DNA of 30,086 nt, from IMG/VR virus record IMGVR_UViG_3300030116_006028, positions 1 through 30,086 of that record; one strand, given 5' to 3'. A program made the position numbers and the translations under genes. This document shows, piece after piece, positions 1 through 30,086 of the stretch. A model generated the notes under the pieces. That model searched no databases. It saw nothing but the letters and a program-made list of their open reading frames with translations, and was not told the origin of the DNA. The first letter of the stretch is position 1, and each line of letters opens with the position of its first letter. This stretch comes from a virus.

Positions 1-2
1 CT

Positions 3-56
3 TGGGAAGAAGTAGGCGGAGCAAGTATAGGTTTAGTAATAGCACTAGGAGAATAA
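3..56 (+). CDS. C-terminal end of a small phage structural protein (5' partial)
   Basis: Reading back from the TAA just before the next ATG gives an open frame ending in ASIGLVIALGE. It matches the end of the 63-aa protein at 1309-1500 (DIGLVIALG), and both are followed at once by a ~110-aa protein ending in VLEI. So the window opens inside the first of two duplicated gene pairs. The start lies upstream of the window. The function is unknown; a minor structural role is inferred from the tail-gene context. Confidence 0.6.
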   Translation, partial: WEEVGGASIGLVIALGE

Positions 57-57
57 T

Positions 58-387
58 ATGGCTGAAACATTTAAAAGTGTAAATGCAGATTTAGGTACTT
101 CTGCAGACACTTCTATCTATCAGTGTCCTAGTAGCACAACAGCAATAGTGATATTATGTCAAGTTGCAAATGTTGATGGTTCTAACAATGCTGATGTATA
201 TGTAGACTATTATGATAGTTCTACAACAACTGCAAAAGCATTGGCTCATACTGTCGCAGTTCCAGCTGATACTTCATTAAATCCTATTGGTGGAAAGCTT
301 GTATTAGAAGCTGGAGACCAATTAAGAGCTTGGGCTAGTGCTGCTTCTGACCTTGAAATAGTTGTTTCTGTTTTAGAGATTTCATAG
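58..387 (+). CDS. Small phage structural protein, paralogue of 1504-1836
   Basis: 109 aa, starting MAETFKSVNADLG and ending SVLEIS. It aligns along its whole length with the 110-aa protein at 1504-1836: both have an xTFKxxxxDL-like start, a central NVDG, a VPADxS motif, KLVLExGD and a final VLEI. It is rich in Thr, Ser, Ala and beta-branched residues, has no Cys pairs or membrane segment, and looks like a beta-rich virion part such as a head-tail or fibre accessory. It starts 1 base after the preceding stop and follows a GLVIALG peptide, as its paralogue does. The exact role is unknown. Confidence 0.7.
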   Translation: MAETFKSVNADLGTSADTSIYQCPSSTTAIVILCQVANVDGSNNADVYVDYYDSSTTTAKALAHTVAVPADTSLNPIGGKLVLEAGDQLRAWASAASDLEIVVSVLEIS

Positions 388-394
388 GATAAAT

Positions 395-1111
395 ATGTCA
401 TTGTACAATTACATTGGTAATTTTCCAGCTCAATCATCTTCGACTGGTAACAGAGGAATATTAAGTATGCCAGAGCATTATGACTTAAAATCTAAAAGTA
501 ATTTATCTGATCCTTTACCACCTACACCAGCAGGTATGACTCTTAAATTTTATTTAGATGCCAAAAATACTCAATCTTATTCTGGAAGTGGTACTACTTG
601 GAGCGACCTAACACAAAACGCTAATGATTTTAGTATTACAAGTCCAAGCTATAACAGTAATGGTTATTTCAATCTTAGTGACTCTGCAAGCACAAATATA
701 ACTAGAAGTGGTGTTTTGGGAGAAAGTGATATGACAGTATTTTTTCTAATGTCCACAACAGATGGTCAGTCTTTAATGATTCACGATGGTGGTGGTGCTT
801 ATCTTGGAGCCTACAGGTCTGGTGCCAAATACTATCACGCACAAGTTTCTGGTAATAAAGGTTTATATGTTAATACAAATGCTAGAAATAATTTATATGA
901 TTATATAAGAACAGGTTCTTTTTTACTTATAACAATTTCAGATTGTGATTTTCATTCAACTAACTTTAATGATTATCAATTTAACGCCTATGGTAGTTAC
1001 CAATTTGGTAATGGTTCATTGAGAGCATTAGGTGCATACAACGGTAATTTTAGTTCTTCGGATGTAACAACATTATACAACTGGTTTAATGAGAAAGGTT
1101 ATTTCTCGTGA
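395..1111 (+). CDS. LamG/concanavalin-like tail adhesin
   Basis: 238 aa. The first ~30 residues (MSLYNYIGNFPAQS) resemble the N-termini at 1847 and 3510 (YVG or YIG, then PxQ), which may be a shared attachment segment. From about residue 48 the sequence reads TLKFYLDAKNTQSYSGSG, TTWSDLTQNAND, as in LamG/concanavalin A-like jelly-roll domains of phage tail fibres, where this region starts the carbohydrate-binding sandwich. The C-terminus (residues ~210-238, YNWFNEKGYFS) also fits that family. The likely role is host-surface sugar recognition at the tail tip. The next small gene overlaps its stop as GTGA. The fold is assigned from motif memory, not from a search. Confidence 0.65.
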   Translation: MSLYNYIGNFPAQSSSTGNRGILSMPEHYDLKSKSNLSDPLPPTPAGMTLKFYLDAKNTQSYSGSGTTWSDLTQNANDFSITSPSYNSNGYFNLSDSASTNITRSGVLGESDMTVFFLMSTTDGQSLMIHDGGGAYLGAYRSGAKYYHAQVSGNKGLYVNTNARNNLYDYIRTGSFLLITISDCDFHSTNFNDYQFNAYGSYQFGNGSLRALGAYNGNFSSSDVTTLYNWFNEKGYFS

Positions 1112-1242
1112 GTTGGGTAGTCACTAGAGATGATGATGATAGTTTTTCTGAAGTATTTGATACTGAGGAAGAAGCCGTAGAATATACCCATAGTGTTGAT
1201 AGTGAAACAATGATTTCTTGGTTTATGGAAGAAGAGAGTTGA
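1108..1242 (+). CDS. Small acidic hypothetical protein (44 aa)
   Basis: A GTG start overlaps the stop of the LamG-like gene in a GTGA junction, implying translational coupling. The product starts MSWVVTRDDDDSF, contains EVFDTEEEAVEYT and ends MEEES. It is strongly acidic with no Cys. The DTEEEAVEY pattern resembles short phage proteins of unknown function. No role is assigned. Confidence 0.55.
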   Translation: MSWVVTRDDDDSFSEVFDTEEEAVEYTHSVDSETMISWFMEEES

Positions 1243-1244
1243 TA

Positions 1245-1316
1245 ATGACAATGAGATTTATAAAGACTGCTAAACTTAAAAAGAACTATTCAGTTCAAGG
1301 AGAAATAAATGGGTAA
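1245..1316 (+). CDS. Possible 23-aa basic peptide
   Basis: ATG two bases after the preceding stop; the reading frame is MTMRFIKTAKLKKNYSVQG and ends by overlapping the start of the gene at 1309. It is basic (several Lys). It has no clear Shine-Dalgarno and could be a coupling leader that brings ribosomes to the AAGGAG ahead of 1309, or may not be translated at all. Confidence 0.25.
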   Translation: MTMRFIKTAKLKKNYSVQGEING

Positions 1317-1500
1317 AATTGTAACAGACGAACTAGAAGAGCGTGTTGGCTCTGCTGGTGTAACAGTTAACAGTACAATGAAGATAGACACGATTGCAGA
1401 AAAAACTTCTGGTAGTGGTGTAACTATTGATGGATTGAACATAAAAGACGGTGCCGTTGCAGGTGCTGTCGATATTGGACTAGTAATAGCGTTAGGATAA
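1309..1500 (+). CDS. Small phage structural protein with GVTIDG/KDG repeat
   Basis: 63 aa with a good AAGGAG 8 bases ahead of the ATG. It contains VGSAGVTVN and, later, TSGSGVTIDGLNIKDGAV, a short beta-repeat type seen in many phage tail-fibre and head-decoration proteins, and ends DIGLVIALG. The same ending occurs in the partial gene at position 3-56, so this is the second copy of a duplicated pair. It probably forms or caps a beta-structure in the virion; the role is inferred from context. Confidence 0.65.
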   Translation: MGKIVTDELEERVGSAGVTVNSTMKIDTIAEKTSGSGVTIDGLNIKDGAVAGAVDIGLVIALG

Positions 1501-1503
1501 TAA

Positions 1504-1836
1504 ATGGCAAATACATTTAAAAATGCACGATTAGCTGTTACTTCTTCTAATCAAACTATGTATACCAACTCAAGTGGTGGTACTGCATTGATCCTTACAT
1601 TGAGGATCACAAATGTTGATGGGGCTACAGATGATACAGTTACAGCACAAATTTATGATAATAGTGCTTCAGCTGCAACAAAAGTTGCTTCCACGATCAC
1701 AGTCCCTGCAGACTCATCAATTGAACTTGCAGGTACATCAAAGTTAGTATTAGAAAATGGTGACTATCTACAGATCCAGGGTGGTAATAGCTCTGGAGAT
1801 CTAGAAGCTTTTGCGAGTGTATTAGAAATAACATAA
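1504..1836 (+). CDS. Small phage structural protein, paralogue of 58-387
   Basis: 110 aa, start MANTFKNARLAV, end ASVLEIT. It aligns with 58-387 through NVDG, VPADSS, SKLVLENGD and the final VLEI. It begins 3 bases after the stop of the GLVIALG protein, repeating the order seen at the window start. It is beta-rich and Thr/Ser/Ala-rich, with no membrane or metal motifs. It is probably a minor virion protein of the tail or fibre base. It has clearly diverged from its partner, so the duplication is not recent. Confidence 0.7.
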   Translation: MANTFKNARLAVTSSNQTMYTNSSGGTALILTLRITNVDGATDDTVTAQIYDNSASAATKVASTITVPADSSIELAGTSKLVLENGDYLQIQGGNSSGDLEAFASVLEIT

Positions 1837-1846
1837 GGAGTTACCA

Positions 1847-2476
1847 ATGGCATTTTCGTATGTTGGGGTTTCTCCAAATCAAACTGTTAAAAACACAGGT
1901 GTACTATCACTTGATGATTTAAATAATTTAGAATCTACTGGTGAATTAGGTGGTAGTTTAGAACTTATACAAGAAATTACTGCTGACGGTAGTGCATTAA
2001 ATTTAGATTTTACAAATATCTTAGAGAATAAATACGACAAACATTTATTGATTCTCAAAGGAATATTTTTTGCAGGGACAAATAAACTCCCAAGAATGCG
2101 ATTAAGTAATGATGGTGGTTCAAGTTTTGAAACTACAACTAGTTACATGGAAGCTTATCAATCAATGATTGTTTCTACTTTTAATGAACTTAGAAATCAT
2201 CAAAGTTTTTTTAACTTAATGAGCAATGTAGGTAATGAAGCAACAGAAGTAGGTAACAGTTATATTTATTTAAGCGGTTTAGGAAATTCAAGTACATTCA
2301 GTTATTTAAATTGGCATTCATCAGGAATGACTAGTGGTGGTGGTTCTTCAACAACAACTTTTGGTGGTGGTGTTTATAGAGTTGCAGAAGTTATAAATGG
2401 AATAAGAATATTTGAAGCAACAGCAACTCATAATATTTCTGGGACTGCAACACTTTTTGGAGTAAAAAAATTATGA
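1847..2476 (+). CDS. Tail-fibre-like protein with N-terminal anchor-like segment
   Basis: 209 aa behind an AAGGAG. Residues 1-30 (MAFSYVGVSPNQTVKNTGVL) form the YVG-PxQ segment shared with 395 and 3510. From about residue 38 comes the domain shared with 2473, 2994, 4456, 5064 and 5588: an opening beta strand, YDKHLLILKG, RLSNDGG, a mid Gly-rich stretch (GGGVYR), NGIRIFEA and a last strand GTATLFGVKKL. This looks like a receptor-binding or fibre-tip beta domain. The stop overlaps the next start by 4 bases. Binding target unknown. Confidence 0.65.
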   Translation: MAFSYVGVSPNQTVKNTGVLSLDDLNNLESTGELGGSLELIQEITADGSALNLDFTNILENKYDKHLLILKGIFFAGTNKLPRMRLSNDGGSSFETTTSYMEAYQSMIVSTFNELRNHQSFFNLMSNVGNEATEVGNSYIYLSGLGNSSTFSYLNWHSSGMTSGGGSSTTTFGGGVYRVAEVINGIRIFEATATHNISGTATLFGVKKL

Positions 2477-2997
2477 GTAGTTTGAGACTTTTAGAGGATA
2501 CAACAATTGGTACTAGTGTATCAAAAATCAGAATATCAGATGTATTTAGTTCTGATTTTGATATATATCAAATTACTTTTGATGGCACAGATACAGCAAA
2601 TGATACAGATATAGATCTAATGTTAGTAAATGCAAATGGTTCTTTAGTTACCTCAACTAATTATGAATATGCTAACTTGCGTTTAAATAGTAATTCTAGT
2701 TTTACAGAGATGGAAGCTGATGGACAATCAAAATGGTTAGATTTTATGGGTAAGGGCGGTAACGATTCTGGTGAAAGTTGTCAAGTAGTTGCCTATATTT
2801 TTAATCCTTATAGATCTGATTCATATACTTATGCTTTGACACAATCGTCAAATGGAATAGTAGCAATATCTCAATTCATAAAAGGTATCGCAATTCTAAA
2901 AGAACAATCAACAATTACAGGTTTTGAAATAAGTATTAATAGTGGTGCAACAACAGGTGGATCTGTAAGAGTTTATGGATTGAGGTCAAGTTCATGA
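2473..2997 (+). CDS. Tail-fibre-like domain protein without anchor segment
   Basis: 174 aa, opening directly with the shared domain (SLRLLEDTTIGTSVSKIRI). Family landmarks are FDIYQITFDG, NYEYANLRL, the IFNPYRSDSYTY segment, KGIAILKE and the final VRVYGLRSS. It lacks the YVG-PxQ N-terminus of the gene before it and is coupled to it by an ATGA overlap. This suggests that long and short versions are made together and may assemble into one fibre. No enzymatic motif is visible. Confidence 0.6.
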   Translation: MSSLRLLEDTTIGTSVSKIRISDVFSSDFDIYQITFDGTDTANDTDIDLMLVNANGSLVTSTNYEYANLRLNSNSSFTEMEADGQSKWLDFMGKGGNDSGESCQVVAYIFNPYRSDSYTYALTQSSNGIVAISQFIKGIAILKEQSTITGFEISINSGATTGGSVRVYGLRSSS

Positions 2998-3509
2998 GTT
3001 TTACTCTTGTTCAATCAACAGCTGTAAGTTCTGCTGTATCGACTGTTACTCTTTCAGGAATAAACACAGATGATGTATATATGTGTGCCTGGAATAATGT
3101 CTTCTGTGATGCAAATGATGATATAAGTATAAGAGTTACAACAAGTGGTACTGGTGATAGTGATTCTGAATATGATTATGCAAGTAAAGATTTAAAAGAG
3201 GGTGCTACTTATGGCAACACTAATAACAGAACAAATAAAACACATTTTGATTTATCAGCTGGTGTAGGAACTAGTGGAACGAATAGTGACAATGGTATTA
3301 TGTATTTATTTAATTTTAATGACTCAAGTGAATACTCTTTTGTAACTTATGAAAATGTAACTTTTAGAGATGACAGTGCCGATACACTATTTGGATTTCA
3401 AGGTGGTGGTGTGCATACTGTAGCAGAAGCTAATGACGGTATACATTTCTTCCTAGATGGGGGAAATAATTTTGTAAGTGGAACATTTTCTCTGTACAAG
3501 GTGATATAA
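2994..3509 (+). CDS. Tail-fibre-like domain protein without anchor segment
   Basis: 171 aa, third in the coupled series (ATGA overlap with the previous gene). It starts SFTLVQSTAVSSAVSTVTL and has the landmarks EYDYASKDL, FNFNDSSEYSF, GGGVHTVAEANDGIHFF and the last strand GTFSLYKVI. It is closest in layout to 5588-6106, which shares the AVSSAV/SSAVAS opening and GGGVxT. A virion adhesin role is inferred from the paralogues. Confidence 0.6.
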   Translation: MSFTLVQSTAVSSAVSTVTLSGINTDDVYMCAWNNVFCDANDDISIRVTTSGTGDSDSEYDYASKDLKEGATYGNTNNRTNKTHFDLSAGVGTSGTNSDNGIMYLFNFNDSSEYSFVTYENVTFRDDSADTLFGFQGGGVHTVAEANDGIHFFLDGGNNFVSGTFSLYKVI

Positions 3510-4463
3510 ATGAGTAAAAAACAATTTGGATATATAGGTGCAGCACCAACACAAAGTGTAGGTAATTTATCACCACGATACTTATATCAAGCTTCTAAAG
3601 GAAGTGGTGGTATTGTTACTTCAGATAAGGTATTTATAACACATACTTTTGTAGCAAATGGAAACTTTGTCGCTAGTGCTAATGTCTCACCTTATGAAGC
3701 ACAGATTTATGTTATTGGTGGTGGTGGTGGTGGAGGAGGATCTGAGAATGCAAATAATTCAAGTTCACATGGTGGTGGTGGCGGAGGATTAGCTTATTCT
3801 TTAAATTACACTATAAAACCAGGAACAACATATGCAGTTGTAGTTGGAGCTGGTGGTTCTGGTAGTAATGGTTATAGTACATCTGGTGGTGCAGGTGGTG
3901 TATCTTCTTTTAATTCTGAACTCACTGCTAATGGTGGAGGAGCAGGATCACACAATTCCTCTGGTTCTGGTGGTACAGCATCTGGAGGTGATACAAATGT
4001 TACAGGTGGTAATGGTGGCGCAGGTCAATCAACTGGCACTGGTAGTAATGGAGGTTCATCAACAGCTGCAGGTGGTGGTGCAGGTGGATCTGGAAATGAC
4101 AAGGGTGGTTTAGGTGGTTTTGGTTCAGCTGCACACTTTACAGGTGGTGGTGGAGGTGGAGGATCTGATTATGGTAGAACAGGTTTAGGTTTTGGTGGAG
4201 CTGGATATTTTAATGGTGGTGCTGGTGGTGCTTACAGTGATACTAGTGATGCTGCTGATGGACCATTTTATGGTCAAGCAGGTCGTGGTGATTATGGCGG
4301 TGCTGCAGGAACGGTACCATCAGGTGCAGCAAGACCTAATAATGGTGGTGGCGGTGGTACTTTTGGTGGCGGTGGCGGTGGTGCTGGTGATACATCTCTT
4401 AATCCATCAAATGGTGGAGCTGGTGCTCAAGGTGCTGTGATTGTGAGGTATAGAATTGGCTAA
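3510..4463 (+). CDS. Glycine-rich tail-tip adhesin
   Basis: 317 aa. Residues 1-35 carry the YIG-APTQS anchor-like segment and a short linker. From about residue 65 the pattern is IYVIGGGGGGGGS, then YAVVVGAGGSG, then many GGAGG, GGGGG and GSGG runs, ending GAVIVRYRIG. This matches glycine-rich phage adhesins; in T-even gp38-type adhesins such runs form packed polyglycine-II helices with variable loops that bind receptors. The DNA holds long GGT/GGA codon runs, which favour slippage and recombination. It starts immediately after the previous stop. Open reading frames in other phases here are artefacts of the repeats. Confidence 0.75.
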   Translation: MSKKQFGYIGAAPTQSVGNLSPRYLYQASKGSGGIVTSDKVFITHTFVANGNFVASANVSPYEAQIYVIGGGGGGGGSENANNSSSHGGGGGGLAYSLNYTIKPGTTYAVVVGAGGSGSNGYSTSGGAGGVSSFNSELTANGGGAGSHNSSGSGGTASGGDTNVTGGNGGAGQSTGTGSNGGSSTAAGGGAGGSGNDKGGLGGFGSAAHFTGGGGGGGSDYGRTGLGFGGAGYFNGGAGGAYSDTSDAADGPFYGQAGRGDYGGAAGTVPSGAARPNNGGGGGTFGGGGGGAGDTSLNPSNGGAGAQGAVIVRYRIG

Positions 4464-5064
4464 TTCAGGAATATTTAATACAAACGAAATATTAGAGCTA
4501 CAACAAAATAGACAATTTCCTATTAAAGGATCTTATGATTTAATACAGACACAAACAATAACTAATTCTCAAAGCACACTGGTTGCAAGATTACAGTTTA
4601 CAGAATTGCAAGCTGAAGAATACAATACACATTTGATACATTTTACAAATGTAAAAGTAAACGATTTACTTACTTCTGGTTATCAACTTGGATTTCGTGC
4701 TTTAAGTAATAATTCAAATGCTGGTGGCTGGAGATGGGGACAGAGAAGATATCAAAACGGTGGTTGGTCAGACCAAAAAAGCAATAGTTATAGTCGTTGT
4801 GGTTTGATTTGGTTTTCAATAGATGGTGATACAAATAATTCAGGTAACGGCTACATATATATTCACAATGCAGCTGACGAGTCTGTATATACTTCAGTAT
4901 CTATGCACACTATAGGATGGCAACAACAAAATACAGTAGGTTATGGTTATGGAAGTGGCACAATGCCTACTGCAAATAAAGTCGATGCTTTTGAGATAGC
5001 TAATTATTCAAACACAATTGGCTTTTCAGGAACATTTAGTTTATATGGATTGAGGGATTACTAA
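4456..5064 (+). CDS. Tail-fibre-like protein
   Basis: 202 aa from a TTG start lying 8 bases inside the glycine-rich gene, with GAGG upstream. The N-terminus (ANSGIFNTNEILELQQNRQF) is a different short leader from the YVG-PxQ type. The shared domain follows from ~residue 27: SYDLIQTQTI, EYNTHLIHFTNV, YIYIHNAADESVYTS, and the final GTFSLYGLRDY. The next gene starts on the last base of its stop codon. It is likely a fibre or receptor-binding component; the family name is unknown to me. Confidence 0.6.
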   Translation: MANSGIFNTNEILELQQNRQFPIKGSYDLIQTQTITNSQSTLVARLQFTELQAEEYNTHLIHFTNVKVNDLLTSGYQLGFRALSNNSNAGGWRWGQRRYQNGGWSDQKSNSYSRCGLIWFSIDGDTNNSGNGYIYIHNAADESVYTSVSMHTIGWQQQNTVGYGYGSGTMPTANKVDAFEIANYSNTIGFSGTFSLYGLRDY

Positions 5065-5588
5065 TGGCTACAAGTATACAATTTATTACTAGTTTAGATA
5101 TTAATACTAGTCAATCTACTACAGACTTAGATAACATATTTTCTAATGCTTACGATGTTTATAAAATTGTTTTGAGAAATTTTAAAACAGTTGGGACAAC
5201 TGATATGAATCTAAATGCAAGATTAATAGATAATAACGGAAGTGTTATAACGCAGAGTGAATATGATTATGCAGTAGACCAAATTAAATCTAATACTAAT
5301 TTTTCTGAAAATAGAAATCAAAATTATTCTACAATAGACCGAATATTTTTTTCTGATAAAATTCCTGAAAGTCAAGGTACTGTTATGTATGTATACAATC
5401 CATATAACAGTTCAGCATATACATTTCTTACTTGGCAAGACACACATCATAGAGGTGGTGCTGGTGGAGGTTTTAAAGGTATTGCAGTTCATAAAAATAC
5501 TGAAGCCATAAGAGGTATAAGGTTTTATGATGTGTATACAAATAGACCTTACAACTCAGGCAAAATATTAGTTTATGGAGTTAGATAA
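5064..5588 (+). CDS. Tail-fibre-like domain protein without anchor segment
   Basis: 174 aa, joined to its neighbours by TAATG junctions at both ends. Landmarks: AYDVYKIVLRNFKT, RLIDNNGS, EYDYAVDQI, YVYNPYNSSAYTF, a GGAGGGFKG turn, IRGIRFYDV and the last strand KILVYGVR. It is most like 2473-2997 (NPY motif, KGIAxxK). No catalytic motif. Inferred to be a virion adhesin subunit. Confidence 0.6.
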   Translation: MATSIQFITSLDINTSQSTTDLDNIFSNAYDVYKIVLRNFKTVGTTDMNLNARLIDNNGSVITQSEYDYAVDQIKSNTNFSENRNQNYSTIDRIFFSDKIPESQGTVMYVYNPYNSSAYTFLTWQDTHHRGGAGGGFKGIAVHKNTEAIRGIRFYDVYTNRPYNSGKILVYGVR

Positions 5589-6106
5589 TGGCAGGTAGCT
5601 TAATAAAAATAGATGAAGAAATTGTTTCATCAGCAGTAGCAAGTGTAGATTTAACAGGTATTGATAGTACTTATGATGTTTTTAAAGTAATCGTTATAAA
5701 TCTACAATGTGATACAGATGTAAACGATGTGAAATGCAGAGTATTAGAAAGTGGAACAGCTAACACAACATCTAATTATGATAGAGGGAGTGATTTATTA
5801 AGAGCTTCTACTTCATTTGCTACTCAAAGTGCTACAAATGAAACAAGTTGGGATATGGGAACTAACATTGGCACAGGAACAGGCGAAAGCTCAAATTTTG
5901 TACAATACATTTATAATGCTAATAATTCATCAGGATACACTTTTATGACAAAAGAAGTAGCAGAACTAAACTCAACTCCTGAATTAGTAGGACAACAAGG
6001 TGGTGGTGTTTACACTCAAAATACTGCTGTAAATGGTCTGACTTATTTTATGAATAGTGGAAATATAGATGCAGGTACATTTAGATTATACGGTTTAAAG
6101 AAGTAA
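5588..6106 (+). CDS. Tail-fibre-like domain protein without anchor segment
   Basis: 172 aa and the last member of the series. It opens SLIKIDEEIVSSAVASVDL and contains TYDVFKVIVINLQC, NYDRGSDLL, YIYNANNSSGYTF, GGGVYTQNTAVNGLTYF and the final GTFRLYGLKK. It parallels 2994-3509 in motif order, so the locus may have grown by duplicating a block of genes rather than single genes. It is followed by 34 bases and then the XkdW-like gene. Confidence 0.6.
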   Translation: MAGSLIKIDEEIVSSAVASVDLTGIDSTYDVFKVIVINLQCDTDVNDVKCRVLESGTANTTSNYDRGSDLLRASTSFATQSATNETSWDMGTNIGTGTGESSNFVQYIYNANNSSGYTFMTKEVAELNSTPELVGQQGGGVYTQNTAVNGLTYFMNSGNIDAGTFRLYGLKK

Positions 6107-6140
6107 TAATGAAGATAAAATATAGTAAGATAGGAGAGAT

Positions 6141-6455
6141 ATGGCTACATTAGAAGAACTAACGGTAGAAGCAACTTCTGAAATAGAAGCAGCAAAACCG
6201 TTATACAAACAAGTAAATAATGAGCGTATGGAATTCGACGATGCTGATTATGATCAAGCTATTACAGACTTAGCTAATTCTAAGTTTGATGAGCAAGAAT
6301 ATGGTTATATATCAGCTCGACAAGCAGAATACCCTAGCATTGGTGATCAGTTAGATATGTTATATCATGACATGACAGCTGGTAAAGGCGACAATACTGG
6401 TGATTGGTACGCTGCTATCGAAAAAATCAAAGAAGATAATCCAAAACCAGAATAA
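6141..6455 (+). CDS. XkdW-like / tail-fibre-associated protein
   Basis: 104 aa with TAGGAGAG upstream. Residues ~58-80 read ISARQAEYPSIGDQLDMLYH, the hallmark of a small phage family (XkdW-like and related proteins) that ends with KP-type residues, here EDNPKPE. These genes usually lie straight after tail-fibre genes and are thought to assist fibre assembly or attachment; that role is family-level inference. It is the last gene before a strong terminator, so it closes the adhesin operon. Confidence 0.7.
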   Translation: MATLEELTVEATSEIEAAKPLYKQVNNERMEFDDADYDQAITDLANSKFDEQEYGYISARQAEYPSIGDQLDMLYHDMTAGKGDNTGDWYAAIEKIKEDNPKPE

Positions 6456-6461
6456 TTTTTT

Positions 6462-6530
6462 CCATAACCACCATTATGGATAGAAGGCAGGTACCACCAC
6501 ACAACCTGCCTTCTAATTTTTTATTTTTAT
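6462..6530 (+). terminator. Intrinsic terminator after the tail-fibre operon
   Basis: A small hairpin (CCATAA, six-base loop, TTATGG at 6462-6479) is followed by an 11-bp perfect stem, AGAAGGCAGGT at 6482-6492 with ACCTGCCTTCT at 6504-6514, and then a T-rich run. The strong stem plus U-tract is typical of Rho-independent termination. Confidence 0.85.
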
Positions 6531-6536
6531 AATACG

Positions 6537-6564
6537 CAAATCTGCATAGATCTATGTATATAAT
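6537..6564 (+). promoter_or_regulatory. Putative promoter for the lysis/phosphoesterase operon
   Basis: A perfect TATAAT at 6559-6564 lies 44 bases before the ATG at 6608 and just after the terminator. The -35 region (around 6537, GCAAAT) is weak, though it resembles the TTGCAW hexamers used by other promoters in the window. Confidence 0.5.
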
Positions 6565-6607
6565 GGTGTTGTAATAATTGATTGAATTACTGAAAGAGGT
6601 AAAATCT

Positions 6608-6820
6608 ATGGAAAATCAAGAGCTTACTACGGAACAAACTGTAGAATTAGCAAACAAAGCCCTAGCTGAAAACAAAACACTTAGAGCTATGCTTGCAGAT
6701 ACAGCCGAAAAAATAGCAAATGTAGAGCTTAGAAACTCTGAACTAAAGGTTCAAAACAAAGCTTTACAAGAAGTACTAGCTTCAGTAAACGGTGCTACAC
6801 CAGTATCTGAAGAAGAGTAA
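6608..6820 (+). CDS. Small coiled-coil protein
   Basis: 70 aa. I chose the ATG at 6608 because AGAGGT lies at proper distance; an open frame extends to 6578 but has no ribosome site. Residues 8-60 are Leu/Ala/Glu-rich (LANKALAENKTLRAM, then VELRNSELKVQNKALQEVL) with heptad spacing, so a coiled coil is likely. It is the first gene after the terminator and promoter. Such proteins sit beside tail or regulatory genes in many phages; the function is unknown. Confidence 0.65.
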   Translation: MENQELTTEQTVELANKALAENKTLRAMLADTAEKIANVELRNSELKVQNKALQEVLASVNGATPVSEEE

Positions 6821-6822
6821 CC

Positions 6823-7056
6823 TTGACTTCATTATCAAGTTTTGCTGAGTCAAGCAACAAGAGTGGTCCTGTTGCATGGCGAGAGCTAAACGAATCCAAC
6901 AGGGCTGCGTGGATAGAAGCTTGCAAGGGTGTTAAAAATGGGATACCTGCTAGAACTGCTGCAAAGTGGTTAATAGAAGATAAAGGTTGTCCGTTAATGT
7001 TAGACACTATAAGAGTTCAACTTAAGAATACGATGGATCTTTATGTCAAGTCTTGA
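6823..7056 (+). CDS. Small HTH-like hypothetical protein
   Basis: 77 aa from a TTG start two bases after the previous stop, with the purine-rich GAAGAAGAG as ribosome site. Residues ~12-35 read GPVAWRELNESNRAAWIEA and ~38-65 read GIPARTAAKWLIEDKGCP, a helix-turn-helix-like pattern. It overlaps the next gene by 14 bases. It could be a small DNA-binding regulator or a terminase-small-subunit-like protein; neither is certain. Confidence 0.55.
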   Translation: MTSLSSFAESSNKSGPVAWRELNESNRAAWIEACKGVKNGIPARTAAKWLIEDKGCPLMLDTIRVQLKNTMDLYVKS

Positions 7057-8281
7057 AGATTATAATAAAAATAATAGTGATCTTGGAAACGCAAAAAGAA
7101 AAAATAATGAAAATCTAAAAGGTTATGATCCTGGATATACATTAAAAGGTAACAAAGGTGAGATAACTTCAAAGCCACAAACAGATGGAAATATAACAGA
7201 TTTCACACATGTTCTTAAAGAACTAGAGTTAGATCCAAAACTATATGATGTTGTAGAGCCTGTAGAAGTTAGAAGCTGGGATAGTATGGTCGATGGTGGG
7301 ACACGACTTTTTTATTACAAAGCAAAAATAGTATCTAAGAAACCCAGAAATCCTAACGATCCAGATTATGACAAGTTAGTTTCGGAAGTCAAGAAAGCTA
7401 AAAAGCCAAAATTACCAAAGGTTGATAAAAACGATAGTGTAATTATCGCTTGGTCTGATTGGCAGTTAGGGAAACCTGATGGGGACGGAACTGCTGCAAT
7501 TGTAGAACGCCTCAATCAGATGATCCCTGACTTTAAAGATTATGTACTTAAATTGAGAAAAGGTGGTAAGAAACTTAAAAACTTACACATAATATCTTTA
7601 GGTGATATTATCGAAAATTGCAGTGGACATTACGACACACAGACTTACGGAGTTCAATTAAATTTGAGAGATCAGGTTAAGGTTGCTCGTAGAATTATGG
7701 TCAAAGCAGTTACCGAGTGGGCGCCACTATTTGATAATGTCGTAATCTCGGCAATCCACGGAAATCATGGTGAAAATAGGAACAATGGTAAAACTTACAC
7801 TGACTTTGCTGATAATCATGATGTTGCAATAGTTGAACAAGTCCAGGAGATCCTTTCGCAAAACAAGAAAGCCTTTGGTCATGTAAAATTTCAAATACCA
7901 GAAAGTGAATTATCTGCAACTGTAGAAGTGTCAGGGAAAATTGTTGGTATGGTACACGGTCATCAATTTAGATCAGGTGTATCTGTAAAAACTGGTAGGT
8001 ATGCTTTTGATAAAGGTATCAAATGGTTTGCAGGTCAATGTATGGGAAGAGAGCCTATAGGTGATGCTGATCTTATTTTGTCAGGTCATTTTCATCATTA
8101 CTTTTGTATATCAAATCGTGGTAGATGGTTTATGCAAGCTCCATCTGTAGATGGTGGATCAGAGTGGTTTAAAGATATATCTGGTGATTGGTCACCACCA
8201 GCACAATTAGCTTTTACTGTTTCATCTGAAGACAAAATGTATTTTTGGGATAATCTTAAATTTTTTCCATACACTTGTTAA
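7043..8281 (+). CDS. Calcineurin-like metallophosphoesterase
   Basis: 412 aa. After ~125 hydrophilic residues comes the phosphoesterase core: SDWQLGK (139-141 DWQ), SLGDIIEN (187-190), HGNHGEN (239-245), HGHQ (305-308) and SGHFHHY (347-353). These are the metal-binding blocks of the family, but the usual first-block DxH reads DWQ, as in phage enzymes I know of this type. Likely a metal-dependent phosphodiesterase or nuclease acting on phage or host nucleic acid; the substrate is unknown. It overlaps the HTH-like gene before it, and the endolysin gene follows after 41 bases. Confidence 0.85.
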   Translation: MSSLEDYNKNNSDLGNAKRKNNENLKGYDPGYTLKGNKGEITSKPQTDGNITDFTHVLKELELDPKLYDVVEPVEVRSWDSMVDGGTRLFYYKAKIVSKKPRNPNDPDYDKLVSEVKKAKKPKLPKVDKNDSVIIAWSDWQLGKPDGDGTAAIVERLNQMIPDFKDYVLKLRKGGKKLKNLHIISLGDIIENCSGHYDTQTYGVQLNLRDQVKVARRIMVKAVTEWAPLFDNVVISAIHGNHGENRNNGKTYTDFADNHDVAIVEQVQEILSQNKKAFGHVKFQIPESELSATVEVSGKIVGMVHGHQFRSGVSVKTGRYAFDKGIKWFAGQCMGREPIGDADLILSGHFHHYFCISNRGRWFMQAPSVDGGSEWFKDISGDWSPPAQLAFTVSSEDKMYFWDNLKFFPYTC

Positions 8282-8322
8282 ATACCATAAATCGAAATCT
8301 ATTTAGTAAAATGTAGATAGAT

Positions 8323-9120
8323 ATGATATTAGAAGTCCTAAGAATAAGTTCACAAGCAGATTCAACAAGCGGTATATTGTTTGATATTACTGACAATAAA
8401 CGAAAATTCCTTTGCTATACCGTCGAAGACGAATATAGAGCTGTGAAAGTGAAACATGAAACTAGGATTCCAGCTGGGGTGTATCAACTTACGCTTCGTA
8501 GTGAGGGTGGCTTTCATTCAAGATATACTGCTAAATATGGTGCTGATTGGCACAAAGGTATGATCTATGTCAATAATGTCCCTGGTTTCGAGTATATTCT
8601 TTGGCATACAGGGAATACAGATGAAAGCACGAGTGGCTGTTTAATTTTAGGTGACTCTCAAACAAGTAATTTAGTACAAGCTGATGGGTTCGTTGGATCA
8701 AGTGTCAATTCGTATAAGAAGGTATATCCGATTGTGAGAGATGCAATATTGTCAGGTGAAAAAGTTTTAGTAAAGTATGTTGATTTTGATGATACAGGTG
8801 ATAATGAGTACATCGCAGTATCAGGTAAAGAGCCAGTGTATAGTGAAAGCTTACAAGAATCTAGTCAACAAGAAACAGAAGTATACGATTTTTCAAAAGA
8901 TTTCCCTGAGTGGCCAGGTACTTATTTCAAAGTACAAAAACCAATGATGAAGTCTGAAGAGTTAAAAGAATGGCAAAAAGCTGTTGGGTTAACAGCAGAC
9001 GGATGGTTTGGTAATGGCTCCAAAAGGAAAGTGCTTGAACTCCAAAAAGAGTTTGGGTTACAAGAAGATGGTGTCTTAGGAAAGAAAACTTGGGACATTT
9101 CTTTTGCAAAAGAAAATTAA
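8323..9120 (+). CDS. Endolysin-like: DUF5675 domain plus peptidoglycan-binding domain
   Basis: 265 aa in two domains. Residues ~1-155 match DUF5675: TRIPAGVYQLTLRS (48-60), VPGFEYILWHTGNT (86-99) and SGCLILG (104-110). His95 and Cys106 lie in an HxGN...C arrangement that recalls L,D-transpeptidase chemistry. A linker of Ser/Glu follows, then a peptidoglycan-binding repeat at ~208-258 (ELKEWQKAVGLTADGWFG, LQKEFGLQEDGVLG). It likely binds and cuts host cell wall at lysis. No signal peptide, so the holin-like protein encoded next may release it. No clear Shine-Dalgarno precedes the ATG. Confidence 0.75.
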   Translation: MILEVLRISSQADSTSGILFDITDNKRKFLCYTVEDEYRAVKVKHETRIPAGVYQLTLRSEGGFHSRYTAKYGADWHKGMIYVNNVPGFEYILWHTGNTDESTSGCLILGDSQTSNLVQADGFVGSSVNSYKKVYPIVRDAILSGEKVLVKYVDFDDTGDNEYIAVSGKEPVYSESLQESSQQETEVYDFSKDFPEWPGTYFKVQKPMMKSEELKEWQKAVGLTADGWFGNGSKRKVLELQKEFGLQEDGVLGKKTWDISFAKEN

Positions 9121-9135
9121 GTTAGGAGTTAACTG

Positions 9136-9354
9136 ATGGTATTATCAGATGCTTTCAAAGTCTCTTTGATTAGAGCAGCTAGAACAGGACTACAAGCAGG
9201 TATCGGCGTAATTGTAGCTTCCCAATCAGGGTGGTTAGAAATGTCAATACTTGAGGGTGCATTGATTGCAGCAGGCGCTGCATTCTTTTCAGCATTACAA
9301 AATGCTATGGAAGAAGCACCATTTAAGTTCATGTCTAATGTTCCAAAGGGTTAA
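9136..9354 (+). CDS. Putative holin
   Basis: 72 aa behind AGGAG. Two hydrophobic stretches, ~18-33 (GLQAGIGVIVASQSG) and ~38-55 (ILEGALIAAGAAFFSAL), with a short polar turn and a charged tail, fit a small class II-like holin, like the r1t-type holins of actinophages. It follows the endolysin by 15 bases, the usual lysis-cassette order. Two further small membrane proteins lie at 13694 and 13953, so the lysis role is not unique to this gene. Confidence 0.65.
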   Translation: MVLSDAFKVSLIRAARTGLQAGIGVIVASQSGWLEMSILEGALIAAGAAFFSALQNAMEEAPFKFMSNVPKG

Positions 9355-9356
9355 TT

Positions 9357-9414
9357 TAATTTCGTAAGTACGAAATTAGGTGCGCTAAATTGACTGGGGG
9401 GCTTTATGCCCCTC
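9357..9414 (+). terminator. Two hairpins between the holin and nuclease genes
   Basis: TAATTTCGT (9357-9365) pairs with ACGAAATTA (9370-9378) around an AAGT loop. A second stem, GGGGGGC / GCCCCTC (9396-9414), follows with loop TTTAT. Neither has a proper T-run, so they may be weak terminators, mRNA-stability elements or processing sites. Confidence 0.4.
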
Positions 9415-9434
9415 TGTCTATCTAAGGAAAAAAA

Positions 9435-9779
9435 ATGTATTACTATAAAGTTGAAATATTAAGAGTTGTAGATGGAGACACAGTAGATGTCAGAATGGAT
9501 TTGGGTTTTAATGTGTGGCATAAATGTCGTGTACGACTCTTGGGTATTAATGCTCCTGAATCACGAACAAGAGATAAAGAAGAGAAAAAACGAGGGCTTG
9601 CTGCGAAACAGTGGCTTATTGATACCTTAGAACAAGCAGGATCAGATATAGAAATGCAATCGCATGGTGTTGGTAAGTATGGTCGTGTTCTTGGTGAACT
9701 TTTTACAAAACAAGGAAATGTTAACAAACTTATGGTTAAAGAGGGACACGCAGTTAAGTATGATGGTGGTAAGAGGTAG
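9435..9779 (+). CDS. Staphylococcal-nuclease-like (SNase) nuclease
   Basis: 114 aa. VVDGDTVDVRMDLG (11-24), RVRLLGINAPESR (32-44) and HGVGKYGRVLGELF (77-90) are the SNase blocks. Arg34, Glu42 and Arg84 fit the catalytic Arg/Glu/Arg positions; the family GIDAPE metal Asp is Asn here (GINAPE), a change also seen in some active homologues. No signal peptide, so it should act inside the cell, perhaps on host DNA. It lies 6 bases before the ferredoxin gene, so they are probably co-transcribed. Confidence 0.85.
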   Translation: MYYYKVEILRVVDGDTVDVRMDLGFNVWHKCRVRLLGINAPESRTRDKEEKKRGLAAKQWLIDTLEQAGSDIEMQSHGVGKYGRVLGELFTKQGNVNKLMVKEGHAVKYDGGKR

Positions 9780-9784
9780 CAAAA

Positions 9785-10033
9785 ATGAAAGTTTGGATCG
9801 ATCAAGATCTTTGCACTGGTGACGGACTTTGTGAGGAAATATGCCCAGATGTTTTTATTGGATTAGATGATGGACTGTATTATGTAAAAGATGGGGATAA
9901 AATTTATTCATCATCTCATGATAACCCTGAAGGAGCTGAGGGTTTAGCCACTGTTCCTAAAGGTAAAGAAGAGGAGGTTATTGAGTCAGCTGAAGAGTGT
10001 CCTGGCGAATGTATCATGATTGAGCCAGATTGA
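9785..10033 (+). CDS. Ferredoxin with Asp in the cluster motif
   Basis: 82 aa. The motif is C10-TG-D13-GL-C16-EEI-C20-P, then C72-PGE-C76. In single-cluster ferredoxins the pattern is CxxCxxCxxxCP...CP; here Asp13 replaces the second Cys, as in Pyrococcus furiosus ferredoxin, which holds a [4Fe-4S] or [3Fe-4S] cluster. The start (KVWIDQDLCTGDGLCEEICP) and the end (AEECPGECI) strongly resemble small ferredoxins I associate with Acidimicrobiia-like actinobacteria. It may supply electrons to a host or phage redox enzyme; none is obvious in the window apart from the PP-loop protein. It is probably an auxiliary metabolic gene from the host lineage. Confidence 0.85.
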   Translation: MKVWIDQDLCTGDGLCEEICPDVFIGLDDGLYYVKDGDKIYSSSHDNPEGAEGLATVPKGKEEEVIESAEECPGECIMIEPD

Positions 10034-13000
10034 TGCTAAGTAAATTCAATACCCTAGCACGACTAATAATAGTTTTACTTCTTGTCGTTCCAATATATCC
10101 TATTGCACCAGCATTTGCGAATGAAGTAACTGAAACAGAAACTTTTGATGGTGCAAACGGTACACAGGTTACTGATTTAGGAATACCAAGTGGTACTGCA
10201 GCAATAGATAGTGATAATGTTGCAATAAGAAATGACCAAAACTGTTGTGGTGTTGGTGGTCAATACTTTTTTAGTATGTTAGATAATCAAACATCACAAA
10301 ACGCTAATACAACAGGTTTTACTTTTACACTTCCAACTGATCACGATATAAAAGAAGTTGGATTTAGAACAGCTGGTGTAAATTCAAACTACACTATTCA
10401 ATATAATTATTCTGACGCAAGTTCAGAACAAGTTAGTAAAAATGGTCAAAGTGGTGCAACTTATGAAGATATTACTAAAGCAGTTACTAATAAATATATT
10501 ACCTCTTTTACGGTTACAGTATCTGACTGGTCTGGTATAGATACCATATATTGGAAGTATGACGATACTACTACCACTACTACTACGAGTACTACTACTA
10601 GTACTACGACTACTAGTACTACCACCACCACGACTAGTACGACTACTACTGTTCCACCAACTGTAGGAGTACCAACAAATTTTACTGCTACTAAAAATAG
10701 TAACGGATCAATTACTCTTGATTGGGACGCACCAACTACTGGTAATCAAACACCAGATAGATATACAGTTCAGTATGGTGATAATGGGGTTTTAGATCAG
10801 AATCCTACTACTACAGATACAGAAATGACTTTGACTAGAAGTCAGTTAGAAACTGCACTTGGACTAAGCAATAGTGAAGGTATAGCATATATGTTTCATG
10901 TCAAGGCAGAAAATGTTGCTCAGTCAATAGAGTCTTCTTTTACAGATGTGGAAACAATAACTATAAGTCAAGCACCAGATAATTCTGCTAGTACTTATGC
11001 AGTTACAGAAACTACTGATGGTATAAATATTGAGTGGATAACACCGTCAAGCAACTGGGTCGATATTGCAGGATATAAAGTTATATATTCAGAAACAGAC
11101 AGTGATGATTACAACTCTAGTGTTTGGCAATATCTCTATGTAAGCACCGATACAAGTGTCACAGAATATACAATACCTTGGACAGATAATTTTGAAAACT
11201 GGGACTATGGAACAATAAATGGTAATAGATATTTTAGAATATCTACTTGTTCTGCTAGTTGGTGGTGTAATGATGTCAAAGGAACTTTTCAATTTAAGAA
11301 TACACTAGGACCACCTATGAACCCAACAGTAGAAAATGTTTACGATACTGGTGTATTAGTAGATTGGGATATACCTAATACTGGTAATAGAACTGCTGAA
11401 AGTTATGACTTATATTATAGAATAAATGGCACTTCAGATAATACTGTTGTTACAGGGATCACTGATACTGAATACACAATTCCATATAGTGCTATCACAG
11501 ATAATACTTATGTTTTTAGTATTCAAGCAAAAAATACTTCTTACAATGTAGCTTCTGGATATTCTACTGAACCTATACTTGGAGTTGTCAATCAAAAAGT
11601 TATTGATGACGCATATGTTCCACCAGCTCCTGATCCAGAACCATATGTAGCTCCACCACCTCCCCCACCACCAGTTGTAGTAATAGTTGGTGGAGAAGAA
11701 ACTGAATATACCCAAAGTGAAGTCGATGATGGTACAGTAGAGAGAGACCAACAAAGAGCAAAAAACTTAGAATTATACGGAGTTGAATTAACTGACGAAC
11801 AAATTGCTAGGGGTGACGCAGGTGATATCGAACTTATTGATGAAGATGAAGAAACCGAAGCAGGAGAGTTTCCTGAAGATGATGATCTGGTATTACTACC
11901 AGAAACTACAGATTACGATGAAGAGCCTGTGTACGAAGTATATGACGAAGATGAAGGTTGGGTTGAAGTCTCAGAAGAAGAGTTTGAAGAAATACTTGAG
12001 TTTGAAGCTGAGAAAGATGCTAAAGAATTAGAAATACTAGAAACATATGATCTTGAAGAATTAGAGGATTTAAATTTATATATTCCTGAAGATGAATATG
12101 AAGATCTTACTGAAGAAGAAATAAAACAAATAGAAAAAGAATTTGAAGAGTTTATCGAAACAGTATTAGTTGTTGAAGAGTACTTAGAATCTTTAGAGGA
12201 TGATTTTGAAATTGAACCAGTATTAATATTACCTGTTACTGAAATAATTATTGATGAAGATGATTTACCAAAAGATGGTAGGTTACCACCAGTACCTGAA
12301 GATGAAGAAATCCTGATCTTAGAAGTTATTGAGGAAGATGGTGAGTCAGTAATAATTATTCCAGATGATGTAGATGTATTCGAAGTAGAACTATTACCTG
12401 AAGAAGAGATAGAAGAACTTACTGAAGAAGAATACCAAGAATACAAAGAACAGAAAAAAGAAGTTATCGAAACATATGTTGAGGAGCTGGAAGAAGAAAT
12501 AATTGAAGAGGTTTTACCAGAAACTGTTTCTGTTGAGGAATATAAAGAAATCAAAGAAAAAGATGTAGAAGAACTCACAGAAGAGGAAATAGAATTGGTA
12601 GTAGAAGTTACCGAACAAGTTATCGAGGAAGTTGTAGATATAGAAGAACTTGAGGAAGTAATAGTTTCGGAAGAGATAGAAATATTAGAAGATGAAGTAC
12701 TTGAGGATTTATCAGAAGAAGAACTTGAAGTATATGAAGAAGAGTTAGAGGAAGTCATAGAAAATTATGTAGAGGAACTAGAAGTAGAGGAATTAGTAGT
12801 AGTCGTTGAGCAAATAGCTGAAGTTGGTGTAGAAAACTTGGCAACAGCCGACACGCAAACAGTAAAAGTCGTACAGGCTGTAGTGGCTGAAGTCGTAGAT
12901 ACAGAAAAAGTTGAAGAGTTATCAGATCAAGAACAAGAAGCAGTTGCTGATGTTTTAGGTTTTGAGGAAGTAGAAGATGTCGAGATAATCGCAGAAGTAG

Positions 13001-13296
13001 CAGCAAAAGATGAAACGGTTGCTGAAGCTGTGTCAGAATATGTAGAAAGAGCTGTTGAAAATGCTGAGGTAGAAAATTATACACTTGCCGATGTAGTCAC
13101 AGAGGTACAAGTAGAGGCCTTTTTGGAAAACCCAATAGGCGAGCTTGTAAGTGTTAATATAGTAGAGATGGATCTGGGGTCGATAGGTAGCGACATGACA
13201 AGTGACCAGAAAGAGAAAGCACAAGAAGTCGTGGTTCCAGTAATCATCGCTTCCCAAATAGTTGCTCAAGCTGGTGCGTTAATTAGGAGATTTTAA
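10033..13296 (+). CDS. Very large secreted FN3 / Thr-rich / Glu-rich surface protein
   Basis: 1087 aa from the ATG in a TGATG overlap with the ferredoxin stop. Residues 1-30 are a signal peptide (LARLIIVLLLVVPIYPIAPA, cut near AFA-NE). Then: a Cys-containing beta domain (~31-170), a ~30-residue Thr/Ser tract (~176-206), three fibronectin III-like modules (~207-305, ~313-420, ~425-520), a Pro-rich hinge (~528-548), ~380 very acidic residues with repeated LTEEE/LSEEE units, an Ala/Val-rich part and a hydrophobic C-terminus ending LIRRF. It looks exported, possibly to the host envelope, as an adhesin, spike or exclusion factor. The next gene overlaps by one base. The function is not known. Confidence 0.7.
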   Translation: MLSKFNTLARLIIVLLLVVPIYPIAPAFANEVTETETFDGANGTQVTDLGIPSGTAAIDSDNVAIRNDQNCCGVGGQYFFSMLDNQTSQNANTTGFTFTLPTDHDIKEVGFRTAGVNSNYTIQYNYSDASSEQVSKNGQSGATYEDITKAVTNKYITSFTVTVSDWSGIDTIYWKYDDTTTTTTTSTTTSTTTTSTTTTTTSTTTTVPPTVGVPTNFTATKNSNGSITLDWDAPTTGNQTPDRYTVQYGDNGVLDQNPTTTDTEMTLTRSQLETALGLSNSEGIAYMFHVKAENVAQSIESSFTDVETITISQAPDNSASTYAVTETTDGINIEWITPSSNWVDIAGYKVIYSETDSDDYNSSVWQYLYVSTDTSVTEYTIPWTDNFENWDYGTINGNRYFRISTCSASWWCNDVKGTFQFKNTLGPPMNPTVENVYDTGVLVDWDIPNTGNRTAESYDLYYRINGTSDNTVVTGITDTEYTIPYSAITDNTYVFSIQAKNTSYNVASGYSTEPILGVVNQKVIDDAYVPPAPDPEPYVAPPPPPPPVVVIVGGEETEYTQSEVDDGTVERDQQRAKNLELYGVELTDEQIARGDAGDIELIDEDEETEAGEFPEDDDLVLLPETTDYDEEPVYEVYDEDEGWVEVSEEEFEEILEFEAEKDAKELEILETYDLEELEDLNLYIPEDEYEDLTEEEIKQIEKEFEEFIETVLVVEEYLESLEDDFEIEPVLILPVTEIIIDEDDLPKDGRLPPVPEDEEILILEVIEEDGESVIIIPDDVDVFEVELLPEEEIEELTEEEYQEYKEQKKEVIETYVEELEEEIIEEVLPETVSVEEYKEIKEKDVEELTEEEIELVVEVTEQVIEEVVDIEELEEVIVSEEIEILEDEVLEDLSEEELEVYEEELEEVIENYVEELEVEELVVVVEQIAEVGVENLATADTQTVKVVQAVVAEVVDTEKVEELSDQEQEAVADVLGFEEVEDVEIIAEVAAKDETVAEAVSEYVERAVENAEVENYTLADVVTEVQVEAFLENPIGELVSVNIVEMDLGSIGSDMTSDQKEKAQEVVVPVIIASQIVAQAGALIRRF
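10562..10651 (+). repeat. ACN codon repeat coding a Thr/Ser tract
   Basis: About 30 codons, almost all ACT/ACC/ACG with some AGT, inside the large secreted gene. The codon mix is varied enough to limit slippage, but the tract is likely to vary in length between relatives. Its product is a stiff, probably glycosylatable linker between the N-terminal domain and the FN3 modules. Confidence 0.8.
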
Positions 13297-13652
13297 TGAT
13301 CAAAAAAGTTTTTAAGTTTTTAAATGATGTTATAGGTATGCCTTATTACATATTTATAAACACAATCAAAGGTATTATATTAGGATTAAAAAAGTCCTTC
13401 AAAGGTTTTATGATTTCTGCAAAATGGTCTGCAAAACAAATTATAAAATTTATTAAAAATATACCTGGAATGTTAAAAGTATTAGGCAAATGGTTGATAG
13501 ATGCTATCAAAGAATCAATTGCACAGATATTTACATTGTTAGGTTTTTTCATAGCGTGGTTCACATTGACTGGAACCGCTCAAGATATTGTAGGTATAGC
13601 GATAGTCGTATCTATAATCATTTGGTTAGTGACTATCAGATTGCGAGATTAA
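13296..13652 (+). CDS. Basic membrane protein
   Basis: 118 aa. It starts on the last base of the large secreted gene's TAA. N-terminal two thirds: Lys-rich amphipathic helices (KSFKGFMISAKWSAKQIIK, GMLKVLGKWLIDAIKESI). C-terminal third: a strong hydrophobic pair (LLGFFIAWFTLTG, IVGIAIVVSIIIWLVTI) ending RLRD. It probably sits in the inner membrane, with the basic part on the cytoplasmic face. Coupling to the secreted protein suggests they work together. No family recognised. Confidence 0.6.
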   Translation: MIKKVFKFLNDVIGMPYYIFINTIKGIILGLKKSFKGFMISAKWSAKQIIKFIKNIPGMLKVLGKWLIDAIKESIAQIFTLLGFFIAWFTLTGTAQDIVGIAIVVSIIIWLVTIRLRD

Positions 13653-13654
13653 TT

Positions 13655-13693
13655 ATGGAATGTTGCGGAAATGGTTGCTGCGGAGACAGTTAA
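13655..13693 (+). CDS. Possible 12-residue Cys-rich peptide
   Basis: ATG two bases after the previous stop reads MECCGNGCCGDS and stops at TAA, whose last A directly precedes the next ATG. Four Cys in 12 residues (CC-x3-CC) is unlikely by chance and could bind a metal or form disulfides. No clear Shine-Dalgarno. It might be just a coupling leader. Confidence 0.4.
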   Translation: MECCGNGCCGDS

Positions 13694-13950
13694 TGTCTGA
13701 AAGCGTGACTAAACTACAAAAAACCAAAATGATATTAGCAAGAATGCTTGCTGTATTTATCGCTAATGGTCTAGCTATTATTGGTGCTGGAAGTATTATA
13801 GGAATAGATACTCTTTCATCAATATTATTAGCTGGATCACTTGGGGTTGCAAAAGTTACAGAAGCTCTTGCTAGAGGTTATCTAAATGATGGTAAATTGA
13901 CAATAGATGAAATCGATGAAGCTTTTGGTAATATGAGTAAAAAGAAGTAA
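13694..13950 (+). CDS. Small membrane protein, holin-like
   Basis: 85 aa from the ATG right after the Cys-rich peptide's TAA; the frame stays open upstream but without a ribosome site. Residues ~17-38 (LAVFIANGLAIIGAGSIIGI) and ~45-60 (SILLAGSLGVAKVTEAL) are hydrophobic, and the C-terminus (DGKLTIDEIDEAFGNMSKKK) is polar and basic at the end. Holin or holin-like scaffold is the best guess. The DGKLTIDEID stretch loosely resembles an EF-hand loop, but one motif is not enough to claim calcium binding. Confidence 0.6.
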
Positions 13951-13952
13951 TT

Positions 13953-14150
13953 ATGCCACACAATACAAACGGTAGTAACAGCATGACACAAAAAGAAATG
14001 ATCATGCTCGTTCTAGACGGTCAAAAACAGATCAACGAAAGAGTTGATCAATTACATGAAAAGGTAAACACAAAGATATCTAGATCTGAATTAAGTGGAT
14101 GGCTTGTAGCTGTATCTGCTTTAGTAGTTCTAGTTCAAGCCGTCATGTAA
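13953..14150 (+). CDS. Small coiled-coil/transmembrane protein
   Basis: 65 aa. A polar start (MPHNTNGSNS), a central amphipathic helix (DGQKQINERVDQLHEKVN) and a C-terminal membrane helix (LSGWLVAVSALVVLVQAVM). This layout is like XhlA-type hemolysin/holin partners. It lies two bases after the previous membrane protein, so the two could form a second lysis pair or an envelope complex. Function inferred from layout only. Confidence 0.55.
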   Translation: MPHNTNGSNSMTQKEMIMLVLDGQKQINERVDQLHEKVNTKISRSELSGWLVAVSALVVLVQAVM

Positions 14151-14174
14151 TTCTATTCCCAGAAGGGAGATCTA

Positions 14175-14315
14175 ATGACAGAAATTATATTAGTTCTAAC
14201 AGTATCATTTATATCTATCGGACTTCTTGTATGGATAGGTATAATGAGCAATAAATTTTTTAAGTATTTTAGAGACATAGCACAGGAGATTATAAATGAG
14301 CAGAAGAAAGATTAA
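14175..14315 (+). CDS. Small membrane protein (46 aa)
   Basis: AAGGGAG precedes the ATG. One membrane helix at ~4-25 (IILVLTVSFISIGLLVWIGI) is followed by a basic/acidic cytoplasmic tail ending EQKKD. It overlaps the following gene by 20 bases. It looks like another small envelope protein of this operon; no family known. Confidence 0.6.
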   Translation: MTEIILVLTVSFISIGLLVWIGIMSNKFFKYFRDIAQEIINEQKKD

Positions 14316-14457
14316 TAGATGTGTTGAGTGTAATGAACCGCTCAAACATGTAATGAACAATAAATGGATGTGTGATCAATCACCAAGTAATTGTAAGTTA
14401 TCAGCAAAAATAAAATTTTTAAATAACCCAGCAGAGAAAGAAGATGAAGAGGAATGA
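14296..14457 (+). CDS. Small zinc-ribbon protein (53 aa)
   Basis: ACAGGAG lies 5 bases before the ATG. Sequence features: CVECNEPL, then MCDQSPSNC, so four Cys in CxxC...CxxxxxxC spacing, then an acidic tail (EKEDEEE). Zinc binding is likely. Coupled to the next zinc protein by an ATGA overlap. Role unknown. Confidence 0.6.
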   Translation: MSRRKINRCVECNEPLKHVMNNKWMCDQSPSNCKLSAKIKFLNNPAEKEDEEE

Positions 14458-14582
14458 CTTGTGAGTGTCCAGTATGCAGACACACATTATTTGAAAAGAG
14501 TGCAGGGTTATATTGTTATAATGATAAATGCCCTGCATTTGGACAAAAAGTAATTGCTTGTTGTGAGGGTGGACCTATTTAA
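14454..14582 (+). CDS. Small zinc-ribbon protein (42 aa)
   Basis: ATGA overlap with the gene before. It starts MTCECPVCRHTLF and continues LYCYNDKCP, ending IACCEGGPI: paired CxxC and CxxxxC motifs, so a zinc knuckle. Its TAA overlaps the end of the opposite-strand gene at 14579 by four bases, so this is a tight convergent junction. Confidence 0.6.
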   Translation: MTCECPVCRHTLFEKSAGLYCYNDKCPAFGQKVIACCEGGPI

Positions 14583-14740
14583 GGTAAGTCGTCCTCTGTC
14601 AGAGGTTCTAGGTCAAGATATTCGTAGTTATATAAAAAGAAACTACCATCTGCTAGGTCTTTGAGCGAAGCAATAAAAAACTTGCAAAAGTATCCAAATA
14701 TAAATCCTACTAAATAATCCATAGCTGAAAATATTATCAT
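14579..14740 (-). CDS. Small membrane protein with acidic tail (53 aa)
   Basis: Minus-strand reading frame MIIFSAMDYLVGFIFGY...LEPLTEDDLP. A hydrophobic segment spans residues ~8-25 (DYLVGFIFGYFCKFFIAS) and an acidic tail follows. An alternative start is the second Met. A longer frame in another phase here lacks these features. A matching minus promoter lies at 14799-14828. No ribosome site is visible, so initiation is uncertain. It converges on the zinc-ribbon operon. Confidence 0.5.
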   Translation of the reverse strand: MIIFSAMDYLVGFIFGYFCKFFIASLKDLADGSFFLYNYEYLDLEPLTEDDLP

Positions 14741-14798
14741 ACCGATCTAGATCTATTGGTTTTATTTTATTAAATAAATGTTTCCATATAACTGAGAA

Positions 14799-14828
14799 TA
14801 TATATACTAGATCTTGTATGTAGGTCAA
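14799..14828 (-). promoter_or_regulatory. Minus-strand promoter
   Basis: On the minus strand TTGACC (14823-14828) is followed 18 bases later by TATATA (14799-14804), within a longer TA run. It points at the small membrane gene starting at 14740. Confidence 0.5.
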
Positions 14829-14886
14829 ATACCTCATACTTAGAGGCTAAGTAAAAGACTTGCCGTAAATAATAGGAGGTGTGGCT

Positions 14887-16065
14887 ATGCCATTACCAAA
14901 AACTGTCCGTATAAAAACGGATGCAATCCGTAGGATCGATAACCCTACAAACAGGAACATCTACGAATTAGTAGGTCCCTTGTACGCTCAATCTGTTGCA
15001 AAGACAGATATTCCATTGGATCCAAATCCAAGAGCGCAAAACTCAGACGCAGCAGCATATGAAGGTATGCGTAACAATCTAACAGCTGATAACGATATAT
15101 TCGAATATGCAGCTAATGGTATGTTGATGTTTGCTTCTGAGGGCTTTTACGACAATGACAATAAGGAGCTTGTCCTGAAGTTCAACGGTAGTAAAGGTGA
15201 CGGACTTGCTAATGGTGGACATATATATCAAGCTATACAAAAAGCTGACAAAGAAGGTATGATACCTGGAAACAAAAAAGTGTTTTCTCGAATCATTGTT
15301 GGGCTTGATCCTGAATCTAAAGTAAAAGTAGTTGAGGGTGCTAGTACATCTATAGCAGTATCTAGATATTCAATACTTAATTTAACTGGTCAATTTGATT
15401 GGATTAAAGAATCTTTAGTCAACACACCTTATGAGGGTAATGTTCAATACTTTCAAAATGATACTGGTTGTGTAAATGTTTTAGACATATTAAGTATGAT
15501 TTATGCTGTTATGCCTAACAAAGATGATGATGAAGCTATCGATAGATACTGGCCTAGAGAGTCTTACTCAAATAAAGTCAATATTATCAAACACTTTGAT
15601 AATAAAGTATCTAGTGATTCAAATGTTAGCAAACAAGACTTTCTTAGATATGCAAATAGCATTGTAGATATTCTTAAATTTAGAGACTATGTACAATCTA
15701 CAGCATTTGAGATCGCTACTGGTATATTTGAAGGCAAAGTATCGCTTAAGAAATATTCAAAACTGTTTCAAGTAAACAGAGGTACTAATCATTTATTTGC
15801 TACTAATGAGCCTACACATAAGCTTGTTAATGGCTTGATTATGCCAATTATTGCTGGATCTAGAGCAATTAGTAATGCTACAGACGGTAAATTTAAGCTA
15901 AAACACTCTAAATTAGCTTGGGATCATAAAGCAGAAACTATATTGGGTAATTTCTGGTCTATTGCTAAGGGTGATGAAACATTAATTAGGGGCGTTGTAT
16001 ACAATCCTATGTTGTGGCACTCAACTTATGATCAATTTAAAGATTATTCTTTAAGAAACTTATAG
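14887..16065 (+). CDS. AIPR-like (abortive-infection phage-resistance family) protein
   Basis: 392 aa. AGGAGGT ends 6 bases before the ATG at 14887; a GTG at 14881 is an alternative start but lies too close to the ribosome site. The segment FEYAANGMLMFASEG (~71-85) and, about 25 residues later, DGLANGGHIYQAI (~105-118) match the core of AIPR-family proteins, where a nearly invariant N-GI...GGxTY block occurs. The rest is alpha-rich and unassigned. AIPR proteins are best known from bacterial anti-phage systems; here the gene is in a phage-like region, so it may act in inter-phage competition or be a borrowed domain. It converges on a minus-strand acidic gene. Confidence 0.65.
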   Translation: MPLPKTVRIKTDAIRRIDNPTNRNIYELVGPLYAQSVAKTDIPLDPNPRAQNSDAAAYEGMRNNLTADNDIFEYAANGMLMFASEGFYDNDNKELVLKFNGSKGDGLANGGHIYQAIQKADKEGMIPGNKKVFSRIIVGLDPESKVKVVEGASTSIAVSRYSILNLTGQFDWIKESLVNTPYEGNVQYFQNDTGCVNVLDILSMIYAVMPNKDDDEAIDRYWPRESYSNKVNIIKHFDNKVSSDSNVSKQDFLRYANSIVDILKFRDYVQSTAFEIATGIFEGKVSLKKYSKLFQVNRGTNHLFATNEPTHKLVNGLIMPIIAGSRAISNATDGKFKLKHSKLAWDHKAETILGNFWSIAKGDETLIRGVVYNPMLWHSTYDQFKDYSLRNL

Positions 16066-16337
16066 AGTAAGGATTTTAGGGGGCTGAAAGGTCCCCTATA
16101 TTCCTCAAATTCAGTATCCCAGTCATCAACATTCTCGTCAACCAGTATGTCTGCGGCAGGAACTTCATTATTCCCGCTTCCATCGATCTCTTGATCATCC
16201 TCGAATAAGATCTCCTCTACTTCTGGATCTCTTTCTTCATCTAGATCTATCTCTGGCTCTATACCTGGATCCTTTTGCTGATCAGCTCCGTCTATCTGTT
16301 GCTTTGATACTATGTATCCATAACTTTCTATATCCAT
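16044..16337 (-). CDS. Small acidic protein, likely leaderless
   Basis: 97 aa from the ATG at 16337. A perfect minus-strand TATAAT (16345-16350) ends 7 bases before this ATG, as expected for a leaderless message. The frame stays open further upstream but without any start signal. The product is very acidic (EPEIDLDEERDPEVEEIL, DDQEIDGSG, DENVDDWDTEFEEY) with a basic C-terminal tail (LKSLLYKFLKE). Such acidic proteins may mimic DNA or act as inhibitors; that is speculation. Its end overlaps the AIPR-like gene by 22 bases. Confidence 0.5.
   Translation of the reverse strand: MDIESYGYIVSKQQIDGADQQKDPGIEPEIDLDEERDPEVEEILFEDDQEIDGSGNNEVPAADILVDENVDDWDTEFEEYRGPFSPLKSLLYKFLKE
16077..16098. terminator. 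Hairpin at the convergent junction
   Basis: TAGGGG (16077-16082) pairs with CCCCTA (16093-16098) around a 10-base loop just after the AIPR-like stop. Neither side has a strong T-run, so it is a weak bidirectional terminator at best. Confidence 0.4.
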
Positions 16338-16356
16338 AACCAAGATTATAACTAAC

Positions 16357-16416
16357 GATTGGGATCTTTGGTGCATATCACTGGTTATATACAAAATCCA
16401 TTATTAAGGCGTGGGG
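16357..16416 (+). repeat. Diverged direct repeat, copy A
   Basis: Aligns with 16616-16673: both open GATTGG, share GCATATC and a perfect 14-base AAAATCCATTATTA (16393-16406 here), and end in a GC-rich stretch. The copies are 257 bases apart at the perfect block. Confidence 0.6.
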
Positions 16417-16426
16417 AACTATACAT

Positions 16427-16442
16427 TTGAACAAATGTTCGA
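16427..16442. promoter_or_regulatory. LexA-like (SOS) operator
   Basis: TTGAACAAATGTTCGA matches the mycobacterial/actinobacterial SOS box TCGAAC-N4-GTTCGA at 11 of 12 fixed positions. A TATACA (16420-16425) directly precedes it and would be blocked if LexA bound. Confidence 0.5.
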
Positions 16443-16615
16443 TAAACACCTCTCAAAGACGCCCTAGGGGGGTGTAAGGGGCTAGTAAAGGGACTTTTGG
16501 CAGTCCTTACCGTAAAAAGGGGCTAGACCTGAGGTAAAGGAGGCGAAACCCCCAGATCTAGCCGATTTTGGTCGCAAGATACCCCTATTGTAATAGGGGA
16601 GATCAACAGATCAGG

Positions 16616-16673
16616 GATTGGATTCCTTTGCATATCTGCCGTTACAATCAAAATCCATTATTAGCTCGCGAGG
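16616..16673 (+). repeat. Diverged direct repeat, copy B
   Basis: Second copy of the 16357-16416 repeat, with AAAATCCATTATTA at 16650-16663, followed by the 8-bp palindrome CTCGCGAG. The two copies flank the G-rich hairpin block. Confidence 0.6.
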
Positions 16674-16840
16674 ACCTATTTTATTTTATATACTCTATTT
16701 TTAGCGATTTTTTTTGGTACCCCCCCACTATGCACAAGCACATTGAGATTGTGAAAAATTATTCACAAAGTAGCTACATTGTGCAATTAAATATATTACA
16801 AATAATTTCTTATTTTTTGTGCATATATGCTGTAAAGTTG

Positions 16841-16849
16841 TGATACAAT
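16841..16849 (+). promoter_or_regulatory. Extended -10 promoter for the 16889 operon
   Basis: TGATACAAT is an extended -10 element (TG-N-TACAAT). The -35 region is poor. A 10-bp perfect palindrome GCATATATGC (16821-16830) lies just upstream and may be an operator. Confidence 0.5.
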
Positions 16850-16888
16850 TATTTTATGTATTAACCAATTATGAAAGGTAGGTAAAAA

Positions 16889-17275
16889 TTGGGTAACACA
16901 GTAAAAAAGAAAAAAGCTAAATTAATGGTGGAAATGAATTTAAACAATTCAACTTCATTTATTGATTATGGGGCTAAAGAAGTCTTAACCGATTTCTCAA
17001 GCACCAACATTGATACATTAGCAATGAGTAGAAATGCCGACGATTACACGCTATGCGATATTTTCGTATTGTACAAGGGGCGAATTAATTTGAACAAAGG
17101 TTCAGAATATTTCCATTTCGTTGGTGGTACTTTCTACAAGTTCAACAATGTGGATATAACAGTATGGAAAAAAATTAGACAACAAGCACGAACAGGAAAT
17201 TCTGTTGGGCGAGTTGTAAGAAAAGAACTTACTGATATTCACAATGACTATGAAGTTATGGTATTCAATGACTAG
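16889..17275 (+). CDS. Hypothetical protein, possibly KTSC-like
   Basis: 128 aa from a TTG start with AAGGTAGGT at good distance. The C-terminal half (FVGGTFYKFNNVDITVWKK, then ARTGNSVGRVVRKEL, HNDY) resembles the KTSC domain layout (F-x-NVPxxVWxxL, G-S-V-G, Y), a small domain found beside phage and tRNA/ribosome genes. The resemblance is weak. It opens a coupled four-gene operon (16889-17889). Confidence 0.5.
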   Translation: MGNTVKKKKAKLMVEMNLNNSTSFIDYGAKEVLTDFSSTNIDTLAMSRNADDYTLCDIFVLYKGRINLNKGSEYFHFVGGTFYKFNNVDITVWKKIRQQARTGNSVGRVVRKELTDIHNDYEVMVFND

Positions 17276-17516
17276 AGATAAGAGAGAACGATTTATCCAC
17301 CTTGCAGAACGCAGGGTGGATAAGACAGTAAACCAAATGAAGCTAATTGGAAATTTAGGTAACCATAATTTGTATGCCTCTACGCCAGAGGAAAGAGAAC
17401 AAATTAAAAATTACCTAACTGAAAAATTAGAATTTCATTTAAAAAGATTGGAAGCAGGTAACAAAGAATTTACAGGCTTCATTTTTTCAGAGGATCAGGA
17501 AAGCGAGGAAAAGTGA
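17268..17516 (+). CDS. Small phage protein with R-x-K-x-GNL-N motif
   Basis: 82 aa from the ATG overlapping the previous stop (ATGACTAG). It has LAERRVDKTVNQMKLIGNLG, then YASTPEEREQIKNYL and a charged helix, a pattern of helical phage proteins I have seen annotated only as hypothetical. It probably binds a partner through its long charged helix. No catalytic residues. Confidence 0.55.
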   Translation: MTRDKRERFIHLAERRVDKTVNQMKLIGNLGNHNLYASTPEEREQIKNYLTEKLEFHLKRLEAGNKEFTGFIFSEDQESEEK

Positions 17517-17722
17517 TTACGGAAAAAGATATCAGAAATTTACTAGTTGATTTCTCAGAGGATATCGTTTTAAAGATGAACGATACACTCAATGGAATTG
17601 AAATTTCTGAAAGTGATAAAAATAAAATTATGTGGGCTTTGAATTTTAATTTGCTCAAGGCAGGTTCAGAAAGTTTACATAAATTTAAAGTGGAAATGGA
17701 TTTCAAGGGGGTGGAAATATAA
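17513..17722 (+). CDS. Hypothetical protein (69 aa)
   Basis: GTG start in a GTGA overlap with the previous gene, with GAGG upstream. Mixed alpha-type sequence (DFSEDIVLKMNDTLNGIEI, WALNFNLLKAGSESLHKFK). No motif recognised. It joins the next gene by a TAATG junction. Confidence 0.55.
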   Translation: MITEKDIRNLLVDFSEDIVLKMNDTLNGIEISESDKNKIMWALNFNLLKAGSESLHKFKVEMDFKGVEI

Positions 17723-17889
17723 TGGATTGTTCGCAGGGCTTTTTGTACGGAACTAAAATTTATAACATTTTAGATTTTACAGGTAATGACTGCTTTAACA
17801 CTTTAGATATAATCTTATGGTGGTGTTGGGGTGTTATCGCAGTTGTTTTTTATAAGACTGTAATTAAACCAGCACTTAGAAAAATTAAT
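17722..17889 (+). CDS. Small membrane protein (55 aa)
   Basis: TAATG junction with the previous gene and GGGGGTGG upstream. A membrane helix at ~28-45 (LDIILWWCWGVIAVVFY), preceded by a polar N-terminus with two Cys and followed by a basic end (KPALRKN). Last gene before the terminator at 17911. Function unknown. Confidence 0.6.
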
Positions 17890-17910
17890 TAATTAATTTA
17901 GCTAACATTA

Positions 17911-17944
17911 AATCCCACTTCTTACGAGGTGGGATTTTTTGTTT
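17911..17944 (+). terminator. Intrinsic terminator
   Basis: AAATCCCACTT / AGGTGGGATT stem with a TTTTTTG tail, closing the 16889-17889 operon. Repeat copy R1 begins 16 bases later. Confidence 0.85.
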
Positions 17945-17959
17945 TGTGTTGTTTTTTGT

Positions 17960-17990
17960 GTTTATTCTGTGAAATTTTCAATCCCATTTT
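17960..17990 (+). repeat. 31-bp bipartite repeat, copy R1
   Basis: Fits the family ATTA-N6-ATTTTCAATCYCRTTTT, with ATTC in the first block and ATTTTCAATCCCATTTT (17974-17990) in the second. It lies between a terminator and a non-coding stretch. The 12 copies in this window share gap-free spacing. Confidence 0.8.
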
Positions 17991-18071
17991 GACCAGGGAA
18001 CGCTAAGATCCATATTTGCTAATTCCAGGACTCAAAATGCAGCGATTGAGATCCATCTCAGCTAAAAAAAA

Positions 18072-18108
18072 GACTCCCCAGGAATTTAGGGAGTCCTTTA
18101 GTTTTTTT
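18072..18108. terminator. Bidirectional terminator
   Basis: GACTCCC (18072-18078) / GGGAGTC (18089-18095) with a T-rich run on the plus side and an eight-T run on the minus side. It can end the minus-strand operon 18174-18561 and also any plus transcript from the R1 side. Confidence 0.8.
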
Positions 18109-18109
18109 A

Positions 18110-18140
18110 TTGCATTAAGTGAGATTTTCAATCTCGTTTT
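18110..18140 (+). repeat. 31-bp bipartite repeat, copy R2
   Basis: ATTA-N6-ATTTTCAATCTCGTTTT, core at 18124-18140. Directly after the terminator and ahead of the stop codon of the minus-strand gene at 18174, so it lies in that gene's 3' UTR. Confidence 0.85.
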
Positions 18141-18173
18141 TTGTTTAACCTCTCTAATATTGCTTTTATCAAA

Positions 18174-18425
18174 TCAAACATTATTCAACATAATATCTGT
18201 TCGGTACTTGTTATGTAGCTCAGTTAATGGCTGGCAAGCATTAAAAAAAGTTGATCGATTAAAGTTTTCGTTTACTAATTCGAATTCATCAGCAAAGTTC
18301 AACATTAAATTTAACAACTCAAAAAGCGCATAACTTTTTTGGTTATCCTCAGCGCTAGAATATTCTATTGCATTTGCTCTATTTGAAATAGTCTTAGCTA
18401 CTAACTCAAAATGTTTTTTAGTCAT
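18174..18425 (-). CDS. Small phage protein, NxNFxR motif
   Basis: 83 aa with AGGTAGGG ahead of the ATG. It starts MTKKHFELVAKTI, and near the C-terminus has ELVNENFNRSTFFNAC, the (N)PxFDRxRFxxAC-type signature of a widespread small phage family of unknown function. Its start overlaps the upstream TTG-started gene (ATGACTAA). Confidence 0.65.
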   Translation of the reverse strand: MTKKHFELVAKTISNRANAIEYSSAEDNQKSYALFELLNLMLNFADEFELVNENFNRSTFFNACQPLTELHNKYRTDIMLNNV

Positions 18426-18561
18426 TATCCCTACCTTTTTCTAATAAATAATTCAACCAATCTTTTTTAACTTCTTTTTGAATATCTAATATATCTTTAT
18501 CACTTCCACGATAAGATAATATTTCTAATTGGTCTCTAATACTTAATTCAACCTTATTCAA
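18418..18561 (-). CDS. Small helical protein (47 aa)
   Basis: Minus-strand frame from a TTG at 18561 with AAAGGAG at good distance: LNKVELSIRDQLEILSYRG..., then DIQKEVKKDWLNYLLEKG. Overlaps the next gene's ATG by 8 bases. A matching promoter lies at 18598-18626. No family recognised. Confidence 0.6.
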   Translation of the reverse strand: MNKVELSIRDQLEILSYRGSDKDILDIQKEVKKDWLNYLLEKGRDND

Positions 18562-18597
18562 AATTACTCCTTTCATAGTTTGTTAATTACTAATTTA

Positions 18598-18626
18598 ATT
18601 ATATAAAGTAGATCTCAATAAATCAA
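18598..18626 (-). promoter_or_regulatory. Minus-strand sigma-70-like promoter
   Basis: TTGATT (18621-18626), 17-base spacer, perfect TATAAT (18598-18603), with the TTG start of the small operon 37 bases further on. Confidence 0.7.
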
Positions 18627-18681
18627 TTCATATGATCTGGAAAATTACACTTTTAAAAAACTCTTGTTCTATATATAAGGC

Positions 18682-18822
18682 ATGACAGACATAAATGAAT
18701 ATAGAAACAAAAAAAACAAAAATAAGAAAATGAAAGATATGACCGAAAAAGAATTAATAGATTGGCAATTTCAATTCTTAAATAATTATGAAAAAGATGA
18801 GGCAGAATGGGAGCAGGAATAA
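18682..18822 (+). CDS. Small charged protein (46 aa), possibly leaderless
   Basis: Frame MTDINEYRNKKNKNKKMKD then ELIDWQFQFLNNYEKDEAEWEQE. A TATATA (18670-18675) ends 6 bases before the ATG, suggesting a leaderless start; only a weak AAGG is present as ribosome site. Basic N-terminal half and acidic C-terminal half. No terminator before R3. Confidence 0.5.
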   Translation: MTDINEYRNKKNKNKKMKDMTEKELIDWQFQFLNNYEKDEAEWEQE

Positions 18823-18835
18823 TGTAAATATTTTA

Positions 18836-18866
18836 TTGCATTATTGCTCATTTTCAATCTCGTTTT
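18836..18866 (+). repeat. 31-bp bipartite repeat, copy R3
   Basis: TTGC-ATTA-N6-ATTTTCAATCTCGTTTT with core 18850-18866. It ends 26 bases before the -35 of the 18948 promoter. Confidence 0.85.
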
Positions 18867-18892
18867 ATCTACTGATCTTTAAGCGCTAAGTG

Positions 18893-18920
18893 TTGCACAC
18901 TTGCTGTAAGTTGGTATACT
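18893..18920 (+). promoter_or_regulatory. Promoter for the 18948 operon
   Basis: TTGCAC (18893-18898), 16-base spacer, TATACT (18915-18920). The leader (AGAAGTATATGCAAAGGAG) is shared with the promoters at 20426, 21749 and 24388. A 15-bp inverted repeat AAGTGT-TGC-ACACTT (18888-18902) covers the -35. Confidence 0.8.
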
Positions 18921-18947
18921 TATAGAAGTATATGCAAAGGAGTAATT

Positions 18948-19373
18948 ATGTATGAATACGAAAAGGTAGGTAGAATTTTCGTTGATAGTGGCCAAATTGC
19001 TGTTGGTGACCCTTGTTACACATTGGGACACCCAGAGGATATCGGTGACGGTAATTTAAAACTTGTCAGAAATGATGATGGCGTAGGCTGGAAGTCTGAC
19101 GAGAACGGAAACACTATCATAGAACCTGACAAAACTATTGGTAAGTTAAATGCTTACTCAAGGTTTTGTGAAGTTACACTTAACGGAAGTAAACCATACG
19201 GAATTGTTGATGGCGGTATAGCTTTTAACACTTCTACTACTCATGGTGACGGAAGTTACCAAGTAACAATTGTCAAAGATAGGTTCGGAACTCAGGTAGG
19301 TATGTATATTTGCCTGGACGGTTCAGACCCTGACATTGAAGTTACAGACAGAGAGTATGATGGTGAATACTAA
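18948..19373 (+). CDS. DUF4241-like protein
   Basis: 141 aa. VDSGQIAVGDPCYTLG (~12-27) and, near the end, THGDGSYQVTIVKDRFGTQVGM match small phage proteins of the DUF4241-like type (GQIxIGDPCY, GDGxYxV), a beta-rich family of unknown function. The first gene of a four-gene cassette driven by the promoter at 18893. AAAGGAG precedes the ATG. Confidence 0.6.
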   Translation: MYEYEKVGRIFVDSGQIAVGDPCYTLGHPEDIGDGNLKLVRNDDGVGWKSDENGNTIIEPDKTIGKLNAYSRFCEVTLNGSKPYGIVDGGIAFNTSTTHGDGSYQVTIVKDRFGTQVGMYICLDGSDPDIEVTDREYDGEY

Positions 19374-19752
19374 AAATCAAGGGCGCAGGTTGTACTTGCG
19401 CTCTTGTGATTATTGCAACAAAGGTATTTCCGTAGGCTATGTATGGGGTGGCTCAAATTACGGTTGTGATGACTGTTACATAACACATATTATTGAGTGG
19501 ACAATATCTTTAATGGATAATCAGTTCTTTTTAGAGGCTGATGATAAAGAGAACTTTATTTATGAAGTAAGCGACCAGCTTTATTATGGCTGGACTGAGG
19601 AAGATGATGACGGTGACCTTTACTATGATTACAAAGGAAACAGAGTTTATGATCTAAATCCGCTAGATGAAATCGTTTATGGCCAGGAAGTTTACGATCT
19701 TAAAACGCTAAACTATAATTGGGTAGAACAAATTAAAGGAGTAACTATATGA
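19357..19752 (+). CDS. Hypothetical protein with zinc-finger-like N-terminus
   Basis: 131 aa. The frame is open from 19336, but I place the start at the ATG 19357, where GAGAG lies upstream; a GTG at 19363 is also possible. SCDYCNKGISVGYVWGG then GCDDCY gives CxxC...CxxC, a probable zinc ribbon. The rest is rich in Asp, Glu and Tyr (EEDDDGDLYYDYKGN). It overlaps its neighbours. No function known. Confidence 0.55.
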   Translation: MMVNTKNQGRRLYLRSCDYCNKGISVGYVWGGSNYGCDDCYITHIIEWTISLMDNQFFLEADDKENFIYEVSDQLYYGWTEEDDDGDLYYDYKGNRVYDLNPLDEIVYGQEVYDLKTLNYNWVEQIKGVTI

Positions 19753-19946
19753 GTGAGTATAAGTACACTAAAGAACAAGTAATCGAAAATGTTAAAGACG
19801 GTTATGAGTTCATCTTGCAGGCTGAACGCTTTATGTGGGACAGCCCCTGGCGAGAAAATAAAGAAGTAGAAAAATATATTGATGACGCTTTAGAGTGGGC
19901 AGAAAGTTCACTTGAGATGTTGCAGTATAAATTAGAGGAGGAATAA
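19749..19946 (+). CDS. Hypothetical small acidic protein (65 aa)
   Basis: ATGA overlap with the previous gene; TAAAGGAG upstream. Helical and charged (YTKEQVIENVKDGYEFIL, EKYIDDALEWAESSLEML). Last codons EEE. Joined to the next gene by a TAATG junction. No family known. Confidence 0.6.
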   Translation: MSEYKYTKEQVIENVKDGYEFILQAERFMWDSPWRENKEVEKYIDDALEWAESSLEMLQYKLEEE

Positions 19947-20152
19947 TGAGTGAAATTCAGGATCAAGACACGCTAAAAACTAAAAAGTATTTTATTGCTG
20001 TTAAACAAATGCAATATTTTGAAATAGATATTGATGAAAAAGACTTACCATTAACAGAGGATACTTTTTGGGAAAAGTATTACAATTTACATGACTGTGA
20101 CCTTGATAGCACTATCCAGGAAATGGAACAACAAGAAGTAATAGAAATTTAA
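19946..20152 (+). CDS. Hypothetical small acidic protein (68 aa)
   Basis: TAATG junction and GAGGAGG upstream. YFIAVKQMQYFEIDIDEKD, then DCDLDSTIQEMEQQ. Ferredoxin-like beta-alpha topology is possible. It ends the cassette; a terminator starts 27 bases later. Confidence 0.6.
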   Translation: MSEIQDQDTLKTKKYFIAVKQMQYFEIDIDEKDLPLTEDTFWEKYYNLHDCDLDSTIQEMEQQEVIEI

Positions 20153-20178
20153 CTATACCCCTTGTATAGTACGGCAGA

Positions 20179-20214
20179 AGCCCCAGCACCGCCTTGCTGG
20201 GGTTTTCTGTTTTA
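20179..20214 (+). terminator. Intrinsic terminator
   Basis: CCCCAGC (20181-20187) / GCTGGGG (20196-20202) with TTTTCTGTTTT tail. Confidence 0.85.
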
Positions 20215-20260
20215 AAATTAGATCTTGAATTTTGATTTTTTGATAGTCAGATCTTTTTTG

Positions 20261-20291
20261 TTGCATTATGTGGCATTTTCAATCTCGTTTT
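20261..20291 (+). repeat. 31-bp bipartite repeat, copy R4
   Basis: TTGC-ATTA-N6-ATTTTCAATCTCGTTTT, core 20275-20291. First of two copies in this gap. Confidence 0.85.
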
Positions 20292-20355
20292 TGCTCCTGG
20301 TATCGTAAAAAAATTGATTAGGATATGGATTTTTGGTTTTGCAATTATGCTTTGT

Positions 20356-20386
20356 ATTTATTATGTCTTATTTTCAATCCCATTTT
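20356..20386 (+). repeat. 31-bp bipartite repeat, copy R5
   Basis: ATTT-ATTA-N6-ATTTTCAATCCCATTTT, core 20370-20386; ends 39 bases before the -35 of the next promoter. Confidence 0.85.
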
Positions 20387-20425
20387 TGCCAAAATCAAAA
20401 GTTTAGATCTAGATCAGATAGTGAG

Positions 20426-20453
20426 TTGCATATCACTGTTGTGCGATTATAAT
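20426..20453 (+). promoter_or_regulatory. Promoter with 17-bp inverted repeat
   Basis: TTGCAT (20426-20431), 16-base spacer, perfect TATAAT (20448-20453). The -35/spacer holds GCATATCACTGTTGTGC (20428-20444), an imperfect 17-bp palindrome also found at 21751 and 23547. The leader ends AAAGGAG. Confidence 0.85.
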
Positions 20454-20480
20454 AAGAGAAGTACAAAACAAAGGAGTATG

Positions 20481-20717
20481 ATGGATATTCAAGATATTCA
20501 AATGCAATTAAGTGAAACTATCAATGCCTCTATTGAGATTTTAGAGGATATGGGTAAAACTCGTTTGTATGACGAGTATGACTTCCCAAAAGATGATAGA
20601 CGAGTTGAGGAACTCATTGATTTCATCGCACAATCAGATAGTTGGAGTAGTAACGCAGACTTTGAGGTTGGATACCTTAAAGGATTAGAAACTGCACTAA
20701 GGATAGTGATGAGATGA
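20481..20717 (+). CDS. Hypothetical acidic protein (78 aa)
   Basis: Start placed at ATG 20481; an ATG at 20478 is possible but too close to AAAGGAG. The frame is open much further upstream, but that part is the repeat/promoter gap. Helical (QDIQMQLSETINASIEIL), then EELIDFIAQSDSWSS and FEVGYLKGLETALRIV. Coupled by ATGA to the next gene. No family known. Confidence 0.6.
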   Translation: MDIQDIQMQLSETINASIEILEDMGKTRLYDEYDFPKDDRRVEELIDFIAQSDSWSSNADFEVGYLKGLETALRIVMR

Positions 20718-20983
20718 AAGTAGAAAAGAAACTAATAGAAACTGTTGTTGTAAATTTGGAAGTAGCAATAGAGGAAAAACTAGATTGCCCAAATTGTCGT
20801 GGATACACAAATGTAAAATTTATGTACCCAAGAGATTATGGAAAACAATTTCTTTGCCAACAATGTGAAGATTTTTATGTGTTCTTTTGCATGCCAGAGG
20901 ACATTGAAAGTTTGTATGGTGATGAAATGAAAAAAATAGGTATCAGGTTAAGTGACGATGGTTATTCGGTGGTGAAAATATGA
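20714..20983 (+). CDS. Zinc-ribbon protein (89 aa)
   Basis: DCPNCRGYTN then FLCQQCEDFY, so CxxC...CxxC, a zinc ribbon at ~24-55. A further Cys follows in FFCMPEDIE. The ends are charged. ATGA overlaps on both sides keep it in a coupled cassette. Possibly a nucleic-acid or RNA-polymerase-binding protein; no direct evidence. Confidence 0.6.
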   Translation: MKVEKKLIETVVVNLEVAIEEKLDCPNCRGYTNVKFMYPRDYGKQFLCQQCEDFYVFFCMPEDIESLYGDEMKKIGIRLSDDGYSVVKI

Positions 20984-21219
20984 AGTTATTTATGATTACC
21001 CATACTTACAAAGATTACTATTTTGTTCGTGCCGACAATAGTGATGAGGCATTAGAACTATGGGAAAATGGTTATGAAAAAGATGGTACAGAAATAGAAA
21101 TAAAAAATAGCGAGGGTTTAGATACTGAAGTTATAGACAGTGAAGATCTAAGCCCCACTATACAATTTCTACAAATGCCTGGTAAGTATTTAAAAAATAT
21201 AGAAATGGAGCAAGAGTGA
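20980..21219 (+). CDS. Hypothetical protein (79 aa)
   Basis: Start in ATGA overlap. FMITHTYKDYYFVRADNSDEALELWENG is typical of small phage proteins with a YYFVxAxNxDEAxxxW pattern. Acidic C-terminus. Two bases before the next gene. No function known. Confidence 0.55.
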   Translation: MKLFMITHTYKDYYFVRADNSDEALELWENGYEKDGTEIEIKNSEGLDTEVIDSEDLSPTIQFLQMPGKYLKNIEMEQE

Positions 21220-21220
21220 T

Positions 21221-21586
21221 ATGAGTTGGCACAATGGTATCTGTATAACTAATAAGTATCACAGTGACTTTGTGGAAGCAAGACAACTTCCCTGCAACCT
21301 TAAGGACTGGTTTGAAAATCAGTTTGAATATAGTGGTTGGTATGATGGTTGCGAAATACTTATCTCAGATTCAGATCAGGACAAGATATGGAATTGGCAC
21401 TCCATGACTACACAGGGCAGGTTCAGTAAATGGTTGGACAATAATGATGAAGCAAACAATTATGAAATTGTTATTGGTCCAGATGGTAAGCAAATAAGCG
21501 ATAAAGAAATACAAAATTATTTTATCGACTATGACGAGGGGGATAATATCCAACACATAGCATTTGTATTTAGCTTACACGCATAA
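21221..21586 (+). CDS. Hypothetical protein (121 aa)
   Basis: Starts MSWHNGICITNKYHSD; Trp-rich middle (WYDGCEILISDSDQDKIW); ends IAFVFSLHA. Last gene of the cassette; the terminator with a UUCG loop starts 24 bases later. No family recognised. Confidence 0.6.
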   Translation: MSWHNGICITNKYHSDFVEARQLPCNLKDWFENQFEYSGWYDGCEILISDSDQDKIWNWHSMTTQGRFSKWLDNNDEANNYEIVIGPDGKQISDKEIQNYFIDYDEGDNIQHIAFVFSLHA

Positions 21587-21610
21587 CCTATCCATACATA
21601 GCTCGCAAGA

Positions 21611-21637
21611 AGCCCCACTTCGGTGGGGTTTTTTGTT
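21611..21637 (+). terminator. Intrinsic terminator with UUCG tetraloop
   Basis: CCCCAC-TTCG-GTGGGG (21613-21628) followed by six T, a textbook strong terminator. Confidence 0.9.
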
Positions 21638-21653
21638 TCTGGAATATTTTTGA

Positions 21654-21684
21654 TTGCATTACTGCGCATTTTCAATCCGATCTT
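21654..21684 (+). repeat. 31-bp bipartite repeat, copy R6
   Basis: TTGC-ATTA-N6-ATTTTCAATCCGATCTT; the 3' end departs from consensus. Core 21668-21684. Confidence 0.8.
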
Positions 21685-21691
21685 TTATTTT

Positions 21692-21722
21692 TAGTATTAT
21701 TGCTCATTTTCAATCCCATTTT
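21692..21722 (+). repeat. 31-bp bipartite repeat, copy R7
   Basis: TAGT-ATTA-N6-ATTTTCAATCCCATTTT, core 21706-21722. It follows R6 by 7 bases and ends 26 bases before the next -35, the same distance as R3. Confidence 0.85.
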
Positions 21723-21748
21723 CAAGATCAGGACAAAATTTATATAAG

Positions 21749-21776
21749 TTGCATATCGTTGGTATGCTGTTAAACT
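21749..21776 (+). promoter_or_regulatory. Promoter with 17-bp inverted repeat
   Basis: TTGCAT (21749-21754), 16-base spacer, TAAACT (21771-21776). GCATATCGTTGGTATGC (21751-21767) is the inverted repeat. The leader AGAAGTATAAACAAAGGAG is conserved. Confidence 0.75.
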
Positions 21777-21805
21777 TATAGAAGTATAAACAAAGGAGTA
21801 GAACA

Positions 21806-21898
21806 ATGTGTGAATTTTGTTTTACAGTAAAAGACCCTACATTAACTTTCTATGTTTGTGAAAGTTGTGAAAAGGAATTTTACGAGGAGGAACTATGA
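21806..21898 (+). CDS. Minimal zinc-ribbon peptide (30 aa)
   Basis: Behind the conserved AAAGGAG: MCEFCFTVKD, then VCESCEKEFYEEEL, so CxxC...CxxC in only 30 residues. Coupled by ATGA to the next gene. Probably a real zinc knuckle; function unknown. Confidence 0.65.
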   Translation: MCEFCFTVKDPTLTFYVCESCEKEFYEEEL

Positions 21899-22482
21899 AA
21901 AAACTAATTATGGAAATAAGCAACTCAATAGACAATTATGACTATGAGGACGAGGATATTGATATATGGGAGTTATGGAAAGAGGACATTTTACTTTTCG
22001 CTGAGGAGTGGGGTAAATTAAATAAAGTTAAATCTTTTCGTATGGAGTGTTTTAACTCAGGTTGGCGAAACACACACGGATATACCAAAGATCTTTACTT
22101 AGATGAAAAAGAGGATATCTTTAAAGCATTTACCAGAGAATATGACTACACATTAACTGCGAAGTTATATGACGACGGAAGCACGGACATTAAACTATCA
22201 AGTCACGATAGTCCAATGGGTGAAACACTTTATATGATACCAATTGATATGGAAAAGACTGAAAAGGTAGTTGCTGCAATTCGAAGCGACGAGGACTTAT
22301 ACCATACCATTTATTGTATTACTACATACGATTGGAATTGTGATAGACAACAACTCCAGGAACACGGTATTGGATATATTGATAGTGTCAATATTGACGA
22401 CCAGGACTTGAGTTTTGATTATATTGAGGAAGTATTACAGGAAGTGTATTACTACAATTTTGACGGATCGATTAGAACATAA
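21895..22482 (+). CDS. Hypothetical acidic protein (195 aa)
   Basis: Preceded by GAGGAGG. Acidic and aromatic throughout: NYDYEDEDIDIWELW, ECFNSGWRNTHGY, YDYTLTAKLYDDGS, and DLSFDYIEEVLQEVYYYN at the C-terminus. Single domain, no metal or nucleotide motif. It shares a base with the next gene (TAATG). Confidence 0.6.
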   Translation: MKKLIMEISNSIDNYDYEDEDIDIWELWKEDILLFAEEWGKLNKVKSFRMECFNSGWRNTHGYTKDLYLDEKEDIFKAFTREYDYTLTAKLYDDGSTDIKLSSHDSPMGETLYMIPIDMEKTEKVVAAIRSDEDLYHTIYCITTYDWNCDRQQLQEHGIGYIDSVNIDDQDLSFDYIEEVLQEVYYYNFDGSIRT

Positions 22483-22691
22483 TGGTAAATTTAAAAAATG
22501 TTTTAATATGCGACAAATGTAGTGAGTTCATTGTTAATGAGGATTATTACTACATAGATAACTTTGGATATAAGGAGTGTGATATATGCCACAGAGAATA
22601 TTGCAAGCTCCTTAAAGAGGAAGCTAAAGGTAATTATGTAAATAACAATAACAATGAATATTGTGATATGTTAGGACTTATTAAAGAATAG
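22482..22691 (+). CDS. Small zinc-binding protein (69 aa)
   Basis: ICDKCSEFIV then ECDICHREYC: a double CxxC with an extra Cys, similar to LIM/treble-clef knuckles. The C-terminus holds an Asn run (VNNNNNEYC). Last gene of its cassette. Confidence 0.6.
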   Translation: MVNLKNVLICDKCSEFIVNEDYYYIDNFGYKECDICHREYCKLLKEEAKGNYVNNNNNEYCDMLGLIKE

Positions 22692-22701
22692 ATCAAAATA
22701 A

Positions 22702-22734
22702 AAATCCCAGCTCCAGGAAGCTGGGATTTTTTTA
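22702..22734. terminator. Bidirectional terminator
   Basis: AATCCCAGCT / AGCTGGGATT with T-runs on both strands, so it can end the plus operon at 22691 and the minus operon whose last stop is at 22770. Confidence 0.85.
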
Positions 22735-22751
22735 TGCCGTCTTATTTTTTA

Positions 22752-22782
22752 CAACATTATGTCACATTTTCAATCTCGTTTT
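22752..22782 (+). repeat. 31-bp bipartite repeat, copy R8
   Basis: CAAC-ATTA-N6-ATTTTCAATCTCGTTTT, core 22766-22782. Its last 13 bases overlap the end of the minus-strand gene at 22770, whose stop codon (TCA on plus) lies inside it. Confidence 0.85.
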
Positions 22783-22964
22783 ACTTCGTCATAATCTACT
22801 AAGTAAGTAGTTAGTAGATCAGATTCATGCCAAAGGTGTTTTTCTCGCCATGATTTATCTAGTTTAAGTTTTCCGTCAGCATTTAACAATGCCAGCTCCT
22901 CATAATCGTCATACTTATTAACACTAAGTAAGACGCCACCTTCCATTTCAATAACGATTTCCAT
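22770..22964 (-). CDS. Hypothetical small protein (64 aa)
   Basis: Starts MEIVIEMEGGVLLSVN, middle YDDYEELALLNADGKLK, ends VDYDEVKRD. Beta-rich start. Its start codon shares a base with the upstream stop. The last codons are made from the repeat R8. Third gene of a minus-strand trio (23492 to 22770). Confidence 0.6.
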   Translation of the reverse strand: MEIVIEMEGGVLLSVNKYDDYEELALLNADGKLKLDKSWREKHLWHESDLLTTYLVDYDEVKRD

Positions 22965-23152
22965 TATTCTTCCTCTAAATGATCGTTGTCGCCTTCTTCA
23001 AATTCCCAGCCGTAGTGTTCTACATAATATGTATCTACACTTCCAGCATTATGGAACTCTGCTTCAGCTTCCTCTATTGTTGTAACACCAGGGATTTCTA
23101 CAATGTATTGTTCATTAACAATCATGTAGAAACCCTCTTTGTTATCGCTCAT
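22964..23152 (-). CDS. Hypothetical small acidic protein (62 aa)
   Basis: I chose the ATG at 23152, which overlaps the upstream stop; the frame is open to 23188. MSDNKEGFYMIVNEQYIVEI, then EEAEAEFHNAG, and an acidic end (EEGDNDHLEEE). No family known. Confidence 0.55.
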   Translation of the reverse strand: MSDNKEGFYMIVNEQYIVEIPGVTTIEEAEAEFHNAGSVDTYYVEHYGWEFEEGDNDHLEEE

Positions 23153-23492
23153 CTTTAGCCAACTCAATATCACCTCTAATGTATCCACTAGAGTTCATCT
23201 CAGGATCGCTGGATATTGTAATGACAAACTCTTGTCCGATATCGTCGGTAAGAGTAAGCATTACAAAATCAGTTTCGTCGCCGTTTTCCTCATCTATAAA
23301 GGTAGGGTCCGTGACTGAACGAAAATCACAAATAACATATTCTGCTTTTGTAATAGTTTTACCCACAAGTAATGCCAGCTCCTCAGGGGAATTGATATTG
23401 TGGTTATGGTCTAGTGGCTTATCAGAACGATACTCTCTATATACATATCCCTCTTTGTACTCACTATTATCCTCGTACATTAATTCTTTCAT
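23142..23492 (-). CDS. Hypothetical acidic protein (116 aa)
   Basis: First gene of the minus-strand trio, with AAGGAG 6 bases before the ATG. Landmarks: YREYRSDKPLDHNHNINS, KAEYVICDFRSV, DDIGQEFVITISSD. Single small domain. Promoter at 23523-23550. Confidence 0.6.
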   Translation of the reverse strand: MKELMYEDNSEYKEGYVYREYRSDKPLDHNHNINSPEELALLVGKTITKAEYVICDFRSVTDPTFIDEENGDETDFVMLTLTDDIGQEFVITISSDPEMNSSGYIRGDIELAKDER

Positions 23493-23522
23493 AATTACTC
23501 CTTATGTCTAATACTTAATTTT

Positions 23523-23550
23523 ATTTTACTATAACTTGTGTTTTTTGCAA
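23523..23550 (-). promoter_or_regulatory. Minus-strand promoter with palindromic -35
   Basis: TTGCAA (23545-23550, its own reverse complement), 16-base spacer, TAAAAT (23523-23528). The minus leader (AAGTATTAGACATAAGGAG) copies the plus-strand class. The 17-bp inverted repeat GCAAATCAATGATATGC (23547-23563) overlaps the -35. Confidence 0.75.
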
Positions 23551-23572
23551 ATCAATGATATGCTTAAATCAG

Positions 23573-23578
23573 TATAAG
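23573..23578 (+). promoter_or_regulatory. Possible -10 for the 23598 gene
   Basis: TATAAG lies 19 bases before the ATG at 23598. No good -35 at the usual distance; the palindromic TTGCAA (23545) is 22 bases away, so a regulator bound at the inverted repeat might be needed. Confidence 0.35.
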
Positions 23579-23597
23579 ATAAGCATAGGAGGTTATT

Positions 23598-24197
23598 ATG
23601 CCAAATATTTGCGAAAACACAATCCAGATCAATGGTAAAGAAAAGGACTTTGAGAAGTTCTTAAAAGATACTGAGGATATGGGTTATGAGGGCAGATTTA
23701 ATATTGAGGACGAAAATATCCCCACTATTAATCTTGTCAAAGCAAAACCAATGCCAGAGGAATTCAAAGTCATACACACAGGCTCAGCCTTAGTTGATGA
23801 CGAAAGAGTTGATCTTTGGTGGTACAGGAACACAGAAACAGGCGAAATCGACGATAAAGATATCTTTGATGACGACGAAAAATGGGTTGCTGAAAAAGTG
23901 CCACAAGACTACCAAGATAAATTAACTAATAAGTATGGAAGTACTAATTGGTATGATTGGGCGTATGATAATTGGGGTACTAAATGGGTAACACACGCTT
24001 CACTTGAAACAATAAGAGAAAACACAAATTCGTTTGAGGACGACATTTGGGTTGAGTTTGTTGTAGACAGTGCTTGGGGTCCCCCTGTTTATTTGCTTCA
24101 ATATATTGCCGACAAGTACAACCTAGCAATTGGTTGTCGTTGGTGGGAAGAAGGTGGCGACGCTGGTTGGGAACATATCCAACCACAAGAACACTAG
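23598..24197 (+). CDS. DUF1281/Api92-like protein
   Basis: 199 aa. It begins MPNICENTIQINGKEKDFEKF and has YDWAYDNWGTKWVTHASLET then FVVDSAWGPPVYLL, the signature of the DUF1281/YubB-type phage and plasmid family (CENxxxxxG, WGTKW, F-xxAWxPP). The fold is ferredoxin-like; function unknown. AGGAGG lies ahead of the ATG. Confidence 0.75.
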   Translation: MPNICENTIQINGKEKDFEKFLKDTEDMGYEGRFNIEDENIPTINLVKAKPMPEEFKVIHTGSALVDDERVDLWWYRNTETGEIDDKDIFDDDEKWVAEKVPQDYQDKLTNKYGSTNWYDWAYDNWGTKWVTHASLETIRENTNSFEDDIWVEFVVDSAWGPPVYLLQYIADKYNLAIGCRWWEEGGDAGWEHIQPQEH

Positions 24198-24218
24198 ACA
24201 AACGAAAGGAAATCTTTT

Positions 24219-24281
24219 ATGAAAGATTTAATCCTTGCGATTTTGGATCAATTAGAAAGAACTAAGAAGTCAAGATCGTGA
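24219..24281 (+). CDS. Possible 20-aa peptide
   Basis: AAAGGA, 8 bases, then ATG: MKDLILAILDQLERTKKSRS. An amphipathic, basic-ended helix between the DUF1281-like gene and the terminator. Too short to be sure. Confidence 0.4.
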   Translation: MKDLILAILDQLERTKKSRS

Positions 24282-24290
24282 AAGTTAGAG

Positions 24291-24318
24291 AAGCGGCCAA
24301 ATGGCCGCTTTTCTTTTT
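24291..24318 (+). terminator. Intrinsic terminator
   Basis: AAGCGGCC-AAAT-GGCCGCTT (24291-24310) followed by TTCTTTTT. Confidence 0.85.
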
Positions 24319-24338
24319 AGATCATTGTCTGTTTTTGA

Positions 24339-24369
24339 TTTCATTATTGCAGATTCTCAATCCCATTTC
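24339..24369 (+). repeat. 31-bp bipartite repeat, copy R9
   Basis: TTTC-ATTA-N6-ATTCTCAATCCCATTTC; one T-to-C change in the core (24353-24369). 18 bases before the next -35. Confidence 0.8.
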
Positions 24370-24387
24370 ATTTTGCACATCTTTGAT

Positions 24388-24415
24388 TTGCATTAATTTC
24401 AAGAGCTGGTAAAAT
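24388..24415 (+). promoter_or_regulatory. Promoter for the 24446 operon
   Basis: TTGCAT (24388-24393), 16-base spacer, TAAAAT (24410-24415), then the conserved leader AGAAGTATAAACATAAAGGAG. It lacks the 17-bp inverted repeat of three sister promoters. Confidence 0.75.
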
Positions 24416-24445
24416 AAAAGAAGTATAAACATAAAGGAGTGAATC

Positions 24446-24751
24446 ATGGAAACATGTGAAACAGTACATACCAGGTGGTCAATGAAACAAGAAATTATTG
24501 ATGATCTGGAAAGCTACGATGAAATTAATGACGATGTAATCAGGGAAATCTGTGACGGACTAGTCCCTGTTTATAATTCACAGCTTATTGATCATTGCGC
24601 ACATTATCAGGGAAGTGAATTCTGGGATATATGGTACGGCAATGAATTAGGCGGTGAAACACCTATTGATACAATTAGAGGCAATTTATTCTGCTTGTAT
24701 CTAGAAATAGGAGCAGAAGTATTGGCAGAAGTACAGGCAGAGGAGGAATAA
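24446..24751 (+). CDS. Hypothetical protein (101 aa)
   Basis: AAAGGAG ahead of ATG. METCETVHTRWSMKQEIIDDL, YNSQLIDHCAHYQGSEFWDIW, then GETPIDTIRGNLFCLYLE and an acidic tail (QAEEE). Mostly alpha-helical. TAATG junction with the next gene. No family assigned. Confidence 0.6.
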   Translation: METCETVHTRWSMKQEIIDDLESYDEINDDVIREICDGLVPVYNSQLIDHCAHYQGSEFWDIWYGNELGGETPIDTIRGNLFCLYLEIGAEVLAEVQAEEE

Positions 24752-25017
24752 TGGAAACAAATATTGAAATAGGCAATGAGCATTACCTAGTAGAAGAAGG
24801 CAGCCAGCTGCACGGCCTGATCCAGGGAGTTAATTATATTATTAGTTACTATGAGGACTTGCACGGCTGGAAGCTTAAACAAGACGAAGTCTTTAATGCG
24901 ATTCTTGATGTTATCCAGATTGAGAGGCTACAACGCCACGATCAGGATTTTAATAATATTGATAGTTTCGTTAGAGAACAGGTATTCGAGCTAATTAGGA
25001 GAGATAGGGATAATTAA
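24751..25017 (+). CDS. Hypothetical protein (88 aa)
   Basis: TAATG junction and GAGGAGG upstream. IEIGNEHYLVEEGSQL, then helical YYEDLHGWKLKQDEV and REQVFELIRRDRDN. It ends the last forward cassette before the three-copy repeat cluster. Confidence 0.6.
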   Translation: METNIEIGNEHYLVEEGSQLHGLIQGVNYIISYYEDLHGWKLKQDEVFNAILDVIQIERLQRHDQDFNNIDSFVREQVFELIRRDRDN

Positions 25018-25048
25018 GCCTTAACATACTCCTATGTTATACGATCAG

Positions 25049-25088
25049 AATCCAGCTTTTATGAGGAGCTGGATTTTGATTTATTTTT
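25049..25088 (+). terminator. Intrinsic terminator
   Basis: AATCCAGCT (25049-25057) / AGCTGGATT (25067-25075) with a broken T-run. Confidence 0.75.
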
Positions 25089-25090
25089 GA

Positions 25091-25121
25091 TTTTATTATC
25101 TGACATTTTCAATCTCATTTA
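25091..25121 (+). repeat. 31-bp bipartite repeat, copy R10
   Basis: TTTT-ATTA-N6-ATTTTCAATCTCATTTA, core 25105-25121; first of three tandemly arranged copies spaced 38 bases apart. Confidence 0.85.
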
Positions 25122-25128
25122 TTTTTAA

Positions 25129-25159
25129 TTTTATTATGTCGCATTTTCAATCCCATTTT
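25129..25159 (+). repeat. 31-bp bipartite repeat, copy R11
   Basis: TTTT-ATTA-N6-ATTTTCAATCCCATTTT, core 25143-25159. Confidence 0.85.
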
Positions 25160-25166
25160 TATCTAG

Positions 25167-25197
25167 TTTCATTATTGGACATTTTCAATCCCATGCT
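25167..25197 (+). repeat. 31-bp bipartite repeat, copy R12
   Basis: TTTC-ATTA-N6-ATTTTCAATCCCATGCT, core 25181-25197. Its final bases run into a TATAGT -10. Confidence 0.8.
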
Positions 25198-25202
25198 ATA
25201 GT
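25175..25202 (+). promoter_or_regulatory. Promoter overlapping repeat R12
   Basis: TTGGAC (25175-25180), 16-base spacer made of the repeat core, TATAGT (25197-25202). No ORF follows, but a terminator does. Confidence 0.6.
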
Positions 25203-25208
25203 GCCTGT

Positions 25209-25279
25209 ATCTAGTAATTCTCTCTCCTTTAGAGTGTTATAGATCCAGGTAATGGAAAGCCCCTAGAAATAGGGGTTTT
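25209..25279 (+). ncRNA. Candidate ~70-nt small RNA
   Basis: The segment runs from the expected start (~25209) of the TATAGT promoter to a hairpin terminator CCCCTA-GAAA-TAGGGG (25260-25275) with TTTT. It contains only a 4-codon frame. A weak internal pairing CTCT / AGAG is present near 25221-25235. Role unknown; antisense or decoy function is possible. Confidence 0.45.
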
Positions 25280-25280
25280 C
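25259..25280 (+). terminator. Intrinsic terminator with GAAA loop
   Basis: GCCCCTA-GAAA-TAGGGG followed by TTTTCTCG, 3' boundary of the candidate small RNA. Confidence 0.7.
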
Positions 25281-25334
25281 TCGTTGACAAGGATCTAAAA
25301 GGCCTGATTCTGGAAGATCTATTGATCCGTTTCT

Positions 25335-25356
25335 GCTGCTATTTAGCTGCTATTTG
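25335..25356 (+). repeat. 11-bp tandem repeat
   Basis: GCTGCTATTTA then GCTGCTATTTG, in the gap just past the end of the minus-strand operon. No function seen. Confidence 0.6.
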
Positions 25357-25371
25357 TTAGTGCGATATAGA

Positions 25372-26259
25372 TCAGACACCACACATACCCTCGCACTCGT
25401 CATCAAAGAGAGTCCAGGCAACATCTTCTTTAGGTTTGCTTAAATTTGCAACCTTAAGTGGTATTCGATCTTTATGTAGATAAGGGACACTACCCTCGTT
25501 ATATTGTTTAAACTTTTGCATACCAATACTATTATTTTCAGGATCACGCAACCATTCATCAAAATCTATAGCTTGTTGAAACTCTGCTTCATTTTGATTT
25601 TTTATATGTAGCCACTCTTCATTGCTGTGAAATGGACAAATAATACAAGCAGATCTTGGTGGAGGTGGATAACCTTTTTCTTGCATCCAGTCTTTACAGT
25701 CTTGTCGTGTGACTTTGTTTTCTATCAATGGATAACAATTGACTTGCCACTTCATTGGTGGCTTTTTGGCTCTTTGTACTTCATCTAAAGATATACCCAT
25801 AACCATTTCGATATGTTTAGATCGTAAGTAAACAACATCAAAATATTCTCTTAGCCAGTCTTGTAAAGGTCTTATTTTGTATTCTGAAGTACAAGTTCGT
25901 CGTCCTAAAGCTTTATTGCCGTCAGATTTAGTTATATGTAGTGGAAATAGCGAGTGCCTACCACTATCTGCCTTAAAATCATCTACAATGTTACCTTTGT
26001 TATACTCATTTCTTACAATTACGAGCTTAATCTTGCCTTCCATTTGTTTTTTAAGATACTCTAGCCAGTCATATACAGCTTGAGGTTCGTTGCCAGTATC
26101 AGAAAATATTGCAACATCAGGCGGTTCTATTTCACCATGAAGCATTTTAAAAAGCAGCGTAGATGATTGTACGCCAGCTCCTAAAGATAATACCCTTAGA
26201 TCTCTTTCTCTTTCAAAAGTGTCAGGATCTCCCAACTTCATTTCTTGAACATAATTCAT
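25372..26259 (-). CDS. PP-loop ATP pyrophosphatase / PAPS reductase-like protein
   Basis: 295 aa. LSLGAGVQSSTL (24-35) is the PP-loop; IFSDTGNEP (51-59), RRTCTSEYKIRPL (120-132) and SACIICPFHSNEEW (203-216) match the PAPS-reductase/DndC-like family in phages. Cys123, Cys175, Cys205 and Cys208 could hold an Fe-S cluster, as in related tRNA- and DNA-thiolation enzymes (inference). The C-terminus is CEGMCGV. Likely adenylates and modifies a nucleic acid or small substrate. The minus-strand -10 TATACT (26267-26272) lies 7 bases before the ATG, so the message may be leaderless. Last gene of the minus cluster. Confidence 0.75.
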   Translation of the reverse strand: MNYVQEMKLGDPDTFERERDLRVLSLGAGVQSSTLLFKMLHGEIEPPDVAIFSDTGNEPQAVYDWLEYLKKQMEGKIKLVIVRNEYNKGNIVDDFKADSGRHSLFPLHITKSDGNKALGRRTCTSEYKIRPLQDWLREYFDVVYLRSKHIEMVMGISLDEVQRAKKPPMKWQVNCYPLIENKVTRQDCKDWMQEKGYPPPPRSACIICPFHSNEEWLHIKNQNEAEFQQAIDFDEWLRDPENNSIGMQKFKQYNEGSVPYLHKDRIPLKVANLSKPKEDVAWTLFDDECEGMCGV

Positions 26260-26266
26260 TAAAGTT

Positions 26267-26272
26267 AGTATA
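26267..26272 (-). promoter_or_regulatory. -10 element placing the start at the ATG (leaderless)
   Basis: Minus-strand TATACT, 7 bases, then ATG at 26259. The gap to the previous gene has no Shine-Dalgarno. Confidence 0.45.
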
Positions 26273-26304
26273 AATCAATTATGTAAAAGATTGGATCAAG
26301 AAAA

Positions 26305-26763
26305 CTAAATACTTTCTTTTTTATTTTCTAGATCTACTATTTCATCAATAAGTTTTTGACGCTCTAATTTAACTTTTTCTAGAAACTTGTTAAGTTCTTT
26401 TTGTTTTTGTGTAATTTTATAATCTACAGCACTTTTGTAAACTTCTTTGTTTTCTTTTGTTATTTGTTTGATGTCTACTACGCTCTCATAACCTTTTTTA
26501 CTTCTGTGTATTAACCATTTTGTAGCTAGCATTTCTACTTCATCTACATCAGTGATTTTTTTATGTTCTCTTAAATAATTTCTGTAGTCAGTAATGTTAT
26601 CTATGTGTTCTAAGCCTCTAGGACAATATGTGGCATTTGTGTGTAATACATCATCTCTTATAGGTGTAACAACTGTGTCGCCAGGCGCAAACTCACGCCA
26701 ACAAGCGACACATTTACCCTTTTTCTTTAGAGTTCTTGTTACCCATTCTGTTTTTTTATGCAA
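26305..26763 (-). CDS. Zinc-ribbon protein with coiled-coil tail (152 aa)
   Basis: TTG start two bases after the upstream stop. GKCVACWREFAPGDTVVTP (16-34) with a further Cys in TYCPRGLEHI gives a zinc-binding head. After residue ~100 the protein is a long Lys/Glu-rich helix (KQKELNKFLEKVKLERQKL) with coiled-coil look. Perhaps a DNA-binding or assembly factor; not identified. Confidence 0.6.
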   Translation of the reverse strand: MHKKTEWVTRTLKKKGKCVACWREFAPGDTVVTPIRDDVLHTNATYCPRGLEHIDNITDYRNYLREHKKITDVDEVEMLATKWLIHRSKKGYESVVDIKQITKENKEVYKSAVDYKITQKQKELNKFLEKVKLERQKLIDEIVDLENKKESI

Positions 26764-26765
26764 TT

Positions 26766-27362
26766 TTACTCTTCTTCGTCAGGTACATAACCTTGATAGT
26801 AAGGTTTACCTTGAGTATCTTTCAATGAACCTAAGAGTCTATTAAGGTTAGCCTCGTAATATCCAAAGTGTTCTCTTTCTGTGTCGGCATAGCTCCAAGT
26901 TTGTCTATGATCTTCAACTAATTGACCAGCCCAACCAAATTGACGATAAACAGTGTCAATAAATTCTTCTTCTGTATAAAGCTTTTCAATCTCTTTAAAA
27001 AGATCAAGTCTTTTTAAGATACTAATTACAGCCATTACACCTTGTTTAGTTCCTTTGGCTTCAAAGTGGGTAATCTCATTTGCTGCCCACCTTAAGAATT
27101 GCTCATACTCTTCAAAGTTAAGTTCTTCACTAAATTGCTTGTCGTCCCAAGTAGATTTTTTTGTACCTATAATACCGTTTTCTTTTTTAACGATTTTAAA
27201 GTTTTCTCTGATCTCATCAGCTTCTCTTGAAGCTTCTTCATCTGATACTTTCTTTATTCTAACTACTGGAGTTTCGCCAAGGACACCTTCGAATTTATCT
27301 GCATATAAAAGCATTTCTTCGATTTTTCTTTGACCCTCTTCAGTCATTTGTTTTTCATTCAT
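26766..27362 (-). CDS. Hypothetical protein (198 aa) in a recombination cluster
   Basis: AAAGGAG ahead of the ATG; starts on the last base of the upstream stop. Acidic helical sequence: EGQRKIEEMLLYADKF, DEEASREADEIRENFKIV, and YADTEREHFGYYEANLNRLL near the end. No motif known. Position next to the probable single-strand-annealing gene suggests DNA metabolism. Confidence 0.6.
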   Translation of the reverse strand: MNEKQMTEEGQRKIEEMLLYADKFEGVLGETPVVRIKKVSDEEASREADEIRENFKIVKKENGIIGTKKSTWDDKQFSEELNFEEYEQFLRWAANEITHFEAKGTKQGVMAVISILKRLDLFKEIEKLYTEEEFIDTVYRQFGWAGQLVEDHRQTWSYADTEREHFGYYEANLNRLLGSLKDTQGKPYYQGYVPDEEE

Positions 27363-28195
27363 TATGCTCCTTTAAGTGTTTCTATAAGTTGACTAGCTTT
27401 TGTCTTACTAATTTCACCTCTATTAATTGAAGCTAACAATGGAACATCTTTACATATTTCATGTTCAAGATTTTTATTAATAAGTACTTTTAAGTAGTCA
27501 ATTTGTTTTTCTGTAGCCATTTGATCCATCTGTGGTTCTGATGTAGATCCACTATTATTTGTTGGCGCAGCTGTTTGTGGCTGTGTATTCTTAAAGCTAT
27601 TGCTTGCATTAATACCGTCCATCTCTTCTTTTGGTGTTGGCTCATAACCTGCCAACTTAACAATAGATGACAAAGCCATTCTTAATGCTTTTGAACTAGC
27701 ACGAGTTTGTGCCATTGACATTAAATGGTTTGCGTCTTTACCGTTCCAATTTCTTTCAGAGTACATACAAACAGATTCACTGGCACCTCTTTGATTACCA
27801 TTCACATCAAGTGCTAGCACTCTTGCTTTGTAACCTAATACTTCGCCAGTATCTTCGTCTCTTAACTCTACTGTATATTCAGTCTGTGGTGTTATAGCAG
27901 TAGGAAGCATTGATCCTAAAAACTGCCAACCCTCAAATGTGACATACTTTTTACCTTGTATATCAGCATAGAGTTTTTGATTTTCAACAACATCGACTAA
28001 TGCTTTGGCATACTCTTGTGACTTCTTTACAAAGTCAGCAGGATTTGTAGTGCCAAATATATTCTGTGTCAATGCAGTCGGTTGTTCATTGTCTTTGACA
28101 ATGTCTGTTGAAGGTTCTACGACCTCCTCGACTTCGGCTTCTACAACTATTTCGTTTGTAGGTTCCTCAATCGGCTCTTTAGCTATTTCATTCAT
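27362..28195 (-). CDS. Probable single-strand DNA annealing / recombination protein
   Basis: 277 aa from the ATG at 28195, which has TAGGAGAG at good distance. A TTG at 28300 would add 35 residues but lacks a ribosome site. Core landmarks: YVTFEGWQFLGSML, ARVLALDVNGNQRGASESV, then MAQTRASSKALRMALSSIV and LAGYEPTPKEEM. This set occurs in phage Erf/RecT-like and Rad52-like annealing proteins near the recombination genes. The C-terminus (MATEKQIDYLKVLI) is a separate helical domain preceded by a Ser/Thr/Pro linker. Confidence 0.6.
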   Translation of the reverse strand: MNEIAKEPIEEPTNEIVVEAEVEEVVEPSTDIVKDNEQPTALTQNIFGTTNPADFVKKSQEYAKALVDVVENQKLYADIQGKKYVTFEGWQFLGSMLPTAITPQTEYTVELRDEDTGEVLGYKARVLALDVNGNQRGASESVCMYSERNWNGKDANHLMSMAQTRASSKALRMALSSIVKLAGYEPTPKEEMDGINASNSFKNTQPQTAAPTNNSGSTSEPQMDQMATEKQIDYLKVLINKNLEHEICKDVPLLASINRGEISKTKASQLIETLKGA

Positions 28196-28302
28196 TTTCT
28201 CTCCTATTGTGTAGTGTTCGATCTGTCGCCACCCATATTTACCAAAAACAACATCCATGTTGTCTTTCCAGTAATAAATATTAGAGTCGCTGTCTGACAA
28301 AT

Positions 28303-28530
28303 TTATACACTAATTCCGTTTTTGTTACGACCAGTTGAATTTGCCCAATTTATAACTGATTCTCTTTTCCAAATTCGTACTTGTCCACCAGATACAAGAC
28401 CATCTGGCTCTGGAAACTGTTTTCTTTGCTGCCAAGAACTAACTGTTTGTCTTGAGTAACCAAGCTCCTTAGCTATTTCTTGCACACCTAAAGGTTGATC
28501 TGTATTAGACCAAGGATTTGCTTTATTCAT
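28303..28530 (-). CDS. Excisionase / MerR-like HTH protein
   Basis: 75 aa behind AAGGAGAG. LGVQEIAKELGYSRQTVSSWQQRKQFPEPDG is a winged-helix/MerR-type DNA-binding motif (in parts: VQEIAKELGYSRQTVS, WQQRKQFPEPDG), then RIWKRESVINWAN, as in excisionase/AlpA-like proteins. It opens the minus-strand operon and faces the plus promoter, so it may regulate that overlapping region. Confidence 0.75.
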   Translation of the reverse strand: MNKANPWSNTDQPLGVQEIAKELGYSRQTVSSWQQRKQFPEPDGLVSGGQVRIWKRESVINWANSTGRNKNGISV

Positions 28531-28549
28531 TTCTCTCCTTATTTAATAG

Positions 28550-28599
28550 TTGCAAATTACTTATAGCCTAACTATAGTGGGCATATTGGTTAATGCCAA
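28550..28599. promoter_or_regulatory. Divergent promoters sharing a palindromic -10
   Basis: Plus: TTGCAA (28550-28555), 17 bases, TATAGT (28573-28578). Minus: TTGGCA (28594-28599), 17 bases, TATAGT (28571-28576). Both -10s lie in ACTATAGT (28571-28578), a perfect palindrome, so the two polymerases compete for the same bases. Confidence 0.7.
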
Positions 28600-28627
28600 C
28601 GAGTTATTACAAAAAAAAGGAGAGAGT

Positions 28628-28816
28628 ATGAACACTGATTGGGAATGGCCACCACAGGCAAAAAGAGAAATAAAAAAAATGCCAAAAGGTCAATGTATAC
28701 ACAAAGCTGAGTATATGGAAAATGGCTACCGATTTGGTGATAGAGATGAGGATCTATTATATTGTCCAAATTGCAATAGAAATTTTGATCTTTGGGATAT
28801 TGTCGGCGAACATTAA
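28628..28816 (+). CDS. Small zinc-ribbon protein (62 aa)
   Basis: Start chosen at ATG 28628 with AAAAGGAGAG; the frame is open from 28550 but that lies in the promoter. GQCIHKAEYMEN then LYCPNCNRNFDLWDI give C, H and CxxC. It is directly abutted by the transglycosylase gene. Opens the plus operon facing the excisionase gene. Confidence 0.6.
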   Translation: MNTDWEWPPQAKREIKKMPKGQCIHKAEYMENGYRFGDRDEDLLYCPNCNRNFDLWDIVGEH

Positions 28817-29362
28817 ATGATAGCTGAATGTTTGATACTTATAGCAAGTTTTCAGGGACTGGAAGTCTTACCAAACCCTGATCAAATGTACGAAGTAAAG
28901 GTATGTATCTCGGAAGAAATTCCACATGCCCTTGTTGATGACATACCTTACTTTGTACAATTTTTTGATTATGAAAACTTAGATACTGCTGTTCGTATAG
29001 CTTGGTGTGAAAGCAGGGGTAAATCCAATGCTTATAGATCAAGTGCTGATGACAGTGGTTTATTCCAATTTATACCAAGGACCTGGCGTTGGATGGTGGA
29101 GCTTTTTGGTATTCCTGAGTGGGATCATTGGGAAATTATGAGGTTTGGTGAACCACATTATGAACCAGATAAAGTTTATACAACTGATTTTGGTTTTGAA
29201 CAAGTTAAAGTTCAATTTAGTCCATACTGGAATGTTAAAGCAGCTTCTCATTTAGCAGAGGATACCTACAAAAATGTCAGGTGGACAGATTGGAACTCAA
29301 GTAAATGGTGCTGGGGTGACCCAGTAAAATGGAGGAAATTATGGAAAGCGGAAGAAGGATAG
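28817..29362 (+). CDS. Lytic transglycosylase-like (SLT fold) protein
   Basis: 181 aa, starting right after the previous stop. IAWCESRGKSNAYR (61-74) with the catalytic Glu65, then DSGLFQFIPRTW (79-90), and late AASHLAED, W-xx-W-x-S-W-CW, all match soluble lytic transglycosylases. It cleaves peptidoglycan between MurNAc and GlcNAc, probably for wall penetration or lysis. No strong signal peptide; the first 18 residues are only mildly hydrophobic. The stop overlaps the next gene. Confidence 0.75.
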   Translation: MIAECLILIASFQGLEVLPNPDQMYEVKVCISEEIPHALVDDIPYFVQFFDYENLDTAVRIAWCESRGKSNAYRSSADDSGLFQFIPRTWRWMVELFGIPEWDHWEIMRFGEPHYEPDKVYTTDFGFEQVKVQFSPYWNVKAASHLAEDTYKNVRWTDWNSSKWCWGDPVKWRKLWKAEEG

Positions 29363-29523
29363 GACAAACAAATAGAAAATCTAAGACTTACGGTGAAAAT
29401 AGGATCTGTAATTCTTATGGTTGTGTACAAGTTCTAAGTAGATACAATCACCAAGATTATTGTTTTATACATCATCAACCAAGAAGTTATAGAGTGAGAG
29501 GACACGAAATACATGATATTTGA
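29341..29523 (+). CDS. Small zinc-finger protein, actinophage type (60 aa)
   Basis: Start at ATG 29341 with GGAGG upstream, inside the end of the transglycosylase gene. NRICNSYGCVQVLSRYNHQDYCFIHH has C, C, L-S-x-YN and C-xxH, the signature of a small family common in actinophages (read as RICNSYGC then LSRYN then CFIHH). Function unknown, probably DNA-linked. Confidence 0.65.
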   Translation: MESGRRIGQTNRKSKTYGENRICNSYGCVQVLSRYNHQDYCFIHHQPRSYRVRGHEIHDI

Positions 29524-29671
29524 TGAAATAATTATGGATGACATTGATGATGAATTATCCGAAAAAGAGAAAAAATTGTATTTACTAACTAATATTAGTA
29601 TGTGTCATACAAAAAACAAAAAGCAGGGAGTGACGAATGGTGGCAGACAAAAATACAACAAGGGACAATAA
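29513..29671 (+). CDS. Hypothetical small protein (52 aa)
   Basis: Starts inside the end of the zinc-finger gene and overlaps the following GTG-started gene. MIFDEIIMDDIDDELSEKEKKLYLLTN then a basic tail with GGRQKYNKGQ (shown in parts: DDIDDELSEKEKK). Acidic head, basic tail. No family known. Confidence 0.5.
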   Translation: MIFDEIIMDDIDDELSEKEKKLYLLTNISMCHTKNKKQGVTNGGRQKYNKGQ

Positions 29672-29781
29672 AAGCAAGGCCTCAAACAGGACTTTGTATG
29701 TTTTGTGGCAAAAAATACTTAGGAAAAGATTCTATTTGCCAACAATGTTGGGATATACGACTAAAAAAGGACAAGAGATAG
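29602..29781 (+). CDS. Zinc-ribbon protein (59 aa)
   Basis: GTG start inside the preceding gene, reading SYKKQKAGSDEWWQ, then TGLCMFCGKKYLG and SICQQCWDIRL: CxxC...CxxC, 14-16 residues apart. A longer open frame in another phase from 29637 has no such motif. I therefore read this as the true gene. Its TAG overlaps the next start. Confidence 0.6.
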   Translation: MSYKKQKAGSDEWWQTKIQQGTIKARPQTGLCMFCGKKYLGKDSICQQCWDIRLKKDKR

Positions 29782-29915
29782 TGGAAAAAATTAAATATTT
29801 TTTTGAATTAAGACAGGTTGATAAAGAAATAAAACAAAGAGCAAAAGAGACAAAAGTTTTAGAAGATTTTATTGCTCAAAGAAAAAAAGAATTACCACAA
29901 GTGTGGGGTGAATAA
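29781..29915 (+). CDS. Small helical protein (44 aa)
   Basis: GTG start on the final G of the upstream TAG: EKIKYFFELRQVDKEIKQRAK then ETKVLEDFIAQRKKELPQVWGE (in parts: VLEDFIAQRKKEL). A long charged helix. It ends with TAATG coupling to the last gene. Confidence 0.55.
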   Translation: MEKIKYFFELRQVDKEIKQRAKETKVLEDFIAQRKKELPQVWGE

Positions 29916-30086
29916 TGGAACCTTTTAATATCTGGGAAAGTTTTGATAATTCTGAAAATGAAAATGAATATGATCCAAAAGATGATGATGCTTCTTTTGA
30001 TGAAGCTTTTTTAAATCGTATGAGATACAGAAAAGGTAAAAGAATTTCTGCTAATGAAGTTTACAGAGAGCTTGGTGACTTTATAG
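29915..30086 (+). CDS. Acidic N-terminal protein (3' partial)
   Basis: 57 codons open to the window end. MEPFNIWESFDNSENENEYD, then a DDDASFDEAFLNRM stretch and GKRISANEVYRELGDFI, which looks like a helical, possibly DNA-related module. Runs off the end, so function cannot be told. Confidence 0.55.
   Translation, partial: MEPFNIWESFDNSENENEYDPKDDDASFDEAFLNRMRYRKGKRISANEVYRELGDFI

Follow-up and report, generated by a model that had tools for sequence, protein, structure and literature searches.

The receptor-binding heads of phages are normally homotrimers. In complement C1q, the A, B and C chains, which are the products of three tandem paralogues, together form one heterotrimeric beta head. 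According to the available text of a report on Dishui Lake virophage 2 (DSLV2), a 1:1:1 heterotrimer of the tail proteins of this virus was supported by co-expression, native PAGE and electron microscopy (PMC12724248). Marine phages, including HTVC010P-like phages, are described as carrying metaviromic islands with genes for C1q-like and tail-fibre proteins (Mizuno 2014, PMC3909814, in the text available).

Here we analysed a gene array within a 30,086-nucleotide stretch of viral DNA (IMG/VR record IMGVR_UViG_3300030116_006028; the window). A sequence-only reading had interpreted it as either a heteromeric fibre or a pool of interchangeable receptor-binding parts, and both ideas were supported in part. 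We estimate, with a probability of about 0.6, that the array encodes receptor-binding heads, each a triad of three different subunits, whose alleles are swapped between phages.

Results

The array follows the tape-measure and tail genes. Between positions 1847 and 6106 it encodes six paralogues of an all-beta domain of approximately 172 amino acids (D domain), which form two A-B-C triads separated by a glycine-rich protein (Table 1). The coordinates and gene joins given in the sequence-only reading agreed with the sequence: ATGA joins (-4) at the starts of B1 and C1, direct abutment (0) at G, a TTG codon with a -8 overlap at A2, and TAATG joins (-1) at B2 and C2. BLASTP likewise confirmed that the six proteins share one domain (C1/C2: 39%, 4e-28; B1/B2: 30%, 1e-19; A1/B2: 1e-8; A1/A2: 4e-5), and the fold ends with the GTFxLYGL-like last strand noticed earlier. 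The homology therefore stands, but the array is not a loose one, its genes being ordered as two triads. Besides this order, the earlier reading had overlooked the half N-termini of A2 and G, the relationship between S1 and S2, and the absence of the D domain from L and G (BLASTP within the window).

Table 1. Features of the array and of the adjacent genes in the window
Feature	Position	Strand	Description
S1	58..387	+	Structural-type protein of about 109 aa, encoded ahead of each head set; S2 is its paralogue
L	395..1111	+	YIGxxPxQ-like N-terminal segment and a different head
63-aa ORF	1309..1500	+	Ends in GLVIALG, immediately 5' of S2; read from sequence
S2	1504..1836	+	Second S protein; immediately precedes triad 1; phrog_1276, 7.5e-08
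A1	1847..2476	+	Putative docking N-terminus (approx. residues 1-34; anchor profile) and D domain; clade A
B1	2473..2997	+	D domain alone; clade B
C1	2994..3509	+	D domain alone; clade C
G	3510..4463	+	Glycine-rich fibre-like protein between the triads; PF21722 Gly_rich_2, 4.8e-13
A2	4456..5064	+	TTG start, second half of the N-terminus, D domain; clade A, long branch
B2	5064..5588	+	D domain alone; clade B
C2	5588..6106	+	D domain alone; 11-strand all-beta model; clade C
XkdW-like	6141..6455	+	Putative fibre assembly protein; adjoins the array at its 3' end; phrog_9114, 1.3e-15

The phrog_14820 profile (206 positions) matched A1 (4.8e-07, positions 15-206) and C2 (9.1e-08, positions 24-206). 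It gave no match for the other four D proteins of the window, which join the family by BLAST/HMM. Pfam contained no family at E<=1 for the B proteins, the C proteins or A2, and only sub-threshold unrelated families for A1.

The AlphaFold2 model of C2 is of high quality (pLDDT 93.9, pTM 0.89), and AlphaFold models give the A, B and C classes the same fold at nearly equal length; the possibility, raised with the sequence-only reading, that the predicted folds are unrelated was thus not borne out. Searches of the PDB by sequence and by fold returned no relative. The nearest fold neighbours listed were GH32 beta-sandwiches (best Z 8.1), followed by galectins (Z 6.5-8.1 for both groups together), a likeness of the model which may reflect only a common beta-sandwich arrangement. 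There were no C1q/TNF folds among the matches listed in the fold search, and neither Pfam nor the PDB sequence search gave a C1q match. D-like domains occur in predicted viral proteins named Stf-repeat, collagen-repeat and tail-fibre, and stems of these types are trimeric. A fused C-A-B chain (from L082, aligned with CA and AB tiles) was modelled with good domains, whose packing was not resolved at a pTM of 0.41; given the thin alignment and the short artificial linkers, this outcome is uninformative and not evidence against packing.

Among triad members, the N-terminal YIGxxPxQ segment is found on A only. It is also present on other fibre-like proteins, including glycine-rich ones, and pelagiphages have a YIGxxP start on longer D proteins. 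Within the window, this N-terminus is present, as noted earlier, on A1, L and G. In G it comprises the first half alone (YIGAAPTQSVGN; anchor profile, E 0.007), and A2 carries the second half alone (NSGIFNTNEILELQQNRQF). This distribution is consistent with a docking role of the segment.

In a tree of 290 genes from 80 related viral contigs, the clade corresponded to gene position modulo 3 in every case (290/290). For each of the classes A, B and C, the tree has a branch with that class alone on one side (support 99/90, 100/100 and 99/93), and none of 500 label shuffles on the tree reached the observed clustering. The same order was found out of sample, in 54 independently found contigs: all 224 adjacent pairs were A-B, B-C or C-A. 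One apparent gap was due to a divergent C, and all 54 loci fit the A-B-C cycle. Complete arrays consist of three (23 loci) or six genes (16 loci), with a single exception of five. Conservation is highest within C (median identities: A 40, B 37, C 50). A single-sequence search with B1 and a B profile search found no loci.

Tandem paralogues are common in phages, and the array might have arisen by plain duplication without functional coupling, its size drifting over time. This explanation is disfavoured, and is the least probable of those considered, since array sizes are restricted to three and six (bar one) and the six non-cyclic kinds of neighbours (AA, BB, CC, AC, BA and CB) were absent among the 224 pairs.

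Between near-identical phages (L048/L050, L066/L060 and L017/L020), the differences consist of whole A genes, whole B genes or both, and the breakpoints fall at gene borders and immediately behind the docking segment. The replacement gene is always of the same class (A by A, B by B, C by C), and such same-position exchange suggests a head composed of three different subunits. The proposed pool of interchangeable parts therefore exists between phages, in the form of whole genes swapped at their borders, but it is position-locked. Free interchange among the six genes was set aside, because a class never crosses position, and there is no indication of a single phage switching among its own six genes.

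In a mirror-tree test for co-evolution, which was not informative, the divergence of A, B and C within triads is only weakly correlated (r 0.03-0.43 for tree distances, 0.31-0.49 for identities), which is expected if alleles reassort, yet provides no positive sign of tuned interfaces. Alleles that change almost independently, together with conserved gene ends, would also suit three independent homotrimers which bind separate receptors and are merely co-transcribed as an operon; position-locking would then result from a requirement of recombination for similarity at class-specific gene ends. We regard this as unlikely, since neither B nor C has the docking segment and such a pool should gain and lose single genes, whereas 54 of 54 out-of-sample loci follow the A-B-C cycle.

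One relative (L088) sits in the Candidatus Actinomarina single-cell genome AG-919-G14. What it shares with the window, however, is limited to S, the triads, the XkdW-like gene and part of the gene at 10030; the C1 proteins of the window and of this SAG phage match at 63%. The window phage is probably a marine siphophage of the Candidatus Actinomarina type. In pelagiphages of the HTVC010P type, the triad forms a separate clade, and AU tests reject its positional orthology with A, B and C (p 7e-7, 4e-5 and 2e-8). The pelagiphage triad evolved separately.

The idea of a heteromeric fibre is favoured by this independent triad, the fixed A-B-C order, duplication by threes and the A-only docking segment. 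Order alone can be inherited without heteromers, which counts against a heterotrimer. The T4 long fibre is built from several proteins, and the triad could similarly give three different homotrimers stacked one behind another in a single fibre (A proximal and docked, B in the middle, C at the tip). The A-only segment, the fixed order, the gene-border swaps and the high conservation of C are all compatible with this arrangement, which is the most plausible of the alternatives, though still improbable: the A, B and C proteins are nearly equal in length and fold, whereas serial fibre segments usually differ in both, and a ring of three is the better match for duplication by threes and for the second, independent triad.

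S1 and S2 are a further paralogous pair (BLASTP 43%, 2e-21). S1 matches phrog_1276 (2.3e-10) and phrog_26609 (6.6e-10), both of which match HTVC010P gp24, annotated as "virion structural protein"; in relatives, S proteins lie 9-11 nt ahead of the triads. The GLVIALG ending also precedes S1, at the left edge of the window. L has no significant Pfam match, and its head appears LamG/concanavalin-like by eye only. In 78 of 79 loci, the XkdW-like gene immediately follows the array on its 3' side. It has no direct Pfam XkdW match, the link running through phrog_9114, the family of HTVC010P gp29, which matches PF09636 XkdW at 1.1e-16.

The variable region of the AG-919-G14 phage, the putative counterpart of the array, has been credited with sialic acid removal (PMC7771536, in the text available). 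An enzymatic cell-surface module of this kind could be suggested by an Asp-box-like hairpin in A1 (SNDGGSSF), as such motifs were seen in 27 of the 84 A proteins, against 0.4 expected after shuffling. A sialidase would be expected to have several Asp-box copies and a family match. The motif is single, is limited to a third of the A proteins (0/97 B, 0/109 C) and comes with no Pfam family match, and one hairpin does not make a propeller. We therefore rejected this candidate as very improbable.

Discussion

We propose that a marine siphophage uses the products of this array as its host-recognition tip, in which they would be located on the virion and bind receptors; a literature search found no virion proteomics of these proteins. 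Each triad would give rise to one appendage head, a fixed A:B:C set of homologous all-beta subunits, most likely a 1:1:1 heterotrimer. Attachment of the set to the virion would be the role of the YIGxxPxQ segment of A; B and C, which have no such segment, would join through A, and the XkdW-like protein may aid assembly. The receptor-binding surface would be formed by variable loops of all three subunits together. Since every gene forms a cassette of its own, whose ends are conserved, alleles of A, B or C could be traded individually by recombination at gene borders, giving new combinations in which each position retains its own interfaces. The window phage would possess two such heads and two alternative docked proteins (L and G).

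More tentatively, and at somewhat less than even odds, these heads might constitute a combinatorial system of obligate heterotrimeric adhesins, in which subunit cassettes with their own allele pools are swapped singly, the combination sets host range, and which arose on two or more occasions among abundant phages of the ocean (Actinomarina-type siphophages and SAR11 podophages). If so, a phage could change its binding surface in part, with no need to rebuild the whole, and a three-allele code could be read from metagenomes and compared with host surface loci. A function would also be provided for the "hypothetical" proteins of HTVC010P, an abundant pelagiphage.

C1q works like the proposed head; no sequence match to it was found here, nor a fold match among those listed, and homology is not claimed. 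The metaviromic islands resemble the array in containing hypervariable putative receptor-binding proteins, but their variation is given per gene, and the available text describes neither triads nor position-locked exchange (PMC3909814). HTVC010P (gp30-gp32), HTVC019P and HTVC034P encode proteins of the same domain family (phrog_14820), which likewise stand three in a row and adjoin tail-fibre assembly genes, although they form their own clade and are annotated merely as hypothetical proteins. The DSLV2 tail proteins have a PF07484 collar domain and are T4 gp37-like (PMC12724248, available text), whereas the D proteins of the window have no PF07484, no significant Pfam match and a different fold; doubled triads or allele swaps are not reported for DSLV2 in that text. 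In their genetic organization, however, the two systems are alike, both having three consecutive homologous genes in a conserved order, whose clades follow gene position (PMC12724248, available text).

Gene content of the window

The window spans a complete IMG/VR record (30,086 bases, 34.9% GC) and is a piece of a larger virus. Fibre-type genes occupy its left 6.5 kb, and in 78 of 79 related loci a 6141-type gene immediately follows the array on its 3' side. Further along, the phage encodes a protein matching an abortive infection family (AIPR), possibly a weapon against competing phages, and a 1088-aa protein with matches in 27 related loci.

Features of the window (single numbers are ORF starts)
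Feature	Position	Observation
GLVIALG-ending ORF, S protein, docked heads	3-387 and 1309-1836	series present twice, a larger repeat
S proteins	58, 1504	upstream of D genes; two ~110-aa copies, 43% identity to each other
Protein 395	395	upstream of D genes; docked protein of a different type
D-domain ORFs	1847, 2473, 2994, 4456 (to 5064), 5064, 5588	common ~172-aa domain D
Glycine-rich protein 3510	3510-4463	between 2994 and 4456; PF21722 match
Protein 6141	6141	downstream of array; XkdW-like putative assembly protein
Ferredoxin	9785-10033 (+)	82 aa, phage-encoded; PF13459 Fer4_15, 1.5e-15
1088-aa protein	10030-13296 (+)	hydrophobic N-terminus, fn3 (PF00041, 1.6e-11), Thr-Ser-rich stretch, very acidic tail
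AIPR-matching protein	14881-16065 (+)	394 aa; PF10592, abortive infection phage resistance, E 2.2e-07
PAPS-reductase-type protein	25372-26259 (-)	phrog_424, 2.2e-44; relative in locus L057

Triads of D genes and their position-specific clades

Within the window, the closest partner of a D gene lies three genes away (2994 and 5588, 39% identity; 2473 and 5064, 30%), and 1847 and 4456 have an N-terminal extension in common. Scanning viral contigs with 5588 yielded 101 relatives, from which 80 loci were retained. Their arrays follow a long-short-short order (classes A, B and C), either single or doubled, and the gene joins are stereotyped: B and C overlap by one base at 76 of 97 joins. A FastTree phylogeny of 298 domains showed three clades (84 A, 97 B and 109 C), which corresponded to position modulo 3 with zero exceptions. 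IQ-TREE analysis of 45 rows supported A at 99/90, B at 100/100 and C at 99/93, and none of 500 label shuffles on this tree gave a value as low as that observed. Since the B and C genes of first triads form their own subclades within B and C, the triad was probably doubled as one unit.

Complete arrays contained three (n=23), six (n=16) or, in L030 (1-1415), five genes. The latter array begins at B, beside an unrelated antisense radical-SAM-like gene; the contig is possibly chimeric, the alternative being a true loss of A.

Because the query behind the first loci was a C protein, an independent second scan started from A, and profiles of the three classes, trained on the first set, were run against 54 loci without overlap to that set. 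The neighbouring pairs were AB (87), BC (90) and CA (47), with 0 of the other six kinds; these are counts of sequences and not of independent events, as the order is inherited, but the triads are only 40%, 37% and 50% identical (medians for A, B and C, respectively). In the single odd locus, L244, the apparent gap was filled by a divergent full-length C.

The putative docking segment and the exchange of alleles

Among the D classes, the N-terminal extension is confined to A proteins. Its length is 32-43 residues in the majority of six-gene arrays (consensus SNEYGYIGESPEQSFGKNKGIFTPSDILDLTKDGKW) and about 16 in most of those with three genes. The long form also starts the glycine-rich proteins of L046 (E 1.6e-17), L017 and L075, and a YIGxxP start occurs on the longer D proteins of pelagiphages. 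From this modular use on A, glycine-rich and pelagiphage D proteins, we infer that the segment docks. In the window, this N-terminus is split, its first half being on 3510 and its second on 4456, so that the glycine-rich gene seems to have entered the docking segment within the second A gene (A2), which now starts at TTG.

Phages with near-identical backbones nevertheless differ in whole genes. L048 and L050 share 98.8% identity across the 8.5 kb that start just ahead of C, and about 98% in the A docking segment, yet the A proteins of the two are only 40% identical and the B proteins 37%. The same pattern was observed for L066 and L060 (A 50%, B 38%, C 99%). L017 and L020, the latter having one triad more, are 99.8% identical across 9 kb from B onward, with A at 37%. 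Sliding identity located the breakpoints at the borders between genes and immediately behind the docking segment; where A meets B, it showed a short peak of conservation. Class was respected in every exchange, although sequence similarity at the gene ends may by itself limit recombination to same-class partners.

Pelagiphage triads and the host

Three D proteins in a row are also present in HTVC010P (gp30-32), HTVC019P and HTVC034P. The 49 complete pelagiphage arrays include 23 of exactly three members and 21 of four; the latter are usually the trio with a longer relative ahead of it. Overlaps in the three-member arrays are mostly -14 and -1 (17/23), and position is clade-specific in all 23 (2 changes, the minimum for three labels). 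In a larger set including partial arrays the fit is strong, if imperfect (14 changes versus 100 in shuffles). The pelagiphage trio separates from A/B/C at 100/100 support, and AU tests reject the pairing of A, B and C with its first (p 6.9e-7), second (p 3.7e-5) and third (p 2.3e-8) members, on a tree with long branches; the three-paralogue state thus seems to have arisen twice.

Bacterial genomes yielded a single match, L088. This contig belongs to the Candidatus Actinomarina single-cell genome AG-919-G14 and is described in PMC7771536 as phage sequence with a variable region. Its gene order is a long tape-measure-like ORF followed by S-ABC-A'B'C'-6141. The exonuclease of the window has its closest relatives in phages that infect Streptomyces and other Actinobacteria. 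For the window, a host of the Actinomarina type is likely but not proven, because its similarity to L088 is limited.

Fold of the D domain

AlphaFold2 modelled 5588 (110 sequences) as an all-beta domain of 11 strands (pLDDT 93.9, pTM 0.89). Solved structures gave no match at E≤0.001, and a PDB sequence search gave no meaningful relative. The VIA-align neighbours were GH32 C-terminal beta-sandwiches, with Z up to 8.1, and galectins, at a Z of about 7, a likeness which may reflect a common arrangement only. Predicted viral structures included 115 matches at E≤0.001, some of them proteins named after side-tail-fibre repeats, collagen repeats or tail fibre. Subunit packing was probed by folding C-A-B of L082, a single frame if stops are read through, as one artificial chain; every domain adopted the same fold (mean pLDDT 82), with the domain arrangement not fixed by the model (pTM 0.41), a result that speaks neither for nor against a trimer. 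Of the 84 A proteins, 27 have an Asp-box-like hairpin (e.g. SNDGGSSF at residues 87-94 of 1847), which occurs in 0 B or C proteins and may account for the “sialic acid” annotation published for a region of this kind.

Comparison with known systems

The most economical explanation would be a receptor-binding head built from three different subunits, in which A serves as the docking chain. The variability of such genes was already known, since hypervariable C1q-like and tail-fibre genes of marine phages are described in PMC3909814; no earlier account of fixed trios with position-locked exchange was found in the open-access papers covered. In the virophage DSLV2, according to PMC12724248, three consecutive tail genes group into clades by position, and their products assemble as a 1:1:1 heterotrimer. 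The window triads differ from this precedent in fold and are close to it in organisation.
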